The notes beneath the pieces are model-generated. The model saw only the letters and a program-made list of their open reading frames with translations. It searched no databases and had not been told where the DNA came from. Of a stretch of 64,000 nt of DNA, positions 1-64,000 are shown one piece after another (positions within the stretch are counted from its first letter, which is position 1; each line of letters begins with the position of its first letter). Source of the stretch: an uncultured Nitrospira sp. (lineage in GTDB: Bacteria > Nitrospirota > Nitrospiria > Nitrospirales > Nitrospiraceae); the NCBI GenBank assembly GCA_902500715.1, contig CABVRO010000004.1, forward strand, positions 1 to 64,000, in the 5' to 3' direction. The translations under genes were made by a program, and so were the position numbers.

Positions 1-2
1 TG

Positions 3-1151
3 GCGGAAGTGTTTCCCGCCGGTCAGGTTCCGGAAGATCTTCGGGATGTGAGCGTCAAGATCAGCGGGTGCCATAATTCCTGCGCCCAGCACCATATTGC
101 CACCATCGGATTGCATGGCGTGGGCAAGCGACTCGGCGAACATACGGCTCCGCACTATGAGCTGCATCTCGGCGGGCATGTAGACGGCACACCGAAGATC
201 GGACAATTGGCGGTGAAATTGCCGGCGAAGAGTGTTCCAGCGGCGGTGCGTCATTTGGTAGACGTCTATCGTCGCGACCGGAAGGCGGGTGAGAGCCTTC
301 AATCGTTCATCGTCCGGGTTGGGAAAAATACCCTGAAGGACGAACTCATTCCGTACACGATCGTCCCCTCGTACGATTCTGATCCGACCTACTATTACGA
401 CTGGGAAGGTGAAGCGGAATTCGTGCTGGAGGATTTGGGCCCCGGCGAGTGCGCGGGCGGCGCTCTGGAGATGATCGACGACCGGATGTTAGAAGCCGAT
501 CAGGAACTCTATCAGGCGAAACTGCTGGTCGAGAAGCATCAATACGCCTTGTCGGTGAATAAGTCGTATCGAGCGGTGTTGGCGGCAGCAAAAGGTCTGC
601 TGGTCACGGAAGGGCTCGATCCGGCGACCGATGCTGAAACCTTCCAGGAGTTCGATTTACGGCTGGCCAGCAAGGGCATCGTCCCGGCGACGTACAATAA
701 TCTTGGCGCGCAAGTCGGCGACCTTGGTTCTAAGGATGCGACCGCCGAGGCGGCGACGGAGAAAATGGCCTTCGCCAAGCGGTTTCTCGCTGTCTGTCGG
801 GCGGCCACGGAACAAATGGGGAAGGATCTGAAGTTGGCCCAGGTGAAGGAAGAAGCCGTGCCGACCGCAGCTCCTGCTGCGGTGCCTGTTTCGCCTGCAC
901 CCGCTGCTGCGGCTCAGGCGCCTGTGTACGATCTGCGCGGCGTGGCCTGCCCGATGAACTATGTGAAGACGAAATTGAAATTGGAAATGATGGATAACGG
1001 CGAGCAGCTGGAAGTCTGGCTCGACGCCGGAGAACCCATACGGAATGTGCCGATGAGCTTGCGCAATGACGGGCACAAGATCCTGGCAGAGGGGCCGTTG
1101 GAACCTGAGGCCAAGCATTTCAAAATTCTTGTGGAAAAAGTCGAGGGGTAA
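3..1151 (+). CDS. Siroheme sulfite/nitrite reductase, 3' part, fused to a helical domain and a TusA domain (partial)
   Basis: The 5' end lies outside the window; the reading frame is open from the first bases, and the GTG at 9 is an internal valine codon. The visible part begins in the haemoprotein C-terminal half with KISGCHNSC, the second CxxxC pair that binds the siroheme-[4Fe-4S] centre; the first Cys pair must lie upstream. A helical segment (about residues 150-280 counted from position 9, including NKSYRAVLAAAKGLLVTEG) resembles HEPN-type bundles. After an Ala/Pro linker comes a TusA/SirA-like domain (about 307-378) with the sulfur-carrier signature RGVACPMNYVK. The family reduces sulfite or nitrite by six electrons. 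Placement just upstream of cysH, cysD and cysN argues for assimilatory sulfite reduction. Substrate choice is inferred; the three-part fusion is unusual. Confidence 0.85.
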   Translation, partial: AEVFPAGQVPEDLRDVSVKISGCHNSCAQHHIATIGLHGVGKRLGEHTAPHYELHLGGHVDGTPKIGQLAVKLPAKSVPAAVRHLVDVYRRDRKAGESLQSFIVRVGKNTLKDELIPYTIVPSYDSDPTYYYDWEGEAEFVLEDLGPGECAGGALEMIDDRMLEADQELYQAKLLVEKHQYALSVNKSYRAVLAAAKGLLVTEGLDPATDAETFQEFDLRLASKGIVPATYNNLGAQVGDLGSKDATAEAATEKMAFAKRFLAVCRAATEQMGKDLKLAQVKEEAVPTAAPAAVPVSPAPAAAAQAPVYDLRGVACPMNYVKTKLKLEMMDNGEQLEVWLDAGEPIRNVPMSLRNDGHKILAEGPLEPEAKHFKILVEKVEG

Positions 1152-1156
1152 GAAGG

Positions 1157-1879
1157 GTGAACGACACAGAGAAGCCGGCTGCACGACCCTCCGACGCAGA
1201 GCTGAAGGCACTGAGTGATTCGTTTGAATCTCAGCAGCCATGGGACCTGCTGGAGTACGCGTTGAAGACCTACCGGCAGCGCATTGTGCTGGCCTGCAGT
1301 TTCGGGGCGGAAGATGTCGCCCTGGTGGACATGGTGCATCGCATCGATCCGGACGCACCGCTGTTTTATCTGGATACGGATTTTCTGTTTCCCGAAACCT
1401 TCGACGTGCGTGATCGCATTATCGCGCGGTACGGGTTGAAGCCGGCGCAGGTCGTCCATATGAAATCTCTGTTGACGCCGGAACAGCAGGCTGCCCAACA
1501 TGGCGCCATGTTGTGGGCCAGCAAGCCGGACCAGTGCTGTGAGCTCCGGAAAATCGAACCGCTCACTCGTATTCTCGGCGAGTACTCGGCCTGGATTACC
1601 GGGATCCGGCGAGACCAGGCTCCCACACGGGCGAACGCCGGCTTGATCGAGTGGGACAAGAAATTCAATCTCGTCAAAGTGAATCCCCTGGCCCGATGGA
1701 GCAGTGACAACGTCTGGACGTATCTGCAGCTCCATGAGGTGCCCTATAACACGTTACACGACCGCAATTACCCCAGCATCGGCTGTACCCATTGTACGGC
1801 GCCTGTCCTTCCGGGAGACGATCCGCGTTCCGGTCGGTGGAAGAATTTCGGCAAGACCGAGTGCGGGCTGCACAAGTAA
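1157..1879 (+). CDS. cysH: Assimilatory adenylyl-sulfate (APS) reductase
   Basis: This 240-residue protein belongs to the CysH family of PP-loop-type reductases, which reduce activated sulfate to sulfite using thioredoxin. The pyrophosphate-binding motif SFGAED is near residue 49. A CC pair near residue 126 and a CTHC near 210 are the four Cys of the [4Fe-4S] cluster that marks APS-type reductases; PAPS-only enzymes lack them. The C-terminal ECGLH carries the catalytic Cys. The start is a GTG six bases after the reductase stop, with an AGAAGG ribosome site, so it is co-transcribed. An APS preference fits the degenerate APS-kinase domain of the cysN product downstream. Confidence 0.93.
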   Translation: MNDTEKPAARPSDAELKALSDSFESQQPWDLLEYALKTYRQRIVLACSFGAEDVALVDMVHRIDPDAPLFYLDTDFLFPETFDVRDRIIARYGLKPAQVVHMKSLLTPEQQAAQHGAMLWASKPDQCCELRKIEPLTRILGEYSAWITGIRRDQAPTRANAGLIEWDKKFNLVKVNPLARWSSDNVWTYLQLHEVPYNTLHDRNYPSIGCTHCTAPVLPGDDPRSGRWKNFGKTECGLHK

Positions 1880-1920
1880 CATCATCGTCACCCTGAAATC
1901 AGACAAGGCCATTACCATCC

Positions 1921-3009
1921 ATGCAACGTCTGCTCGCTAAAGTCGCTAAAGGTCAAAAAACATCCAAGGATCTCACGTGGGAAGAAGCCAAGCAGGCCAT
2001 GCGTCTGATGATCGAGGGAATCGCGACGCCTGCGCAGGTCGGGGCATTTCTCACGGCCATGCGGTTCAAGTCGGAATCGGTCACGGAATTAGCGGCCTTC
2101 ACCGCGACCGCGCGCCAATATGTATCGCCGGTGCCGGTCCGTTCGGGGCTCGGAGTCGTCGATGTGCCTGTCTATGCGGGGAAACGGGAAACCTTTCACG
2201 CCATCCTCCCTGCCGCCATCGTCGCGGCAGCCGCCGGAGCGGTGTTACTGCTGCACGGAGTGGATGGGCCTCCGGACCGGCTCGGCATCTCGTCCGTCTT
2301 GAAGCTTCTGGGTATTCCGGTCGATATGACCGCCAAGTCGGTCGGAGCCGAATTGGACAAGAAGGGATTCGCCTATCTGGACCTGGCGCTGTATCACCCG
2401 CCGGTGAGCCGGTTTCTGGAAATGAGACAGGAATTGGGCGTGCGCAACTTCTTCCATCCCGTGGCGCGAATGCTCAATCCCGCCCGCGCGACCTCGCAGG
2501 TGATCGGGCTGTCGCATCCGCCGTACTTTGAAAAGACGATCGAGGCGCTGCGTATGTTGAGTTGTCCGCGCGCATTGGTCATTCGCGGGGTCGAAGGTGA
2601 TCCGGAGCTCTCGATCGGCAATTCCACGCGGCTCTTGGAACTCAAGGACGAGCGCATCACCCCATTTATCTTTCAGCCGAAAGATGCGGGTTTATCGATG
2701 GCGACCTTCCGTGAAATGGCCGGGTTTCCGGTCGAGCAGCGGGAGCGTGAGGCCGATCTGATCAGGCGGCTCCTCGCCAACGAAATTCAGGGCGGGCAAC
2801 GGGACTGGGTCCTCCTCAACGCGGCCATGCTGCTCTATGCTGCCGGCCAGGGGACGTCGATTACTGGAAATCTCGGGGCCGCCAGAAGCGCGTTGGAGTC
2901 CGGTCAGGCCAAGGCCAAGCTGGCTGAGTTGGTGGCGGTCGCCGGATCCAGCGCGGGAAACGCGCCGAAGGTCGGCGTGTCAGCGCAAACGGAAGAGTGT
3001 GAACCATGA
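1921..3009 (+). CDS. TrpD2/YbiB-type glycosyltransferase-fold protein
   Basis: A 362-residue protein with an N-terminal helical bundle (about 1-65, [15 protein letters not shown]...) and a nucleoside-phosphorylase/phosphoribosyltransferase-like domain, the layout of anthranilate phosphoribosyltransferase. The glycine-rich GTGGD substrate motif of true TrpD is replaced by [11 protein letters not shown], as in the TrpD2 (YbiB) branch, whose characterised members bind nucleic acid and lack TrpD activity. It lies between cysH and cysD and overlaps cysD by the ATGA arrangement, so it is translationally coupled to sulfate activation. No tryptophan genes are nearby. Its role in sulfur assimilation is unknown. 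Confidence 0.8.
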
Positions 3010-3803
3010 AACATTTGCGTCAACTCGAAGATCAAAGCGTCTATATCCTTCGGGAAGCCTACAAGCATTTCAATCATCTCGCCATGCTCTGGTCGATGGG
3101 CAAGGATTCGACCGTGCTCCTGTGGCTGGCCCGCAAGGCCTTTTTCGGGCATGTGCCGTTTCCCTTGCTCCACGTGGATACGAGTTACAAGATTCCTGCG
3201 ATGATCGAATATCGCGACCGGATTGCCCGCGAGTGGCGCCTCAATCTGGTGGTGGGTCAGAACAAAGAGGCCTTGGCCGCCGGGATGAACCACACGCTCG
3301 GGCGTGATGTCTGCTGTACCGCCTTAAAGACGACGGCCATGAAGAATCTGGTCGAAGAAAAGGGCTACACCGGCATTATTCTCGGTGTTCGGGCGGATGA
3401 AGACAGCACCAGGGCGAAGGAGCGATATTTTTCCCCGCGCGACAAACACGGGGATTGGGATTTTCGCGACCAGCCGCCGGAATTATGGGATCAGTTCAAG
3501 ACCACGTTTCCGCCGGGCACGCATATCCGGATTCATCCGCTCCTCGATTGGACCGAGATCAACATCTGGGAATACATCAAGCATGAGAACATCCCGTTCA
3601 TGGATCTCTACCTGGACAGGGGGGATGGCACACGGTATCGAAGTTTGGGCTGCGCGCCCTGTACCATGCCGATCAAATCCACGGCAAAGACGGTGGATGA
3701 GATTATCGCGGAACTCCGCGGGACCAATGTGGCCGAGCGGGCCGGGCGCGCGCAGGACGCGGGGCGGGGCATGGAGATGCTCCGGAAGAAGGGGTACATG
3801 TGA
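3006..3803 (+). CDS. cysD: Sulfate adenylyltransferase, small (PP-loop) subunit
   Basis: A 265-residue CysD protein, slightly shorter than the usual 300. The PP-loop SMGKDST lies near residue 30 and binds ATP, and the C-terminal [14 protein letters not shown] is a typical CysD block. With CysN it makes adenosine 5'-phosphosulfate from ATP and sulfate, with GTP hydrolysis driving the reaction. It overlaps the preceding gene by four bases and is followed 50 bases later by cysN. Confidence 0.95.
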
Positions 3804-3853
3804 GGCGGCCCACGCCGGTTGGATAGCCGGCGGGCATTCGAACGATCACGATC

Positions 3854-5734
3854 ATGAACCGGGGTTCCATTGAACGAGTGAATCATATGACACAGCACGA
3901 CCAGAGCAAGCCGCAAGAGAGTCTCAACATCGTCATCGTGGGCCATGTGGATCACGGGAAGTCCACGCTGGTGGGACGACTCTATGCCGATACGGGCTCC
4001 TTGCCGGAAGGCAAAGTGGAAAAGGTGCAGGCGATCTGCCGCCAACAGGGCAAGGAATTTGAGTATGCGTTCCTGTTCGACGCGTTTCTTGAAGAGCAGG
4101 AGCAGGGCATCACGATCGATACGGCGCGCACGTTCTTTATCTGGAACGGGCGGCAGTACATCATTATCGACGCACCGGGACATAAAGAGTTTTTGAAGAA
4201 CATGATCTCGGGCGCGGCCCGGGCGGAAGCCGCGTTGTTGCTCATCGACGCGTTGGAAGGCGTGCGCGAGCAGTCCAAGAAGCATGGCTACCTCCTGTCG
4301 CTGCTGGGCGTGACGCAGTTTGCGGTGGTGGTCAATAAAATGGATCTGGTCGGGTATCGGCAGGATGTGTTCGACGGGATCGAGAAGGAATATCGGGAAT
4401 TTTTGGGTCAGTTCCGGGCGGTCCCCCAACAGATGATTCCGGTCAGCGCGAAGATGGGTGACAACATCGCGACGCGCAGCAGTCAGATGAACTGGTATCA
4501 GGGGCCTACGGTGCTGGAGACGCTGGCTCTCTTCAAGAAGGAGCAGGTTCGCTCGGAACAGCCGCTTCGATTCCCACTGCAGGACGTCTATAAGTTCGAT
4601 GCGCGACGGATTCTGGCCGGCCGCATTACAGCGGGCCGCTTGAACGTCGGTGATCAACTGGTGTTTTCGCCGTCCAACAAGACAGCGGTCGTCCAATCGA
4701 TCGAAGGGTTCAACGTCGATCCGCCGCGGAGCGAGGCACAGGCCGGTCAGTCGGTCGGCATCACGCTCGATGAACAGATTTTTGTGGAGCGTGGTGAAAT
4801 CGCATCGCACCGGGACTCCATTCCGCTCGTTTCGACGGCGATTCGCGTGAATCTGTTTTGGATGGGCAGGAGGCCGCTGGAGAAGGGGCGGAAGTATGTC
4901 TTGCGGCTGGCCACGCGTGAGGTCGCCTGCGAAGTGGCCGCGATTCATCGGATTATCGACACCGCCGACCTCGCGCAGCTGCAGGAAAGTCAGGCGGTGG
5001 CGAAGAATCAGGTCGCTGAATTGACCCTGCGTGTGAAATCGCCGCTCGCCTTTGATCTCTCGTCCTCATTCGAAGCCACAGGCCGGTTCGTGCTGGTCGA
5101 TGAGTACGACATTGCCGGGGGCGGGATCATTACCGAGTTGGTGCATGACGAGCAGGAAGGGCTGCGCGAGGAGGCGCGGCAACGGGAATATGCGTGGCTC
5201 ACAGGCGATGTCCGGGCAGAAGACCGCGCGGCGCAATACGGTCATCGGGCCGCCATCGTGTTGTTCACCGGTTCAGCTCAGACAGGTAAGACGTTTCTTG
5301 CGCGAAGGGTGGAGGCGCTGCTGGTTGCCGACAGCCGGCACGCCTATTTGCTGGAAGGCGAGAATTTGCTGCAGGGATTGGATGCGGATTTGTCGGCAGC
5401 CGACCCGTCCTTCGCCGCCGAGCGAGTGCGCCGCTACGGTGAGGTTGCCCGGTTGCTGATCGATACGGGGCTCATTGTCGTGTCCACGAGTAAAACCTTC
5501 GGTATCAATTATCAGCGGATGGCCGAGATGATACGGACGTTGGTTCAGCCGGCTCCGGTGATTGCGGTTCACATGAGCAGGGCGGGGGAAGAACCGCCGC
5601 CGAATACCGATCTGCACTTCGCGGGGCCCCAGGATTTTGATGCTGCTGCCCGTCAGATCCTGGAGGAGTTGAAGCGGCGTGGGGTGCTCATTCAACCCTC
5701 CGGAACGAAGTCCACCATCCAATATTCCATCTAG
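3854..5734 (+). CDS. cysN: Sulfate adenylyltransferase large subunit with a degenerate APS-kinase-like C-terminal domain
   Basis: A 626-residue protein. Residues 20-240 are an EF-Tu-like GTPase with G1 GHVDHGKS (about 29-36), G3 DAPGHKEF and G4 NKMD, followed by beta-barrel domains to about 440. The C-terminal 155 residues resemble an APS kinase. A P-loop GSAQTGKT is present near 472, but the family DGDN is EGEN, the FSxxDRxEN block is not recognisable, and the lid with its FTGID motif is missing. The GTPase part should be active with CysD; the kinase part probably is not. Two in-frame ATGs are possible, 3854 and 3887; neither has a strong ribosome site. Confidence 0.92.
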
Positions 5735-5753
5735 TCGATGGGGGCTGGGCGGT

Positions 5754-5783
5754 TTGACTCTATTGAAACCCCTGTGGTAGCGT
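5754..5783 (+). promoter_or_regulatory. Possible sigma-70 promoter upstream of the Mrp gene
   Basis: TTGACT at 5754-5759 and TAGCGT at 5778-5783 are 18 bases apart, in the 77-base gap before the Mrp gene. The -10 match is only fair. Confidence 0.35.
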
Positions 5784-5811
5784 TCTTCATCAACAAATTC
5801 GAGGGTTTTTC

Positions 5812-6738
5812 ATGACTATGGCTGCCGGCAAGGATCTCAAGTCGATCCTCACGAAGCTTCAGTATTCCGACGACGCGAAAGTGGTGCAGCAGATCACTGC
5901 TCAGATGAAGCAGGTGCAGGCTCGGATGGCCGGCATCAAGCAGAAGCTGGTGGTGATGAGCGGTAAGGGCGGAGTCGGCAAGAGCATGACGACTGTCAAC
6001 CTGGCGTTAGCCTTTGCGCGACAGGGGGCGAAGGTCGGACTGCTCGATGTCGATCTGAACGGCCCCTGCGTCCCGCGGATGATGGGCCTACACGGTCAGT
6101 CGTTGAAAATGACTCCGGAAGGGGCGCAACCTCCGGTCGGTCCCCTGGGCATCAAGGTGGCCTCGATGGATTTTTTCCTCGATGATGCCTCGCCGGTGCG
6201 ATGGAAGGGACCGATGGATTTGAGCCCGGTCTGGCTCGGTCTCATGGAAATGAACGTTATTCGCGAATTCCTGGCCGATGTGGTGTGGGGAGAATTGGAT
6301 TACCTCCTGGCCGACCTCCCGCCAGGCGCCGCCGCCGATAAACCACCGGTCATTGCCGGGTTCATTCCGGACCTGGCCGGTGCGATCGTCGTGACGACCC
6401 CGTCAGAAGTCGCCTCCGACGTGGTGCAGAAGTCCGTCACCTATGCGCGCGATATGGGTATCCGGGTGTTGGGCATTGTCGAAAACATGAGCGAATACCG
6501 GTGTCCATCCTGTGGCGCGGAGAACGAGTTATTCGAGGGGAACACGGAGGCGATGTGCGAGGTGTTGGACCTGCCCTTGCTCGGTCGTGTCCCCTTCGAT
6601 CGTAAATTTGCTAAAACATTCGATAAGGGGCAGCCGCTCCTCGATCCTGAATATCCGACGATCCAGAAATATCAAGACATCGTCGGGCGGATTCAAGCGT
6701 TACTGGATTACAAAAAAGTCCTGGCGGAAAAGCTGTAA
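5812..6738 (+). CDS. Mrp/NBP35-family Fe-S cluster carrier ATPase
   Basis: A 308-residue P-loop ATPase with the deviant Walker A SGKGGVGKS near residue 50, Walker B-like LLDVDLNGP, and DLPPGAAAD. It has the CPSC pair (YRCPSCGAENELF) that binds a bridging [4Fe-4S] cluster in Mrp/ApbC/Nbp35 proteins. The family holds and delivers Fe-S clusters to apo-enzymes in the cytoplasm. Its place between the Fe-S enzymes of sulfate reduction and a PCP-repeat protein suggests service to these enzymes, which is inference. An N-terminal helical segment replaces the MIP18-like domain found in many Mrp proteins. Confidence 0.9.
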   Translation: MTMAAGKDLKSILTKLQYSDDAKVVQQITAQMKQVQARMAGIKQKLVVMSGKGGVGKSMTTVNLALAFARQGAKVGLLDVDLNGPCVPRMMGLHGQSLKMTPEGAQPPVGPLGIKVASMDFFLDDASPVRWKGPMDLSPVWLGLMEMNVIREFLADVVWGELDYLLADLPPGAAADKPPVIAGFIPDLAGAIVVTTPSEVASDVVQKSVTYARDMGIRVLGIVENMSEYRCPSCGAENELFEGNTEAMCEVLDLPLLGRVPFDRKFAKTFDKGQPLLDPEYPTIQKYQDIVGRIQALLDYKKVLAEKL

Positions 6739-6764
6739 GCACACCGACCCGGAGGGGGGATCCT

Positions 6765-7520
6765 ATGAAGTTCGTTTGCCTGAACTGCGAGACCTACATG
6801 ACGTTTCAGAAGGTCGAAAAACCCGGTGAGGGCTCACTCGGTGTCTTCTTCGGCTGTCCATCCTGCGAGGCGAAGTTCTCCATGGTGACGAACCCGGGAG
6901 AGACCCAAATGGTTGCCTCGCTCGGTGTGAAGCTGGGGGGCCGCACGGAGACGGCAGAACCGTTCGAGATGACTCGCGGGACGCTGAAAGAGGAAGCACA
7001 GGCCGGCGCGGGACAGATGGCCGCCTATCTCAACGAGAAGATTCAGGGCGGGCAACCGGTCGTGGCTTCGGCGAAGCCCAGCGCGCCGGATGCCGGTGGA
7101 GAGAAGACGTCCGGCGGGTGCCCCTTCTCGGCGATGGTTGCGGAAATGGGGCTGACCTCCGGCGGCAAGCCGCAAAATGGAAACGGAACGAGCGAATTCA
7201 CATGGACTGCAGACGCCAAGGAGAAGTTGGAGCGCTTGCCCTCTTTTGTGAAGCCGATGGTGCAAAGCAGCGTGGAAGCGTATGCGCGCAAGCATGGGTA
7301 TAAAAACATTACGCTGCAGGTCATGGACGATTCCAAGAACGATTCGCCTAACGGTATCGCGTGGACCAAGGATGCTGAACAACGTATGGATAACATTCCT
7401 GACTTCATTCGTCCGATGGCCCGCCGGGAAATTGAGCGGATTGCCAAGGAGCGCGGCTTGGTCGAGATCACGGCGCAAGTGATGGATGAAGCCAAAGAGA
7501 AGTTCATGAAGTTCATGTAG
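6765..7520 (+). CDS. Zinc-ribbon protein with two PCP-reductase-like repeats
   Basis: A 251-residue protein. The N terminus has two CxxC pairs (C5/C8 and C31/C34), a likely zinc ribbon or Fe-S site. The C-terminal half holds two copies of the small proto-chlorophyllide-reductase-57kD-like (PCP_red) domain: about 145-190, starting FTWTADAKEKL, and about 197-245, starting IAWTKDAEQRM. In photosynthetic bacteria this domain sits at the C terminus of the dark protochlorophyllide reductase subunit BchB/ChlB. No pigment genes are present here. It follows the Mrp ATPase by 26 bases and ends at a strong hairpin, so the two form a likely unit. Function unknown; a redox or Fe-S-linked role is a guess. 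Confidence 0.78.
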   Translation: MKFVCLNCETYMTFQKVEKPGEGSLGVFFGCPSCEAKFSMVTNPGETQMVASLGVKLGGRTETAEPFEMTRGTLKEEAQAGAGQMAAYLNEKIQGGQPVVASAKPSAPDAGGEKTSGGCPFSAMVAEMGLTSGGKPQNGNGTSEFTWTADAKEKLERLPSFVKPMVQSSVEAYARKHGYKNITLQVMDDSKNDSPNGIAWTKDAEQRMDNIPDFIRPMARREIERIAKERGLVEITAQVMDEAKEKFMKFM

Positions 7521-7551
7521 TCGACGAATGCATGCATGAGATGAGTGCGCG

Positions 7552-7580
7552 GCCCATCCGGCAGTCCGGATGGGCCTTTC
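7552..7580 (+). terminator. Intrinsic-terminator-like hairpin after the PCP-repeat gene
   Basis: GGCCCATCCGG and CCGGATGGGCC form a perfect 11-base-pair stem around the loop CAGT, followed by TTTCGATT. It lies about 30 bases after the stop at 7520 and before the supported start of the next gene. Confidence 0.65.
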
Positions 7581-7591
7581 GATTCCTGCCG

Positions 7592-8374
7592 GTGTGTCCC
7601 TCTCGACCGTTTCATTGTTCGAGATTTCTGAGGGCATGGTTCCCGTTCTTGGGGATGTTGTGCCTGACTGTCCTGCTGTGGAGTGTTTCGTTTGTGACGG
7701 CCGAGACAGGCGGTCATGGACATGGCACGGTCGTTCAGGAGTCAGGACATCAGCATGCGGCTGTCACGGGAGAACTATGGGAGGGGTCGCAACAGGGCAT
7801 TGCCTATTCCGAATTCAATCATCACATGGCGGGTGTTTTTCTGTTGCTGATCGGCCTGAGCGAAGTTCGTCAGGCTCTCGGATGGCCGGCGTTGGTGTGG
7901 ACAAGGTTTTTACTGCCCGGCGCCTTGACGGTGGGAGGCATTTTTCTTCTTATTTGGAGCGATCATGACTCATGGCCCATCGGGTCGATGACCTTTATGC
8001 AGACGTTTTTCGGCAGCGATGAGGAGGTGCTCCAGCACAAAACCTATGGGGTGCTGGCGTTTGCCGTCGGTGTCGTTGAATTCCTCCGGCGGACCGGAGG
8101 GTTTGTTCATGCGGCGTGGACGGCGCCCCTTCCGTTGTTTGCGATCGTCGGAGGAATAATGTTGTTCGGTCATTCGCACGGAGACCATCCTGCCGCCAGT
8201 AGAATTGCGCTCCATCATGTGATCATGGGCATGATGGCGATCACCGCGGGATCATCCAAGTTGGTTTCCGGATGGCGAACGCGGTCCGTCATCACCGAAC
8301 GCTCGTATTGGGAGTTGCTTTGGGCGAGCCTCGTTGTCGTCATTGGGCTTCAGTTGCTTCTCTATTCAGAGTAG
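7592..8374 (+). CDS. Histidine-rich multi-pass membrane protein of unknown function
   Basis: The frame is open from 7532, but that start would translate through the terminator hairpin, so I prefer GTG 7592 (or ATG 7655). The protein begins with a signal-like segment (FLGMLCLTVLLWSVSFVTA), then a His-rich stretch (GGHGHGTV...GHQH), then about six hydrophobic helices. HSHGDHPAA and HHVIMG lie in or near the membrane part. The layout recalls copper-resistance CopD/PcoD-like proteins, but no family motif is clear. Metal handling is a guess from the histidines. Nothing nearby supports a pathway. Confidence 0.6.
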   Translation: MCPSRPFHCSRFLRAWFPFLGMLCLTVLLWSVSFVTAETGGHGHGTVVQESGHQHAAVTGELWEGSQQGIAYSEFNHHMAGVFLLLIGLSEVRQALGWPALVWTRFLLPGALTVGGIFLLIWSDHDSWPIGSMTFMQTFFGSDEEVLQHKTYGVLAFAVGVVEFLRRTGGFVHAAWTAPLPLFAIVGGIMLFGHSHGDHPAASRIALHHVIMGMMAITAGSSKLVSGWRTRSVITERSYWELLWASLVVVIGLQLLLYSE

Positions 8375-8408
8375 GAAGTTTCCCTGGCCGCAGGGGGCCG
8401 GCCTCGCG

Positions 8409-8438
8409 TTGACACTTCTGTAAGGACTGTGTTAGCTC
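8409..8438 (+). promoter_or_regulatory. Possible promoter for yebC-ruvA-ruvB
   Basis: A perfect TTGACA at 8409-8414 is followed 18 bases later by TAGCTC, a weak -10. It lies 75-100 bases upstream of the yebC start. Confidence 0.4.
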
Positions 8439-8512
8439 TACATTTTCAATCAGCTTTGAATGAGCCTTGGACTCGACCGGTATGCGGCCGGTTCAGGGCA
8501 AGAGGAGTCGCC

Positions 8513-9268
8513 ATGGGTGGCCACAGTCATTGGGCAACAATCAAGCGACATAAATCAGCGGTCGACGCCAAGCGGGGGAAAGTCTTTACCCGTATTATCC
8601 GCGAGTTGACGATTGCGGCCCGGTCAGGCGGGGATCCCGACGGCAATCCGCGCCTGCGGTTGGCGATTGCGAAGGCCAAAGAAGCCAACATGCCCGGCGA
8701 TACGATGAAGAAGGCCATCCAGCGCGGCACGGGTGAATTGCCTGGTGTGACCTATGAGGAATTTACGCTTGAAGGGTACGGTCCCGGTGGAACGGCCGTG
8801 CTGATGGAAATCACCTCCGATAACCGAAATCGCACCGTGGCGGAAATCCGCAGTTTGTTGACGAAGAATGGCGGCAACATGGCAGAGGCGGGGGCGGTCG
8901 CCTGGCAGTTTCACAAAAAAGGGGTGTTGGTGGTTGAAAAGGGCAAAGTGGAAGAAGATGCGCTGCTGAGCCTCGCGCTGGAAGCCGGCGCCGAAGATGT
9001 AAAAGTGACCGACAAGGCCTTTGAAATCTACACCGATACCCATGATTTCGAAGCGGTCAAAAAAGCGCTCAGCGATGCGAAAATCGAGTGCACGCTTGCC
9101 GAATTGAACTTCATCCCGCAGAATACGATCGCGCTGGAGGAGAAGGCTGCGGAGCAAATGTTGAAGCTCATGGAAATTCTGGATGAGCACGACGATGTGC
9201 AGAAGGTTCATGCAAACTTTGACATCTCCGACGAGGTCATGGAGAAGGTGGCTGCCGCTACCGCCTGA
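8513..9268 (+). CDS. yebC: YebC/PmpR-family DNA-binding regulator
   Basis: A 251-residue YebC protein. The start ATG at 8513 is set by an AGAGGAG ribosome site seven bases upstream and by the family N terminus MGGHSHWATIKRHK. Later blocks YEGYGPGG-like (EGYGPGGTAV) and SDNRNRT are typical. The family acts as transcription regulator or in relief of ribosome stalling, depending on member. It is often found before ruvC-ruvA-ruvB, as here except that ruvC is missing. Confidence 0.95.
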   Translation: MGGHSHWATIKRHKSAVDAKRGKVFTRIIRELTIAARSGGDPDGNPRLRLAIAKAKEANMPGDTMKKAIQRGTGELPGVTYEEFTLEGYGPGGTAVLMEITSDNRNRTVAEIRSLLTKNGGNMAEAGAVAWQFHKKGVLVVEKGKVEEDALLSLALEAGAEDVKVTDKAFEIYTDTHDFEAVKKALSDAKIECTLAELNFIPQNTIALEEKAAEQMLKLMEILDEHDDVQKVHANFDISDEVMEKVAAATA

Positions 9269-9349
9269 TTCTGAAGGATTGGCACCGAGCATCGACGCGC
9301 ACGCAGCCAGCCTCTCGGGCCCTTCGCATCACACCCCCCTGTTGATCAC

Positions 9350-9958
9350 ATGATCGCCTTACTGACGGGCCTCATGGCCTTCAAGGCGCCTTCCCACGTT
9401 ACGCTCGATGTGCATGGCGTCGGCTACGAAGTATTGATTCCCCTCAGTACCTACTATTCTCTCCCTAATCAGCATGAGCTTGTCACGCTCAGCATCCATA
9501 CCCATGTGCGTGAGGATGCGATTCAACTCTATGGATTTCTGACCGCCGCGGAGAAAGAAGCCTTTCTGTTGCTGACGGGGATCTCCGGCATAGGACCCAA
9601 ATTGGGACTAAGTGTCCTGTCCACCCTCTCGGTCCGCGATCTCTTTTCCGCCATCCAGGCCGGTGATATCGAGAAGCTCGGCACGGTGTCCGGCATCGGG
9701 AAAAAATCTGCGGCGAGGATCGCGCTGGAGTTGAAGGACAAGGTCGCGCGGTTGCATCTAGGTGGCGAACAGGCCGCGTCGGGGAGCGGACAGCCTGCGA
9801 ATCCGCTCTATGAGGATGCCCTGTCGGCCCTGGTGAATCTGGGTTATCGCCAGCCGGATGTGAAAGACGCGTTGAAGAGGATCGAGAAGTCCGGCGCCAT
9901 GGCGCAGGGACTGGAAGGCGTGATTCGTGAGGCACTCAAAGACCTGGCCAAGGGGTGA
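9350..9958 (+). CDS. ruvA: Holliday junction branch-migration protein RuvA
   Basis: A 202-residue protein of full family length. The N-terminal OB fold starts MIALLTGLMAFK. Two helix-hairpin-helix motifs (GISGIGPKLG and GKKSAARIALELKDK) bind DNA, and a C-terminal three-helix domain (ALVNLGYRQPDVKDAL) contacts RuvB. RuvA tetramers hold four-way junctions for the RuvB motor during recombinational repair. Unlike the common order, no ruvC lies between yebC and this gene. Confidence 0.96.
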   Translation: MIALLTGLMAFKAPSHVTLDVHGVGYEVLIPLSTYYSLPNQHELVTLSIHTHVREDAIQLYGFLTAAEKEAFLLLTGISGIGPKLGLSVLSTLSVRDLFSAIQAGDIEKLGTVSGIGKKSAARIALELKDKVARLHLGGEQAASGSGQPANPLYEDALSALVNLGYRQPDVKDALKRIEKSGAMAQGLEGVIREALKDLAKG

Positions 9959-9961
9959 CGC

Positions 9962-10468
9962 ATGATGAAGTCGTTGCGTAGGCGGTGGAGCAGTTGCCGG
10001 TTTGTCGGTACGGTGCGGCTGGTCATTTTGGTCGCGATGGTGTCGTCCGGATCAGCTGGGTTAGTCGGCGCAGCGGATGGGGTAGGGGAGCCGAAGAGCA
10101 TCCACAAGACTTGTGGACGGTGCCCGGATGGCTACGCCACAACCGGTGTGACTCATGCCCCGGAGCTGTGCAAAGACGGCGAGCCGACCCTGGTGCAGTG
10201 CGTGCCGCTCGGGGGCAACATGCTCTCCGTCTGCGGGACCTGTCCCGAAGGGTATGTGGACGTGGGGCGCTCGAACCTTCCCTCCCGCTGCGGCTCAGTA
10301 GACGGCGGATTGGTGTCGCAATGTCAGTTGCAGAATATGGGATCAACCCTGCCCGATCCCGGTCAGGGGGGAGTCAGGTGTCCGCCGGATTGCGGCAGTA
10401 CGGCTGCGCCAGGTCAAGGGGCCGTGCCGCCGCCGCCCAAATTCAGGCCCTCACCCGAGGCCAGGTAA
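9962..10468 (+). CDS. Exported Cys-rich protein with two tandem CGxCPxGY repeats
   Basis: A 168-residue protein of no recognised family. Residues 1-38 look like a signal peptide (positive start, then VRLVILVAMVSSGSAGLVGAA). Two related repeats follow, one starting TCGRCPDGYATTG and one VCGTCPEGYVDVG. Each has a CxxC pair and two further Cys, the last in a VQC or SQC context. The tail is Pro-rich. The Cys spacing suggests disulfides or metal binding outside the cytoplasm. It starts three bases after ruvA and ends about 30 before ruvB, so it is transcribed inside a DNA-repair operon although exported. Function unknown. Confidence 0.65.
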   Translation: MMKSLRRRWSSCRFVGTVRLVILVAMVSSGSAGLVGAADGVGEPKSIHKTCGRCPDGYATTGVTHAPELCKDGEPTLVQCVPLGGNMLSVCGTCPEGYVDVGRSNLPSRCGSVDGGLVSQCQLQNMGSTLPDPGQGGVRCPPDCGSTAAPGQGAVPPPPKFRPSPEAR

Positions 10469-10498
10469 CGCTGTCGTATTGTTCAATAGGATCGTCCC

Positions 10499-11536
10499 AT
10501 GCCCGATCGCACAGTGAGTAATCAATTGACCGACGACGAACGTGGCCTTGAAGCCGCGCTGCGGCCGCAGAGCTTGCAGGAATATGTCGGCCAGTCACGG
10601 ATGAAGGAATCCCTGGAGATTTGTATCGAGGCGGCGAAACGCCGTGGTGAGGCGCTAGACCATGCCATTTTTTACGGGCCGCCTGGGCTTGGGAAGACTA
10701 CGATTGCGCATATTATTGCGCGGGAGATGGGATCGGCGATTCGGTCGACCTCGGGCTTAGTCCTGAGCCATGCCGGGGATCTGGCGGCGATTTTGACGAA
10801 TTTGCAGGAACGGGATGTGTTGTTCATCGACGAAATCCATCGCCTGCCGGCTTCCGTCGAGGAGGCCCTGTATCCGGCCATGGAGGACTACCAGCTGGAT
10901 CTGGTGGTCGGCCAAGGGGCCTCAACGAGGACGGTGAAGCTCGAACTACCGCGGTTTACGCTGGTAGGCGCCACGACCAGGGCCGGGGCATTGACGTCGC
11001 CGTTGCGGGACCGGTTCGGCTTGGTCCACAGGCTGGAGTTTTATTCGTCACAGGAACTCACGTCGATCGTCACCCGGTCGGCAGGTCTGTTGAATATTCC
11101 GATCGACGAGGCAGGTGCTGCGGAAATTGCGCGCCGAGCACGCGGCACGCCGCGCATCGTGAATAGGCTGATTAAGCGCATCAGGGACTATGCCGAGATC
11201 AAGGCCGGCGGACGTATCACTAAGCAGGTGGCGAAGGATGCGTTGGTCTGGTTGGCGGTTGACGCCGCTGGATTGGATGAGATGGACCGGCGCATTCTCC
11301 TGACCGTCATTGAGAAGTTCAATGGCGGACCGGTCGGGGTGGATTCACTGGCAGCGGCGGTGCAAGAAGACAAGGGTACGTTGGAGGATGTCTATGAGCC
11401 GTATCTGATCCAAGCGGGGTTTCTGGAGCGCACCGGCCGTGGCCGGCAGGCGACCAGGCTGGCCTTCGATCATTTCAAAAAACAGAAAGACCTTCTGTCG
11501 CTTTCCGGTGACGACACATCCGTCACAACTCCTTGA
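10499..11536 (+). CDS. ruvB: Holliday junction branch-migration ATPase RuvB
   Basis: A 345-residue AAA+ ATPase. It has the RuvB N-terminal block [11 protein letters not shown], Walker [10 protein letters not shown] near residue 60, Walker [10 protein letters not shown], the sensor region GATTRAG, and a C-terminal winged helix ([11 protein letters not shown]). It forms hexameric rings flanking RuvA and pumps DNA through the junction. The start ATG 10499 has an AGGA site seven bases upstream. Confidence 0.97.
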
Positions 11537-11552
11537 ATCCCCACACCTATCC

Positions 11553-11582
11553 TTGCAATGCCCTCGCCGGCTCCTGTAGGAT
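11553..11582 (+). promoter_or_regulatory. Possible promoter for the aromatic amino acid operon
   Basis: TTGCAA at 11553-11558 and TAGGAT at 11577-11582 are 18 bases apart, within the 139-base gap between ruvB and pheA. The match is moderate. Confidence 0.35.
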
Positions 11583-11675
11583 ACTCACTTGTCCAAGTTC
11601 ATCCCGTTGGCTTGGAATCGTTTCGCGGCCTCGTCTCTCTAAAGGCAGGTGTCGCGAGGAGGGAGTCCCCCCGTC

Positions 11676-12752
11676 ATGTCTGATGACCTGCAAGGACATC
11701 GCCAGGAAATCGATCGGATCGACGATCAGATTTTGCGCCTCTTGAACGAGCGCTCGAAGTCCGTGATCGAAATTGGAAAACTCAAGAAACAGAGAGATGC
11801 GGAAGCGCATCTGCACACGCCGGCCCGAGAGGCGGCGATTTTTGAACGCCTCAGCAAGCAAAATACCGGTCCCTTTCCCACCGATGCCATCCGGGCGGTG
11901 TATCGAGAGATCATGTCGGCCTCGTTGTCCCTTGAGGGGCCTCAGAAGGTCGCCTATCTCGGTCCGCGAGCGACCTTTACCCACATGGCCTGTATGCAGA
12001 AGTTCGGGTCGTCCGCCCAATACATTCCCGTCAACAGCATCAAGGATGTGTTCAGCGAAGTCGAGCGTGGGCGAGCCCATTTTGGCGTCGTGCCGATCGA
12101 AAACACCACCGAAGGCGTAGTCAATCACACTCTGGATATGTTCGTCGACTCCAGCCTGCTCATCTATGGAGAAGTGTTGCAGGAAGTGGCCCATCACCTG
12201 ATGTCCAAGAGCGGAGTCGCGGGCGATATTAAACGGATCTATTCGCACCCGCATGCCATTGCCCAATGTCGCAATTGGTTGGAAACGAATCTGCCGCACG
12301 TACCCGTGTCCGAAGTGGCCAGCACGGCCCGGGCGGCCGAACTGTCTGTCGACGATCCGTCGGCCGCAGCCATCGCGTCCGAACTGGCGTCCCAGTTGTA
12401 CGGACTGAAGGTCATCACCGCCCGGATCGAGGACAACATCAATAACTTCACGCGGTTCCTGGTGCTCTCGCAGAAGGCTCCGGAACGGACCGGACGCGAC
12501 AAAACCTCTCTGATGTTGTCGGTCAAAGATAAAGTCGGCGCGCTGTATGACTTGCTGCGTCCGTTTGCCTCCCATGGGCTCAACATGACCAAGATCGAGT
12601 CGCGTCCCTCCCGCCGGAAGGCCTGGGAATACATTTTCTTTGTCGACATCGAGGGACACATCGACGAAGAACGAGTCAAGAAGGCGGCGGAAGAGGTGAA
12701 GAGCCGCTGTTTGTTTATGAAGATTCTCGGGTCGTATCCCGCCTATACCTAG
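11676..12752 (+). CDS. pheA: Bifunctional chorismate mutase/prephenate dehydratase
   Basis: A 358-residue P-protein. An AroQ-type chorismate mutase (about 1-90, HRQEIDRIDDQILRLLNER) is followed by a prephenate dehydratase (about 93-270, VAYLGPRATFTHMA; ENTTEGVVNHTLD) and a C-terminal ACT domain (about 280-355, with ESRPSRRKAWEYIFF) that senses phenylalanine. It converts chorismate to phenylpyruvate. ATG 11676 is preferred to an upstream GTG because the family N terminus starts there and a GAGGAGGG site lies upstream. It heads the pheA-hisC-aroF-tyrA-aroA operon. Confidence 0.94.
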   Translation: MSDDLQGHRQEIDRIDDQILRLLNERSKSVIEIGKLKKQRDAEAHLHTPAREAAIFERLSKQNTGPFPTDAIRAVYREIMSASLSLEGPQKVAYLGPRATFTHMACMQKFGSSAQYIPVNSIKDVFSEVERGRAHFGVVPIENTTEGVVNHTLDMFVDSSLLIYGEVLQEVAHHLMSKSGVAGDIKRIYSHPHAIAQCRNWLETNLPHVPVSEVASTARAAELSVDDPSAAAIASELASQLYGLKVITARIEDNINNFTRFLVLSQKAPERTGRDKTSLMLSVKDKVGALYDLLRPFASHGLNMTKIESRPSRRKAWEYIFFVDIEGHIDEERVKKAAEEVKSRCLFMKILGSYPAYT

Positions 12753-12768
12753 AGGTCCGAGTCACGCC

Positions 12769-13854
12769 ATGCCATTGAAGGTCCATCCCGATATCGCGTC
12801 CCTGGTGCCCTACGTTCCCGGAAAACCCATTGAAGAGCTGCAGCGAGAGTTGGGCCTGCCGCGAGCCGTCAAGTTGGCGTCCAATGAAAATCCGATCGGC
12901 CCGTCGCCGAAAGCGCTTGCCGTCTTAGCCGAGACCGCTGCCACTCTGCACCGGTACCCGGACGGTGGGGCGTTCCGATTGCGAGGGGCGCTGGCCGAGC
13001 GATGGAAGGTCTCGCCGGATCAGGTCATTCTGGGAAACGGTTCAGATGAACTCCTCGGCCTCTTGGCGCGCACCTTCTTGTCGCCAGGGGACGAGGCGGT
13101 CATGGCCGAACATACCTTCGTGATTTATAAGATGGAGGTGAAGGCGGCGCACGGGGTGGCGGTGGAGGTTCCCCAGAAGGCCTGGCATCACGATTTGCCG
13201 GCGATGGCGGCGGCCATCACCGATAAGACCCGTCTGCTTTTTGTCTGCAACCCCAACAACCCGACCGGCACCATGGCCACTAAGGCTGACGTGGCGGCAT
13301 TGATGGCTCGTGTGCCCGAACATGTCGTGGTGGTGTTCGACGAGGCCTATTATGAGTATGTCCGGCATCCGGAGTTTCCTGACTCGATCGGGTATGTGAA
13401 GGCCGGACGGAATGCCATCGTGCTGCGGACGTTCTCAAAGATCTATGGCTTGGCCGGCCTGCGGATCGGCTATGGCATCACGACGCCGGAAATTACCAAC
13501 TACCTCAATCGCCTTCGCCCGCCCTTCAACGCCAACAGTGTGGCGCAGTGTGCGGCATTGGCGGCGCTGGATGACGAGGCCCATGTCGCCGCGAGTCGAT
13601 CGCTCAATCATGCGGAAATGGACAAGGTGCGGACCGGCCTGCAACGGCTTGGCTTCGAGCCGTTGCCGAGCGAAACGAATTTCCTCTATTTCGATGTCGG
13701 AAGGGATGGGCGTGCAGTGTTCGATGCCCTGCTACGCAAGGGCATCATCGTGCGTCACATCGAGGGCCGCATGTTGCGGGTCACCATCGGCCTCCCGGAA
13801 GAAAATCAACTGTTCCTAAGCGCGCTGCAAGACGTGCTGGGCGCGTCGCGATAA
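12769..13854 (+). CDS. hisC: HisC-family aminotransferase (histidinol-phosphate or aromatic)
   Basis: A 361-residue fold-type I PLP aminotransferase. It has KLASNENPIGPSP at the N terminus, NPNNPTGT, DEAYYEY, and the PLP lysine in TFSKIYGLAGLRIGYG. HisC proteins transaminate histidinol phosphate, but some members work on aromatic keto acids or prephenate. With pheA 16 bases upstream and aroF, tyrA and aroA downstream, an aromatic role (last step of Phe/Tyr synthesis) is likely in addition to or instead of histidine. Sequence alone does not decide. Confidence 0.9.
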   Translation: MPLKVHPDIASLVPYVPGKPIEELQRELGLPRAVKLASNENPIGPSPKALAVLAETAATLHRYPDGGAFRLRGALAERWKVSPDQVILGNGSDELLGLLARTFLSPGDEAVMAEHTFVIYKMEVKAAHGVAVEVPQKAWHHDLPAMAAAITDKTRLLFVCNPNNPTGTMATKADVAALMARVPEHVVVVFDEAYYEYVRHPEFPDSIGYVKAGRNAIVLRTFSKIYGLAGLRIGYGITTPEITNYLNRLRPPFNANSVAQCAALAALDDEAHVAASRSLNHAEMDKVRTGLQRLGFEPLPSETNFLYFDVGRDGRAVFDALLRKGIIVRHIEGRMLRVTIGLPEENQLFLSALQDVLGASR

Positions 13855-13872
13855 GGAAAGCGAGACGAGATC

Positions 13873-14886
13873 ATGATTATTGTCTTGAAGCCTGACGCTT
13901 CGGAGCGGGAAGTCGACCATATCATCGATCGGCTTCGTGAGTTGGGGCTGAAGTCGCACATTTCTACAGGTCAGGAGCGTACCATTATCGGGGTGATCGG
14001 GGACGACCGGATATTGCACAATCAACCGTTGACGGCGTTGCCCGGGGTTGAAAGTGTGTTGCCGATCCTGGCGCCCTGGAAACTGGTCAGCCGGGAGTTC
14101 AAGAAAGAGAACACCATCATCGACGTCAACGGGGTCAAGATCGGCGACAAACGGATCACGATCATGGCCGGCCCCTGTGCGGTCGAGCGGTTGGAGCTGA
14201 CGGTCGGGATTGCGCATGAAGTGAAATCCTCCGGCGCCACAGTGCTGCGCGGCGGTGCGTATAAGCCGCGAACGTCTCCCTATTCCTTCCAGGGACTGGG
14301 TCGGGAGGGGCTGGATTATCTGGTGGAGGCCAAGAAGCAGACAGGGCTTCCGGTGGTGAGTGAGATTCTGGATACCCGAGACATTGAATTATTTCTCGAA
14401 AAGGCCGACATCATTCAGATCGGTGCCCGGAACATGCAGAACTTCGAGCTGCTCAAGGAGGTCGGCGCGTACGACAAGCCGGTGCTGCTGAAGCGCGGCC
14501 TCTCCGCCACGATCAAGGAGTTTCTCCTGTCCGCGGAGTACATCATGTCTCGCGGCAATCGCAACGTGATGCTCTGCGAGCGCGGCATCCGTACCTTCGA
14601 AACGCAGTATCGAAACACGCTGGACCTTGCGGCCATCCCCACGCTCAAAGATCTGTCGCATCTGCCGGTGATCGTCGACCCGAGCCATGCGACCGGCAAG
14701 TGGGATTTGGTGGCGCCGATGTCGAAAGCGGCCATTGCAGCCGGGGCCGACGGGTTATTGATCGAAGTGCATTCCAACCCAGAATGTGCCCTGTGCGACG
14801 GGGAGGAGTCGATTCGGCCGTCGAAGTTCAAGGAGTTGATGGGCGACTTGCGGAAGATTGCGGCCGCGGTCGATCGCACACTGTAA
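13873..14886 (+). CDS. aroF: 3-deoxy-7-phosphoheptulonate (DAHP) synthase, type I-beta with regulatory N-domain
   Basis: A 337-residue protein. The first 75 residues (MIIVLKPDASEREVDHIID...) form the ferredoxin-like domain known from Thermotoga-type DAHP synthase, where it gives feedback inhibition by aromatic amino acids. The barrel has MAGPCAVE, RGGAYKPRTSPYSFQG, IGARNMQNFELL, LKRGLSAT and DPSHATG. It joins phosphoenolpyruvate and erythrose 4-phosphate, the entry to the shikimate pathway. It sits 18 bases after hisC in the same operon. Confidence 0.95.
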   Translation: MIIVLKPDASEREVDHIIDRLRELGLKSHISTGQERTIIGVIGDDRILHNQPLTALPGVESVLPILAPWKLVSREFKKENTIIDVNGVKIGDKRITIMAGPCAVERLELTVGIAHEVKSSGATVLRGGAYKPRTSPYSFQGLGREGLDYLVEAKKQTGLPVVSEILDTRDIELFLEKADIIQIGARNMQNFELLKEVGAYDKPVLLKRGLSATIKEFLLSAEYIMSRGNRNVMLCERGIRTFETQYRNTLDLAAIPTLKDLSHLPVIVDPSHATGKWDLVAPMSKAAIAAGADGLLIEVHSNPECALCDGEESIRPSKFKELMGDLRKIAAAVDRTL

Positions 14887-14942
14887 CCCTGCTCGCACCG
14901 CTCCGATGCCCGTTGGGGTGTGAAGCGGCCGGGGGTTATTCA

Positions 14943-15839
14943 ATGAAGACACCACATTTCAAACAGGTGGCGATCATCGGCGTCGGGCTCATCGGCGGCT
15001 CGCTGGGGATGATCCTGCGTCGGCAACAACTGGCGGACTCGGTGGTCGGAATCGGACGCCGGGTGGAGAACCTGAAAACAGCGGTGGAGGTTGGGGCGAT
15101 CGACCGGTACGTGTCCGATCCGCGCGACGGCGTCGAAGAGGCCGACTTTGTCCTGCTGGCGACGCCGGTCGACACCTACGAGCGCCACCTGCAGGAGTGG
15201 GCCGGATGTCTGAAACCGGGAACCATCGTGAGTGACGTGGGCAGTGTGAAAGGCGAATTAGTGACCCGCTCGGAAGCCTTACTACCGCCTTCCGTAAAGT
15301 TTGTGGGCGCGCATCCGATTGCCGGCAAGGAAAAGACCGGGGTTGCCGCTGGCTCGGAGACGCTCTTTTCAGGTGCGCGCTGCATTTTGACGCCCACCGC
15401 GAAGACCGACCCCGAGGCGTTGCAGATCGTTCGCGCGGTTTGGGAGCTGGCCGGTTCGATTGTCCTGGAGATGGATCCGTTCCTTCACGACAAGATTCTC
15501 GGCGCCGTCAGTCACCTTCCGCATGTGGCGGCCTTTGCGTTGATGACGGCCTTGGCGGATGTGCGCGATCACGGCGTGCCGGAATTAGATCTCGCCGGCC
15601 ATTCAGGCGGGGGATTGCGGGACACGACGAGAATTGCCGCGAGTTCACCGGAAATGTGGCGAGACATCTTTTTGTGGAACCGGGACAATGTCGTGTCGCT
15701 CATCGAGACCTACGAACGGCATTTGGGCGAGCTGAAGCGCTTGATTGCGGCCGGTGACGCAGCGGGGATCGAAAAGCAATTGGATAGGGCCAAGCATGAG
15801 CGTGAACAACTGACGCTCAAGACGCCCCGGAAAGTCTAG
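14943..15839 (+). CDS. tyrA: Prephenate (or arogenate) dehydrogenase
   Basis: A 298-residue TyrA-type dehydrogenase. The frame is open farther upstream, but the true start is ATG 14943, just before the NAD-binding VAIIGVGLIGGSLG. HPIAGKEKTG is the family's substrate-binding block with catalytic His, and SHLPHVAAFAL lies in the helical dimerisation domain. It oxidatively decarboxylates prephenate (or arogenate) toward tyrosine. The choice between the two substrates and NAD versus NADP is not settled by sequence. No ACT domain is present. Confidence 0.93.
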   Translation: MKTPHFKQVAIIGVGLIGGSLGMILRRQQLADSVVGIGRRVENLKTAVEVGAIDRYVSDPRDGVEEADFVLLATPVDTYERHLQEWAGCLKPGTIVSDVGSVKGELVTRSEALLPPSVKFVGAHPIAGKEKTGVAAGSETLFSGARCILTPTAKTDPEALQIVRAVWELAGSIVLEMDPFLHDKILGAVSHLPHVAAFALMTALADVRDHGVPELDLAGHSGGGLRDTTRIAASSPEMWRDIFLWNRDNVVSLIETYERHLGELKRLIAAGDAAGIEKQLDRAKHEREQLTLKTPRKV

Positions 15840-15845
15840 GTCGCG

Positions 15846-17174
15846 ATGGCATCGTTGACGATTACTCCAGGCCGGCCGCTGAAGGGCACCATCACGGTGC
15901 CGGGTGATAAGTCCGTCACCCACCGGGCCATTATTCTTACGGCGCTGGCCGAAGGCGCGAGTACCATCAGCGACTATTGCCGGGGCGAAGATTGCCTGAA
16001 CACCATGCGCGCGTTCCAGTCGCTGGGCGTGCGGATCGAAGAGGCGGCGGAGCGGTTGACGGTCCATGGCAAAGGTATGTGGGGCCTTACAGAGCCGTTC
16101 GGCCCGATCGATTGCGGCAATTCCGGAACCGGCATTCGTCTGATGGCAGGGTTGTTGGCGGGACAGGATTTCTTTACGGTCCTGACCGGAGACGCATCGA
16201 TCCGGCGTCGCCCCATGGGACGTGTCGTGAAACCCTTGCGGGCCATGGGGGCGACGATTGCCGGACGAAAAGGGGGGGAGCTAGCTCCCTTGGCGATTAC
16301 CGGAACCCGGTTGAAAGGTATGTCGTACGTGTCCCCGGTCGCGAGTGCGCAGATTAAATCGTCGCTGCTCTTTGCCTCGCTGTATGCCGATGGCCTGACG
16401 ACCATTTCAGAACCGCGGCTTTCCCGCGACCATACCGAGCGTATGTTTGCCTACTTCGGAATTCCGTTCGAACGAGAGGGCTGCACGGTTCGGATCGAAG
16501 GGCGGCCCTCCACACGCTGGAGTGGAAAAACCGTGGTGGTGCCGGGCGACCTGTCCGCAGCCGCGTTTTTCATCGTCGGCGCCTCGATCGTGCCGGATTC
16601 CGATGTGACCGTGTTGTCGGTCGGCATGAATCCAACCCGGACCGGGCTGTTAGACATTCTGCGTCAGATGGGTGCGCACTTCGAGGTACTCAATCCTCGT
16701 GAAGAGGCCGGAGAGCCGGTCGCGGACTTGCGCGTACGCTCCATGCCGCTGCGGGGAGTACAGATCGGGCCGGAACAGATTCCGCAGACGATCGATGAGT
16801 TCCCGATTCTATGTGTCGCGGCGGCCGTGGCCGACGGTGAAACGGTGATCACCGGAGCTGAAGAGCTACGCGTCAAAGAAAGCGACCGTATCGCGACGAT
16901 GGCGACTGAACTCCGGTCAATGGGTGCGCGGATCGAAGAACGGTCGGATGGCATGGTGATACAGGGGCTGGGGCGCAAGGGTGCGAACGGCACGCTCAAA
17001 GGGGCGACCTGCTCGAGTCACGGCGACCACCGCGTGGCCATGTCCGTCGCGATCGGGGCCCTGACCGCTGCCCGGCCGACGCAGATTCAGGACACGGATT
17101 GTATCGAGACTTCATTCCCGAACTTCGATCGTAAGCTCTTGGAACTGTTGACTGATTCTGTAATACGTCTATAG
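15846..17174 (+). CDS. aroA: 3-phosphoshikimate 1-carboxyvinyltransferase (EPSP synthase)
   Basis: A 442-residue EPSP synthase. Motifs include the N-terminal GDKSVTHRAIIL, GNSGTGIRLMAGLLAG, RRRPMGRV, KSSLLFASL, the catalytic block DEFPILCVAA, and the C-terminal SHGDHRVAMSVAIG. It adds enolpyruvyl from PEP to shikimate 3-phosphate. It starts six bases after tyrA. The stretch CGNSGTG has glycine at the position often changed to alanine in glyphosate-insensitive class II enzymes; I make no claim on class. Confidence 0.96.
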   Translation: MASLTITPGRPLKGTITVPGDKSVTHRAIILTALAEGASTISDYCRGEDCLNTMRAFQSLGVRIEEAAERLTVHGKGMWGLTEPFGPIDCGNSGTGIRLMAGLLAGQDFFTVLTGDASIRRRPMGRVVKPLRAMGATIAGRKGGELAPLAITGTRLKGMSYVSPVASAQIKSSLLFASLYADGLTTISEPRLSRDHTERMFAYFGIPFEREGCTVRIEGRPSTRWSGKTVVVPGDLSAAAFFIVGASIVPDSDVTVLSVGMNPTRTGLLDILRQMGAHFEVLNPREEAGEPVADLRVRSMPLRGVQIGPEQIPQTIDEFPILCVAAAVADGETVITGAEELRVKESDRIATMATELRSMGARIEERSDGMVIQGLGRKGANGTLKGATCSSHGDHRVAMSVAIGALTAARPTQIQDTDCIETSFPNFDRKLLELLTDSVIRL

Positions 17175-17186
17175 TGCGAGGATTAG

Positions 17187-17885
17187 GTGGGTGAACCGGG
17201 CACATCCAGCTGCGGGAAGCGCGGGTTGATCATCGCCATTGATGGTCCGGCGGGGGTCGGCAAGAGTACGGTCGCCAGACTTCTGGCCTTGCGGCTTGGA
17301 TACCTCTATTTAGATACAGGCGCCTTGTATCGCGCCATTGCGTGGAAGGTGCGCGACGCGGGATTGACTCCGGAGGAACCGCTGGCCATTACGGCGCTGC
17401 TGCCCCAAACGACGCTGCATATGGCCTGTGGCCCCGAGCAATCCCACGTCTTGCTGGATGGACGGGACATTACCGGCGAATTGCGCACCCCCGCGGTGAC
17501 GGCACTGGCGTCCATGGTCTCGGCCATTCCGGCTGTCCGCGAGTGGCTGCTGCCGGTGCAACGACAGATCGGCGCTGAGGGGTGCGTTGTGGCCGAGGGG
17601 CGCGACATCGGAACCCGGGTGTTTCCGGAAGCCGATGTGAAGTTTTTTCTCGAGGCCGATGCGGAGGTCCGGGCGACGCGACGACATCGTGAGTTGGTGG
17701 CGGCGGGTCATTCGGTTCAATTCGATCAGACGAAACGCGATATGACCGGGCGGGATGATCGTGATCGTTCTCGAACCGTGGCGCCGCTGATTCCTGCGCC
17801 CGATGCTGAACGGATCGATACGTCGAGTATGCCGGCGGAGGCAGTCGTTGAGCACATGCTGGCCGTGATCACGGCGAGATTGTGA
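17187..17885 (+). CDS. cmk: Cytidylate kinase
   Basis: A 232-residue kinase with the P-loop IAIDGPAGVGKST, the YLDTGALYRA substrate block, VVAEGRDIGTRVFPEA, and the lid RDDRDRSR. It phosphorylates CMP and dCMP. GTG 17187 is chosen because GCGAGG lies five bases upstream; a TTG just before LIIAIDG is an alternative. The gene follows aroA by 12 bases and overlaps plsC, the common aroA-cmk-rpsA order. Confidence 0.95.
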   Translation: MGEPGTSSCGKRGLIIAIDGPAGVGKSTVARLLALRLGYLYLDTGALYRAIAWKVRDAGLTPEEPLAITALLPQTTLHMACGPEQSHVLLDGRDITGELRTPAVTALASMVSAIPAVREWLLPVQRQIGAEGCVVAEGRDIGTRVFPEADVKFFLEADAEVRATRRHRELVAAGHSVQFDQTKRDMTGRDDRDRSRTVAPLIPAPDAERIDTSSMPAEAVVEHMLAVITARL

Positions 17886-18577
17886 GCTCGGCACTGTATG
17901 GCCTGTTGTGGGTCATCTCTCGCACCATCGGGTGGCTATGCTTCCGGTATCGCACCGTCGGAACGGTGCCGCGGCAAGGCGGAGTCCTGATCGCTTCGAA
18001 TCATGCCAGTTATCTGGATATCCCGCTGCTCGGGTGCGGGATTCCCCGCCGGATCTGGTATATGGGGCGGCACGATTTGTTTCCCATGCCGTTGCTCAAC
18101 GGCCTGCTGCAGGCCCTGGGGTGGATTCCGTTACGCGTCGGCCGTCTCGACCGCGATGCGTTTAGCAAGGCGGTCTCGTTGATTCAGGAGGGGAAGGCCG
18201 TCGCTATTTTCCCCGAAGGGGGGCGGACGATGACCGGTGCGTTGAAACCCGGCAAGCCGGGAATCGGAGTGATCGTGTCGCAGACGGGCTGTCAGGTTGT
18301 GCCGGCGCATATCGGCGGCACGTTCGAGGTGCTGCCGCCCGGCGCCAAGTGGCCGAGATTTCGTCGCGTGACGGTGGCCTACGGAGAGCCGCTGGATTTT
18401 TCCGCGGATGCCGCGCGGTTGGAAGGAAAAGCGTTTTATCAACATGTCAGTCGGACGGTGATGGCGAAGATCGCAGAGCTCGGACAGGTTCCGATTCCGG
18501 GGGACAGACCGGCCAACGCCGGGCAGCCCCACGATCCCGCCGCAACACCAACAGCCAAGTCTTGCAACGCTGAGTAA
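17882..18577 (+). CDS. plsC: 1-acyl-sn-glycerol-3-phosphate acyltransferase
   Basis: A 231-residue PlsC-family acyltransferase. It has the catalytic NHASYLD (HxxxxD) near residue 39, the glycerol-phosphate-binding FPEGGRT near 111, and an N-terminal hydrophobic segment for membrane attachment. It acylates lysophosphatidic acid to phosphatidic acid. The GTG start overlaps the cmk stop by four bases, so it is translationally coupled. Confidence 0.92.
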   Translation: MSSALYGLLWVISRTIGWLCFRYRTVGTVPRQGGVLIASNHASYLDIPLLGCGIPRRIWYMGRHDLFPMPLLNGLLQALGWIPLRVGRLDRDAFSKAVSLIQEGKAVAIFPEGGRTMTGALKPGKPGIGVIVSQTGCQVVPAHIGGTFEVLPPGAKWPRFRRVTVAYGEPLDFSADAARLEGKAFYQHVSRTVMAKIAELGQVPIPGDRPANAGQPHDPAATPTAKSCNAE

Positions 18578-18589
18578 GACTCGGTTTTT
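18570..18589 (+). terminator. Small intrinsic-terminator-like hairpin between plsC and rpsA
   Basis: CTGAGT-AAG-ACTCGG forms a six-pair stem with one G-T pair, followed by TTTTTC. The plsC stop lies within the stem. It may reduce read-through into rpsA or act as an attenuator. Confidence 0.4.
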
Positions 18590-18634
18590 CTCACTATCAG
18601 CACCCGGCACGAGCCGGAGGACGAGGACCTTTTC

Positions 18635-20350
18635 ATGAGTACTGTCACACCGCAAAGTGAACCCAAGCTGGATCGCGACGCCTTGGCGGCGATGTATGAG
18701 GAAACCTTCCGTAATTTCGAGGAAGGGACCATCACCGAGGGCATGGTCGTCGCCATCGGCAAAGACAAAGTCGTGGTCGATATCGGCTACAAGTCGGAAG
18801 GCATGATTCCCGCCGACCAGTTCTCGCATGAAGAATTGGCCCAATTGAAGGTCGGGGATCGCCTCCAGGTCTATCTCGAAGAGTGTGAAGACGCGGACGG
18901 CAATCTCGTGCTCTCCAAAGAAAAAGCCGACAAGATGAAAATCTGGGAGGAATTGGAGAAGCTGCATAAAGAAGAAAAGAGCATCGAAGGCAAGATCATT
19001 TCCCGTATCAAGGGCGGCATGATGGTCGATATCGGCGTCAAGGCGTTCTTGCCCGGCTCCCAGATCGATCTGCATCCGGTCCGCGATCTCGATGGGCTGG
19101 TCGGGAAGACGTTCCCCCTCAAGATCATCAAGATCAACCATCGTCGCGGCAATGTGGTCGTTTCCCGACGGGTCTTGTTGGAAGAGACGCGCGACCGTCG
19201 CCGTCAGACGACGTTGTCGACCTTGAAGGAAGGTCAGTTGATTCAGGGAACGGTCAAGAACATCACGGATTACGGCGCGTTTATCGACCTCGGCGGCATC
19301 GACGGACTGCTGCACATCACCGACATGTCGTGGGGCCGTGTGGGACATCCGTCGGAGTTGTTCCAGGTCAGCGACAAGGTGGAAGTCACCGTGCTCAAGT
19401 ACGATCGTGAGACCGGCCGTATTTCCTTAGGCCTCAAGCAGAAGTCGGCAGATCCCTGGACCGGTGTGGCGGCGAAGTACCCGGTAGGCACGCGCGTCCG
19501 TGGTCGCGTGGTGAGCTTGACCGACTATGGCGCCTTCGTTGAGCTGGAGCCAGGCGTGGAAGGATTGGTCCACGTCTCTGAGATGTCCTGGACGCACGAA
19601 GTCCGGCATCCGTCGCGTGTCGTCTCGGTCGGCGATCAGGTGGAAGCCGCCGTGTTGAACATCGATCCGGGAAGCCGGAAGATTTCGCTCGGCATGAAGC
19701 AGACGGCGCCGAATCCGTGGGACATGATCGAGGCGAAGTATCCGGCCGGCACGCGGATCGAAGGCAAGGTGAAGAGCCTGACCGATTTCGGTGCCTTCGT
19801 CGGATTGGAAGAAGGGATCGACGGGCTGATTCACATTTCCGACATGTCCTGGACGAAGCACATTAAGCATCCGTCTGAGCTCTTCAAGAAGGGCCAGAAG
19901 GTGGATGCGGTGGTCATTCGTATCGACAAGGAAAAGGAGCGGCTCTCGCTGGGGTATAAGCAATTGTCGCGCGATCCCTGGGAAGAGCAGATTCCCAACA
20001 AGTATCGGGTCGGCGATAGCATCACCGGCAAAGTCAGCAAGATCGCCGATTTCGGACTCTTCATCGAGCTCGATGGCGATGTCGAGGGGCTGATTCATAT
20101 CAGCGAAGTCGGACTCGATGCGAACGTTCGCATGGAAGAGAAATTCAAGCCGGGCGATGACGTCACGGCGAAGATCATTAAGGTGGATCGCGATGAGCGG
20201 AAAATTGCGCTCAGTTTGCGCGATCACCAGATGGATTCCGATCGGCGCCAGGTCGATGAGTTCCACGCCTCACAGGGCGGGATCGATCAAACCCTGGGTC
20301 GCGCGGCCAAGCAAAGTCGGAAGCGGAACCAGAGCGATTCCGAAGCCTAG
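18635..20350 (+). CDS. rpsA: 30S ribosomal protein S1
   Basis: A 571-residue S1 protein with six OB-fold S1 repeats. The last four are highly alike, each with a GAFV/GAFI/GLFI block and a GL(V/I/L)H(V/I)S(D/E) block (for example LTDYGAFVELEPGVEGLVHV). S1 binds mRNA upstream of the start codon on the small ribosomal subunit. The order cmk-plsC-rpsA-sppA-ihf resembles the cmk-rpsA-ihfB order of proteobacteria. The start follows a GAGGACGAGGA stretch. Confidence 0.96.
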   Translation: MSTVTPQSEPKLDRDALAAMYEETFRNFEEGTITEGMVVAIGKDKVVVDIGYKSEGMIPADQFSHEELAQLKVGDRLQVYLEECEDADGNLVLSKEKADKMKIWEELEKLHKEEKSIEGKIISRIKGGMMVDIGVKAFLPGSQIDLHPVRDLDGLVGKTFPLKIIKINHRRGNVVVSRRVLLEETRDRRRQTTLSTLKEGQLIQGTVKNITDYGAFIDLGGIDGLLHITDMSWGRVGHPSELFQVSDKVEVTVLKYDRETGRISLGLKQKSADPWTGVAAKYPVGTRVRGRVVSLTDYGAFVELEPGVEGLVHVSEMSWTHEVRHPSRVVSVGDQVEAAVLNIDPGSRKISLGMKQTAPNPWDMIEAKYPAGTRIEGKVKSLTDFGAFVGLEEGIDGLIHISDMSWTKHIKHPSELFKKGQKVDAVVIRIDKEKERLSLGYKQLSRDPWEEQIPNKYRVGDSITGKVSKIADFGLFIELDGDVEGLIHISEVGLDANVRMEEKFKPGDDVTAKIIKVDRDERKIALSLRDHQMDSDRRQVDEFHASQGGIDQTLGRAAKQSRKRNQSDSEA

Positions 20351-20365
20351 GTGACAGGAGACCGA

Positions 20366-21265
20366 ATGGGGCCACAAGCAGACACGGCGGTGAAACCACA
20401 GCGGAGCCTGCGGCGCCGTATCTTCTGGGCCATCGTCATCGGGGGAGGAGCGTTGATTCTCTTGAATGCGCTCCTCCCCGACCTCGATTTTTCCAGCCAG
20501 GATCGTGTGGCCCTCATTCGCATCGAGGGCGTGATTCTTGATGCACAAGCGACCATCAGCGAGTTGAAACAATACAGCGAAAACCCGCTGGTCAAGGCGA
20601 TCGTGTTGCGTATCGACAGCCCCGGCGGCGGCGTCGTGCCGTCTCAGGAAATTCACGACGCCGTAAGGCGGGTGAAAAACAAAAGTAATAAAGCCGTGAT
20701 CGCCTCCATGGGGACGGTTGCTGCCTCCGGGGGTTATTACATCGCCGCGGCTACGGATCGTATCATTGCCAATCCGGGCACGTTGACCGGGAGTATCGGC
20801 GTGATCATGGAAATGGCCAACTTCGAAGGCCTGATGAAAAAGGTCGGGGTTGAAGGGGTGGTCATCAAGAGCGGGCGATTTAAGGACGTCGGATCCCCGT
20901 TGCGGAAGATGAGCGACGAGGAACACAAGCTCCTGCAGTCGGTGATGGACGATGTCCACCACCAGTTCATTCAAGCCGTGGCCGACGGGCGATCGTTGGA
21001 GGTGTCGGATGTGGAGCCGCTGGCGGATGGGCGGATTTACACCGGACGCCAGGCCAAAGAAGCGAGGCTGGTCGACGAGCTGGGCGATCTGGACGATGCC
21101 ATCCACATTGCGGCGGACATTGCCGGTATGGAAGGTGAGCCGAAAGTGGTGGAGCCTCGCAAGCGGTTCTCATTTCGAGATATCATCGAATCACGTTGGT
21201 CGTCGGTGTTTCCGAAGCTGGAGATGAATACCGGCGTCAAACTGAAATACCTGATGGCGTTCTGA
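20366..21265 (+). CDS. sppA: Signal peptide peptidase SppA, short form
   Basis: A 299-residue ClpP-fold serine peptidase of the 36-kDa SppA type, with one N-terminal membrane helix (about 15-35). The nucleophile Ser is in AASGGYYIAA (near 122) and the general-base Lys in SGRFKDVGSP (near 173). It cleaves remnant signal peptides on the outer face of the inner membrane. ATG 20366 is preferred to GTG 20351 since CAGGAG lies seven bases upstream of it. It directly follows rpsA. Confidence 0.93.
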   Translation: MGPQADTAVKPQRSLRRRIFWAIVIGGGALILLNALLPDLDFSSQDRVALIRIEGVILDAQATISELKQYSENPLVKAIVLRIDSPGGGVVPSQEIHDAVRRVKNKSNKAVIASMGTVAASGGYYIAAATDRIIANPGTLTGSIGVIMEMANFEGLMKKVGVEGVVIKSGRFKDVGSPLRKMSDEEHKLLQSVMDDVHHQFIQAVADGRSLEVSDVEPLADGRIYTGRQAKEARLVDELGDLDDAIHIAADIAGMEGEPKVVEPRKRFSFRDIIESRWSSVFPKLEMNTGVKLKYLMAF

Positions 21266-21338
21266 ACGGCCGGAGCGTATCGGTCAGGCAACGCAGCAAT
21301 TCAGCCGTGCGTAAGCCCCACCCACGAGGAGAGGGACG

Positions 21339-21617
21339 ATGACCAAAGCGCAGATTATCGAGCGGGTATCGGAGCAGGTCACGACATTGACGAAGCGGCA
21401 GGCGGAGATCGTGGTGAACACGATTTTCGATTGTATTCGCGACTCGCTGCGGAACGGCAATAAGACGGAGATCCGAGGGTTCGGAAGTTTTCGGCTCCGC
21501 GCCCGGCGGATGAAGGAAGGTCGTAATCCAAAAACCGGGGCGACCGTTGCGGTGCCGGCCAAGCGTGTGCCATTCTTTAAGGCAGGCAAGGAACTGAAGG
21601 AATTACTCAATAAGTAA
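21339..21617 (+). CDS. HU/IHF-family DNA-bending protein
   Basis: A 92-residue histone-like protein with GFGSFRLRARRMKEGRNPKTG, the DNA-intercalating arm of the family, and the IHF-like start MTKAQIIERVSEQ. It bends DNA for replication, recombination and transcription. Location after rpsA matches ihfB of proteobacteria; HU versus IHF cannot be settled by sequence alone. Confidence 0.92.
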   Translation: MTKAQIIERVSEQVTTLTKRQAEIVVNTIFDCIRDSLRNGNKTEIRGFGSFRLRARRMKEGRNPKTGATVAVPAKRVPFFKAGKELKELLNK

Positions 21618-21630
21618 CAGGAGTGAGACC

Positions 21631-22626
21631 GTGGCAGAGTCCTCAAATATAACAACCCCAGAGGTTCGGTGGAGCGACGGTGCGCTCAAGCGAATGGAGC
21701 GCGCCCCCATGTTTTTGCGAGGAATGGTCCGCCGCCTGGCTGAGAAAAAGGCGCGAGAGTTGGGCTATCCCGAAATCACCGAAGAAATCCTCGATCAGTT
21801 CAAAGGTCAGATGATGGGGACCATGGGCGGTGAGGGCGGCATGGCTGAGGCCGCCGATCAAATGGCCAAGGGACAGCTGCCTTGGACCGCGGCCGCGAAG
21901 GAACGCCTGGCGGCCGTGCCGGAGTTCATGCGCGGGATGATCAAACAAATCGCCGACGAGATCGCCCGTAAAGGCGGCCACATGGAGGTCAACGTCGATC
22001 TCTTTGAAAAGGTCGAGGCCTTGGGAGAGATTCGAGAGCGGGAGGCGGCTCCACTGGAATGGTCAGAGGGCGCGTTGGCGCTTTTGCAGCAGAAGATCAA
22101 GGAGTCCCCGCCGATTGCCATGGATTTTGTGAGCGACATGATCCGGCACGATACCGAAGAACTGGCGCGAGAGAAGGGGTTCACCAGGATCGACGAGCAG
22201 ACTGCGGTGCAGTTGTGGGAGGCCCCGCAGGAGCGTATCGCCTGGAGCGATGAGGCCTGGAAACGGTTGCAAACCTCGCCGGATTTCGTGCGCAGCGGGA
22301 TCCGCAAGGCAGCCGAACGTCGCGCCCGCAAGTTGGGGTTGAAAGAGGTCGATTCCGAGCATCTCACCACATTCCGCAATCAGGCCATGATGAAGGCGGT
22401 GAAGCGTATCCGGTCGTTCGGCTATAACGAACTCACGTTCGATGCCTTCGATACCGCGCTCCAAAAAACCAAGCGATTGCAGGGGAACGACCAGGCGGAG
22501 AAACGCTTGCAGGAAATCCGGTCGCACTTCAGTGACCCGGAGGTTAAGAAACCGGAAGGCGGCACCCTTGGCGCCGACCTCATGGGGCGATTCCGGAAGT
22601 TTCTCAAAGGCGAGGGATCCCTGTAG
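21631..22626 (+). CDS. Protein with four PCP-reductase-like repeats
   Basis: A 331-residue protein made almost wholly of four related domains starting near residues 12 (VRWSDGALKRMERAP), 84 (LPWTAAAKERLAAVP), 142 (LEWSEGALALLQQ) and 204 (IAWSDEAWKRLQTSP). Each has the PCP_red pattern of W[ST]xxAxxRLxxxPxFxRxxx followed by an Ala/Arg helix; the third is the most divergent. No signal peptide or Cys motif is seen. The GTG start has AGGAGTGAG upstream and lies 13 bases after the IHF gene. It is a paralogue of the domain pair at 6.8-7.5 kb. Function unknown. Confidence 0.75.
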   Translation: MAESSNITTPEVRWSDGALKRMERAPMFLRGMVRRLAEKKARELGYPEITEEILDQFKGQMMGTMGGEGGMAEAADQMAKGQLPWTAAAKERLAAVPEFMRGMIKQIADEIARKGGHMEVNVDLFEKVEALGEIREREAAPLEWSEGALALLQQKIKESPPIAMDFVSDMIRHDTEELAREKGFTRIDEQTAVQLWEAPQERIAWSDEAWKRLQTSPDFVRSGIRKAAERRARKLGLKEVDSEHLTTFRNQAMMKAVKRIRSFGYNELTFDAFDTALQKTKRLQGNDQAEKRLQEIRSHFSDPEVKKPEGGTLGADLMGRFRKFLKGEGSL

Positions 22627-22842
22627 AGAAGAAACGTTACCCCCTGCCTCCCCGCGCCTGTAGACCTGAGGCCCGTTCTGTCCCATCGCGTGACGGGACG
22701 GGCTATTGCCGAACAAGAGTCAACTCAACATGCTAGAGGAGAGATGTCGATTGGCGCGACGACTCGATCCGCTCATTCCGGAACGAACGCAGGAATATCG
22801 ATTGCGAGTGGGCCGTGCAAGAAGGCCTCACGATCCAAGAAC

Positions 22843-22871
22843 AACCCACAGAACATGACGATCTGTGGGTT
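22843..22871. repeat. Perfect inverted repeat near the end of the 22.9-kb minus-strand gene
   Basis: AACCCACAGA and TCTGTGGGTT form a 10-pair stem with a 9-base loop. It lies 37 bases past the stop of the minus-strand gene and could end its transcript, though no T-run follows on either strand. The rest of 22627-22907 shows no gene I trust. Confidence 0.5.
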
Positions 22872-22907
22872 GTCGGAAGATTGTGGTCGATTGCGAATAG
22901 CCGGAGT

Positions 22908-23228
22908 TTAATGAGCTCCGACGGCGTCAGGCCAGAATTTGTGCCGAATCTGGGGGAGCGGTTCGTTATCGAAGTTCGGGATGTCGTACAGGCAACGGTC
23001 GATGGTCGAGACCTCTTCTTCCGTGAGTTCCAGCACGACGTGCTTCTTCCAGAATTGGTCCAGCGCTAAATAGTCATTCGACGTCGGCTTCTCCGCAAGG
23101 AGCGCCTGCATTTTCTTGAATCCATCCGTATCGACACCGCCGACGCGGCCGTTATTGCGATCGATACACCACTTCAACACTTCCGCGACACCGTACATCG
23201 ACAAAGGGATATTGACTTTCTTGCTCAT
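22908..23228 (-). CDS. Conserved-looking hypothetical protein, 106 residues
   Basis: The protein starts MSKKVNIPLSMYGVAEVLKW. The ATG at 23228 has a GGAGGAGG ribosome site six bases upstream, which outranks a longer in-frame extension. It is a soluble, mixed alpha/beta-looking protein without Cys motifs beyond single residues, with EEEVSTIDRCLYDIPNF near the C terminus. I do not recognise the family. It stands alone on this strand. Confidence 0.7.
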   Translation of the reverse strand: MSKKVNIPLSMYGVAEVLKWCIDRNNGRVGGVDTDGFKKMQALLAEKPTSNDYLALDQFWKKHVVLELTEEEVSTIDRCLYDIPNFDNEPLPQIRHKFWPDAVGAH

Positions 23229-23468
23229 GGGCACCTCCTCCACACTTGGCCCGCATTGTAGCCTAACGCTTTCCAAGTTTTCAAAGGGGCGAAAGGCCTA
23301 GATGTCAGAGCCCATTCGGCAAGTCGTCGTGCTCGCCCGGGCGGCATGTTCTCGGAGCCTGCCATTCGTTGCGAAGCCCGAGGGGCCTCTGTATACTCCG
23401 CCCAACGGGTCAGAACCGGGAGCGGCGAAGCATGGACTTGGCCGGAATGTCATGCCTTTTTCTTCGGG

Positions 23469-24668
23469 ATGGATATGACCGCCGACCGTGGAGGTATCAA
23501 GATTCGGTCGTTCTTCGGGGTCGGCCCGGTATTAGTGGCCGGATTGATCATGGTTTCCGCCTGTTCGAAAGCCGACCCCTACATTCCGCCTGACCCCTTC
23601 TACTACTTTGCCAGTTACCCGGTCGGTAAGAATCCGACCACCGTCACCACAGCCGACTTCAATCGCGACCGAATCACGGATCTGATCACCACCAACATAT
23701 CGAGCAATACGATTTCGCTGCTGTTCGGCAACGGCGACGGCACGTTTCGAGATCAGGTGCAGGTGAAAGTTTGTCAGGAGCCCCGCTCCCTGGCCATCAA
23801 GGACTTTAATCACGATGACCAACTCGACGTGGCGCTCGCCTGCTCGGGGAGTGATCAGGTCTCGATCCTGTTCGGCAGAGGCAACGGGAAGTTCGAAGAC
23901 GGGCCGCAGTATCCGGTCCATCGCACTCCGGTCTCTGTGTCCAGCGAGGATGTGAATGGCGACGGCCATCCCGATTTGGCGGTAGCGCTGCGTAACGACA
24001 AAGTGAAGATTTTTCTCGGGAGTGCCAATGGAAACTTTCGTCCAGGCGTTCAATATGAATATGGCGATACACCCACGTCGGTCGCATTGAACGATCTTAA
24101 CCGGGACGGCAAACCGGATTTGGTCGTCACCAACGGCGGACCGATGTTGAGTGCGGTCTCTGTGTGGATCGGCAACGGTGATGGGACATTTCGGGATCCC
24201 AAAGACTATAAGACAGGACGACGGCCGCTGGGTGTCAGTTTCGCCGATTTTAACAACGATCGCCTGCCTGATCTGTTAGTCATTAACGGGGAAGGGGACA
24301 GCTTCACGACATTCTTGGGTAATGGGGATGCTACGTTCCAGCCCGGCAAGGATTCCGGCGCGGATGCCAGTCCGAATTTCGGGGCGGCTCACGATTTCGA
24401 CGGCGATCAAATTGCGGATGTGGCCATTGTGAACCTGCAATCGACCGACCTGTCCATTCTCTTCGGGCGAGGGGACGGCACGTTTCACTATCCTCCTCGC
24501 AACTACCGCACGAAGAACGGGCCCTTTGCCGTGGCGAGTTACCGTGTCTCTGCCGATAACATGGAAGAGCCCGGCCTGGTGACGGCGGATAACGGCGCGG
24601 GCAGCGTGTCGGTATTCCTGCATCATGGACGTAAGAGGCAAGCTCCGGCCGGTCGCACGGGAGAATAG
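23469..24668 (+). CDS. FG-GAP/VCBS-repeat lipoprotein
   Basis: From ATG 23469 the 399-residue protein begins with a lipoprotein signal (VLVAGLIMVSAC, Cys32 as the lipid site). Six or more repeats follow, each with a calcium-loop-like D-[FVL]-[NF]-x-D-x-[ILP]-x-D-[LV] (for example DFNHDDQLDVAL, DVNGDGHPDLAV, DLNRDGKPDLVV) and a GNGDGTF turn. This is the FG-GAP/VCBS beta-propeller pattern found in cell-surface proteins that bind calcium and other proteins or sugars. An outer-membrane-attached propeller is likely. The partner is unknown. The ORF extends upstream to 23346, but the lipobox supports the later start. Confidence 0.82.
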   Translation: MDMTADRGGIKIRSFFGVGPVLVAGLIMVSACSKADPYIPPDPFYYFASYPVGKNPTTVTTADFNRDRITDLITTNISSNTISLLFGNGDGTFRDQVQVKVCQEPRSLAIKDFNHDDQLDVALACSGSDQVSILFGRGNGKFEDGPQYPVHRTPVSVSSEDVNGDGHPDLAVALRNDKVKIFLGSANGNFRPGVQYEYGDTPTSVALNDLNRDGKPDLVVTNGGPMLSAVSVWIGNGDGTFRDPKDYKTGRRPLGVSFADFNNDRLPDLLVINGEGDSFTTFLGNGDATFQPGKDSGADASPNFGAAHDFDGDQIADVAIVNLQSTDLSILFGRGDGTFHYPPRNYRTKNGPFAVASYRVSADNMEEPGLVTADNGAGSVSVFLHHGRKRQAPAGRTGE

Positions 24669-24720
24669 CCGCGGATTCAGGTTTGCGCCGGTTCAACCGA
24701 AGAGGAGATAGGCAGTTTGC

Positions 24721-24749
24721 TTGACACCTCAATAGGGCTCGGATAGAGT
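24721..24749 (+). promoter_or_regulatory. Sigma-70-type promoter
   Basis: A perfect TTGACA at 24721-24726 and TAGAGT at 24744-24749 are exactly 17 bases apart. It lies 60 bases upstream of the small membrane protein gene. Confidence 0.6.
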
Positions 24750-24808
24750 TCGAAAAGGTTGCCGGACAAGGATCCGCGCCATGTTCAGCTACTAGACCGC
24801 GGGGGCTC

Positions 24809-25009
24809 GTGCGATCGTTTCTGTGGTGGTTTTGCATGGGCTGCCTGACGACGCTGGCAGTCTTGATGGTTCAAGGTGGGGTGCGCGATCTGGTCTCAGG
24901 GACCAACCCGGCGGGAAGTTCGGGCGCGATCCTCTCCTTTAGCACCACAGTCTTCGGGGGCGGGTTGTTGGCCGGCTGCCTCGCCCTGATCCTCAATCGA
25001 CTCCGCTAA
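24809..25009 (+). CDS. Small membrane protein, 66 residues
   Basis: Starts with GTG 24809 and has two hydrophobic segments (FLWWFCMGCLTTLAVLMV near the N terminus and FGGGLLAGCLALIL near the C terminus) joined by a Gly/Ser loop. A good promoter lies upstream. I do not recognise the family. Its short length keeps confidence moderate. Confidence 0.5.
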   Translation: MRSFLWWFCMGCLTTLAVLMVQGGVRDLVSGTNPAGSSGAILSFSTTVFGGGLLAGCLALILNRLR

Positions 25010-25088
25010 ATACAGTGACGACGTCGGTATCGGCCTGAGCTGCGCTGGGCCGACCACGAAACCGATTCGAAGGGGCAAGGGTTGGGCG

Positions 25089-25277
25089 ATGCACTGCCTG
25101 AAATGCAAAGGATTCATGATGGTGGAGCGGCATTACACACTCATGAATCGGCGGCTGTATGCCCGCTGCCTGAATTGCGGATTCTGGATCGACCTCGCCG
25201 ATTTGCTCCGATTTTTTCATAAGGTGATCTCCAGTAGCCTGCGTGGCACGAAGGTGCGAGAAACCTATACCCTGTGA
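25089..25277 (+). CDS. Tiny zinc-ribbon protein, 62 residues
   Basis: The protein has two CxxC pairs, C3/C6 and C27/C30, spaced as in a zinc ribbon, with MHCLKCKGFMMVERHY first and CLNCGFW second. The C-terminal part is amphipathic (IDLADLLRFFHKV). It shares CxKC(K/R)GxMxxER and CLNCG with the 50-residue gene at 63.8-64.0 kb, so both belong to one family. Role unknown; DNA, RNA or protein binding is possible. Confidence 0.62.
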   Translation: MHCLKCKGFMMVERHYTLMNRRLYARCLNCGFWIDLADLLRFFHKVISSSLRGTKVRETYTL

Positions 25278-25322
25278 ACGTCAGACCCTGTCTGGCTGCC
25301 ACAAGAAAGTGCGATCCTCTCC

Positions 25323-26252
25323 ATGAATCGTTCGTGTCGAACCCTCTCGATAGGTGCCTTTGGAATCCTGGTTCTATTGTTCGGCCTCTGGAGCGGTCAG
25401 GCGCTGGCCCTCGACAGCGACGTCGACGATGAAGTCATTACGGTGCCCTTCGATCCGCGCCCGGTCCCGTCCGCAAAGCAAGCGAATCACAGTCTGCGAT
25501 GGCGGCGCGTTCCGGCGCATAGCATTCTGCTCAAGGAGCTCAAGACGGGAGCCACTCTCTATCAATTTGAAAGTGAAAAACGGCTGTCCCCGGCCAGTCT
25601 GACCAAGATTATGTCAGCCCTGGTCATCCTGGAGTATGGCCATCTGGATGACGAGGTGACGGTCAGCCCCAAAGCCGCGCGCGCCCACAAGACGCATTTA
25701 CGTTTGCGCACCGGTCAGATTTTCCGCCTGGAAGATTTGTTGAAGGCCATGTTGATCGTGTCGGCGAATGATGCTTGCCTGGCGGCCAGTGAGCATGTCG
25801 GCGGAGACGAGGCGCGTTTTGTCGATCTCATGAATGCGAAGGCCGCGGCGCTCGAATTGCACAATACCCATTTCAGCAATGCCTGCGGGTTTGACGCGCC
25901 GGGACATTATTCGACCGCCGAAGACCTCGCAAAACTGAGCGAGATCGCCCTGCATCACCCTGTATTCAAGGAATTGGTGCGTGAAGAGCGGGAGATCATC
26001 ATGCCGATTAATGAGCATCGAGCGTATGTCCTGCGCACGACCAACCGGCTCTTGGGTCGTATTCCGGGAGTGCAAGGGGTGAAGACGGGCTTCACGTCCA
26101 AGGCAGGGCGATGTCTCATCGCGAAAGTCTCGCAAGACGGCAGCGACCTGCTGCTGGTCATTCTCAATTCCAAGCGCCGCTGGAACACGGCGACGAGCCT
26201 CATCAATTATGGCCTGCGACTCAGTGACAGCCGGGCCAGTCTTGCCCGCTAA
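25323..26252 (+). CDS. D-alanyl-D-alanine carboxypeptidase (DacF/PBP5-like)
   Basis: A 309-residue exported peptidase of family S11. It has a signal peptide (FGILVLLFGLWSGQALA), the active-site SxxK in SLTK (Ser near residue 92), SAN near 146 and KTG near 254. It trims the terminal D-Ala from peptidoglycan stem peptides in the periplasm. The long C-terminal beta domain and amphipathic anchor of PBP5 are absent, as in short DacF-like forms. Confidence 0.93.
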   Translation: MNRSCRTLSIGAFGILVLLFGLWSGQALALDSDVDDEVITVPFDPRPVPSAKQANHSLRWRRVPAHSILLKELKTGATLYQFESEKRLSPASLTKIMSALVILEYGHLDDEVTVSPKAARAHKTHLRLRTGQIFRLEDLLKAMLIVSANDACLAASEHVGGDEARFVDLMNAKAAALELHNTHFSNACGFDAPGHYSTAEDLAKLSEIALHHPVFKELVREEREIIMPINEHRAYVLRTTNRLLGRIPGVQGVKTGFTSKAGRCLIAKVSQDGSDLLLVILNSKRRWNTATSLINYGLRLSDSRASLAR

Positions 26253-26406
26253 CGGCCTCTAGTTTTCCCTGGGCTGGTTTGCGACTGGCGGTCTTGTATG
26301 GCAAGCGGGGCAAGGCGGTGCCCGTCAGGAAATGGGCGCAGATCTTCACGGTTTCAGGTGTGAGGGGGACAAGTAACGACCAAACTGAACGGGTGACCGG
26401 GCTGTT

Positions 26407-26937
26407 TTAGCGGGGGAGTGAAAACTCCACATTCACATCTTTCCCGAGATAATTGACCTGGAAGCCCTGCTTGTCATAGGCGAGCAGGGCGCCCATCACA
26501 TTTTCATCGCCGTAATCCTCTTTGCCGAGCAACTTGCGCACATCATCCGGACTCTCGCTGTTGAGGACATTGCGAAAAATTCCGCGGGTTTTATAGGCAA
26601 AGCGGTTGTTGATGAAAATGAGATCGACCTTTCCGTCCTGTACCCTGACCCCGGCCATCGGGCCGGTCGGTTTACGTTGATCGAGCAGAAAAATAAATGT
26701 CGCCTCCTGCTCGGCCTTGATGCCGGGAATCTTTTCGTTCACCAGCCCATCCAGCGCCTTTCCTTCGTCGTCCCCCAGCTTGATCCCGAAGAGGGACACG
26801 TCCTGACTTGCAATCCCCTTGGGGTCGGTCAAGTCGTCCTTGCTGAGTTCATAAGGTCCGGCGCTCACCATGGCAGCGAGGTACAGGGATCCCATCATCG
26901 CCGTTAAGGCTGTGAACGCCCACTTCCGCTGCATCAT
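26407..26937 (-). CDS. Exported hypothetical protein, 176 residues
   Basis: The N terminus is a clear signal peptide (MMQRKWAFTALTAMMGSLYLAAMVSAG), so the mature protein is periplasmic. The start has AAGGAGG six bases upstream. The mature part is alpha/beta without Cys and includes DVSLFGIKLGDDEGKALDGL and LLGKEDYGDENVMGALLAYD, the sort of repeated short units seen in stress or envelope proteins. I recognise no family. It stands between a DacF gene and a LysR gene, convergent with the former. Confidence 0.75.
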   Translation of the reverse strand: MMQRKWAFTALTAMMGSLYLAAMVSAGPYELSKDDLTDPKGIASQDVSLFGIKLGDDEGKALDGLVNEKIPGIKAEQEATFIFLLDQRKPTGPMAGVRVQDGKVDLIFINNRFAYKTRGIFRNVLNSESPDDVRKLLGKEDYGDENVMGALLAYDKQGFQVNYLGKDVNVEFSLPR

Positions 26938-27100
26938 GAAGGCCTCCTTGGAACAGATCCTCAGAACTCACACCGGTCCGACAGTTGGTATAAGATGTCG
27001 GGAGATGAATCAGCAAACATCGCATTCTATCCAAGGGGTAGTCTGACTTTCAAGGTCGAGGCCGGTCTTTCAGTGGGACGGTGAGCGGATAGAAGGGATG

Positions 27101-28048
27101 CTATTTCGGTCCTGCCGAGCGCTTTCTCGGCCGATTTCGTTTGGACTGTTCGGGGTCGGACTGTAGGTCCCGCATCGTCGTGTGGCAGATCGCGGCAAAC
27201 TCCTCGGCGGCCAGTCCGCGGTGTCGCTTGGTGAGGTATGCTAAGCCGACGGCATGACGGGGAGTGGGATCGTAGAGATCGACCACCTGTAGATCCATTC
27301 CAGGGAGTCGTGAGCGGACGTAGAGCTCGGGAAGAATCGTAGCTCCCGTCCCCTCCGCCACAGCCTGAAGGATTCCCTCGGGCGAACTCATTTCCAGCAC
27401 CACCTGCGGATGCACACCTGCCTTGGCACATTCGGCTTCGACCATTTTGCGCAGACAATAATCGACTGGCATGAGGACCAGGGGAAGACGCGCGAGGTCT
27501 TGCATACGCGCACGGCGTGTCCCGATGTTCATGCCTGCCGGGGCCACGAGAGCCAATCGTTCTTCAAACAGCCGGACGGTCGTCAATTGCGGATGCGTCA
27601 ACGGCAGTAAACAGATCCCGATGTCGAGGCGATTCGACAGCAGCCCGCTCACGATATCTGCCGAAGCCTGGGCATGTACTTGCAAATGAATGTCGGGGAA
27701 GCGTTGTTTGAATCGGGAGACCAGGGGGGCAATGAGGTAGGAGTTGACCGTCGAGAGTGCGCCCACCACCAAGCGGCCCCGTTTTGCGCCTAGCAGCTCC
27801 TGCACCACCTGCTCAGCCTGATCCAACTCCCGCAACGCTCGCTCCGCATGCACGTGAAACAACTCGCCGGCCTGAGTCAGGACGACTTTCCGTCCGAGTC
27901 GGTCGAACAGGCGGGTACCCAATTCCCTTTCGAGTCCGCCGATTTGGATCGATAAAGAAGGTTGGGAGACATGGACATGTTCTGCCGCGCGGCTGAAGTT
28001 TTGGTGGGCCGCCACGGCCATGAAATACTCGATTTGACGCAATTCCAT
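27101..28048 (-). CDS. LysR-family transcriptional regulator
   Basis: A 315-residue LysR regulator. The winged helix-turn-helix (about 1-60, FSRAAEHVHVSQPSLSIQI) is followed by an effector-binding periplasmic-protein-like domain (about 90-295). A basic tail (RNRPRKRSAGPK) is unusual. Its gene faces the truncated-haemoglobin gene across a 177-base AT-rich gap with inverted repeats, so it may control that gene and itself. The effector cannot be told from sequence. Confidence 0.9.
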   Translation of the reverse strand: MELRQIEYFMAVAAHQNFSRAAEHVHVSQPSLSIQIGGLERELGTRLFDRLGRKVVLTQAGELFHVHAERALRELDQAEQVVQELLGAKRGRLVVGALSTVNSYLIAPLVSRFKQRFPDIHLQVHAQASADIVSGLLSNRLDIGICLLPLTHPQLTTVRLFEERLALVAPAGMNIGTRRARMQDLARLPLVLMPVDYCLRKMVEAECAKAGVHPQVVLEMSSPEGILQAVAEGTGATILPELYVRSRLPGMDLQVVDLYDPTPRHAVGLAYLTKRHRGLAAEEFAAICHTTMRDLQSDPEQSKRNRPRKRSAGPK

Positions 28049-28062
28049 GATGGTTTTTACTT

Positions 28063-28134
28063 CTCACTATAGGGGAAAGCTATAGGATATATGAAAACAA
28101 TATATTAGACGAATAGATCATATCTCCCCTATCG
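28063..28134. promoter_or_regulatory. Possible LysR operator between the LysR and haemoglobin genes
   Basis: An AT-rich stretch in GC-rich surroundings. CTATAGG occurs twice with 8 bases between the copies, and ATAGGGGA near 28069 is matched by TCCCCTAT near 28124 on the other arm. ATATATG and ATATATT lie in the middle. This is the expected place for LysR binding and divergent promoters. The exact boundaries are approximate. Confidence 0.45.
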
Positions 28135-28225
28135 TCTGGGGTCAACCGGTGCGGCTGGTTGAAAACCTCGGCTCATGGTGGGTCGAGGAGGGCCAGCAGT
28201 CGGTCACATATTACAAGGGGGGCGG

Positions 28226-28708
28226 ATGATGGTATCGAAAAGTGTTGGAATGGGAGCGATTGTACTCAGTGCACTGGCGGTGCTGGCCGGTTGCGCGGAT
28301 ACCGGGAGTCTGAACGGAGCCGGACGCCCGGCGGCCGGTGCGACGGCCACAAAGTCCCTCTATGACCGTTTGGGCGGAAAGTCCGCCATTACGGCGGTGG
28401 TCGATCAATTTGTGGCCAACGTGGCGGCGGATGGGCGGATTAATAGCCGCTTTGCTACGACGGACATCCCCAAGTTGAAGGGGCACCTGGTCGATCAAGT
28501 GTGCAGCGCGACGGGTGGCCCCTGCAGCTATCGTGGCCGCGACATGAAAAGCACGCACCTGGGGATGCAAATCAGCAGTGCGGACTTTGGAGCCCTGGTT
28601 CAGGATCTTGTCGCCGCGCTCGACAAGTTTAACGTGCCGGCCGGTGAGAAAAGCGAATTGTTGGGGATCCTCGGTCCGATGAAGAAGGATATCGTCGAGG
28701 TGCCGTAG
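28226..28708 (+). CDS. Group I truncated haemoglobin with a lipoprotein signal
   Basis: Residues 45-160 are a 2/2 globin of the trHbN type: SLYDRLGGKSAITAVVDQFV, the CSYRGRDMKSTHLGMQI block with proximal His111, and a C-terminal helix. Residues 1-23 are a lipoprotein signal with lipobox LAGC (Cys23), then a 20-residue Ala/Gly/Thr linker. Most such globins are cytoplasmic; this one should be lipid-anchored in the periplasm. Family roles are O2/NO binding and NO detoxification. ATG 28226 or 28229 follows GGGGGGCGG; a longer upstream frame lacks the signal. Confidence 0.85.
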   Translation: MMVSKSVGMGAIVLSALAVLAGCADTGSLNGAGRPAAGATATKSLYDRLGGKSAITAVVDQFVANVAADGRINSRFATTDIPKLKGHLVDQVCSATGGPCSYRGRDMKSTHLGMQISSADFGALVQDLVAALDKFNVPAGEKSELLGILGPMKKDIVEVP

Positions 28709-28716
28709 GGAACAGA

Positions 28717-28750
28717 CAGCGGGGGCAGGCCTACCGGTCAGTCCCCGCTG
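28717..28750. terminator. Hairpin between convergent genes
   Basis: CAGCGGGG and CCCCGCTG form a perfect eight-pair stem with an 18-base loop between the globin gene and the following minus-strand gene. No T-run is present, so bidirectional termination is only possible. Confidence 0.35.
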
Positions 28751-28768
28751 CGCCTCGCGGTGTCGCGG

Positions 28769-29062
28769 TTAGGTCGCTTGATTCAACTGGACGAGGGCGG
28801 CCGCGAGTCGGCGGAGTCGTTGAAAGTAGCCCAAGCTGTCTTCAGTCAGGTCATCGAGCAAGGTATCGAGGTCGGCGACGCAGTCCTGGAGTATCGCGAT
28901 GCGTTGACCGTCCATTTCAGTCTGCCCGTCGAGGTAAAACACGGCACATCCCCCGATGACGGTATCCAGCGTCATCAATTGTCCTTCGTTCGGGCTGGAA
29001 AAACGCGGCCAGCCCTCGCGGCTGTGCTCCTCCCAGAGTGAAGCGATGGTGTGATGACTCAT
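28769..29062 (-). CDS. Hypothetical protein, 97 residues
   Basis: A soluble protein that is acidic in the middle (QDCVADLDTLLDDLTEDS) with a C-terminal helix (YFQRLRRLAAALVQLNQA). The start lacks a strong ribosome site. It lies 37 bases downstream of the membrane protein gene on the same strand. No family recognised; it could be a helical adaptor. Confidence 0.5.
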   Translation of the reverse strand: MSHHTIASLWEEHSREGWPRFSSPNEGQLMTLDTVIGGCAVFYLDGQTEMDGQRIAILQDCVADLDTLLDDLTEDSLGYFQRLRRLAAALVQLNQAT

Positions 29063-29099
29063 GACGATGGTCTCGATCGAGGCCGGCTCTAGGCACGAA

Positions 29100-29486
29100 T
29101 TACCCGTGTAGCAACCCTACCGCATGCAGCAATAGAACGGCAAGCATGCACAGCCACAGTCCGAAGAACCGGTAGTCGATCGCTTCGCGGGAGAAACACC
29201 AAGCCAGCAGCGGCGTGCGCCAAGCGGCGGGTCCCCATGTGAGGAAACACCCCTTGATGATCATGGCGCTGCCGGTGATCCACCAGAGCGCCTGATAGGG
29301 AATCGGCCCCGACCAGAAGATCAGAATAGCTCCGAGGCCGATACCGACGGCTTCCCAGCGGAGCAGTTGAGGACTGTGCAGGAGAGACTTCTGGACTCTT
29401 TGGATGACGAGCAGGGGAACCGTCAGCAAGGCGAGGCCGTCGGCCATCCAGATTCCGGCGATCGCCGCGAGTATGTACCGTGTCAT
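29100..29486 (-). CDS. Four-helix integral membrane protein, 128 residues
   Basis: Nearly the whole protein is hydrophobic, with segments ILAAIAGIWMADGLALLTV, AVGIGLGAILIFWSG, ALWWITGSAMIIKGCFLTW and FGLWLCMLAVLLLHAVG. It starts 28 bases after the gdhA stop on the same strand and may be the operon's last but one gene. I recognise no family. Confidence 0.65.
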   Translation of the reverse strand: MTRYILAAIAGIWMADGLALLTVPLLVIQRVQKSLLHSPQLLRWEAVGIGLGAILIFWSGPIPYQALWWITGSAMIIKGCFLTWGPAAWRTPLLAWCFSREAIDYRFFGLWLCMLAVLLLHAVGLLHG

Positions 29487-29513
29487 GGCATGAACGAGGT
29501 CTTCGGTATGCGG

Positions 29514-30770
29514 CTAGGGGTAGAGCCCGCGTTGGAGATGCGCCTGAGCTACCTTGTCGATCCCCGACATCAAGGCCGCCATACGCATCGTCGTCCGTTT
29601 CTCCGCGGAGAACCGCAGGGTTCGATGGAACGCACTGGTGATGATGTCTTGCAGCCGGTCTTGAATATCTTTGGCTTTCCAGAAGAAGCGCTGCACGTCC
29701 TGGACCCATTCAAAGTAGGAGACGATGACGCCGCCCGAGTTCGCAAGGATGTCGGGAATGATAAAGATGCCCTTGTCGGTCAGGATGCGGTCGGCCTCCA
29801 GCGTCGTCGGCCCGTTCGCGCCCTCCGCCAGAATTCGACAGCGCAATGTTGACGCATTGGCTTCGGTGATTTGTTCGGAGAGCGCGGCGGGAACCAACAC
29901 CGTACAATCGAGTTGCAGCAATTCTTCGTTGGTGATGGATTCGCCCAGCTTGATCTCGCGTAACGGTTCGTGTTTGTCGCGATAGCGATGGAGCACCTCG
30001 GCGATGTCCAGGCCCTTGGGGTTGTACAATCCGCCCCCGACGTCGCTCACAGCCACGACCCGCGCTCCCGCTTGTTGCATGATGAGGGCGGTATTCGAGC
30101 CGACATTGCCGAACCCCTGGACGGCGACGGTCGATTGGGAGACATCCATGTTCAGGTATTGCAAGGCTTCCAGTGTGACGTAGGAGACGCCGCGACCGGT
30201 CGCTTCCTCCCGGCCCAGGCTGCCGCCGATCGATAACGGCTTGCCGGTGACGACCCCCTGCACGGCATAGCCGACCTGCTGGCTGTAGGTATCCATAATC
30301 CAGGCCATGACCTGCTGGTCCGTGCCCACATCGGGTGCCGGGACATCTTTGTCCGGGCCGATCAACGGGAAAATTTCCGCCGCGTACCGACGAGTCAGGC
30401 GTTGCAGTTCCCCGCGGGACAGCTTTTTGGGATCCACCTTCACGCCGCCTTTCGCGCCGCCATAAGGGAGATCCGCCACGGCACATTTCCAGGTCATCCA
30501 CATTGCCAGCGCAGCCACTTCGCCGAGATTCACGTCCGGATGATACCGGATGCCGCCCTTGCACGGGCCTCTAGCGGAATCGTGCTGGACGCGGTACCCG
30601 GTAAACACTTCCACATGCCCGTCGTCCATCTTTACCGGTATGCTGACCAGCAGGGAGCGCTGCGGCAGTTTCAAGCGCTCACGCAGATTCGTGTCGAGGC
30701 GCATGGATTCTGCCGCTTCGTTAAACTGGGCGACGGCAAGCCGAAAGGTGTGGGTATCGAATTCGTTCAT
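29514..30770 (-). CDS. gdhA: Glutamate dehydrogenase (Glu/Leu/Phe/Val dehydrogenase family)
   Basis: A 418-residue enzyme. The N-terminal domain has GPCKGGIRYHPDV and the catalytic-lysine block PYGGAKGGV, and the Rossmann domain has VQGFGNVGSN and ILAEGANGPTT. It interconverts glutamate and 2-oxoglutarate plus ammonia. The ATG at 30770 overlaps the lipB stop (TGATG) and has AAGGAG eight bases upstream; the longer open frame is lipB-antisense read-through. Length and motifs match the hexameric 45-kDa class. Cofactor preference is not certain. Confidence 0.95.
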   Translation of the reverse strand: MNEFDTHTFRLAVAQFNEAAESMRLDTNLRERLKLPQRSLLVSIPVKMDDGHVEVFTGYRVQHDSARGPCKGGIRYHPDVNLGEVAALAMWMTWKCAVADLPYGGAKGGVKVDPKKLSRGELQRLTRRYAAEIFPLIGPDKDVPAPDVGTDQQVMAWIMDTYSQQVGYAVQGVVTGKPLSIGGSLGREEATGRGVSYVTLEALQYLNMDVSQSTVAVQGFGNVGSNTALIMQQAGARVVAVSDVGGGLYNPKGLDIAEVLHRYRDKHEPLREIKLGESITNEELLQLDCTVLVPAALSEQITEANASTLRCRILAEGANGPTTLEADRILTDKGIFIIPDILANSGGVIVSYFEWVQDVQRFFWKAKDIQDRLQDIITSAFHRTLRFSAEKRTTMRMAALMSGIDKVAQAHLQRGLYP

Positions 30771-31597
30771 CACGTGACTCCTTGCGGGTGAGTAGCGCGC
30801 GGAGGGAAAGATTCCTGAGTCGTCGCCGGTGATGGGTCCATCAGACCCAGGAACCGGTCCGGTCCGATCTGTGCGGCCCAGTCCAGATGAAACCGTCGAG
30901 CAAAATTGGCGGCCAGCTTCTCCTGGACTGTGCCCATCTCGGGCGCCTCTCCTAAGAGTGCCGCCATGGACGTCACTCGGCAGTCGGCAATTCCGCAGGG
31001 GACAATGTAAGAAAAGGGCGCCAAGTCCAGGCAGACATTCAGCGCAAAACCATGCGTCGTGATGCCGTGTGAAATGCGTACGCCGATGGAAGCGATTTTC
31101 GACGGGATGGCCCCTCCGACCCATACTCCCGGCAGCCGCTCCCGGCGATGTCCGGCAATACCCCACTCAGCCAGGGTGCCGATGATCACGTCTTCCAATC
31201 GATGCACATAGGTCTTCGGTCCGGCACAGAAATCGGAAAGGCGGAGAACGGGGTAGCCGATCAACTGGCCCGGTCCGTGGTAGGTGATCGACCCGCCGCG
31301 CTCCGTGCGAATCACGGGAATGCCTGATTCCTGCGTCAAGCGGCTCTCTCCCGGCCAATGCCGGTCTTGCGTCGTGCGGCCCACGGTAAACACGGGCGGG
31401 TGCTCCAGGAGCAGAAGCAGATCCTGGCAACGGTCGGCCGCACGTTCGGTTCGGCAGGCACGCTGCAGACTCCAGGCAATGTCGTAGGGGAGAGGCGTGC
31501 AGCGTATCAGGATGCCCGCTCGGGGCGACTCAGCCTGTGCCGGAAGGTTCGAGATCGGGTGTGCGGATTCTGTCTGGATAGACTGATCGAGTGTCAT
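30770..31597 (-). CDS. lipB: Lipoyl(octanoyl) transferase
   Basis: A 275-residue LipB. The signature RGGSITYHGPGQLIGYP, the catalytic Lys in SKIASIGVRI, and the Cys in VPCGI are present. It moves octanoate from acyl-carrier protein to the lipoyl domains of 2-oxoacid dehydrogenases and GcvH. The protein is longer than the common 210-230 residues because of N- and C-terminal tails of low conservation. It is coupled to htrA upstream (3-base gap) and to gdhA downstream (one-base overlap). Confidence 0.94.
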   Translation of the reverse strand: MTLDQSIQTESAHPISNLPAQAESPRAGILIRCTPLPYDIAWSLQRACRTERAADRCQDLLLLLEHPPVFTVGRTTQDRHWPGESRLTQESGIPVIRTERGGSITYHGPGQLIGYPVLRLSDFCAGPKTYVHRLEDVIIGTLAEWGIAGHRRERLPGVWVGGAIPSKIASIGVRISHGITTHGFALNVCLDLAPFSYIVPCGIADCRVTSMAALLGEAPEMGTVQEKLAANFARRFHLDWAAQIGPDRFLGLMDPSPATTQESFPPRATHPQGVT

Positions 31598-31600
31598 GGG

Positions 31601-32677
31601 TTACGGCCGTTCCGGACCTGGTCGTGACACAGTAATGGTGCCCGTGCCGGCTTTCCCTTGCGTGCTGATTTGAAACGACATCCGCTCGCCTGCGCGACTC
31701 ACGGCATGCCAGAAATCTCCGATGTTGTACAGCGGACGGTTATCGATGGCGGTCACCACATCCCCGGATTGCAATCCGGCTTGACCGGCCGGTTTGGCCG
31801 GATCCACCGAAAGCGCGAGGATGCCCCGATCACTCTCCAGATCGAAGCTCGCGGCCACACTCGGGGTGATCGTCACCGGTATCAAGCCGAGGTCCGGCCG
31901 CAGGATGGAGCCGCGATCCATCATGGATTGAAGATGGGGCGTGACCGCCTCCATGGCAATGGCGTAACTGATGGCCTGCGCAGAAGGAGCTATGGCGACA
32001 TTGATGCCCACGACCTGGCCGTATCGATCGACCAAGGGGCCGCCGCTGTTTCCCGGGTTGATGGCGGCATCCGTTTGGAGCAGATCGTAAAGGGTCTCGC
32101 CTTCCGGCGTGAGCACCGAGCGATCGAGCGCGCTGATGACGCCGACCGTGACGGTGGAGCCCCCCTTCAGGGCGAGGGGGTTCCCGATCGCGATCACGGT
32201 TTCACCGATTTCGAAGGACGTGCGCCGGCTGAATTCGGCGGGAACCAGATCCGGAGCGGTGATTCTGACGAGAGCAAGATCGAGCAGAAAATCACGAGCG
32301 ACGACTCGTCCCGGTGTGAGCCGGCCGGTTGAGAGTCCCACCACGACGCTGGTCACGCCCTGCACCAGGTGATTATTGGTCAAGATGTGCCCGCCGGCAT
32401 CGAGAATCACGCCGGAGCCGGAGCCCGGCGGGGCCCCGTGTTGGGAGCCTCCCTGGGGAATGCCACGCGTGAGCACGGTGACGACCGACGGACGGACCTT
32501 TGCCACGACGGCGGGTACCGATAGTTCTGTGAGTGAGGTCGAATTACTGGGGCGCTGGTCGGCGCCGTTCGCCGGTGTGCAGAGGCTAAAGATGGAGCAG
32601 GAAAGGAGGCCCCAGGCGAGCCATCGTGTCCGATCGGGCCGGGCGGCAGGGTGGCGACTATAGAGGGCTGTCAGCAT
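31601..32677 (-). CDS. HtrA/DegP-like periplasmic serine protease with one PDZ domain
   Basis: A 358-residue trypsin-like protease. A signal or anchor helix spans about 18-38. The triad is His103 (TNNHLVQG), Asp133 (LLDLALV) and Ser211 (INPGNSGGPL). A single PDZ domain follows (about 255-350, GILALSVDPAKPAGQAGLQSGD). It should degrade or refold damaged envelope proteins. The DegS-like single PDZ raises a signalling role. First gene of a tight htrA-lipB-gdhA unit. Confidence 0.92.
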   Translation of the reverse strand: MLTALYSRHPAARPDRTRWLAWGLLSCSIFSLCTPANGADQRPSNSTSLTELSVPAVVAKVRPSVVTVLTRGIPQGGSQHGAPPGSGSGVILDAGGHILTNNHLVQGVTSVVVGLSTGRLTPGRVVARDFLLDLALVRITAPDLVPAEFSRRTSFEIGETVIAIGNPLALKGGSTVTVGVISALDRSVLTPEGETLYDLLQTDAAINPGNSGGPLVDRYGQVVGINVAIAPSAQAISYAIAMEAVTPHLQSMMDRGSILRPDLGLIPVTITPSVAASFDLESDRGILALSVDPAKPAGQAGLQSGDVVTAIDNRPLYNIGDFWHAVSRAGERMSFQISTQGKAGTGTITVSRPGPERP

Positions 32678-32750
32678 AGGGGAGAGCCGTTCCTCCGGTA
32701 CCGCATTCTCTCACAATAGAATGCGTGGCGAAAGCGCGGCTCAAACGACA

Positions 32751-32774
32751 CGGGCGAGGTGTGACCCTCGCCCG
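32751..32774 (-). terminator. Hairpin downstream of the sigma-factor gene
   Basis: CGGGCGAGG and CCTCGCCCG form a perfect nine-pair stem with a six-base loop, 31 bases after the sigma-factor stop on the minus strand. TCGTTT follows in that direction, so the T-run is weak. Confidence 0.5.
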
Positions 32775-32804
32775 CATCGCGCTGCCGTATGAAGCCTGTC
32801 GTGG

Positions 32805-34064
32805 TTACTTGATCGCCGCAAACATCTCCTTGACCATCGGGGTCTTGAGTTTCTTCAGGGCTTTGGCCTCGATCTGTCGAATCCGTTCGCGAGTGACCGA
32901 CAGGTGTTGCCCGACCTGTTCCAGTGTACGCGCCTGGTCTTCCCCGATCCCGAAGCGCAACCGGATGACGGTTTGTTCTCTGGGCGTCAAGGTGCCCAGA
33001 ATCCGATCCATTTCACGGGTGAGTTCCGTGCGGTTCACGTGGGCGTCCGGTGGCACCGCCTGCTGGTCCGGGAGCAGCTCGCCGAGTTCCGTGCCCCCAT
33101 CGCCGACCCGATGCTCCAGCGCCACCGGTTCCTGGAAGGCCTGGATGGTCTCATGCAGTCGATCGGGGCGCATCCGCATGGTGGAGGCCACTTCTTCCAG
33201 GCGCGGTTGTCGTCCTAACTGTTGGACGAGACGGCGCGAGGCCCGGAGAATGCGGTTCGAAGCTTCCGTCTGGTGCACCGGAATTCTGATGGTGCGCGAC
33301 TGATCGGCCAGGGATCTGGTGATGCCCTGCCGGATCCACCACGTCGCATAGGTACTGAACTTGAACCCCTTCCGGTGCTGGTACCGCTCAGCGGCTTTCA
33401 TCAATCCGATATTGCCTTCCTGGACCAGATCCAACAGGGTCAGGCCGCGTCCGGTGTAATGTTTGGCCACATTCACAACCAGGCGAAGGTTGCAGCGCAC
33501 CAGCTCGTCTTTGGCCGTTTCCAGGGTGATGCGCGAGGCTTTCAATTGCGTCAAGGCCGCATCCAGTTCCTTGCGGACCGAGACGGGAACTCTGCCGCCG
33601 GTGGTGGCATCCAGTTGAAGATCTTCCAGTGCGCGTTCCGCTTGATTGAGCACGGTGGCCGACAGACCGCTCAGGCGGCGCACTGTTTTGAGTGTTTCGA
33701 GGCACTCGGTCGTGCGGTCGGTTCGTTTCAGGCGGCCGCCGGCTTTGACCGCTTGTTGAAGGGTCTGCCGGATTTGGCGTGTGCCGAGGTCAAGTTGTTT
33801 CGCCAGGGCAATCTCTTCATCCCGTTCGAGCAGCGCGCGTTCGCCGAACGAACGGAAGTAGAGGGATTCCAGGAGAAAAGGCGAAGAGGCCGAGCGCGCA
33901 GGCTTCTCAGTCGCCGCGCCCTCGGAGTCTGCTTCGATCTCCGCCTGGTCGCCTTGCACGATGCTATCCAGCAGCGTGCTGGCTTCCGGGTCATCGGCAT
34001 CCGGGTCGACCTCAGTCGCAACCGTCGGGTCTGTATCGTCTTGAATCGCCAGCGCATCTTTCAT
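32805..34064 (-). CDS. RNA polymerase sigma-70 family factor (RpoD/RpoS-like)
   Basis: A 419-residue group 1/2 sigma factor. Region 1.2 (LYFRSFGERALLERDEEIA), region 2 (CNLRLVVNVAKHYTGRG, LVQEGNIGLMKAAERY, FSTYATWWIRQGI), region 3, and region 4 (LTPREQTVIRLRFGI, SVTRERIRQIEAKALKKL) are all present. A non-conserved insert lies between 1.2 and 2. Lack of region 1.1 and moderate length suggest an RpoS-like general stress or stationary factor, not the main RpoD; this is inference. ATG 34064 has GGAAGAGGG upstream; a GTG at 34073 is an alternative. Confidence 0.92.
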   Translation of the reverse strand: MKDALAIQDDTDPTVATEVDPDADDPEASTLLDSIVQGDQAEIEADSEGAATEKPARSASSPFLLESLYFRSFGERALLERDEEIALAKQLDLGTRQIRQTLQQAVKAGGRLKRTDRTTECLETLKTVRRLSGLSATVLNQAERALEDLQLDATTGGRVPVSVRKELDAALTQLKASRITLETAKDELVRCNLRLVVNVAKHYTGRGLTLLDLVQEGNIGLMKAAERYQHRKGFKFSTYATWWIRQGITRSLADQSRTIRIPVHQTEASNRILRASRRLVQQLGRQPRLEEVASTMRMRPDRLHETIQAFQEPVALEHRVGDGGTELGELLPDQQAVPPDAHVNRTELTREMDRILGTLTPREQTVIRLRFGIGEDQARTLEQVGQHLSVTRERIRQIEAKALKKLKTPMVKEMFAAIK

Positions 34065-34224
34065 TGTTGTCACCCTCTTCCCCGTCCCGGGGAGGTTCGC
34101 TTAAGGTACAGCTTGGAGAGGCTGCCTGTTCCACTACCTCATTAGAGACAAAGGGGTAAAAAAAGGATTCACCGTCGTTCGCCCCTGCTCTCGACTCCGT
34201 CACTCAGTGGTATTACGAGACAGC

Positions 34225-34257
34225 GGGCAATCCGGATTGCCCATGAATTGCCCATGA
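34225..34257. promoter_or_regulatory. 18-base perfect palindrome plus tandem 11-base repeat, possible operator
   Basis: GGGCAATCCGGATTGCCC (34225-34242) is a perfect palindrome. Its right arm begins the first of two adjacent copies of ATTGCCCATGA (34236-34246 and 34247-34257). It lies midway in the 307-base gap between the divergent sigma-factor and trmI genes. Apart from this, I see no gene in the gap. Confidence 0.55.
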
Positions 34258-34371
34258 GAAGAGATAGGGCTGCTCCTTGAGGTGTCAAGAGGCGCGGCGA
34301 AGCGGCCTGCAGAAGCGCGACACCGGTGGTTCGGTTGAAAACCCGTGGGCAGTCTCCTAGAATGCCGGACT

Positions 34372-35250
34372 ATGTCACAACTGCAAAACGGCGAACGTGT
34401 TCATCTGGTCGACAAAAAGGGCCGGCAATATGCCCTGACATTGAAAGCCGGGGATATCTATCACTTCAGCGGCGAAACGATTCCGCACGATGAGCTCATC
34501 GGCAAGCCGGACGGCACCGTGGTGACCCTCTCGAAGGGCAAACGGTTTCTCGCGCTCCGGCCGACCTTCGGGGAATATGTCCTGAAAATGCCTCGCGGGG
34601 CGCAGGTACTCTATCCCAAAGACCTGTCGTTGATCCCGATGTGGGCGGATGTCTATCCCGGCGCGCGGGTCTTCGAGGCCGGAACCGGGTCCGGAGCGCT
34701 CACGATGGCGTTGTTGCGTGCTGTGGGGCCGACCGGCCTGGTCGTCACCTACGAAGCCCGCGACGATTTTGCCCGTACGGCATTGACCAACATCGAACGC
34801 TATATGGGGCCGGTGTCTACCCTCATGCCTTGCCGCAAGAATGCCTACGAGGGGATCGATGTGCTGGAAGACGGCCGCTTGTTCGATCGCCTGGTGCTGG
34901 ATTTGCCGGAACCCTGGCAGGTGGTCCCGCATGCAGCGAAAGTCCTGCGGTCGGGCGGTATTTATTTGAGTTTCGTGCCGACCATCCCACAGGTGATGCA
35001 AACCGTGGAGGCGTTGGAGCGCACGTCGGTATTCGGCATGATCGAAACCTTTGAAACGTTGTTGCGGACCTGGTCGATTCAGGGGCGGAGTGTCCGGCCC
35101 GATCATCGCATGGTGGCGCATTCGGGTTTCCTCACCGTCGCAAGAAAAGTCGAAGAGGGCTGGTGGTCTCGTTCGAGCAAAACGGTCGAGGCGGAGTCAG
35201 CCGGCGAACAGGATGACGAAGCGCACGAGGGGGAGGACGTACAGAAATGA
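34372..35250 (+). CDS. trmI: tRNA (adenine-58-N1)-methyltransferase
   Basis: A 292-residue class I SAM methyltransferase. The N-terminal small beta domain (residues 1-75, QNGERVHLVDKKGRQY) is followed by the SAM motif VFEAGTGSGALTMALL and by the LVLDLPEPWQ block, which carries the family's catalytic Asp. It methylates A58 in the T-loop of tRNAs. ATG 34372 is preferred over an upstream in-frame ATG. The C-terminal tail is highly acidic (EAESAGEQDDEAHEGEDVQK). It overlaps the SDR gene by four bases. Confidence 0.9.
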   Translation: MSQLQNGERVHLVDKKGRQYALTLKAGDIYHFSGETIPHDELIGKPDGTVVTLSKGKRFLALRPTFGEYVLKMPRGAQVLYPKDLSLIPMWADVYPGARVFEAGTGSGALTMALLRAVGPTGLVVTYEARDDFARTALTNIERYMGPVSTLMPCRKNAYEGIDVLEDGRLFDRLVLDLPEPWQVVPHAAKVLRSGGIYLSFVPTIPQVMQTVEALERTSVFGMIETFETLLRTWSIQGRSVRPDHRMVAHSGFLTVARKVEEGWWSRSSKTVEAESAGEQDDEAHEGEDVQK

Positions 35251-36008
35251 ATCGGTTACAGGGGAAAGTGGCCATTATTACCGGCGGGAATGCGGGAATC
35301 GGGGAGGCGATCGCGAAGCTGTTCGCGGATGAAGGCGCCTCCGTCGTGGTCACCGGTCGCCGGAAGGAAGAGCTCGACCGGGTGGTGAAAGGCATCGGGG
35401 TGAACGGAGGGCGGGCATTGGCTGTGGTCGGGTCCGTCACGGATGAGGCCCACGTGCAGGAGGTGGTCGGGCAGACCCTGCGCACGTTCGGCAAGCTGCA
35501 TATTCTGGTGAACAACGCCGGAATCGGCGATTTCGGCAAACGGCTCCACGAAACGGACGATGCCACCTGGGCAAAGGTGCTGGACATCAATCTCACGGGG
35601 GTCTTCCGGATGACCCGCGCAGTTCTTCCGGAGCTGATGAAGGGCGGGGGCGGTTCGATCATCAACATTTCCACCGTGGCGAGCCTGGTCGGGATCCGCG
35701 GTCTGTCGGCCTATGCCGCATCCAAAGGCGGATTGGATGCATTGACACGGTCCATCGCGGTGGATTACGCGCAGGACCATATCCGCTGCAACGTCATGAA
35801 TCCCGGTCTGGTGGACACGCCCATGGCGGCGCCGTTGATGGCCGATCCTGCAAGCCTGGAACCGATTCTGGCCCAGTACGCCATCCGTCGGCCCGGCAAG
35901 CCGGAAGAAGTAGCAAAGATGGCGCTCTATCTCGCATCCGACGAGGCCACCTGGGTGACGGGAGCGACGTTCCCTATCGATGGCGGCATGACCATCAGCA
36001 AGGGATAA
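35247..36008 (+). CDS. Short-chain dehydrogenase/reductase (FabG-like)
   Basis: A 253-residue SDR with the NAD(P)-binding TGGNAGIGEAIA, NNAGIG, the catalytic Ser in INISTVAS, and YAASKGG (Tyr and Lys). DGGMTISKG closes the fold. Substrate is unknown; the FabG family reduces 3-oxoacyl-ACP, but many members act on other alcohols. The ATGA overlap with trmI implies coupled translation. Confidence 0.88.
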   Translation: MNRLQGKVAIITGGNAGIGEAIAKLFADEGASVVVTGRRKEELDRVVKGIGVNGGRALAVVGSVTDEAHVQEVVGQTLRTFGKLHILVNNAGIGDFGKRLHETDDATWAKVLDINLTGVFRMTRAVLPELMKGGGGSIINISTVASLVGIRGLSAYAASKGGLDALTRSIAVDYAQDHIRCNVMNPGLVDTPMAAPLMADPASLEPILAQYAIRRPGKPEEVAKMALYLASDEATWVTGATFPIDGGMTISKG

Positions 36009-36055
36009 ACGGGGTAGGAGTGGAACAGGTGCGTAGGAACTAGGATCACCAGCGT

Positions 36056-36910
36056 ATGGACATCACGACTCAGACTCAATGGTGCGGCATCATCGGCAAT
36101 CCGGTCGAACATTCCCTCTCGCCGGCGATTCACAATGCGGCCTTTCAGAAGATGGGGCTGGATCTGGTCTACCTGGCGTTTCGGGTGGAAGCCCTCGGCG
36201 ATGCGCTGAAAGGGGTGCGGGCCTTGGGGAATGCGCGAGGATTCAGCGTGACGATTCCTCACAAAGTGGCGGCGATTCCGTTTCTCGATGACGTCGAGCC
36301 CACCGCCAAACATATCGGCGCGATCAACACCATTGTCGTCGAGGAGGGCAAGCTGAAGGGCTACAACACGGACGCGTCGGGTGCGTTGCGCGCGTTGAAA
36401 GACGGCGGGGCGCTGCTCGACGGGCATCGAGTCTTGATCCTGGGCTCCGGGGGCGCAGCCCGGGCGATTGCGTTCGTGCTGGCAACCGGGACAGGCATCG
36501 CCGGGTTGACGATCCTGGGGATCGAAGAGGCGGAGCGGCAGAAATTGGTGAAGGATTTGCGAGACAAAGCGAACATCCCGATTGAGGACGGCCCGCTCAC
36601 GCTCGACATGCTTCGGAACTGGGTGCCGCACGTGCGCACCTTGATTCACTGCACGCCGGTCGGGATGTCGCCTCGGGTGGAGGAGTCCTGTGTGCCGACC
36701 AATCTCTTCAGGCCCGAACTGACCGTGATGGATATTGTCTACAATCCGCGCGAAACGAAGCTCCTGCAGGAAGCGAAGGCGGCCGGCTGCCGGACGATTT
36801 CCGGTTTGGAGATGTTCCTCAACCAGGCCGTGCTGCAATTCGAACTCTGGACGAAGCAGCCGGCCCCGGCCGATGTCATGCGACGGGTCCTGGAGTCTCG
36901 CTTTGGTTAA
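36056..36910 (+). CDS. aroE: Shikimate dehydrogenase
   Basis: A 284-residue AroE. Substrate-binding residues are in IIGNPVEHSLSPAIHN and VTIPHK, with catalytic Lys; the cofactor-binding block is GSGGAARAIAFVL. GYNTDASGA and MDIVYNPRETKLL are also typical. It reduces 3-dehydroshikimate to shikimate with NADPH. It precedes aroK by 54 bases and complements the aroF-aroA cluster at 14-17 kb. Confidence 0.95.
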   Translation: MDITTQTQWCGIIGNPVEHSLSPAIHNAAFQKMGLDLVYLAFRVEALGDALKGVRALGNARGFSVTIPHKVAAIPFLDDVEPTAKHIGAINTIVVEEGKLKGYNTDASGALRALKDGGALLDGHRVLILGSGGAARAIAFVLATGTGIAGLTILGIEEAERQKLVKDLRDKANIPIEDGPLTLDMLRNWVPHVRTLIHCTPVGMSPRVEESCVPTNLFRPELTVMDIVYNPRETKLLQEAKAAGCRTISGLEMFLNQAVLQFELWTKQPAPADVMRRVLESRFG

Positions 36911-36964
36911 GACAGCGGTCGGCCTCCCGCAGCAGGAATTCGCACAACCTCCTCGTGTCAGGGC

Positions 36965-37495
36965 ATGGATCCCGGCATGAATCTCGTCTTGATCGGATAC
37001 CGTGGGACCGGCAAGAGCACGGTCGGAAAGGTGCTGGCGCGCAAGCTGGGTCGCACCGTGGTGTCGACCGATGCCGAGATCGTGAAACGGGCGCAGCTGT
37101 CCGTGCCTGAGATCGTGAAACAGTTCGGGTGGGATCATTTTCGCGACTTGGAATCGGCGGTGTGTCGTGATTGTGCCGCGCGGGACCAGTTGATTATCGA
37201 TACCGGAGGCGGTGCTATTCTACGGCCGGAAAATGTGGACGTGTTGCGGCGAACCGGGACCCTGATCTGGCTCACTGCGACCGTGGAGACGATCACGCGT
37301 CGCATCGGTGGAGATACCCAACGGCCTTCGCTGACGGGAACGAAGTCCTTCACGGAGGAAATTCGGGATGTGTTGACCGAGCGCACCCCCAAGTATCAGG
37401 CGGCAGCCAACCACGTGGTGTCCACCGATGGTGCTTCGACCGCCGAGGTTGCCGACCGTATTCTACAGCTGATCTCCCATGGCTCAGCCGGCTGA
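36965..37495 (+). CDS. aroK: Shikimate kinase
   Basis: A 176-residue kinase with the P-loop GYRGTGKSTVGKVL, the shikimate-binding DTGGGAILR, an FRDLE block, and the lid region (RRIGGDTQRP). It makes shikimate 3-phosphate. Two nearby ATGs (36965 and 36977) are possible starts. Confidence 0.94.
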   Translation: MDPGMNLVLIGYRGTGKSTVGKVLARKLGRTVVSTDAEIVKRAQLSVPEIVKQFGWDHFRDLESAVCRDCAARDQLIIDTGGGAILRPENVDVLRRTGTLIWLTATVETITRRIGGDTQRPSLTGTKSFTEEIRDVLTERTPKYQAAANHVVSTDGASTAEVADRILQLISHGSAG

Positions 37496-37544
37496 AAGTC
37501 TTGAGCCGTGTGACCGTCATCACCACCGTGGTGTTCCGCGATTC

Positions 37545-37574
37545 TTGACATCCCCTCGGTAACATGGTTCTTAT
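37545..37574 (+). promoter_or_regulatory. Promoter of the tRNA-Arg gene
   Basis: A perfect TTGACA at 37545-37550 is followed 18 bases later by TCTTAT. The position fits a transcript starting at or just before 37583. Confidence 0.55.
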
Positions 37575-37582
37575 ACCCGCGC

Positions 37583-37659
37583 GCGCCCGTAGCTCAATTG
37601 GATAGAGCATCGGACTTCGGATCCGAGGGTTGGGGGTTCAAGTCCCTCCGGGCGCACCA
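37583..37659 (+). tRNA. tRNA-Arg (anticodon UCG)
   Basis: The seven-pair acceptor stem GCGCCCG/CGGGCGC, D arm, anticodon stem TCGGA/TCCGA with loop CTTCGGA (anticodon TCG), T arm GGGGG-TTCAAGT-CCCTC and encoded ACCA form a complete cloverleaf of 77 bases. It reads CGA and probably CGG arginine codons. Confidence 0.95.
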
Positions 37660-37977
37660 GCCAGTTGAAGCGTCGCCCAAGTTTCCCGATCCAGCACGGA
37701 CACCCCGCAGGCGTCTCCGTCTCAACCTTCAGTTTTCCACCTCACACCCGTTCCTGCTCCCGAAGAGGCGCGTTCCTGCCGTTACCGCTCAGAACGATTG
37801 AAAAGGTGGCGGTTTTCTGCTGGCGCGGCTCGCCATCCTTGCTCGAAACCAGCCGGATAACCCCTCGAAATGACGGTGCATTCCGGCCTGCCCCTGCGGA
37901 AACCTGGGGAAATTGGGGCCGGTGCTATAGTTGTTACGTACAGCACTGGTTACACCCCCTCTCAAGGAGTAAGGTTC
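37660..37977. other. Intergenic gap with possible extended -10 promoter
   Basis: No gene supported. TGCTATAGT at 37923-37931 is an extended -10 element, 47 bases before the Pal-like gene; no good -35 precedes it. The same TGCTATAGTTG occurs upstream of the metallopeptidase gene at 48351. Confidence 0.45.
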
Positions 37978-38736
37978 ATGAAGTACCGTGGCGCATCGCA
38001 ACTAATGGTAGGCGGAATGGCAATGGTTCTGTTGGCGGCACCGGGCTGTAGCAATATGAAGTGGTTTCAGTCCGGCTCCGACGATCAGTCCATGTCGGCG
38101 GATGGCCGATCGGGAAGCGAAGCGCAGGGCCGTTCTGGGGGTGAAGCGGATGGCCGTTCCGGGAGCGAGTATGCGAAGCGCGACGGTGCGCAAGATGGAC
38201 AGTACCCCTCCCTCGGCCGACAAGACGGGATGGCCGAGTCGGAGGGCGGTGCGTTGCGTGGCTTCTCGCCGCTGGTGAACGGCCAGATATCGGGGGAAGA
38301 GCGACTCAGCCGGAGCAACATCGGCAATATGTTGATGCCGGTCGGTCGTGATGAGAAGTGGTATGCCGAAATTCGCCGAGAAGAAGCCGCGGCCATGGAA
38401 GCCGGGCTCAAGGACGTATTCTACGGATATGACCGGTACAGCGTGTCGGACAACGACGGTGCGGCCTCGCTGACCACCAATGCCGCCTGGCTTAAGGAAA
38501 ATCCCAAGGCGCTCCTCAAGATCTCCGGCCATTGCGATGAACGGGGGACGCACGATTACAACCTGGTGCTTGGGGAAAAGCGGGCCAAGGCGGCGAAGAG
38601 TTTCTTGGTCGACTTGGGCGTCAACGCGAAGCAGGTGGCGATTGTCTCGTACGGTAAGGATCGTCCCTTCTGTGCCGAGCACGACGAGGCCTGCCATCAA
38701 CAGAATCGGCGCGGACACATGTTGTTGCGCAAATAG
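37978..38736 (+). CDS. OmpA/Pal-like peptidoglycan-associated lipoprotein
   Basis: From ATG 37978 (AAGGAG upstream), a 252-residue protein. Residues 1-24 are a lipoprotein signal (VLLAAPGC, Cys24, a slightly unusual lipobox). A low-complexity Gly/Ser/Asp/Glu repeat follows. The C-terminal OmpA domain (about 140-250) has FYGYDRYSVS, ISGHCDERGTHDYNL and EKRAKAAKSFL, which bind meso-diaminopimelate in peptidoglycan. It links the outer membrane to the cell wall. No tol genes are nearby. The loop with CAEHDEACHQQNR is the usual end of the Pal family. Confidence 0.9.
   Translation: MKYRGASQLMVGGMAMVLLAAPGCSNMKWFQSGSDDQSMSADGRSGSEAQGRSGGEADGRSGSEYAKRDGAQDGQYPSLGRQDGMAESEGGALRGFSPLVNGQISGEERLSRSNIGNMLMPVGRDEKWYAEIRREEAAAMEAGLKDVFYGYDRYSVSDNDGAASLTTNAAWLKENPKALLKISGHCDERGTHDYNLVLGEKRAKAAKSFLVDLGVNAKQVAIVSYGKDRPFCAEHDEACHQQNRRGHMLLRK
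38101..38172 (+). repeat. Three tandem 24-base repeats inside the Pal-like gene
   Basis: Three adjacent 24-base units (38101-38124, 38125-38148, 38149-38172) encode DGRSGSEA, QGRSGGEA and DGRSGSEY. They form a flexible linker after the lipid anchor. Copy number may vary among strains. Confidence 0.85.
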
Positions 38737-38741
38737 TCGAG

Positions 38742-38785
38742 CGGTCCCGGCGCTTTCCCGTGAGTGAGCGTCGGGACCGGGTTTC
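38742..38785 (+). terminator. Intrinsic terminator of the Pal-like gene
   Basis: CGGTCCCGGCGCT pairs with AGCGTCGGGACCG over 13 positions with one G-T pair. The loop is 12 bases and the stem is followed by GGTTTCT. It lies six bases after the stop. Confidence 0.7.
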
Positions 38786-39057
38786 TAGCCTTCAGTGCCG
38801 ACTCCACCTCTCCTGCCGGTTTTCGATTCCGCCTCTTTTGCCACTCAATCCGGATCGCCTGGTCACATCTAGAGACCGGTATGGGCTTCGCCGTGATGAG
38901 TCGTCTGAATCCCCTTCCTGGGGCAGGACGAATCCGGTCGAGTCTGTGCTGTTTCGCCGGTCTGAGACAGAAGGGTGACAATACGCTGGAGCTTATGGTA
39001 TTGAGCCACAGCAGGTGACAGACTTTCTGTTCCCTCATTCGCCGAAGGAGTACGATT
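38786..39057. other. Intergenic gap
   Basis: No gene or strong repeat seen. An AAGGAG ribosome site for the next gene lies at the end. Confidence 0.5.
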
Positions 39058-39222
39058 GTGAACCAGCGCTTTGGAATCACCGTGAAGTTTTTGATTTCAG
39101 CCGATTCGCCTGAAGAGGCTGAGGAGATCATCGAGTCGGCCTGTGAAAAGATGGCGACATCCATTCATGAAGGGGATGTGAGCTACGAAGGCATTGAAGA
39201 CATTGAGGAGGAAGATGAATAG
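39058..39222 (+). CDS. Small acidic protein, 54 residues
   Basis: GTG 39058 follows CGAAGGAG by eight bases. The protein MNQRFGITVKFLISADS begins with a beta-like strand, followed by a helix (PEEAEEIIESACEKM) and a very acidic tail (EGIEDIEEEDE). I do not recognise it. An AGGCCTG/CAGGCCT hairpin with a T-rich tail (39283-39325) downstream may end its transcript. The strong ribosome site is the best evidence. Confidence 0.6.
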   Translation: MNQRFGITVKFLISADSPEEAEEIIESACEKMATSIHEGDVSYEGIEDIEEEDE

Positions 39223-39282
39223 AGACGCTCGTCGTTTCAGCCGCCGAGGCGGCAAGATTTCGGTAGCACGTTGTTTTGACGC

Positions 39283-39325
39283 AGGCCTGGTGAGATTGAA
39301 TTCGAGTCAGGCCTTCTGTTGTTTG
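39283..39325 (+). terminator. Possible terminator after the 54-residue gene
   Basis: AGGCCTG and CAGGCCT form a seven-pair stem with an 18-base loop, then TCTGTTGTTT. Confidence 0.4.
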
Positions 39326-39345
39326 CTCTCGGAAAGTCAGGTGTT

Positions 39346-40737
39346 ATGACGGATTACATGGAGCTTTCCGGAACAGATTCCCGCCCGCCGGGATTTTTGA
39401 ACCGGATCCATCAGTCCAATAAACAGTATCTCCCGCAGTGGCTCGGTGTGCCGGCCCATATTCATCATGTGGCGTATCGGATGGCCAATCCGCCGGTGGA
39501 ACGCCCCAATAGCCGCCGGGAGTTCCAGCAGCTCCTGCAGGCCCTGGAGATTTCCGAAGGGGCCATCGAGGACCGGTTCGGCTACGGGTTTAAAGTCGCG
39601 GCCAACGGTGACCGTCTCGTCGTTGTGTGGGAAGCCCACACGGAGTATTACAGTTACCAGGTGTGGCATGTCGTCCGTGACGCGACCACCCCGCTCGATT
39701 TCGGGCCGATCACGTTTCCCGGCTACATGATGCCGCTGTGCCCGCTCGGCATCCGCGTGAATGCGCTCGACCTGCTGTTTCTGCCGCAGGAGCTGCCGCT
39801 CGAACAGGAGCTCCCGGCGAGGCTTCCCGGCGCCATGGTCTACGGCAGCCGTATCTTAAGCGACGACATCGTGGCGGTCACCAGTTTCACGCCGGACGAG
39901 TTCGACCGGGAACGGTATCTGATCTGCTCGACCTCCGAACAAGCGCTTCGTCGACAGGTCGCCAAAATCGTGGATACGATCGTCGCCATCGAGAACTACT
40001 ATCACCTCGTCATGTTGCCGATGAAGGCGTTTTCACGCGCCGTCGATCAAATTCATGACTACGAGCAGCGACATCTCTATCAGCGCGCGGTCTTGATCGA
40101 GCAACTCGGCGGAACGACCCCGCCGACCATGCAGAAATGGCTGACGGTCCTGACCCAGGACCTCTTGCAGGTGAGCCGGCTGGCGGAGTCGATGCGGTAC
40201 AGGCTCTCCGCCTCGGTGCCGTACGACCGCATCGTGCAGAGCAACCTCGCGGCGTTGCAGGAGAGACCCTACCCGCCGCTCCGGCAGATCTCAGAGTATG
40301 TGAGCTGGAAAATCACCGGCGTCACCGAGGGCTACCAGCAGTTGCTCCGGCGTATCGATGCCATGGAGAAGGATTTTGAAGCGACGGTGGCGGTGCTTCG
40401 GACGCATATCGAACTGCGGCTACAGGAACAGAATATCCAATTGCAGGATCAGAATATGAAGCTGCTGATCAGCGTGGACTCCACGACGCGGGCCCAGGCG
40501 ATCCTGCAGCGCACGGTCGAAAGTCTCTCCGTGATCGTGATTACCTACTACCTGACGGGTTTGGGAAGTTATGTGCTGAAGGCCTGTTACGAGATGGGTT
40601 GGCTGAAGAATGCGAATGTGGCGACGGCGATCTTCGTCCCGATCGCGTTTGCCACGTCCTTCACCCTCATGACCGTAGGCCGGAGAATTATCGTCAAGCG
40701 GATGGCCAATCCCACCGAGGATCCGGCGGGGCACTGA
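39346..40737 (+). CDS. DUF3422-family membrane-anchored protein
   Basis: A 463-residue protein matching the DUF3422 pattern: HHVAYRMANPPVERPNSRREF, a DRLVVVWEAHTEYYSYQVWH block, a long helical region including coiled coil (EKDFEATVAVLRTHIELRLQEQNIQLQDQN, quoted in part), and two C-terminal membrane helices (about 400-450). Family function is unknown. The coiled coil and membrane tail suggest an envelope-facing assembly. ATG 39346 is chosen from an upstream in-frame ATG because the block after it matches the family start. Confidence 0.78.
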   Translation: MTDYMELSGTDSRPPGFLNRIHQSNKQYLPQWLGVPAHIHHVAYRMANPPVERPNSRREFQQLLQALEISEGAIEDRFGYGFKVAANGDRLVVVWEAHTEYYSYQVWHVVRDATTPLDFGPITFPGYMMPLCPLGIRVNALDLLFLPQELPLEQELPARLPGAMVYGSRILSDDIVAVTSFTPDEFDRERYLICSTSEQALRRQVAKIVDTIVAIENYYHLVMLPMKAFSRAVDQIHDYEQRHLYQRAVLIEQLGGTTPPTMQKWLTVLTQDLLQVSRLAESMRYRLSASVPYDRIVQSNLAALQERPYPPLRQISEYVSWKITGVTEGYQQLLRRIDAMEKDFEATVAVLRTHIELRLQEQNIQLQDQNMKLLISVDSTTRAQAILQRTVESLSVIVITYYLTGLGSYVLKACYEMGWLKNANVATAIFVPIAFATSFTLMTVGRRIIVKRMANPTEDPAGH

Positions 40738-40806
40738 CTCTATCCCCGCATCTCCCGACTTCTTATCCTGTCGCGCTCTTCGCTGAATTGCGCCGATGTC
40801 TTCTGG

Positions 40807-41169
40807 CTAGGCCGCGGTCAGTTCGCGCCTGTCGGTGTCGGCTTCCATGGTCGACTCTTCAAGCACCTGGCCGATCAGGCGCTGCAGGCGGCTCTGCTCA
40901 TCCCGGCGCATCCGAATAAATTCGATGCCGGCTTTTTTCTCGGTGGCCCATCGCACTTTTGCGAGTCCCACCGTGAGCGGTCGCGCCTGGTCCGGCGCCA
41001 TCACATGCAGTTCCAGGTAATCGCCCGGTTGGACGGGTAGGGTGGTTTCAACCGCGCAGCCGGGTCCGGAGAGGTTGATGAGGGTTCCCTGGCCGATCAT
41101 CGAGTCGCCCGACAGGCGAACAGGGTAGGTCACTGCGACCCGGGTGGATGAACGAAGATCCATGTCCAT
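40807..41169 (-). CDS. PilZ-domain protein
   Basis: A 120-residue PilZ-type protein. RSSTRVAVTYPV supplies the RxxxR motif and INLSGPGC the (D/N)xSxxG motif that bind cyclic di-GMP. AAGGAGG lies eight bases upstream of the ATG. It is likely a cyclic-di-GMP effector acting on surface behaviour or enzymes; target unknown. A second PilZ gene lies at 41.9-42.3 kb. Confidence 0.85.
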   Translation of the reverse strand: MDMDLRSSTRVAVTYPVRLSGDSMIGQGTLINLSGPGCAVETTLPVQPGDYLELHVMAPDQARPLTVGLAKVRWATEKKAGIEFIRMRRDEQSRLQRLIGQVLEESTMEADTDRRELTAA

Positions 41170-41288
41170 GATAAGGCCTCCTTGCCTTGGCCCTCGTTCC
41201 TGAGGGCGTATGGGCTTTTTCGGCAGGGTTTTTCCTGAACTTTAGCGGGACTGCTCCGGAATCTCCCCCGGCAATCCGTGGAGCCCGG

Positions 41289-41468
41289 TTAGGATGCCCG
41301 GTCGTGGGCTGGGGCCGGCAGGTCAGGACTGTCGGGGAAATGGCGCCGGCCTGTCAGGCACAGCGATAAGGGGATGCTCACAGGGAACGGGATGAGGACA
41401 AGGGCGATGACAGCCAGAATCCTACCGGCGGGTCTTCGAGGGGGCGCGAGCGGGGCGGCGAAGAGCAT
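41289..41468 (-). CDS. Small membrane protein, 59 residues
   Basis: The sequence begins MLFAAPLAPPRRPAGRILAV and contains one strong hydrophobic stretch (ILAVIALVLIPFPVSIPLSL). An AGGA site lies nine bases upstream. It is downstream of the 40-residue gene on the same strand. Unknown family; confidence is low because of size and arginine/proline-rich ends. Confidence 0.35.
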   Translation of the reverse strand: MLFAAPLAPPRRPAGRILAVIALVLIPFPVSIPLSLCLTGRRHFPDSPDLPAPAHDRAS

Positions 41469-41516
41469 CGTTTATCGTCCTGACCTCGGAATCCTTGCAT
41501 GAGGAGGGAGGCGTTC

Positions 41517-41639
41517 TCATTGTTCTTCGGGACTTGCGGGGCGGTTCCTGCTCGGCATGGTGCGGAGGTCTGTCATCCACTGCCCGATCAAGGCTGCGAA
41601 GGCAACGACGGTAATCACAATCTCCGATAGGTGCTCCAT
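41517..41639 (-). CDS. Small membrane protein, 40 residues
   Basis: The ATG at 41639 has GAGGGA eight bases upstream. MEHLSEIVITVVAFAALIGQ contains a single hydrophobic helix; the rest is basic and polar (MPSRNRPASPEEQ). No family recognised. Confidence 0.42.
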   Translation of the reverse strand: MEHLSEIVITVVAFAALIGQWMTDLRTMPSRNRPASPEEQ

Positions 41640-41964
41640 GAGACGTCTCCCTCTGAGGCTCCAATTCGGGTTGATCAAACTACTGATACTGTTGTATTGA
41701 GCAACCCTCGTGCCAGTGGCAGCAGGGAGCGGCTTTCAGGGAGTGGGGCGGCATGCTGGGCTGGATATCCCGGTGGAGCAAGGGTACCGGGTTGTTTCAG
41801 CGATGGGCGGGGTGGTTCAGGCTGTCAAAAGAGATACGACCTTGTATCCTAAACGATACGCCGATTGACTGATCGTCCAGGACCCGAGCGGCAACAAGGT
41901 CGGTGCGCGGGCGCGTGGTACCCTGGCCAGCTCGGTTGATTTCGGAAGCGGAACAGCGTATCCA
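41640..41964. other. Intergenic gap between divergent small genes and the second PilZ gene
   Basis: No gene supported. TTGATC at 41671 with TGTATT 16 bases later might be a weak promoter. GATAC/GTATC units (near 41833-41861) form short inverted repeats of unknown meaning. Confidence 0.35.
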
Positions 41965-42339
41965 TTGCCGGACATTTTATGGATCGAGCCCAGCTCACTC
42001 ATCGTTCGAAAGGCACATGTGGAGCGTCGCGATAGTCCCCGTTATGAAATCGAAGTGCCGCTCACGTTTTCCGGTAATGCCATTGCCGGAAGCGGGTTGG
42101 TCACAAGTCTGTCCAATGAAGGTTGCCATGTCGTGAGCGAGGAATCGCTGCCCACTCGGGCCTGTCTCTCCCTCCTTGTCGAGTTTCCGGCTCCGTATGA
42201 GCCCATGACGGTCGAGGTTGCCGAGGTGCGCTGGACGAATGCCACAGGCTTTGGACTGGTGTTTGTGCACGTGCACGATGAGGAGCATACGAGGCTTCAG
42301 CGCTTTATCGACTGGCTGAAGCGGACGCAGAACAATTAG
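41965..42339 (+). CDS. PilZ-domain protein (second copy)
   Basis: A 124-residue protein with RRDSPRYEI (RxxxR) and TSLSNEGC ((D/N)xSxxG-like; S-N-E-G here), followed by PilZ beta-barrel sequence such as EVAEVRWTNATGFGLVF. A TTG start at 41965 gives this length, but the actual start is uncertain and could be a GTG just before ERRDSPR. Its C terminus LQRFIDWLK resembles LQRLIGQVL of the 40.8-41.2 kb paralogue. Confidence 0.72.
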   Translation: MPDILWIEPSSLIVRKAHVERRDSPRYEIEVPLTFSGNAIAGSGLVTSLSNEGCHVVSEESLPTRACLSLLVEFPAPYEPMTVEVAEVRWTNATGFGLVFVHVHDEEHTRLQRFIDWLKRTQNN

Positions 42340-42363
42340 TGTCTTGGGGTCCGATGAGACGTT

Positions 42364-43293
42364 CTAACGGGGAAGGCCGGGGATCTCGACATGCACATCG
42401 ACGTGGGTGTCGCTGGTTCCGGGCGGAAACGGAGGAAAGGGATGGGCGTTGACGACGGCCAGGACCGCTGCCTGATCGAGTTCCGAATCTCCCGAGCTAC
42501 GTTCGACCTCGATCAACTGAGCCTCGCCGTTGGCATACAGCCGAAACCCGAGGCCCGGCATCCGTCCGACATCTCGGCCGCGCTGGGCTGTCGCTCCATC
42601 CGTCATTCGTTTGCGGATCAGCTCCTGTAGCATTTTCCAATAGCCTTCCTGCCGTGGCAGTCCTCCGTTCCCGACTAATTCCTCTTCTTCAACTCGTCCG
42701 TCCAGGACCGCCAGGTTCGCAGATTGATGTCGAAGAGGCCCTGAACCATCGGCCATCCGGTTGGCGAGATCCGCCCGGCCTGACCGGTGATCGGCGTATC
42801 CCGGAATCGCAAGGGTGACGACGACAGTACGGCGTACGAGAGCCTCCACGTGTAATCCCTGTCGGCGGCCGATGAGCACCTGAAGAGCGGTCGCTTTCGG
42901 GGGAGTGCCCATGGTGCCTGACAACCGACCGAGATCGACGGTGGCGGAATAATGATGCCGGGAATGATCGATTTCCAACGGGACCACATAGGGTGCCGAG
43001 GACGGAGTTTCAAAGACGGCGACGAGTGGTTCTCCACGACTGGCCGGTGGTTCCGGGACATGAATTGAAACCGTGAGACCACGGTTGATCGGCAGGGAGC
43101 CGAACAGACTCTCGGCCGGCACTTCGATGTGCACATCTCGCGGAGCGAGCTGAGGTGTCGTACCGGCCACGTCTCTGGTGGCAGCCATCATGGCGAGCAA
43201 ACCGCAGAGTGCGGCGAAGGTACACCACTGTCTCAATCCACGAAGCGGGGCTCGTATAGGAGAAGCGGGGAACAGCGGAGATGGCAGCGGCAT
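42364..43293 (-). CDS. Exported protein with a TonB-like C-terminal domain
   Basis: A 309-residue protein. An N-terminal membrane or signal segment (about 22-42, WCTFAALCGLLAMMAATRD) is followed by a beta-rich middle region. The end, GFRLYANGEAQLIEVERSSG and SELDQAAVLAVVNAHPFPPF, is the TonB C-terminal fold. In a canonical TonB the middle is Pro-rich; here it is not. It could be an energy-transducing protein without ExbB/ExbD nearby, or a periplasmic protein using the fold. It is convergent with the second PilZ gene. Confidence 0.72.
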   Translation of the reverse strand: MPLPSPLFPASPIRAPLRGLRQWCTFAALCGLLAMMAATRDVAGTTPQLAPRDVHIEVPAESLFGSLPINRGLTVSIHVPEPPASRGEPLVAVFETPSSAPYVVPLEIDHSRHHYSATVDLGRLSGTMGTPPKATALQVLIGRRQGLHVEALVRRTVVVTLAIPGYADHRSGRADLANRMADGSGPLRHQSANLAVLDGRVEEEELVGNGGLPRQEGYWKMLQELIRKRMTDGATAQRGRDVGRMPGLGFRLYANGEAQLIEVERSSGDSELDQAAVLAVVNAHPFPPFPPGTSDTHVDVHVEIPGLPR

Positions 43294-43429
43294 GGTGGGT
43301 ACGCCTGTCCGGTGGTCGGGTGTGTCGTCTCTTTCATGAATATCACGGGGCAGTCCGGGTGCCTACTCAAATGGCAGAACCGTCATGAGCCGGCTGAGGC
43401 GGTTGCGGTTGTAGGAGGGATCAGGCAGG

Positions 43430-44989
43430 ATGCCTCATGCTCTTTCAACGGCCAGAACGATGAACGCGGAACCTCCGATGGATCTTCCCCAGCTGCGCAC
43501 ACCTTGCGTCATGGTCATCTTCGGGATCGATGGTGACCTGGCGAAACGGAAACTGATGCCCGCAGTCTACAATCTCATGGCCGGCCATTTTTTGCCGGAG
43601 GGGTTCGCTATCGTAGGGCTGGACCGTCCCGAGATGACGACGATGGAGTTTCGCGAGAAGTTGGATCGGGTAATGGGCGACTATCTGCCGGCGACCGTGG
43701 ATCGATCGGTTTGGCAGGCGTTATCGGAGCGTGTGCATTACCTGGCCGGGGATTTCCAGGAGGGCGCCACCTATCGACGGTTGAATGAGTTGTTACAGCG
43801 GGTCGATGCGTCCGCGGGTACCCAGGGCAACTATATTTTTTACATGGCCACCATCCCCGGGCTGTTCGGGCAAATCGTGACGCATCTGGGCGAGTATGGC
43901 CTGACGGTCGAACGTGAGGACACGTGGCGTCGCGTCGTCATCGAAAAACCGTTCGGACACGACCTGGAATCGGCGCGGGCGCTGAACCACGAACTCCAAC
44001 GGGTCTTGCAGGAACGGCAGATCTACCGGATCGATCACTATCTCGGGAAGGAGACGGTGCAGAATATTCTGGTCTTCCGGTTTGCCAACGGCATCTTCGA
44101 GCCGGTCTGGAATCGCCAGTACATCGACCATGTGCAAATCACCGTTGCGGAGAGTCTCGGGGTGGAACATCGGGGCCACTATTATGAGCAGGCCGGTGCG
44201 TTGCGGGATATGGTGCCGAACCATCTGCTACAACTGCTCTGCTTTCTCGCGATGGAACCGCCCAACTCCTTTGCCGCCGATGCCGTACGCGACGAAAAGG
44301 CCAAGGTGTTGCGCGGGGTCGTGCCGTTGAGTTCGCTGGACGTGCTGCGGTTTGTTGCGTTCGGGCAGTATGGCCCTGGCACGTCCGACGGGAAGGCGGT
44401 GATGGGGTATCGGTCGGAGCCGCATGTAGGGTCTGAGTCGATGACCGAGACCTATGTGGCGATGAAGCTCTTCATCGATAACTGGCGCTGGGCCGGGGTC
44501 CCGTTTTATCTCCGGACCGGGAAGCGGATGACCAGGCGGTTGACGGAGATTGTGGTGCAGTTTAAGCGGGCGCCGTTCATGTTGTTTAGAAAAACTCAGG
44601 TGGATCGATTGGTTCCGAACGTGCTCGTGATCCGCATCCAGCCTGATGAAGGCATTTCCCTGCGTTTCGATGCCAAGGTGCCGGGACCGACGGTGCGAAT
44701 CGGCACGGTGGACATGGACTTCCAGTATGCCGATTATTTCGGCAATGCCCCCCAGACCGGCTACGAAACGCTGCTGCACGATGCCATGGCCGGGGACGCC
44801 ACGCTCTTCCAACGCGCCGACAATATCGAACTGGGGTGGGCGGTCGTACAAACCATTCTCGACGTGTGGAAGTCCCTTCCCGGACCGGCGGCGTTCCCGA
44901 ATTACCCGTGTGGAAGCTGGGGGCCGCCGGAGGCGGAGGCGTTGTTGAAGCGTGAAGGGCGGGAGTGGTGGAATGGAGGGCAGGCCTAG
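43430..44989 (+). CDS. zwf: Glucose-6-phosphate dehydrogenase
   Basis: A 519-residue G6PD, full family length. [13 protein letters not shown] holds the catalytic His and substrate-binding residues, and [13 protein letters not shown] is typical. The nucleotide-binding turn reads [12 protein letters not shown], where most members have FGASGDL. It makes 6-phosphogluconolactone and NADPH. No lactonase or 6-phosphogluconate dehydrogenase gene is next to it. ATG 43430 has GGAGGG ten bases upstream; ATG 43460 is a shorter alternative. Confidence 0.94.
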
Positions 44990-45021
44990 CCTGCCGGTGC
45001 GAGTCAACGACGAGGTGGAAC

Positions 45022-45567
45022 ATGGGGCAGGGTACGACGGACATCGCCACATTGGCAGGGGGCTGTTTCTGGTGTCTTGAAGCCGTGTACGACCAGGTGA
45101 AGGGGGTGCAGTCGGTCGAGTCGGGATATATCGGCGGGCAGGTAGATGCCCCCACGTATGAGCAGGTATGTAGCGGGCGCACGGGGCATGCAGAGGCCGT
45201 GCGGATCACGTTCGATCCGCGGGTGGTGACATATCGTGATCTCTTGAACGTATTGTTCGTGATTCACGATCCGACGACGCTCAATCGGCAGGGCAACGAC
45301 ACCGGTACGCAGTATCGGTCCGGTATCTTTTATCATTCCCCGGAGCAGCAGCAGATTGCTCAGGAGGTGATTGCTGCCGTCACGCGCGAGCGCGTCTATC
45401 CCAATCCGATTGTGACCGAAGTGGTGCCGGCGACCCGGTGGTATGAGGCCGAAGCCTATCACCAGGAGTATTTTGCACGGAATCCGTTTGAGGGCTACTG
45501 CGCCTACGTCGTCGGACCCAAAGTGGCCAAGTTTCGTCAGCACTATGCGTCGTTGCTCAAGGCGTAA
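45022..45567 (+). CDS. msrA: Peptide-methionine (S)-S-oxide reductase
   Basis: A 181-residue MsrA with the catalytic GCFWCLEAVY near residue 14 and the family blocks GYIGGQVDAPTYEQVCSG and YHQEYFARNP. It repairs oxidised methionine in proteins. ATG 45022 is preferred to the 44965 frame because GAGG lies upstream and the family starts there. It follows zwf by 32 bases, which would supply NADPH for the thioredoxin system that recharges it. Confidence 0.94.
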   Translation: MGQGTTDIATLAGGCFWCLEAVYDQVKGVQSVESGYIGGQVDAPTYEQVCSGRTGHAEAVRITFDPRVVTYRDLLNVLFVIHDPTTLNRQGNDTGTQYRSGIFYHSPEQQQIAQEVIAAVTRERVYPNPIVTEVVPATRWYEAEAYHQEYFARNPFEGYCAYVVGPKVAKFRQHYASLLKA

Positions 45568-45591
45568 CGCCGGGCAAGAAGGGTTCTGTCG

Positions 45592-46029
45592 CTACGAAGG
45601 TTTGAACAGGCGCAGCAGTCCGTCCCGAATGTCCTGAAGGATGCTGGGTTGTTGAGTGATGTGGTGTCGTTTGACGAGCAGTTCCGCTTGCGGCGGGCAA
45701 AACGGCCACTCGATCGTGCTTTTGCCTTGGACCTGGGCGATGATCACCTCGCCCGACTCATCTTCTGAGGGGGAATGGGTCACAATGAGCGGGTCTTTCG
45801 GATCGAGCATGCAGGTCGCCTCGTAGCCGGCCTGCCGGTAGCGGTCAGGTTCAAAGAGCGATACCTTGTGGGCTCCGCTGGAGAAGACGGTATCACCTTC
45901 GCGAATCGGCCCTTCCGGCGCAAGGGAATAGAGCAACATCGGGGTGAGGATGATCACGCCGGCTGCGGCCGCGATCGACCACAGCGGGGGCTCGGCTCCA
46001 GCCCGGCGGGATGGTGTGGACCGCTTCAT
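45592..46029 (-). CDS. Membrane-anchored hypothetical protein
   Basis: From ATG 46029 (AAGGAGG 12 bases upstream), a 145-residue protein with a basic start (MKRSTPSRRAGAEP), one membrane helix (WSIAAAAGVIILTPMLLYSL), and a periplasmic part with two Cys (TCMLDPKDP, FCPPQAE), perhaps disulfide-linked. No family recognised. Convergent with msrA. Confidence 0.65.
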   Translation of the reverse strand: MKRSTPSRRAGAEPPLWSIAAAAGVIILTPMLLYSLAPEGPIREGDTVFSSGAHKVSLFEPDRYRQAGYEATCMLDPKDPLIVTHSPSEDESGEVIIAQVQGKSTIEWPFCPPQAELLVKRHHITQQPSILQDIRDGLLRLFKPS

Positions 46030-46151
46030 GTCGCCGGCCGGCCTCCTTCGATGGGACTTGCGTCCCCGTAGCAAACTGATTCACACTCACGTCCCCGCGC
46101 ACCTCGGTCATCTTACCCGATGCGACGGAGAAAGGCGCGCCGCAACAGTCC

Positions 46152-46295
46152 ATGGTCTATTGTCCAATGTGTTCAGGTGAGGCCAAGCGGGTGTCCCGTC
46201 ATGGTTGGCGGGATTTTTTTATGCATCTCATCGGGTTCTATCCATTTCGCTGCACCATTTGCGTCTACCGGTTTCGTCTCCGCCGTCGAACCTAG
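46152..46295 (+). CDS. Tiny zinc-ribbon protein, 47 residues (first of a pair)
   Basis: The sequence starts MVYCPMCSGEAKRVSRHGW and continues through DFFMHLIGFYPFRCTICVYR to a basic end. C4/C7 and C34/C37 form two CxxC pairs. It shares 26 of 47 residues with the gene at 46514, including CxxCSG, DFF, LIG, YPFRC and the basic tail. GCCGGG/CCCGGC just after the stop could form a hairpin. No strong ribosome site. Role unknown. Confidence 0.6.
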   Translation: MVYCPMCSGEAKRVSRHGWRDFFMHLIGFYPFRCTICVYRFRLRRRT

Positions 46296-46513
46296 CCGGG
46301 CTAATCCCGGCACACTGCCTTGCCTGGCACCTCTGCGCACTGATCGAGCAACCGGGATCGTGTCACGTTGAGACGACTGCCGTCGCCGAGTAACGACGAA
46401 CACGTCGTGCAAACTGGACTTGCATGGTCCTAGGATGTTTCAGTAGGATATTTCCTTCCAAACACGGACGATTGGAAGCAGTGGACCGGATCTTCACCCA
46501 GTGAGAGCGTACG

Positions 46514-46657
46514 ATGTCGTATTGCGGCAAATGTTCAGGATATACGAAGCGTTCCCGCCGCCAAGGCTTGCTGGACTTTTTCTTCTTCCTGATCGGCTAC
46601 TATCCCTTTCGGTGCTTGCGCTGCGGCCGTCGAACCCATCTCCGCCAGCGGATCTGA
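46514..46657 (+). CDS. Tiny zinc-ribbon protein, 47 residues (second of a pair)
   Basis: MSYCGKCSGYTKRSRRQG starts the protein; C4/C7 and C34/C37 (RCLRCGRR) form the zinc site around a hydrophobic centre (LLDFFFFLIGYYPF). It is a paralogue of the gene 219 bases upstream, equal in length to the residue. The hydrophobic middle and basic ends could place it at a membrane or RNA surface. Unknown function. Confidence 0.62.
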   Translation: MSYCGKCSGYTKRSRRQGLLDFFFFLIGYYPFRCLRCGRRTHLRQRI

Positions 46658-46804
46658 TTTCCGGTACTGCTCCGGCGATCCCTTCCAGCGATGTTTCGTA
46701 TCCTGCAGGGTATTCTTCTGTTTAGCCACTCGATGTGGAGCATCCGAGTGTTCGCACGCCAACCGGGTTTTTCCGCATCCTGCTAGAGGCAGCCGCGCGT
46801 CGGG

Positions 46805-47680
46805 TTAGAGCAAATCGTCTTCAGTATCGCTCGCGGCCGGTTCTCTTGGGCAAGCATCTGCCTTGAGCGATGAGAAGTCGAACAGAGTTCGATCCAACAA
46901 CAGCGACGGGGCGATATTGCCGAGGGCGGCAAACATACTGTCGTTGGAACCCGGGAACCGTTGGTTCCAGTCCCGCAGTAAGGTCTTGACCTGCTTTCGT
47001 TTGAGGTCCTCCTGTGAGCCACAGAGGTCGCAGGGGATGATCGGAAACTGGAGCAATGCGGCGTACTGCGCCAGATCGGCCTCCTTCACATAAGCCAAGG
47101 GGCGGATAACCACATGGCGGCCGCTTTTCGAACGCAGCTTGGGCGGCATGGCCTTCATCTTGCCGGTGAACAACAGATTCAGCAGCAGCGTTTCCAGAAT
47201 GTCATTGCGGTGATGGCCAAGGGCAATCTTGGTGGCGCCCAGTTCCGTGGCCAGCCGGTAGAGATGGCCGCGCCGGAGGCGCGAGCAGAGTGAACAGGTG
47301 GTTTGGCCTTCGGGGATGAGGCGTTTGACGACGGAGTAGGTATCGCGTGTTTCGATATGGAAGGGCACGCCGCGCCTGGTCAGGTATTCCGGAAGGACAT
47401 GGGCGGGGAACCCCGGTTGCTTCTGATCCAGGTTGACGGCAATGATGTCGAAATGGATCGGCGCACGGCTGCGGATCGACAGCAGGATCTCCAGGAGCCC
47501 GTAACTGTCTTTCCCGCCGGAAAGGCAGACCATGACCTTGTCGCCTTCCTCGATCATGCGGTAGTCGGCAATGGCTTGTCCCACCAGGCGGCAGAGGCGG
47601 GTGTGCACGCGTTCGATCTCGTCGGCGGGCCTGGGCGGCTGCACGGTGCTTGCGGATGTTGGCATCGTCGTAGGCTTCAT
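46805..47680 (-). CDS. ttcA: tRNA 2-thiocytidine-32 biosynthesis protein TtcA
   Basis: A PP-loop tRNA thiolase of about 291 residues. It has the ATP-binding [22 protein letters not shown] as the first Cys pair, [16 protein letters not shown], and the later CDLC that completes the Fe-S site. It converts C32 to 2-thiocytidine in some tRNAs. The frame extends to 47737, but ATG 47680 gives the usual N terminus. It faces the phosphatase gene across 78 bases. Confidence 0.93.
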
Positions 47681-47758
47681 GGCCCGGCATTGTAGCGCAA
47701 CCGGGGTCGTGATTGGGATAGCTGTTATCAGGGGCATTCAGACCGACAGGCTGAGGCG

Positions 47759-48226
47759 ATGACGTCGATTCTGTTCGTATGCTCGGGCAATATTTTCAGA
47801 AGCCTTGTGGCCGAATATGCATTGAAGGCTCAGCTCGGCCCGCGGGCCGGGTACCTCATCGGATCCGCCGGCATCGAGGCGTCCCCGCAGGAGATCCATC
47901 CCGAGGTCCTGGCGGGCCTTTGTGAGAAAGGGGTCGATCCGTCCCGCCACCGTCAGCGGAAACTGACGCGCGACTTGACCGAGACAACCGCCGTCGTCAT
48001 CGCCATGGGTCGGAACCATCAGGCCTGGATTCGCCGGGAATTCGGCCGAGAAGTCCCCCTCTTCAATCACGTATGTTACGGAATCGATCAGCCGATTCTG
48101 GACATTCATGAGATCATCCCTGACTGGCGGGATCGGCCGGATCGATCGCGTGATTATCTGCGTTTCGTCATCGACCACATCTGGGGCGGAATGCCCCTTC
48201 TGCTCGATAGTCTGCCCGCTCTGTAA
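47759..48226 (+). CDS. Low-molecular-weight protein-tyrosine-phosphatase-like protein
   Basis: A 155-residue protein with the P-loop VCSGNIFRSLVAE (Cys8, Arg14, CX5R) at the N terminus and a C-terminal Asp in ILDIHEIIPDW, taken as the general acid. The family is that of low-molecular-weight tyrosine phosphatases and arsenate reductases. LMW phosphatases regulate capsule or signalling kinases. No tyrosine kinase is close. The usual CxGNxCRSP reads CSGNIFRSL here. Confidence 0.83.
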   Translation: MTSILFVCSGNIFRSLVAEYALKAQLGPRAGYLIGSAGIEASPQEIHPEVLAGLCEKGVDPSRHRQRKLTRDLTETTAVVIAMGRNHQAWIRREFGREVPLFNHVCYGIDQPILDIHEIIPDWRDRPDRSRDYLRFVIDHIWGGMPLLLDSLPAL

Positions 48227-48350
48227 TCCGTCACCGGCATTCCCTGTAGCCACAAAGGCAAGTGTTGGTTCTAATGGCTCGTCGTTCGCGGGTTTTCCCT
48301 GAGTGGTGGATCTTGGTCGAGGGGGATCGCTCTGCATAATTTCCATGAGC

Positions 48351-48359
48351 TGCTATAGT
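48351..48359 (+). promoter_or_regulatory. Extended -10 promoter before the metallopeptidase gene
   Basis: TGCTATAGT, an extended -10, lies about 50 bases before the ATG at 48408. No good -35 precedes it. The same TGCTATAGTTG is before the Pal-like gene. Confidence 0.45.
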
Positions 48360-48407
48360 TGAAGCAGAACAAAATGGCGCCGAACGGGGCTTTTTGGTGG
48401 TTAGACG

Positions 48408-49469
48408 ATGGGGCGGACAAAGACTCATAGAAAACAAGGAATCGGCGCGACCGATCCTGCCCCCGTGTGGACGGAGTGGACCGACGAAGAGATTCTCGAT
48501 CTGCGCATGTGCGATCTGGACCTGCGCCTTGAAGGCACGTTCTATCAAGAGCCCATCGCGCAGCTCGCTCATGAGTTGGAGTCGCGCAGGCTTGCCTTCC
48601 GGCCGCACTTCTGGATCTCGGACGAGTGGTTCACGCCGGACGGAGTCCCCGGAATTGCCGTGCCGTTTTATCTGGCGCATCCCCGGCTCGCTAAACTGGA
48701 AGCCAACCAAATGTTGGAAGTGGAAGGCGGCACCAGGGACTGGTGCATGCGGATTCTCCGGCACGAAGCCGGCCATGCCATTGAAAACGCCTACCTGCTC
48801 CGTCGTCGTCGTCGTCGCCAGAAACTCTTCGGACGTTCGTCCCAGCCCTACCCCGAGTATTACACGCCGCGCCCCTATAGCCGGAGTTTCGTGCGCCACC
48901 TGGATGTCTGGTATGCCCAGAGCCATCCGGATGAAGACTTCGCTGAAACCTTCGCCGTGTGGCTCGATCCGCAGTCGCTCTGGAAGGAACGGTATCGAGG
49001 CTGGCCGGTGATGAAGAAGCTGGACTTCATGGACCGACTTATGAGTGAGCTGGCGGGCACTCCGCCGGTTGTGACCGGGCGGCAACTGCTGGACCCGCTC
49101 CCGCGCATCTATAAGACCCTCCGGGATCACTACGAGGAGAAGCGGAAGCACTACGGGATCGGGCGTGCGCCGTCGTATGACACGGACTTGAAGAAACTGT
49201 TTTCCGACGGACCGGTCCATGCCAAAAATCCCAGCGCCGCCGAGTTTCTCCGTCGCACGAGAAAAGAAATCCGTCGTCGCGTCGCTGAATGGACCGGCGA
49301 ATATCAGTACACCATCGATCAGGTGTTGGAAGGCATGATCGAACGATGTCAGGCGTCGAAATTACACCTGACCCAGCACAAAGAGCAGGCCAAGCTGGAT
49401 TTTGCGATTCTCCTGACAGTGCAGACCATGAACTATCTGCACAGCGGCCGGCATAAGGTGGCACTATGA
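48408..49469 (+). CDS. Putative zinc metallopeptidase (HEAGH, gluzincin-like)
   Basis: A 353-residue cytoplasmic-looking protein without signal peptide. HEAGHAIEN at 119-127 gives the HExxH zinc site (His119, Glu120, His123). HPDEDFAETFAVWLDP at 173-188 offers Glu180 as the third zinc ligand, the usual arrangement in gluzincins. A run of six arginines (about 132-137) follows the first motif. The rest is helical and charged. It matches the poorly studied putative zinc-binding metallopeptidase group. The stop overlaps the ATP-grasp start by four bases, so they are made together. Substrate unknown. Confidence 0.8.
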   Translation: MGRTKTHRKQGIGATDPAPVWTEWTDEEILDLRMCDLDLRLEGTFYQEPIAQLAHELESRRLAFRPHFWISDEWFTPDGVPGIAVPFYLAHPRLAKLEANQMLEVEGGTRDWCMRILRHEAGHAIENAYLLRRRRRRQKLFGRSSQPYPEYYTPRPYSRSFVRHLDVWYAQSHPDEDFAETFAVWLDPQSLWKERYRGWPVMKKLDFMDRLMSELAGTPPVVTGRQLLDPLPRIYKTLRDHYEEKRKHYGIGRAPSYDTDLKKLFSDGPVHAKNPSAAEFLRRTRKEIRRRVAEWTGEYQYTIDQVLEGMIERCQASKLHLTQHKEQAKLDFAILLTVQTMNYLHSGRHKVAL

Positions 49470-50488
49470 GACGATTGCGCGTGCTTGTATTGATGCACAA
49501 GGATCTTGTGCCCCCTGACCAACTCAACGGACAGGATCTTGAAGGGGCGGCCTGGAGGACCGAGTACGATGTCGTGTCCACCCTTCGGAAACTCGGCCAC
49601 GAGGTGCAGCCGCTCGGGGTCAAGAGCGATCTGGAAGTGATTCGTGCGGCCGTCGAAGATTGGAAGCCTCATATCGCGTTTAATTTGCTGGAGGAGTTCG
49701 ACGGGCGGGCGGTCTATGACCAGAACGTGGTGTCCTACCTCGAGTTGATGCGCATCCCCTATACCGGCTGCAATCCACGCGGCCTCATGCTGGCGCGCGA
49801 CAAGGCGCTGGCGAAGCAGGTGATGTCGTACCATCGTATTCCGTACCCGGAGTTCATGGTGGTGCCTCTGCATCGCATGGTGCGGCGACCCAAATACCTG
49901 CCTTTCCCGTTGATTGTGAAGTCGATCAGTGAAGAGGCATCGCTGGGGATTTCGCAGGCCTCGATTGTCGATGACGATGAGAAGTTGCGGGAACGGGTGG
50001 CATTTATCCACGACAATGTCGGCACTGGAGCCCTCATCGAGCGGTACATCGAAGGACGCGAGCTCTATGTCGGGGTGATGGGCAATGCGCACCTGCAAGT
50101 GTTTCCGGTCTGGGAACTCGTGATGGACAAGATGCCGGATGAGGCCCGCCGCATCGCGACGGAGCGGGTGAAGTGGAGCCGCAAGTACCAGGACAAGTAC
50201 GGCATCTGCTCGTGCGAAGCGAGGAACCTCCCGGACGGCGTTGTCGATCATATTCAGCACTTGGCGAAACGTGTCTATCGCGCGTTAGGGTTGAGCGGCT
50301 ACGCCCGCATCGATATGCGAATGGACAAGGACGGTCACGTCTACGTGCTCGAAGCCAATCCCAATCCTCAGATCGCCAGCGGCGAAGATTTTGCCGACTC
50401 GGCCGAAAAAGCCGACCTCGCCTACAAAGACCTCCTGCAGGAATTGTTGCATGTCGGTCTTCGATGGCGACCTGCCCAAGCCGCCTAG
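49466..50488 (+). CDS. ATP-grasp protein of the D-Ala-D-Ala ligase type
   Basis: A 340-residue ATP-grasp enzyme. The N domain has FNLLEEFDGRAVYDQNVVSYLE and PYTGCNPRGLMLARDK; the ATP domain has PLIVKSISEEASLGI and LIERYIEGRELYVGV; metal ligands lie in GYARIDMRMDKDGHVYVLEANPNP. Enzymes of this fold join D-alanines or other carboxylates to amines. No mur genes are near, so it is unlikely to be the wall Ddl. It is translationally coupled to the metallopeptidase. Its product is unknown. Confidence 0.85.
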   Translation: MRRLRVLVLMHKDLVPPDQLNGQDLEGAAWRTEYDVVSTLRKLGHEVQPLGVKSDLEVIRAAVEDWKPHIAFNLLEEFDGRAVYDQNVVSYLELMRIPYTGCNPRGLMLARDKALAKQVMSYHRIPYPEFMVVPLHRMVRRPKYLPFPLIVKSISEEASLGISQASIVDDDEKLRERVAFIHDNVGTGALIERYIEGRELYVGVMGNAHLQVFPVWELVMDKMPDEARRIATERVKWSRKYQDKYGICSCEARNLPDGVVDHIQHLAKRVYRALGLSGYARIDMRMDKDGHVYVLEANPNPQIASGEDFADSAEKADLAYKDLLQELLHVGLRWRPAQAA

Positions 50489-50492
50489 CGGA

Positions 50493-50604
50493 TGTTCAAA
50501 CGGGCTTGCGGCTGCGTTCTCGCTTCGCTCAGACCCTCAACGTACCGCAAAGGTACGCCTCGCCTCCTCGCTTCGCTGCGGCCTCGCTGGAAACCCGTTT
50601 GAGC
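50493..50604. repeat. Dyad repeat element, copy A
   Basis: The ends are inverted: TGTTCAAACGGGC at 50493-50505 and AAACCCGTTTGAGC at 50591-50604. A central hairpin CGTACC-GCAAA-GGTACG lies at 50541-50557. Unit words CTTCGCT occur on both sides. It starts right after the ATP-grasp stop. It matches copy B at 51910 in the GTAC core and CTTCGCT words. The following 50605-50718 may be a decayed part and carries no gene. Confidence 0.7.
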
Positions 50605-50718
50605 GGCTGTGGAATCTGACGTGAAGTGCTCGATGTGCTTGTGGCGCCGTTCTCGCGGCACTCACATTCTCGACATGCTCAGTGCAGTTCGCCGGAGCTG
50701 TTCATCCCTGCGGCCCTG

Positions 50719-51270
50719 CTACGGCCCCCAACGGATGCCGAAGAGCAACGCGACGCTGGTGTTGTCGTCAGGGACCGGGGCCGAGAGGGTGAGGTGGTGC
50801 AGGTTGACCATGAGGGTGGTCGAGAAGGCGATTTTGGGGCCGACCTGATATTCCAGCGATAGGCCCAGGGGAATGAAATGACTCGTGTCGTTGCGATCGA
50901 CTTTGGTGGGGCCGCTGCCCCGGTTGAGGTCTGCGTGGAGAATGCCTAGTCCCGCGAACGGCACCAGATTGAATCCGCTATTCAGGCGAAGATGATACTT
51001 CGCGACTCCCGCGATGCCGATCTGTGTCAGGTCCCCGACCGGCGTGAAGAGCGCCATCCCGCCGAACGAAAAATTCTGGTCCATGTAGTAATCGAGTCCG
51101 AAGCCGAGCGCGAAGGTGGTGTCGTTGGTGGTGCCGCTCCAGAGGCCGAGATCGGTGCTGAAGCCCCAGCGTGGATCCTGCAGCTCTGCGGCTGTGGTCG
51201 GTGCGGCCCAGAGAATGCCGAGGAAGGCGAGGCCGATGAACAGCGCTCGAATACGTCGCATAGGTGTCAT
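50719..51270 (-). CDS. Outer-membrane beta-barrel-like protein
   Basis: From ATG 51270 (GGAG upstream), a 183-residue protein with a signal peptide (IRALFIGLAFLGILWAAPTTAA) followed by alternating aromatic/Gly strands (WGFSTDLGLWSG, FALGFGLDYYMDQNF, FNLVPFAGLGILHADL) and an end LLFGIRWGP typical of an eight-strand porin-like barrel. It resembles OmpW/OmpX-type proteins. Role unknown. It lies between the two dyad repeats. Confidence 0.75.
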   Translation of the reverse strand: MTPMRRIRALFIGLAFLGILWAAPTTAAELQDPRWGFSTDLGLWSGTTNDTTFALGFGLDYYMDQNFSFGGMALFTPVGDLTQIGIAGVAKYHLRLNSGFNLVPFAGLGILHADLNRGSGPTKVDRNDTSHFIPLGLSLEYQVGPKIAFSTTLMVNLHHLTLSAPVPDDNTSVALLFGIRWGP

Positions 51271-51416
51271 GGTTCTCCAACTCACGGTGATGGGGTTCTA
51301 TGTAGCATAGGCCTTTCCGACGGACAAGCAATTGACGCCCTGTGGTGGTTCTCCGTCCAGGGTTGTCAACGCGCGCGGGCCTCCAGTATGCTTGGACCTC
51401 TTTCGGGAGGATGAGT

Positions 51417-51911
51417 ATGCCAAAAGGAGCCATGACGCCGGCCGAAGTGGCCGACGCCTTATACAAGCTGATTCCACGCCGGGTTTCGGTTGAGCTGTTG
51501 AGCGAATATGGCATCGAGGGCCAGGAGGATCATGAGGAGACGATGACGCGGGAGCTCCTCTCGTTCACGCTCTACTGGGTTCATGCGGCCGTCAATGCCC
51601 ACATTCCACGGAAGTACCGCGAGGTATTGTTCCAGCGGGTGCTGGAATTGATTCAGCAGGATTGGGCCGCGACGTTCAAGCTCGAGTCGGCGAAGTGGGA
51701 GGACTATCTGATCGAAATGGAGGAACGGCGCGCGCTCTATGCGCCGGTAGGGGATTACGAAGGCGGCGCCATCGCCGCCTCCGAGGAAATCTCAGATCTA
51801 CTCGAAAGTCAGGGCCTGATTCAGCCCGAGGATCGGCCGAAGTTGCTCGTGCTCCTGCCCGATCTGGTGCCGCTGGACAAGTATCAGGAATTGCTGAGCC
51901 AGTGCGTGTAG
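51417..51911 (+). CDS. Hypothetical helical protein, 164 residues
   Basis: ATG 51417 has GGGAGG six bases upstream; the longer frame to 51342 is not needed. The sequence (MPKGAMTPAEVADALYKLIPRR) is soluble and mostly helical with many acidic residues. I recognise no family. The last codon and stop overlap the left end of dyad repeat copy B, so the repeat may have changed its C terminus. Confidence 0.6.
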   Translation: MPKGAMTPAEVADALYKLIPRRVSVELLSEYGIEGQEDHEETMTRELLSFTLYWVHAAVNAHIPRKYREVLFQRVLELIQQDWAATFKLESAKWEDYLIEMEERRALYAPVGDYEGGAIAASEEISDLLESQGLIQPEDRPKLLVLLPDLVPLDKYQELLSQCV

Positions 51912-52097
51912 GCTGTTGAAAAAGTCCGCCAGCGGCGTTCTCGCAAGACACGGCCGCCTCACCGACTCGGCGGCGTTCACAAACGTGACGCACTTTATTC
52001 AGTGCGTCGTGAACCTCAGCGGTTCAACGTACCCAGAGGGTACGCTTTCACCGCTTCGCTGGCTGCGGCCTTGCTGGACAGCCGTTTTGAACAGCCT
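51910..52097. repeat. Dyad repeat element, copy B
   Basis: AGGCTGTTGAAAAAGTCCG at 51910-51928 and CAGCCGTTTTGAACAGCCT at 52079-52097 are imperfect inverted ends. A perfect hairpin CGTACCC-AGA-GGGTACG lies at 52028-52044. It is longer than copy A (188 against about 112 bases) but shares the core and the words CTTCGCT and GCTGGA near the right end. No ORF of its own. Resembles a non-coding mobile or extragenic palindromic repeat. Confidence 0.72.
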
Positions 52098-52175
52098 ACA
52101 ATCGGTACTGAGATAGACGGTGAAAATCTGAGCGTTGCGACGTGCCCGTCGTGCTTACGAGGTTGTCATGGTCGG

Positions 52176-52781
52176 CTAGAGATACCGGTGTGACAGCACC
52201 TTCCCGCTATTGTCGAGTTCGTAGAGCAGCGGGGCTCCGGTTGGAATGTTGAGTTCCAGGACCTGCTCCCGGGTCAGCTGCTCGAGCTGCATCACCAACG
52301 CTCGCAGGCTGTTTCCATGGGCGGCGATAAGGATCGTTTCTCCTTTGAGCACGTAGGGCTTGATGCGGCTGTCGTAGTAGGGGAGCACCCGTTCGGCCGT
52401 ATCCTTCAGGCTTTCTCCGCCCGGCGGTCGGACATCGTAGCTCCGGCGCCAGATTTTCACCTGCTCATCCCCGAACTTCTTGGCCGTTTCGGCTTTGTTG
52501 AGCCCCTGCAGCTCTCCGTACATGCGCTCGTTCAGCGCCTTGTCTTTTTCAATGGGAATGCCGGTCTGTCCGATCCCTTCGAGGACGAGTCGCAACGTTT
52601 CGTTGGCGCGGGCCAGCACGGATGAAAAGGCGCGATCGAATGTGAAGCCCGCCAGTTTTTTTCCTGCCGCCTTCGCTTCCTCAATGCCTTTCGGGGAGAG
52701 GGGGACATCCACCCAGCCGGTGAAACGGTTTTCCAGATTCCACTGCGACTCGCCATGACGAATGAGAACCAGTTTGCTCAT
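52176..52781 (-). CDS. gpmA: 2,3-bisphosphoglycerate-dependent phosphoglycerate mutase
   Basis: A 201-residue dPGM-type enzyme. It has the phosphohistidine [16 protein letters not shown] at the start, [14 protein letters not shown], and the second catalytic His in [10 protein letters not shown]. It interconverts 2- and 3-phosphoglycerate. It is shorter than the 230-250-residue E. coli enzyme, like many bacterial members. ATG 52781 is preferred to the longer frame because the family starts there with GGAG and AGG sites upstream. Confidence 0.93.
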
Positions 52782-52963
52782 CGTGCCTCGTCTCCTTGTC
52801 CGAAAGGATGGAACGGTTTCATGACAGGTTATGCGATTTCCCCTTCGCCCTGTCAAGCGGGATGAGCCCATTTATGCCTACCGTGGCTTCGTGGTGGTGA
52901 GTTGCAATCACATCAGGCAGTCAGTACCATGCCGCCGGTTTCTCCTCACGTCGGAGCGCATCG

Positions 52964-53794
52964 ATGACGGAACGTTCCCCCTCAGACTCGACCCCCTTGC
53001 AGGAGTGGTGGCGCGCCATGGGACGGCGCCTGCAGGTTGAAGACCGGGTCGAGGCCTTTTTTCGGCGGGCGCTCGGGGTCAGTCAGGCGCTGGCTGGTGT
53101 GGCGCAGGCCGGTGGCGAGGTTGAATACGTCCTCTTTGTGCTGGTGCGCTACTGGATTCCCGTTGTGTTGCCGCCGCCCGGTCGGGAACGGGCCTCCAAG
53201 GGCGATCCGGATTACTGGCTCGAGTCCGAGCAGATTCTCAAAGCCGCCGCCGTTCGGTTGCGTGAGCTCAAGCCGTTGATCGAATTGCTGACGGTGGCCA
53301 ATCCGTTGAGTACCGGAGGCCCTGACCACAGCCCGGCCCGCTCGCCGGTCGTCGAGGTGGAACTCGCCAACATGCTGCAGGGGATTGCCGAGTCGGCGGG
53401 GAGCTACGGAGGTCCGGATTACACGTCGGTCATCAAAACGTTCGACCCGGTTCCACTGCGACAAACGCAGCCCTTTAAACATAACAAGAAGAATAGCGCC
53501 GAGCTCTGGGTGGTCTTCTTGCTCCGCGAGCATTTCCGGAGCCTCGGTCTCGGCAAGGATCGCTACTGGCCGCTGGTGGCGGGGCTCTGCGCGGCAGCCG
53601 GCATCACCAATCCCAACGGGCAGCCCTACGGCCCCGACGAGCTCAAGTCCTGGTGGCAGAAGAACTGGCCGCGCACCTACACGCAACTGGAGCAGACTCA
53701 AGCCGCACCCGATCTCAGCGGAGCCGCCTATCAGCAGGATTTCGACTGGTTCGTGTCCTGGATCGAGTGGCAGCGGCGGCGTCTGTCCGAATAG
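52964..53794 (+). CDS. Hypothetical protein, 276 residues
   Basis: Soluble protein starting MTERSPSDSTPLQEWWRAMG, rich in Trp and Arg, helical. It has no signal peptide or membrane helix and no Cys cluster. SWWQKNWPRTY and FDWFVSWIEWQRRR are Trp-rich blocks near the C terminus. No family recognised. Divergent from gpmA. Confidence 0.65.
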   Translation: MTERSPSDSTPLQEWWRAMGRRLQVEDRVEAFFRRALGVSQALAGVAQAGGEVEYVLFVLVRYWIPVVLPPPGRERASKGDPDYWLESEQILKAAAVRLRELKPLIELLTVANPLSTGGPDHSPARSPVVEVELANMLQGIAESAGSYGGPDYTSVIKTFDPVPLRQTQPFKHNKKNSAELWVVFLLREHFRSLGLGKDRYWPLVAGLCAAAGITNPNGQPYGPDELKSWWQKNWPRTYTQLEQTQAAPDLSGAAYQQDFDWFVSWIEWQRRRLSE

Positions 53795-53859
53795 CGAAGG
53801 CCTGTTTTTCGTGAGTCGACTTGGAGAGTGTATTCCGCTCCGAGGGTTCGGTTGACACA

Positions 53860-54327
53860 ATGGCCGTCTGGCAATTTCGAATCGAGTTAGCGCCGAAGGC
53901 GGTGGCAGAGGCGAACTCATTGTGTGCAGGGATGGTTCTCACTCAAGAGCAGCGAGAGTCCATTGTGTGGTGGAGGGATCAGCGGTTACCCGTTACGCTG
54001 TTGCACGACGTGGAAAAGATGCTTCCCCCTGGGAAGGCATGGTCGAAGGATCTTGAAGCGTTCGGTAGCCTCGACACGTCGTGTTTAACGATTATGCGAG
54101 AGGGTGAGTCTCTTGTAGAAGTCCATTTCCGCTTTGACTTGCGAGAGGTAGCGATTGAATTGCTGGAGACTGCAGTGCAGTTTTCGCGAGATCTTCAGTG
54201 CTGGTTCATCAGTGAGGGCGGGAAAGTAATAGAGCCTGATTTGTCAGCTCTGAAAGATGAAATTCGGGAATCCTCTGCCTTTCAGTTTGTGAAAGATCCG
54301 TTAAGCTTCATATCCCGCCTGAAATAG
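53860..54327 (+). CDS. Hypothetical protein, 155 residues, lower GC
   Basis: The protein starts MAVWQFRIELAPKAVAEANS. Codon use is visibly more AT-rich than in the neighbours (for example gcgattgaattgctggagac), which hints at transfer. No family is recognised; the sequence is alpha/beta and could be an immunity or toxin-neutralising protein, but that is only a guess from size and composition. The ribosome site is weak. Confidence 0.5.
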   Translation: MAVWQFRIELAPKAVAEANSLCAGMVLTQEQRESIVWWRDQRLPVTLLHDVEKMLPPGKAWSKDLEAFGSLDTSCLTIMREGESLVEVHFRFDLREVAIELLETAVQFSRDLQCWFISEGGKVIEPDLSALKDEIRESSAFQFVKDPLSFISRLK

Positions 54328-54342
54328 GCGCCTCAGATTTGT

Positions 54343-54355
54343 GACAACTGTTGTC
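54343..54355. repeat. Short palindrome
   Basis: GACAACTGTTGTC is a perfect 13-base palindrome in the gap between the convergent genes. Confidence 0.4.
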
Positions 54356-54389
54356 GGAAGGCTGGAGCCGACTTGTGAACGTTGTTTTG

Positions 54390-55034
54390 CTAGACGTGCG
54401 TGAGGCTGGCGGGGCGGGGTTTGGCGGGAGGATTCTTCGACCCGTCAGGCGGTCCGTCCTTGAACATGGCGACGACCAGGCCGATCTTCAGGACTAGGAG
54501 GCCGACGCCGACCCACACGACATACGGTTGCACGCCGCCTAATTCTCCCAACATCTGCAGTCTGGCTTCCCCACCTGTGGCCCGTTCGCCTTTGATCTTG
54601 GCGAGCTGCTCCTTGGCATGCCAGAAATAGATATAGTTGGCGCTGGCGCCTGCGATGACACGCCAGATGAGGTCGGCTGAGAGGTCCTGGGTGATATAGA
54701 ATGCCATGGCCGGGCCGATGGCATAGATCAGGGCGTAGACGTACATCTTCCGGTAGAGAAACCAGAGGAAGGGCTCAAAGACGAAGGCTGGCCAGTGCCA
54801 GGTCAAGGCGAATTTGGGCCCGGACGGCCCCGTGAATTTCTTGAAGGTCTCCAGGTAGCGGTCGGCATTGGGGCCGATGAAGGCTTTCCAGAGCTCCGCA
54901 TCCGTCTGCGGCGAAGGTACCGAGTCCGCCTCCACCACTGTTTCCCGGCTTTCAACGGCGAAGGCGCCGCCGCATTGGTGGCAAAAGCGGGCATCGTCCC
55001 GGTTTTCTTGTCGGCATTGTGAACAGGATTTCAT
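54390..55034 (-). CDS. Zinc-ribbon and DUF2628-like membrane protein
   Basis: A 214-residue protein. MKSCSQCRQENRDDARFCHQCG is an N-terminal zinc ribbon with two CxxC pairs. The rest has aromatic-rich helices (FEPFLWFLYRKMYVYALIYAIG and others) like the DUF2628 family, about four membrane segments. Convergent with the gene before. Function unknown; family members are often minor membrane proteins. Confidence 0.75.
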   Translation of the reverse strand: MKSCSQCRQENRDDARFCHQCGGAFAVESRETVVEADSVPSPQTDAELWKAFIGPNADRYLETFKKFTGPSGPKFALTWHWPAFVFEPFLWFLYRKMYVYALIYAIGPAMAFYITQDLSADLIWRVIAGASANYIYFWHAKEQLAKIKGERATGGEARLQMLGELGGVQPYVVWVGVGLLVLKIGLVVAMFKDGPPDGSKNPPAKPRPASLTHV

Positions 55035-55206
55035 ACGGTCACCTTATCCCATCCGCCGTCTCTCCCCGTCAAGGGCGGCCCTGCGCAAGCGGCAGGGTTC
55101 GAAACAGACCGCCGGCCGCGCCAGGAGCCGCTGACGGGCGTTCGTTCGGTTGCTTTCACCTGTGCCCTATGGTAGCTTCGCCGACTCACGATGGGAAAGG
55201 TGTGCC

Positions 55207-56415
55207 ATGCCGACGGGTGAGTTGCGTCTCAACGCCGAACAGTACTTGATGAACACCTATACGCGCCAGCCGATTTCGATCGTGCGGGGACGTGGCTCGA
55301 AGGTCTACGACCTGGAAGGCCGGGAGTACATCGACTTTGTGGCCGGCATTGCGGTCAATCTCCTCGGTCATGGACATCCGGACCTGGTGCTGGCGATTCA
55401 AAAACAGGTGCAGCACCTGATCCACACATCGAACCTTTATTATACCGAGCCGCAGGTGCGGCTTGCTCAGACCCTGGTCGAACATTCGTTTGCGCAGAAA
55501 GTCTTCTTCTGTAACAGCGGCGCGGAAGCGAATGAAGCGGCGATCAAGCTGGCCCGAAAGTATTCGTATGACAAGTACGGGGCCGACCGCTACGAGATCG
55601 TCACGATGACGAACTCCTTTCACGGGCGTACCATGGCCACCTTGACCGCCACCGGTCAGGAGAAGGTGCAGAAGGGGTTCGCCCCGCTCATGCCGGGTTT
55701 TTCATATGTAACGTTCAACGATCTCTCGGAAGTCGAGCGCGCCATCACACCGAACACCGCCGCCGTCATGTTGGAGCCCATTCAGGCTGAAGGCGGAGTG
55801 CATGTGGCCGATCGGGGCTATATGCAGGGCTTGCGCGACCTCTGCCGGGAGCGCGATGTGTTGCTGATTTTCGATGAAGTGCAAACCGGCATGGGGCGCA
55901 CGGGCACGCTTTTTTGCTACGAGCAGTTCGGTATGCAGCCGGACATCATGACCCTGGCGAAGGGGCTGGGCGGTGGTGTCCCGATCGGGGCCTGTTTGGC
56001 GACGGAAGCTGTGGCGCGTGCCTTTTCTCCTGGGACCCATGCCTCGACCTTTGGCGGTAATCCCCTGGCTTGTGCGGCCGGGTTGGCTGTGTTGCGAGTC
56101 CTGTTGGACGGGAAGATTTTGGACCAGGGACGGCGCATGGGTGAGACCTTGGCCAAAGGGTTGGCCGTGCTGAAGGACCGGCATCGTTGCGTAAAGGAAG
56201 TGCGCGGCCTCGGTCTGCTTCAGGGTATGGAATTGGAGATCGACGGGAAAGCGGTTGTTGCCGATTGTCTGGCCCGCGGGTTGTTGATCAACTGCACCGG
56301 CGATCGGGTTCTGCGCTTCGTTCCCCCACTCATCATCACGGAGCGCGAGATCGATCGCTTGCTGGTCGCGCTTGCGCAGGTGTTGAGTCAGCGAACTACA
56401 TCAAGCCACCATTAA
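55207..56415 (+). CDS. argD: Acetylornithine aminotransferase
   Basis: A 402-residue class III PLP aminotransferase. FFCNSGAEANEAAIKLAR, DEVQTGMGRTG and the PLP lysine block TLAKGLGGGVPIGA are present. It makes N-acetylornithine in arginine synthesis; many members also act on succinyl-diaminopimelate, relevant to the lysine genes downstream. ATG 55207 is set by AAAGG upstream. First gene of the arg-lys operon. Confidence 0.95.
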   Translation: MPTGELRLNAEQYLMNTYTRQPISIVRGRGSKVYDLEGREYIDFVAGIAVNLLGHGHPDLVLAIQKQVQHLIHTSNLYYTEPQVRLAQTLVEHSFAQKVFFCNSGAEANEAAIKLARKYSYDKYGADRYEIVTMTNSFHGRTMATLTATGQEKVQKGFAPLMPGFSYVTFNDLSEVERAITPNTAAVMLEPIQAEGGVHVADRGYMQGLRDLCRERDVLLIFDEVQTGMGRTGTLFCYEQFGMQPDIMTLAKGLGGGVPIGACLATEAVARAFSPGTHASTFGGNPLACAAGLAVLRVLLDGKILDQGRRMGETLAKGLAVLKDRHRCVKEVRGLGLLQGMELEIDGKAVVADCLARGLLINCTGDRVLRFVPPLIITEREIDRLLVALAQVLSQRTTSSHH

Positions 56416-56431
56416 TCCTGTAGGGGCGCGT

Positions 56432-57412
56432 ATGTCGCGGCGTCCGCATCGGTCATCCTCCCGGGCCGGTCTCGGGAAAGATTTTCTGGAACTGCTCTCG
56501 ATCCCCGTCGCAGAGCTCACGGGGTTGTTGCGCCTGGCTGCGCAACTGAAAGTGAAGCAGCGTCGCGGGGTGTCCCATCCTCTGCTGCAGGGCCGCATGT
56601 TGGGCCTGCTGTTTCAGAAGCCTTCGACCCGGACGCGGGTGTCGTTCGAGGCCGGGATGAATCAGCTCGGTGGGCAGGCGATGGTGTTGCCGATGGGCGA
56701 TATCCAGTTGTCGCGCGGCGAGAGTGTCGCCGACACGGCGCATGTCCTGTCTCGGTATCTGGACGCAATTGTCCTGCGCACCTTTGACCACGCGATTGCC
56801 GAAGAATGGGCCCGCGAGGCGAGTATTCCCGTCATCAACGGGCTGACCGATTTGAATCACCCTTGCCAGGCCCTCTCCGATCTATTGACTATTCAGGAAA
56901 AGAAACGGCGACTGAAAGGCATCAAGATCGCGTATGTCGGCGACGGCAACAATGTGACGAATTCTCTGATCGAGGCGGCGGCGAAGATGGGGATGACGAT
57001 TGCCGTGGGTTGTCCGCCCGGGTATCAACCGGACCGGGGCATTGTGGATCGAGCCCGGGAGGAAGCCCTGCAGACCGGTGCGGTGATTGAAATCGGCGCC
57101 GATCCGTTTGTGGCCGTGAAAGATGCGGATGTGGTGTATACCGACGTCTGGATCAGCATGGGGCAGGAGCGGGAGCAAGCCAAGCGTCTCAAGATCCTGG
57201 CGCCCTATCAGCTCAATGCGCGACTATTGAAATGCGCGAAGCCGGATGCGCTGGTCATGCATTGTCTGCCGGCTCATCGCGGTGAGGAAATCAGTGCCGA
57301 GGTGTTGGATGGACCGCAGTCGGTGGTGTTCGATCAAGCCGAGAACCGATTGCACATGCAGAAGGCCATTCTGGTCAGGCTCCTCGGAAAGAAACCTGTA
57401 CGGAGTACGTAA
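56432..57412 (+). CDS. argF: Ornithine carbamoyltransferase
   Basis: A 326-residue transcarbamylase. The carbamoyl-phosphate motif FQKPSTRTRVSFE, DHPCQ-like NHPCQALSDL and the catalytic HCLPAHRGEEIS are present. It makes citrulline from ornithine. It starts 16 bases after argD. Confidence 0.96.
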   Translation: MSRRPHRSSSRAGLGKDFLELLSIPVAELTGLLRLAAQLKVKQRRGVSHPLLQGRMLGLLFQKPSTRTRVSFEAGMNQLGGQAMVLPMGDIQLSRGESVADTAHVLSRYLDAIVLRTFDHAIAEEWAREASIPVINGLTDLNHPCQALSDLLTIQEKKRRLKGIKIAYVGDGNNVTNSLIEAAAKMGMTIAVGCPPGYQPDRGIVDRAREEALQTGAVIEIGADPFVAVKDADVVYTDVWISMGQEREQAKRLKILAPYQLNARLLKCAKPDALVMHCLPAHRGEEISAEVLDGPQSVVFDQAENRLHMQKAILVRLLGKKPVRST

Positions 57413-57427
57413 GTGAAAGGGAGTCGT

Positions 57428-58645
57428 ATGAGTCGGTCATCGTACAAAAAAGTGGTATTGGCCTATTCGGGGGGCCTGGACACGTCGGTGATCCTGAAGT
57501 GGCTGGAAGAGGTCTATGGCTGCGAAGTCATCGCGTTTTGCGCCGACCTGGGGCAGGGTGAGGATCTGAAGGCCATCAAAAAGAAGGCGCGGTCTCTGGG
57601 CGTGAAAAAAGTTTACGTAGAGGATCTCCGCGAGGTGTTCGTCAAGGACCATGTGTTCCCCATGTTGCGCGGCAATGCGATCTATGAAGGCAGCTATCTG
57701 CTGGGCACGTCGATTGCCCGCCCGCTGATCGCGCGGCGCCAAATTGAAATTGCGGCCGATGAAGGCGCCGAGGCGGTCTGCCACGGCGCGACCGGCAAGG
57801 GCAACGATCAGGTCCGCTTCGAGTTGACCTACATGGCGTTGTATCCGCAGATCAAGATCATTGCGCCCTGGCGTGAATGGACCATGCGCTCGCGTCGTGA
57901 GTTGATCGAGTATGCAGAAAAACACGGCATTCCGGTCACGGCCACGAAGGCGAAGCCCTACAGCATGGACATGAACCTGTTTCACACGAGTTACGAGGGC
58001 GGCATTCTGGAAGATCCTTGGAAAGCCCCGCCCGAAGAGATCTTCGTGATGTCGGTCTCGCCGGAGCGGGCGCCGAACAAGGCCCGGGAAGTCGAGATCG
58101 AGTATGTGGCGGGTAACCCGGTGGCGGTGGACGGCAAGAAGATGAGCCCGGCCGCCTTGCTGTCCCATCTCAATAAATTGGGCGGCGAGCATGGCGTCGG
58201 TCGCGTCGATCTGGTTGAAAACCGCTATGTCGGGATGAAGTCCCGCGGCGTGTACGAAACGCCCGGCGGCACGATTCTGCATGCGGCCCATCGAGGCCTG
58301 GAGTCACTCACGATGGACCGGGAAGTGCTGCATCTGCGGGATAGTCTGATCCCCCGCTATGCCGAGCTCATTTACTACGGATATTGGTATGCTCCGGAGC
58401 GGGAAATGCTCCAAGTCGCGATCGACGAAGCTCAGAAGGATGTCACGGGCACTGTTCGCGTGAAACTCTATAAAGGGACTTGCACGGTGGTGGGGCGGAA
58501 GTCTCCGCGTTCGCTCTATCGACTGGACATGGCGACGTTCGAAGAAGACGACGTGTACCGTCAGAAGGATGCGGAAGGGTTTATTCGTCTGAACGCACTC
58601 CGGTTGGCGATTCGGGCCCAGCGCAAGAAGAGGTCGAGGCGGTAA
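57428..58645 (+). CDS. argG: Argininosuccinate synthase
   Basis: A 405-residue enzyme of full length with the PP-loop [11 protein letters not shown] near residue 12, [18 protein letters not shown], and the C-terminal LRLAIRAQ. It joins citrulline and aspartate using ATP. ATG 57428 has AAAGGGAG upstream; a GTG at 57413 is less likely. Its stop overlaps the argH start by one base. Confidence 0.97.
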
Positions 58646-60099
58646 TGGCGAAGTCCCAATCTGCCGGCGCGCGCGCCCGCAAGTCTATTCCTGTTCCGCA
58701 ACAGTCCGGTCGTGCCTTGCCCAAAGGTAAGGCCTGGGGTGGCCGGTTCGCGGAACAAACCGACCGGTTGGTGGAGCAATTCACCTCTTCCCTGGCCTAC
58801 GATCGGCGGCTCTATCCCTACGACATTCAAGGCAGTATCGCCCATTGCAAGACGCTCGAACGCGCAGGGGTGCTCACTGCCCGTGAGTCGGCGCAGCTCG
58901 TGCGGGGACTGCAATTCGTGAAGGTGGAGTTGGACGGCGGGCGGTTTCCCTTCTCGCCGCAGGACGAAGATATCCATATGGCGATCGAGCGCCGCTTGAC
59001 TGAGTTGATCGGCCCGCTGGGTGGAAAGCTGCACACGGGTCGAAGCCGCAACGATCAGGTGGCCCTGGATCTACGTCTCTTTTTGCGCGATGTGCTTTCG
59101 ACCCTGATGGGTCAATTGCAGGAATTCCGCCGAGTCCTCGTGGGGCAGGCCCGGGCGCATCTGGATGTCGTCATGCCTGGGTACACACATTTGCAGCGCG
59201 CGCAGCCGGTGCTGCTGGCGCATCATTTCCTGGCCTATGTTGAAATGTTCGACCGTGACCGGGGTCGGCTTCACGACTGTCGGCAACGGTTCGATGTGAT
59301 GCCGCTGGGGTCGGGTGCGTTGGCGGGATCGAACTACCCGGTCGACCGTCGATACACCGCGGCACTCCTGGAATTCCCTGCGGTAACCCAGAACAGCCTC
59401 GATGCCGTCTCGGATCGTGACGCGGTGGTGGAGACGCTCAGCGCCTTGTCGCTGATCATGATGCATCTCTCACGCTTGAGCGAAGAATTGATTCTGTGGG
59501 CATCCCAGGAATTTCGCTACGTGGATCTGCCTGATACCTTCTGCACCGGTAGCAGTATGATGCCGCAAAAAAAGAATCCGGACGTGCCGGAGTTGGTGCG
59601 CGGAAAAACGGGTCGCGTTTACGGTCACTTGATGGGTACCCTGACGCTGCTGAAGGGATTGCCACTGAGTTACAATCGCGATCTTCAAGAAGATAAAGAA
59701 GCGTTGTTCGACGCTGTGGATACGACGGGGCACTCGCTGGTGCTTTGCACGGAGTTGATGCGGAGGCTGGTCGTCAATAAGACCGTCCTGGCCGAAGCGG
59801 CGGAAGGTGGCGGCATGCTGGCGACGGAGCTGGCCGATTACCTGGTGACGAGAGGTGTCCCGTTCCGGGAGGCCCATTCCATTACCGGCCAGATTGTGCG
59901 ATTCTCACTCGAGCAGCATCGGCCACTTCAGCAGTTGACCTTGGAAGACTTGCGAGGTTTCTCCGCCCATTTCGGTGAGGACGTCTTGAGTTGTCTCACG
60001 GTGCGGGGCGCCATCGACCGGAAAGGTCAGATCGGTGGCACGGCGAGACGGCGTGTGGAGGCGCGGATCAAGGAGCTTGAGAAGGCGTTGAAGGGATGA
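58645..60099 (+). CDS. argH: Argininosuccinate lyase
   Basis: A 484-residue fumarase-fold lyase. WGGRF at the N terminus, TGRSRNDQVALDLRLF, and the catalytic-serine signature GSSMMPQKKNPD are present. It splits argininosuccinate to arginine and fumarate. Upstream open frame back to 58480 is argG sequence read in another frame. It overlaps argG by one base and the next gene by four. The N-terminal 25 residues are basic and extra to the family. Confidence 0.97.
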   Translation: MAKSQSAGARARKSIPVPQQSGRALPKGKAWGGRFAEQTDRLVEQFTSSLAYDRRLYPYDIQGSIAHCKTLERAGVLTARESAQLVRGLQFVKVELDGGRFPFSPQDEDIHMAIERRLTELIGPLGGKLHTGRSRNDQVALDLRLFLRDVLSTLMGQLQEFRRVLVGQARAHLDVVMPGYTHLQRAQPVLLAHHFLAYVEMFDRDRGRLHDCRQRFDVMPLGSGALAGSNYPVDRRYTAALLEFPAVTQNSLDAVSDRDAVVETLSALSLIMMHLSRLSEELILWASQEFRYVDLPDTFCTGSSMMPQKKNPDVPELVRGKTGRVYGHLMGTLTLLKGLPLSYNRDLQEDKEALFDAVDTTGHSLVLCTELMRRLVVNKTVLAEAAEGGGMLATELADYLVTRGVPFREAHSITGQIVRFSLEQHRPLQQLTLEDLRGFSAHFGEDVLSCLTVRGAIDRKGQIGGTARRRVEARIKELEKALKG

Positions 60100-60398
60100 G
60101 GCTCGTCAGGGCATGTGGCCCGGGAGTCAGGAGTCGTGCCGTCGGTGCAGTGTGGATTGTTGCGGGATTGGGCGGATGCGGAGTATTGGGTGCGCCGATC
60201 CCTCCTGAAGATGTCGGCGTAGCGCCGGTGATGGAGCGACAGTTGAGACGTGAAGGGCTGTTGGCACCTGGCGCGAATGTATGGGGATCTGCGTCCAGGC
60301 CCGGCGCGCCGAGCGCCGTGACCGTTGAAGAAGCTCCGATTCCTCCGGACCCCGACCCGTTGCCGACTCCGCCACTGAGAACGATGGGCACGCGATAG
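60096..60398 (+). CDS. Small lipoprotein, LptM-like
   Basis: A 100-residue protein overlapping the argH stop by ATGA. A signal segment ends with lipobox LGGC (Cys28). Right after it comes GVLGAPIPPED, which fits the CG-x-x-GxPxxPPE pattern of LptM/YifL-type lipoproteins, which help LptD mature in proteobacteria and usually stand before lysA or dapF. The Pro-rich tail (IPPDPDPLPTPPLRTMG) adds length. Function in this lineage is inferred from motif and position. Confidence 0.62.
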   Translation: MRLVRACGPGVRSRAVGAVWIVAGLGGCGVLGAPIPPEDVGVAPVMERQLRREGLLAPGANVWGSASRPGAPSAVTVEEAPIPPDPDPLPTPPLRTMGTR

Positions 60399-60500
60399 AC
60401 GTGAGGCTGGGGCGTGGCCCCGGTTTTAGCCGGTCGTCGCTGTGGTTATTGGACGTATTCTCCGGGGCAGGTATTGAATTGTTGATCGAGGATGACCACC

Positions 60501-61763
60501 ATGAATGACTTTCAGTATCGGGAAGGTGAACTTTATTGCGAGGATGTGCCGCTCTCGCGCATTGCGAAAGAGGTCGGGACCCCGTGTTATGTGTATAGTC
60601 ACCACACGCTCGTCCGGCACTTCCGTGTCTACGATAGTGCCTTTCAGAACATTCCTCACATTGTCGCCTTTGCTATGAAGGCCAATTCCAATTTGGCGGT
60701 ACTTCGTCTGATGGCCAAGGAAGGGAGCGGTGTCGATATCGTCTCCGGAGGAGAGCTCTTTCGTGCGCTGAAGGCAGGGGTGTCTCCCGGCAAGATCGTC
60801 TTTGCCGGGGTCGGGAAGAAGCCGGAGGAAATCCGCGACGCCTTGAAGGCGGATATTCTGATGTTTAATGTCGAATCTTCCGCGGAGCTGCAGGCCATCA
60901 ACGACGTGGCGGCGTCCACGGGCGTCAAGGCGCGAGTGGCCTTACGCATCAATCCCGACATCGATCCGAAAACGCATCCGTACATTTCCACGGGCTTGAA
61001 GAAAAGTAAGTTCGGGATTGCAGCGGATCGTGCCATCGAGGAATTCAAGGCAGCCGCAGCGTTCAGCCACATCGAAGTGGTGGGTTTGCATGCACATATC
61101 GGGTCGCAATTGACACAAGTCGCCCCCTTCGTCGAGTCGCTGAAGAAAGTGTTGGCGATGGTGCAGACGCTGGCCGAGCAGGGAATCCCTATTCGTTATC
61201 TGAATATCGGCGGTGGCCTGGGGATTACGTATTCCGACGAAACCCCTCCGGAACCCAAAGATCTGGCGGCGGCGATTTTCCCGCTTGTGCGTGACCTGCA
61301 GTGTATCCTGATCATGGAGCCTGGTCGCGTGATTGTCGGAAATGCCGGCGTGTTGCTCACGAAGGTGTTGTATACGAAGGACGGCGAAACCAAACGGTTC
61401 CTGATTGTGGATGCGGCGATGAACGACCTGATTCGCCCCAGCCTGTACGATGCACATCACGATATAAGGCCGATCTACGAAAATGTCGCGCGCGCCGCGA
61501 AGCAGACTGTGGATGTGGTCGGGCCCGTGTGCGAGTCCGGCGATTTTTTGGCGAAAGATCGGGTGATGCCGGAAATGAATGCCGGAGATCTCATGGCCGT
61601 GATGAGTGCGGGCGCCTACGGGTTTGTCATGTCCTCGAATTATAATTCGCGACCTCGTGTGCCGGAGGTGCTGGTTCATGAGGGACAGATCCATATAATT
61701 CGAGCGCGAGAGAGTTACGACGACCTGGTGCATGGCGAGCAGATACCGGCGTTTCTTTCCTAG
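60501..61763 (+). CDS. lysA: Diaminopimelate decarboxylase
   Basis: A 420-residue PLP decarboxylase of the alanine-racemase fold. The PLP lysine is in AFAMKANSN, LNIGGGLGI binds phosphate, and GPVCESGDFLAKDR holds the catalytic Cys. It makes lysine from meso-diaminopimelate. ATG 60501 has GAGG nine bases upstream; ATG 60492 is an in-frame alternative. A 102-base gap precedes it. Confidence 0.96.
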   Translation: MNDFQYREGELYCEDVPLSRIAKEVGTPCYVYSHHTLVRHFRVYDSAFQNIPHIVAFAMKANSNLAVLRLMAKEGSGVDIVSGGELFRALKAGVSPGKIVFAGVGKKPEEIRDALKADILMFNVESSAELQAINDVAASTGVKARVALRINPDIDPKTHPYISTGLKKSKFGIAADRAIEEFKAAAAFSHIEVVGLHAHIGSQLTQVAPFVESLKKVLAMVQTLAEQGIPIRYLNIGGGLGITYSDETPPEPKDLAAAIFPLVRDLQCILIMEPGRVIVGNAGVLLTKVLYTKDGETKRFLIVDAAMNDLIRPSLYDAHHDIRPIYENVARAAKQTVDVVGPVCESGDFLAKDRVMPEMNAGDLMAVMSAGAYGFVMSSNYNSRPRVPEVLVHEGQIHIIRARESYDDLVHGEQIPAFLS

Positions 61764-61799
61764 GTTTCAGTATTTACTGTCTTCCTTATGGAGCCTCCC

Positions 61800-62672
61800 A
61801 TGTTCACAGGATCTCTGGTCGCCATTGTGACGCCGTTTAAGAACGGTAAGCTCGATGAAAAGTCCCTCGGGGACCTCATCGAATGGCAGATTACCAGCGG
61901 TACGCAAGGGATTGTCCCCTGCGGCACTACCGGCGAGTCTGCCACGTTGACACATGCCGAGCACGATCGTGTGGTGGCGTTTACGGTCGAAGTTGCCAGA
62001 CGACGAGTTCCGGTGATCGCGGGAACGGGATCCAATAGCACTCAGGAAGCGATCGCTCTGACCAAGCACGCGAAAGCCGCGGGAGCCGATGGCGCACTGC
62101 TAATCACGCCCTATTACAATAAACCTACGCAGGAAGGGCTGTTTCTGCACTACAAGGCGGTCGCGGAGGCGGTCGATTTGCCCCTTGTTCTCTACAACAT
62201 TCCGGGGCGAACCGGCGTAAATATGATGCCAAACACCATCTCACGCTTGACGGTGTGCCCAACGATTGTCGCCATTAAAGAGGGAAGCGGCTCGGTTCAG
62301 CAGGCATCCGAAATCATACAGCTTTGCGGGGAGCGTCTGACCGTGTTGGCAGGAGATGATGCGTTGACCCTGCCGATGATGGCCGTGGGTGGCAAGGGCG
62401 TGATTACGGTGACGGCCAATCTGGTACCCACTGCTATGGCCGAGTTGGTCAATGCATTTTTGGCCGGTCGAGTTGGTGATGCGCGGGCGATGCACTATCG
62501 GCTCTATCCGCTGTTTACAGCTCTCTTTTATGAAACCAACCCCATTCCTGTGAAAGAAGCGTTGCATATGATGGGCAGGATCGACCGCGAGATGCGGTTG
62601 CCGTTGTGCCCAATGGGAACCGACAATAGAGAAAAACTTCGGCATGTGATGAAAGAGGCCGGGCTGGTGTAG
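61800..62672 (+). CDS. dapA: 4-hydroxy-tetrahydrodipicolinate synthase
   Basis: A 290-residue aldolase. GTTGESATL, the catalytic Tyr in YYNKPTQEG, YNIPGRTG, and the Schiff-base Lys in VAIKEGSG are present. It condenses pyruvate and aspartate semialdehyde. ATG 61800 has GGAG six bases upstream, preferred to 61788. Confidence 0.97.
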   Translation: MFTGSLVAIVTPFKNGKLDEKSLGDLIEWQITSGTQGIVPCGTTGESATLTHAEHDRVVAFTVEVARRRVPVIAGTGSNSTQEAIALTKHAKAAGADGALLITPYYNKPTQEGLFLHYKAVAEAVDLPLVLYNIPGRTGVNMMPNTISRLTVCPTIVAIKEGSGSVQQASEIIQLCGERLTVLAGDDALTLPMMAVGGKGVITVTANLVPTAMAELVNAFLAGRVGDARAMHYRLYPLFTALFYETNPIPVKEALHMMGRIDREMRLPLCPMGTDNREKLRHVMKEAGLV

Positions 62673-62701
62673 TCGGTCTGCTGCCGGTAAAGGTTATTGT
62701 T

Positions 62702-63505
62702 ATGATCAAGGTTGTTATTACTGGTGCTGCGGGACGGATGGGTTCCTGCCTTGTGTCCTTGGTAAAAGATTCTGCATTCTTGACCCTTGCAGGAGCTGTG
62801 GAGGGCAAGGGGCATCATGCTGTGGGGGAAGACTCCGGTGAAGTGGCTGGTTGTGGGCGAACAGGTGTGCCGATCGTCGACGATCTTTCCAGTTTGATGG
62901 AGCGTGGGGAGGTCGTGGTGGATTTTACAACGCCTGCGGCAACTCTTGGGCATTTGAAGATTGTGGCGCAGCACCGACGTGGCATTGTGGTTGGGACAAC
63001 CGGGTTTTCATCGTCAGAGTTAGATGAGCTCCGAAGTGTGAGTAAGCAGATCCCTTGCGTGTTTTCCCCCAATATGAGTGTGGGGGTTAATGTGATTTAC
63101 AAGGTGATCGCCGAAATGGCCAAGACCCTCGGGGAGGACTACGATATTGAAGTGATCGAAGCCCATCACCGCCTGAAGAAGGATGCACCGAGTGGTACTG
63201 CACTCAAAATGGCGGAGGTCTTGGCTCGCGCAGTCAATCGAGACCTTGGTCAAGTCGGCGTTTATGCGCGAAAAGGACTTATCGGTGAGCGGAAGAGGGG
63301 CGAAATCGGAATTCAGACCATTCGAGCCGGAGACATCGTCGGAGACCATACCGTGATATTTGGAACGATGGGCGAACGAATTGAGCTCACTCATCGTGCG
63401 AGTAGCCGGGACACATTTGCCAGAGGAGCCCTCCGAGCCGCCCGCTGGGTCGTGAAGCAGCCACCCGGTCTCTATGACATGCTGGATGTATTGAGCCTCA
63501 AGTAA
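62702..63505 (+). CDS. dapB: 4-hydroxy-tetrahydrodipicolinate reductase
   Basis: A 267-residue reductase. The NAD(P) motif VVITGAAGRMGSCL, GTTGFSSSEL and the catalytic EAHHRLKKDAPSGTALK are present. It reduces the dapA product on the way to diaminopimelate. It is the last gene of the cluster in the window. Codons are slightly more AT-rich than in earlier genes. Confidence 0.96.
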   Translation: MIKVVITGAAGRMGSCLVSLVKDSAFLTLAGAVEGKGHHAVGEDSGEVAGCGRTGVPIVDDLSSLMERGEVVVDFTTPAATLGHLKIVAQHRRGIVVGTTGFSSSELDELRSVSKQIPCVFSPNMSVGVNVIYKVIAEMAKTLGEDYDIEVIEAHHRLKKDAPSGTALKMAEVLARAVNRDLGQVGVYARKGLIGERKRGEIGIQTIRAGDIVGDHTVIFGTMGERIELTHRASSRDTFARGALRAARWVVKQPPGLYDMLDVLSLK

Positions 63506-63818
63506 CAAATCCCCCTGAGGCCGCCTTTTTATTCCAAGACGCCTGGAATGATTGTGTGCTCCTGATATGAGAATGCATTTTTCGCTGGGAGCACTTCCTG
63601 ATTTTGTAGAAAACGTAAAATCCTGGGGGATGGGATAGAAAAACTGGGCAGGCCTGGCAGTTAGCTCAACACATTGGCTAGCAGGGTAAAGGGGAGGATT
63701 GCTTTGCGATGAGAGAGGCATCAAGTCCGGAGTGGACAAAAGACCACAGGAAGCTGGTATAAACCAGCTTCGGCTCAACGCATCTGAGCGTCCTGTGAAG
63801 TTTTGTCATTGCGACGGG
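63506..63818. other. Intergenic gap with a hairpin
   Basis: No gene supported. CTTTTTATT right after dapB may be part of a weak terminator, though no clear stem precedes it. GAAGCTGGT (63750-63758) and ACCAGCTTC (63763-63771) form a perfect nine-pair stem with loop ATAA. Confidence 0.5.
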
Positions 63819-63971
63819 TTAATGTCGTGACGTGATCGGTCTCGGTTCTGCGTCAGCTGCTTTTCGTCGGCCACAGTTGAGGCACGCAAGGACTGTGATC
63901 GCCAAGCCAGCATTCAGGTCAACCGCCCGTTCCGGCAACATTGTTCCGCGGCATTTGTCACATTTATGCAT
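63819..63971 (-). CDS. Tiny zinc-ribbon protein, 50 residues
   Basis: On the minus strand, MHKCDKCRGTMLPERAV starts the protein; C4/C7 and C30/C33 (ACLNCGRR) form two CxxC pairs. It shares the CxKC(K/R)GxMxxER and CLNCG words with the 62-residue gene at 25.1-25.3 kb. AGGA lies very close to the start. The basic middle and end could bind nucleic acid. Function unknown. Confidence 0.6.
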   Translation of the reverse strand: MHKCDKCRGTMLPERAVDLNAGLAITVLACLNCGRRKAADAEPRPITSRH

Positions 63972-64000
63972 TCCTGGCTTATAACATTGCGCTGTAGGAT

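Follow-up and report, generated by a model that had tools for sequence, protein, structure and literature searches.

What are four very small open reading frames (ORFs) in a Nitrospira genome, each encoding two CxxC pairs, and do they form a single family with a single role? The question arises from a stretch of 64,000 nucleotides (the window) belonging to a metagenome-assembled genome (MAG) of 3.66 Mb in 241 contigs. Among the 385 window ORFs of 35–80 residues, four encode two CxxC pairs 8–40 residues apart, whereas 20 random first-order sequences of window length contained 0.2 such ORFs on average and at most one. An ORF scan and the translations place these four, here named P25, P46a, P46b and P63, and their motifs where the original prediction had put them (Table 1).

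Table 1. Positions of the four small genes and of associated features in the window
Feature	Position	Strand	Basis
Gene of a putative lipoprotein with FG-GAP repeats, always upstream of P25	23346..24668	+	PF13517, E 3e-47
TM66, 66-aa hydrophobic membrane-type ORF between FG-GAP gene and P25	24809..25009	+	synteny
P25, 62-aa two-CxxC zinc-ribbon-type protein (CLKCKGFMMVERHY...ARCLNCGFWIDLADLLRFFHKV...)	25089..25277	+	orthologues, kept Cys, pN/pS
D-alanyl-D-alanine carboxypeptidase (peptidase S11; dacC), directly 3′ of P25	25323..26252	+	PF00768, E 1e-52
P46a, 47-aa two-CxxC protein, YPFRC type	46152..46295	+	synteny, kept Cys, pN/pS
P46b, 47-aa two-CxxC protein, YPFRC type	46514..46657	+	genus matches, pN/pS
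dapB, convergent neighbour of P63	62702..63505	+	PF01113 and PF05173
P63, 50-aa two-CxxC zinc-ribbon-type protein (CDKCRGTMLPER...ACLNCGRR)	63819..63971	-	orthologues, pN/pS
Extended -10 element of P63 (TGTTATAAG), 6 nt before ATG	63978..63986	-	TGnTA conservation

The conservation of the CxxC codons between strains, proposed at the outset as a check, was examined in gap-free alignments of distinct coding sequences with an identity of at least 55% (P25, P63) or at least 75% (P46 pair), sets from which remote paralogues are absent. All four cysteines are kept throughout, i.e. in 128/128 sequences for P25, 90/90 for P63, and 28/28 each for P46a and P46b. Both TGC and TGT are used at every one of these positions in each of the four genes, and this exchange at kept cysteines indicates that selection acts on the protein. 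In the genus, to which Candidatus Nitrospira defluvii (FP929003.1) belongs, pN/pS amounts to 0.037 for P25, 0.026 for P63, and 0.064 for P46b; P46a shows 0.144, and 0.155 in a comparison with its neighbour genes, which have similar values. Mean identity to the window protein is 99.1% for P63 (28 genomes) vs. 95.2% for the neighbouring dapB, and 97.2% for P25 (27 genomes) vs. 92.2% for dacC and 91.4% for the FG-GAP gene. The P46 pair reaches 88.9% and 93.2%, compared to 84.2% and 84.3% for the neighbours msrA and a ttcA-like gene. All four are protein-coding genes under strong purifying selection. That they might be chance ORFs without a product, for which their short length and nothing else would speak, is as good as eliminated by pN/pS values of 0.026–0.144, the retention of all cysteines in every distinct coding sequence examined, and the fixed synteny. 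As gene finders in common use take ORFs from about 90 nt upwards, the earlier remark that most of these genes are below the usual gene-calling size is probably wrong. A mobile or viral origin was also considered and dropped: pattern matches in viral contigs included no encoded relative (0/37 for P63, 0/49 for P25, and 0/49 for P46), and a plasmid search with P25, the sole protein searched there, gave no match. It should be noted that synonymous differences are few in P63 (pS 0.246 vs. 0.604 in dapB). Such variation is lowest over roughly the first 20 codons of the gene, which would suit a constraint on the 5′ end of the mRNA itself.

The two predicted subtypes are readily recognized, with CxKC(K/R)GxMxxER...C(L/I)NCG in P25 and P63 and the YPFRC type in the 46-kb pair. 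P25 and P63 are members of the same multi-copy lineage, denoted type 1, with CxxCxGxMxxER...CxNCG as shared motif. Paralogues that align with them include MECPKCKGMMMLER... and MTCGRCKGLMVDEW..., and nine positions are invariant over eleven type 1 sequences (the first Met, the four Cys, G8, E13, N29, and G31). A type 1 superfamily profile provided 11 matches in the own genome at E ≤ 0.05 and, at E ≤ 0.05 per genome, 7–24 matches in each of the 29/29 genus genomes. The pattern CxxCxGxxxxER occurs at 8 places in the own genome vs. 3 for the reversed control, and three of these places are true family members on inspection. P25 and P63 have different C-termini, and their genes are unlike in context and promoter layout. 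In view of the number of profile matches per genome, the idea of a sizeable genome-wide family is right for type 1, albeit not for the four proteins as one family. A single shared role is not supported either: the subtypes differ in distribution and probably in descent, with P25 and P63 occurring order-wide and the 46-kb pair restricted to the genus at the strong level.

Within the family, P25 orthologues were found in 142 of 147 genomes at E ≤ 1e-27 (143 at E ≤ 1e-4) and P63 orthologues in 136 at E ≤ 1e-18 (142 at E ≤ 0.01); in the genus, P63 is present in 29/29 genomes with 94–100% identity. A phylum sample of 295 genomes revealed P25 in 79/79 members of the same family, in 18/18 genomes of the sister family f2 (17 strong, one at 5.5e-6), and in 1/1 of the sister family f3. 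The corresponding values for P63 are 79/79 (one weak), 8/18, and 1/1, and the ten f2 genomes without P63 all belong to a single genus. Outside the order, five of 197 genomes matched P25 (all weak, 1.6e-7 to 9.7e-6) and three matched P63 (weak). When named genomes were scanned with the P25 profile, 79 of the best 80 of 156 relatives were titled Nitrospira, Nitrospiraceae, Nitrospirae or Nitrospirota; the remaining one is titled Nitrosospira, probably a label slip. Orthologues of P25 and P63 are confined to one order, Nitrospirales, and they are near-universal inside the family. Single absences mean little, as many of the genomes are incomplete MAGs. This bacterial order carries a multi-copy lineage of the small zinc-finger kind, two members of which are found in almost every genome of the family. 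The conservation extends well into the proteins: 30 of the 62 columns of P25 are invariant among 20 family sequences, and 23 columns of P63 among 18 sequences. The invariant non-Cys positions of P25 (R14, Y16, T17, R21, R22, R26, W33, and D35 to H44) imply a conserved partner rather than a metal site alone.

Searches of Pfam and NCBIfam gave no model above cut-off for any of the four proteins. For 52 P25 homologues the best Pfam match (E 0.038) was below the gathering cut-off, the P25 profile found no PDB sequence at E ≤ 0.1, and for the type 1 proteins the Pfam, NCBIfam and PDB sequence searches all ended without a convincing match or one above cut-off. Although P25 and P63 surpass the housekeeping genes beside them in conservation, none of the models in Pfam or NCBIfam matches them above cut-off. 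These genes likewise did not turn up in literature listings on Nitrospira zinc ribbons or small proteins, signature proteins, leaderless genes, and PilZ ribbons.

At the level of motifs, the closest comparison is with the CPxCG-related small zinc-finger proteins, defined in the available text of PMC2253796 as having fewer than 100 residues and two Cys/His pair patterns 7–40 residues apart, at least one of which is CPxCG-like. All four proteins show these three sequence features: they comprise 62 (P25), 47 (P46a), 47 (P46b), and 50 residues (P63), the pairs are separated by 20 (P25), 22 (P63), or 26 residues (P46a, P46b), and the CPxCG-like element is CLNCG in P25 and P63, CPMCS in P46a, and CLRCG in P46b. 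Judged by these features, the four are new families of a known kind. What is unusual is the degree and breadth of P25 and P63 conservation, and the promoter geometry of P63 (see below). The haloarchaeal class (Brz of Halobacterium; HVO_0758 and other μ-proteins of Haloferax), as far as the available text describes it, likewise has many members per genome and is lineage-restricted (PMC2253796, PMC10716476, PMC6562870, PMC11241148). By contrast, the members described here are bacterial, limited to one order, and basic, the likeness being one of motifs, and the orthologues of P25 and P63 are 66–100% and 67–100% identical across the family, respectively. According to the same available texts, small zinc-finger proteins make up 8% of archaeal small proteins and are rarer in bacteria (1.5%), and the founding member Brz regulates transcription, bop transcription being impaired when either the gene or a residue of the motif is lost (PMC2253796). 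Moreover, of 16 Haloferax mutants deleted for such a gene, 12 are described there as having a phenotype (PMC6562870).

Structure models were obtained for both type 1 proteins. The P25 model, based on 52 aligned sequences, is weak (pLDDT 60.6, pTM 0.36) and contains strands at 9–17 and 20–27 and a helix at 36–51; the P63 model was built from the single sequence without an alignment (pLDDT 74.4, pTM 0.48). Both contain strands fitting a ribbon, and Rpb9/TFIIS-type ribbons as well as ZifS are found among the PDB matches of each model independently. The Rpb9-type chain I of 5flm ranks first in Foldseek for P63 (E 0.071, probability 1.00, TM 0.59 over 41 columns) and for P25 (E 0.46). The predicted strands and knuckles resemble those of Rpb9/TFIIS ribbons, but neither model has a Foldseek match at E ≤ 0.001, and the PDB sequence search with P25 was negative as noted above. 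To our knowledge, Rpb9 is absent from bacteria. ZifS (TTHA0897, Thermus thermophilus, PDB 8yoz) is likewise a small bacterial zinc-finger protein and ranks 4 for P25 and 22 for P63, at Foldseek E-values of 0.67 and 0.76 only. The model matches fit a zinc ribbon, and they do not prove kinship.

We tentatively favour, at somewhat short of an even chance, the reading that P25 and P63 are small regulators, i.e. basic single-zinc ribbons contacting nucleic acid or a nucleic-acid machine. The four genes would encode stand-alone, basic ribbons, with a single zinc coordinated by both CxxC knuckles in a fold of the Rpb9/TFIIS class. The basic surface, together with the conserved C-terminal helix DLADLLRFFHKV in P25, would contact nucleic acid or a machine bound to it (RNA polymerase or the ribosome, for example), making each protein a small regulator comparable to haloarchaeal Brz. 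Zinc, ribbon, and regulatory contact are suggested by the basic charge (pI 9.2–10.6; charge at pH 7 of +6.7 for P25, +3.6 for P63, +7.6 for P46a, and +9.5 for P46b), the invariant non-Cys positions of P25, and the behaviour of Brz. Zinc binding is accordingly a prediction for all four; in the available text of PMC11241148, five of 14 comparable haloarchaeal small proteins tested were zinc-free. The modest quality of the two models and the absence of Foldseek matches at E ≤ 0.001 weigh against a regulatory role, and P63 is only moderately basic. In addition, zinc ribbons also serve as protein–protein adaptors, and the envelope genes beside P25 suit such an adaptor about equally well.

The surroundings of P25 are highly regular. 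In Nitrospiraceae the order is FG-GAP lipoprotein, TM66 (without a Pfam family), P25, carboxypeptidase, and a convergent ORF: the FG-GAP gene lies upstream of P25 in 99/99 loci with room on the contig, TM66 lies between the two in 96/101, and the carboxypeptidase gene follows in 98/100. The sister families f2 and f3 retain the FG-GAP gene in 12/12 loci, TM66 in 6/12, and the carboxypeptidase in 1/11, which identifies the FG-GAP gene as the lasting partner of P25. With this fixed neighbourhood, P25 could be a cytoplasmic protein–protein adaptor of an envelope complex that joins TM66 and the exported neighbours to a cytoplasmic partner without any contact to nucleic acid, and its helix would belong to a kind that frequently packs against proteins. 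However, the sister families keep P25 while mostly dispensing with the carboxypeptidase and half of the time with TM66. Moreover, the FG-GAP protein has a lipoprotein-like signal and should reside outside the cytoplasm; as P25 carries no signal, it cannot directly reach this partner. We regard the adaptor as less likely than a regulator. Under the preferred regulatory reading, P25 would probably be made from the transcript of the envelope group (FG-GAP lipoprotein, TM66, carboxypeptidase) and would tune this cell-envelope gene group or a linked envelope function. The convergent 176-aa ORF (26407–26937, minus strand) has a signal-peptide-like start, matched no Pfam family, and faces the carboxypeptidase gene in 94/98 Nitrospiraceae loci. 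With a genus mean identity of 97.4% and a pN/pS of 0.026 it is equally conserved, and P25 is thus not unique in its conservation near its locus.

The second type is represented by P46a and P46b, a tandem pair specific to the genus. P46a lies upstream of P46b in 28/28 loci, P46b is present at an identity of at least 81% in 28/29 genus genomes, and the two co-occur in these 28, the remaining genome lacking both at that search level. The P46 profile is strong (better than 1e-24) in the genus only, i.e. in 17/17 sampled genus genomes, and at E ≤ 1e-5 it matched 68 of the 295 genomes of the phylum sample. Relatives carry the motif RRxG...GxYPxRCxxC either as a stand-alone protein or at the N-terminus of proteins of about 160 residues, and PilZ was above the Pfam cut-off in 5/5 of the ribbon-bearing 160-residue proteins tested (E 3e-8 to 1e-15). 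These Nitrospiraceae fusions of an N-terminal zinc ribbon to PilZ represent a possible c-di-GMP-linked class. P46a and P46b share the YPFRCxxC ribbon with them, and might be stand-alone ribbons of the PilZ type that share a target with the fusions and assist or compete with them in c-di-GMP signalling. We consider this doubtful: unlike the fusions, the two 47-residue proteins have no PilZ match, no c-di-GMP gene was noticed beside them, and the similarity is moderate (about 1e-6 to 1e-11 per genome, and only 0.06 for the fusion in the own genome), so that common descent of the two kinds of ribbon is not proven. Matches of the P46 profile in the PDB (best E 2.4e-4) cover just 12–20 residues of C2H2 fingers, which we read as a resemblance of motifs. 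The second knuckle of P46a weakly resembles FmdB-type zinc ribbons (TIGR02605, PF09723), with 16.6 bits, the best score among the four proteins, against a cut-off of 31.3 for TIGR02605, and 13.8 against 34.4 for the Pfam model.

A further alternative is that the proteins buffer zinc or thiols, or sense redox state, and are not regulators with a binding partner. Two CxxC pairs would suit such a function. A small, membrane-anchored ORF with a YHS domain (PF04945), putatively metal-binding, adjoins the P63 promoter in divergent orientation in 21/29 loci examined, which would also agree with a buffer or sensor. This reading nevertheless appears improbable: selection acts over the full length of P25 and P63, as the invariant columns show, and a buffer would not need such conservation beyond the cysteines.

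Turning to P63, its promoter was analysed in 90 Nitrospiraceae upstream regions with at least 130 nt available. TGnTA is found within 24 nt of the start in 90/90 regions (shuffled mean 8.0), as opposed to 1/50, 0/31, and 1/31 loci for P25, P46a, and P46b, respectively. The -10 hexamer ends 6 nt before ATG in 65/90 regions and 5–10 nt before it in 90/90. The transcript should therefore start at or beside the start codon, and the P63 mRNA is predicted to be leaderless. A second element, ACTTCnGnnnGAT, is present in 67/90 regions (shuffled 0.02); in this genome it lies just beyond the window end (position 64000). Its (A/G)CTT(C/T) core (ACTTY) starts exactly 32 nt before TGnTA in 82/90 regions. 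Class II activator sites of bacterial promoters are located near -41, and the spacing of the core places it at this position. Within the regulatory reading, P63 would be made from its own activator-type leaderless promoter and answer a separate signal. The gene dapB is convergent with P63 in 46/48 Nitrospiraceae loci with room, and in 0/7 sister-family loci.

A more specific proposal, which we view as a long shot, is that P25 and P63 are Nitrospirales-specific core factors docking on RNA polymerase or the ribosome via an Rpb9/TFIIS-like ribbon. A common docking surface would explain why both change more slowly than the neighbouring housekeeping genes. As accessory subunits, they would be specific to the lineage comprising the main nitrite oxidisers, and a conserved activator would drive P63 from a leaderless promoter. 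Nitrospira-type bacteria account for much of the world's nitrite oxidation and for all known comammox. If P25 and P63 are regulators, they would be part of the basic control apparatus of these nitrite-oxidising and comammox bacteria, and the fixed pairing of the FG-GAP gene with P25 and the rigid P63 promoter provide experimental handles.

The region upstream of P63 first looked like a hairpin with covarying arms. RNAalifold gave zero consensus pairs for 50 P63 upstream sequences, Rfam had no match upstream of P63, and the spacing to the -10 element is rigid; an RNA element was rejected on these grounds, and the upstream blocks are read as promoter DNA. The alignment was sequence-based, and a little room is left for weak RNA structure. 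At the gathering threshold, Rfam matched a single feature of the window, a tRNA gene at 37583–37656 (plus strand). The window holds no second copy of the P63 operator. Further conserved blocks upstream of P63 read CAAAnGGCC and, as a near-inverse, GGnCCTTT; at a guess, they may be more sites of the same putative protein.
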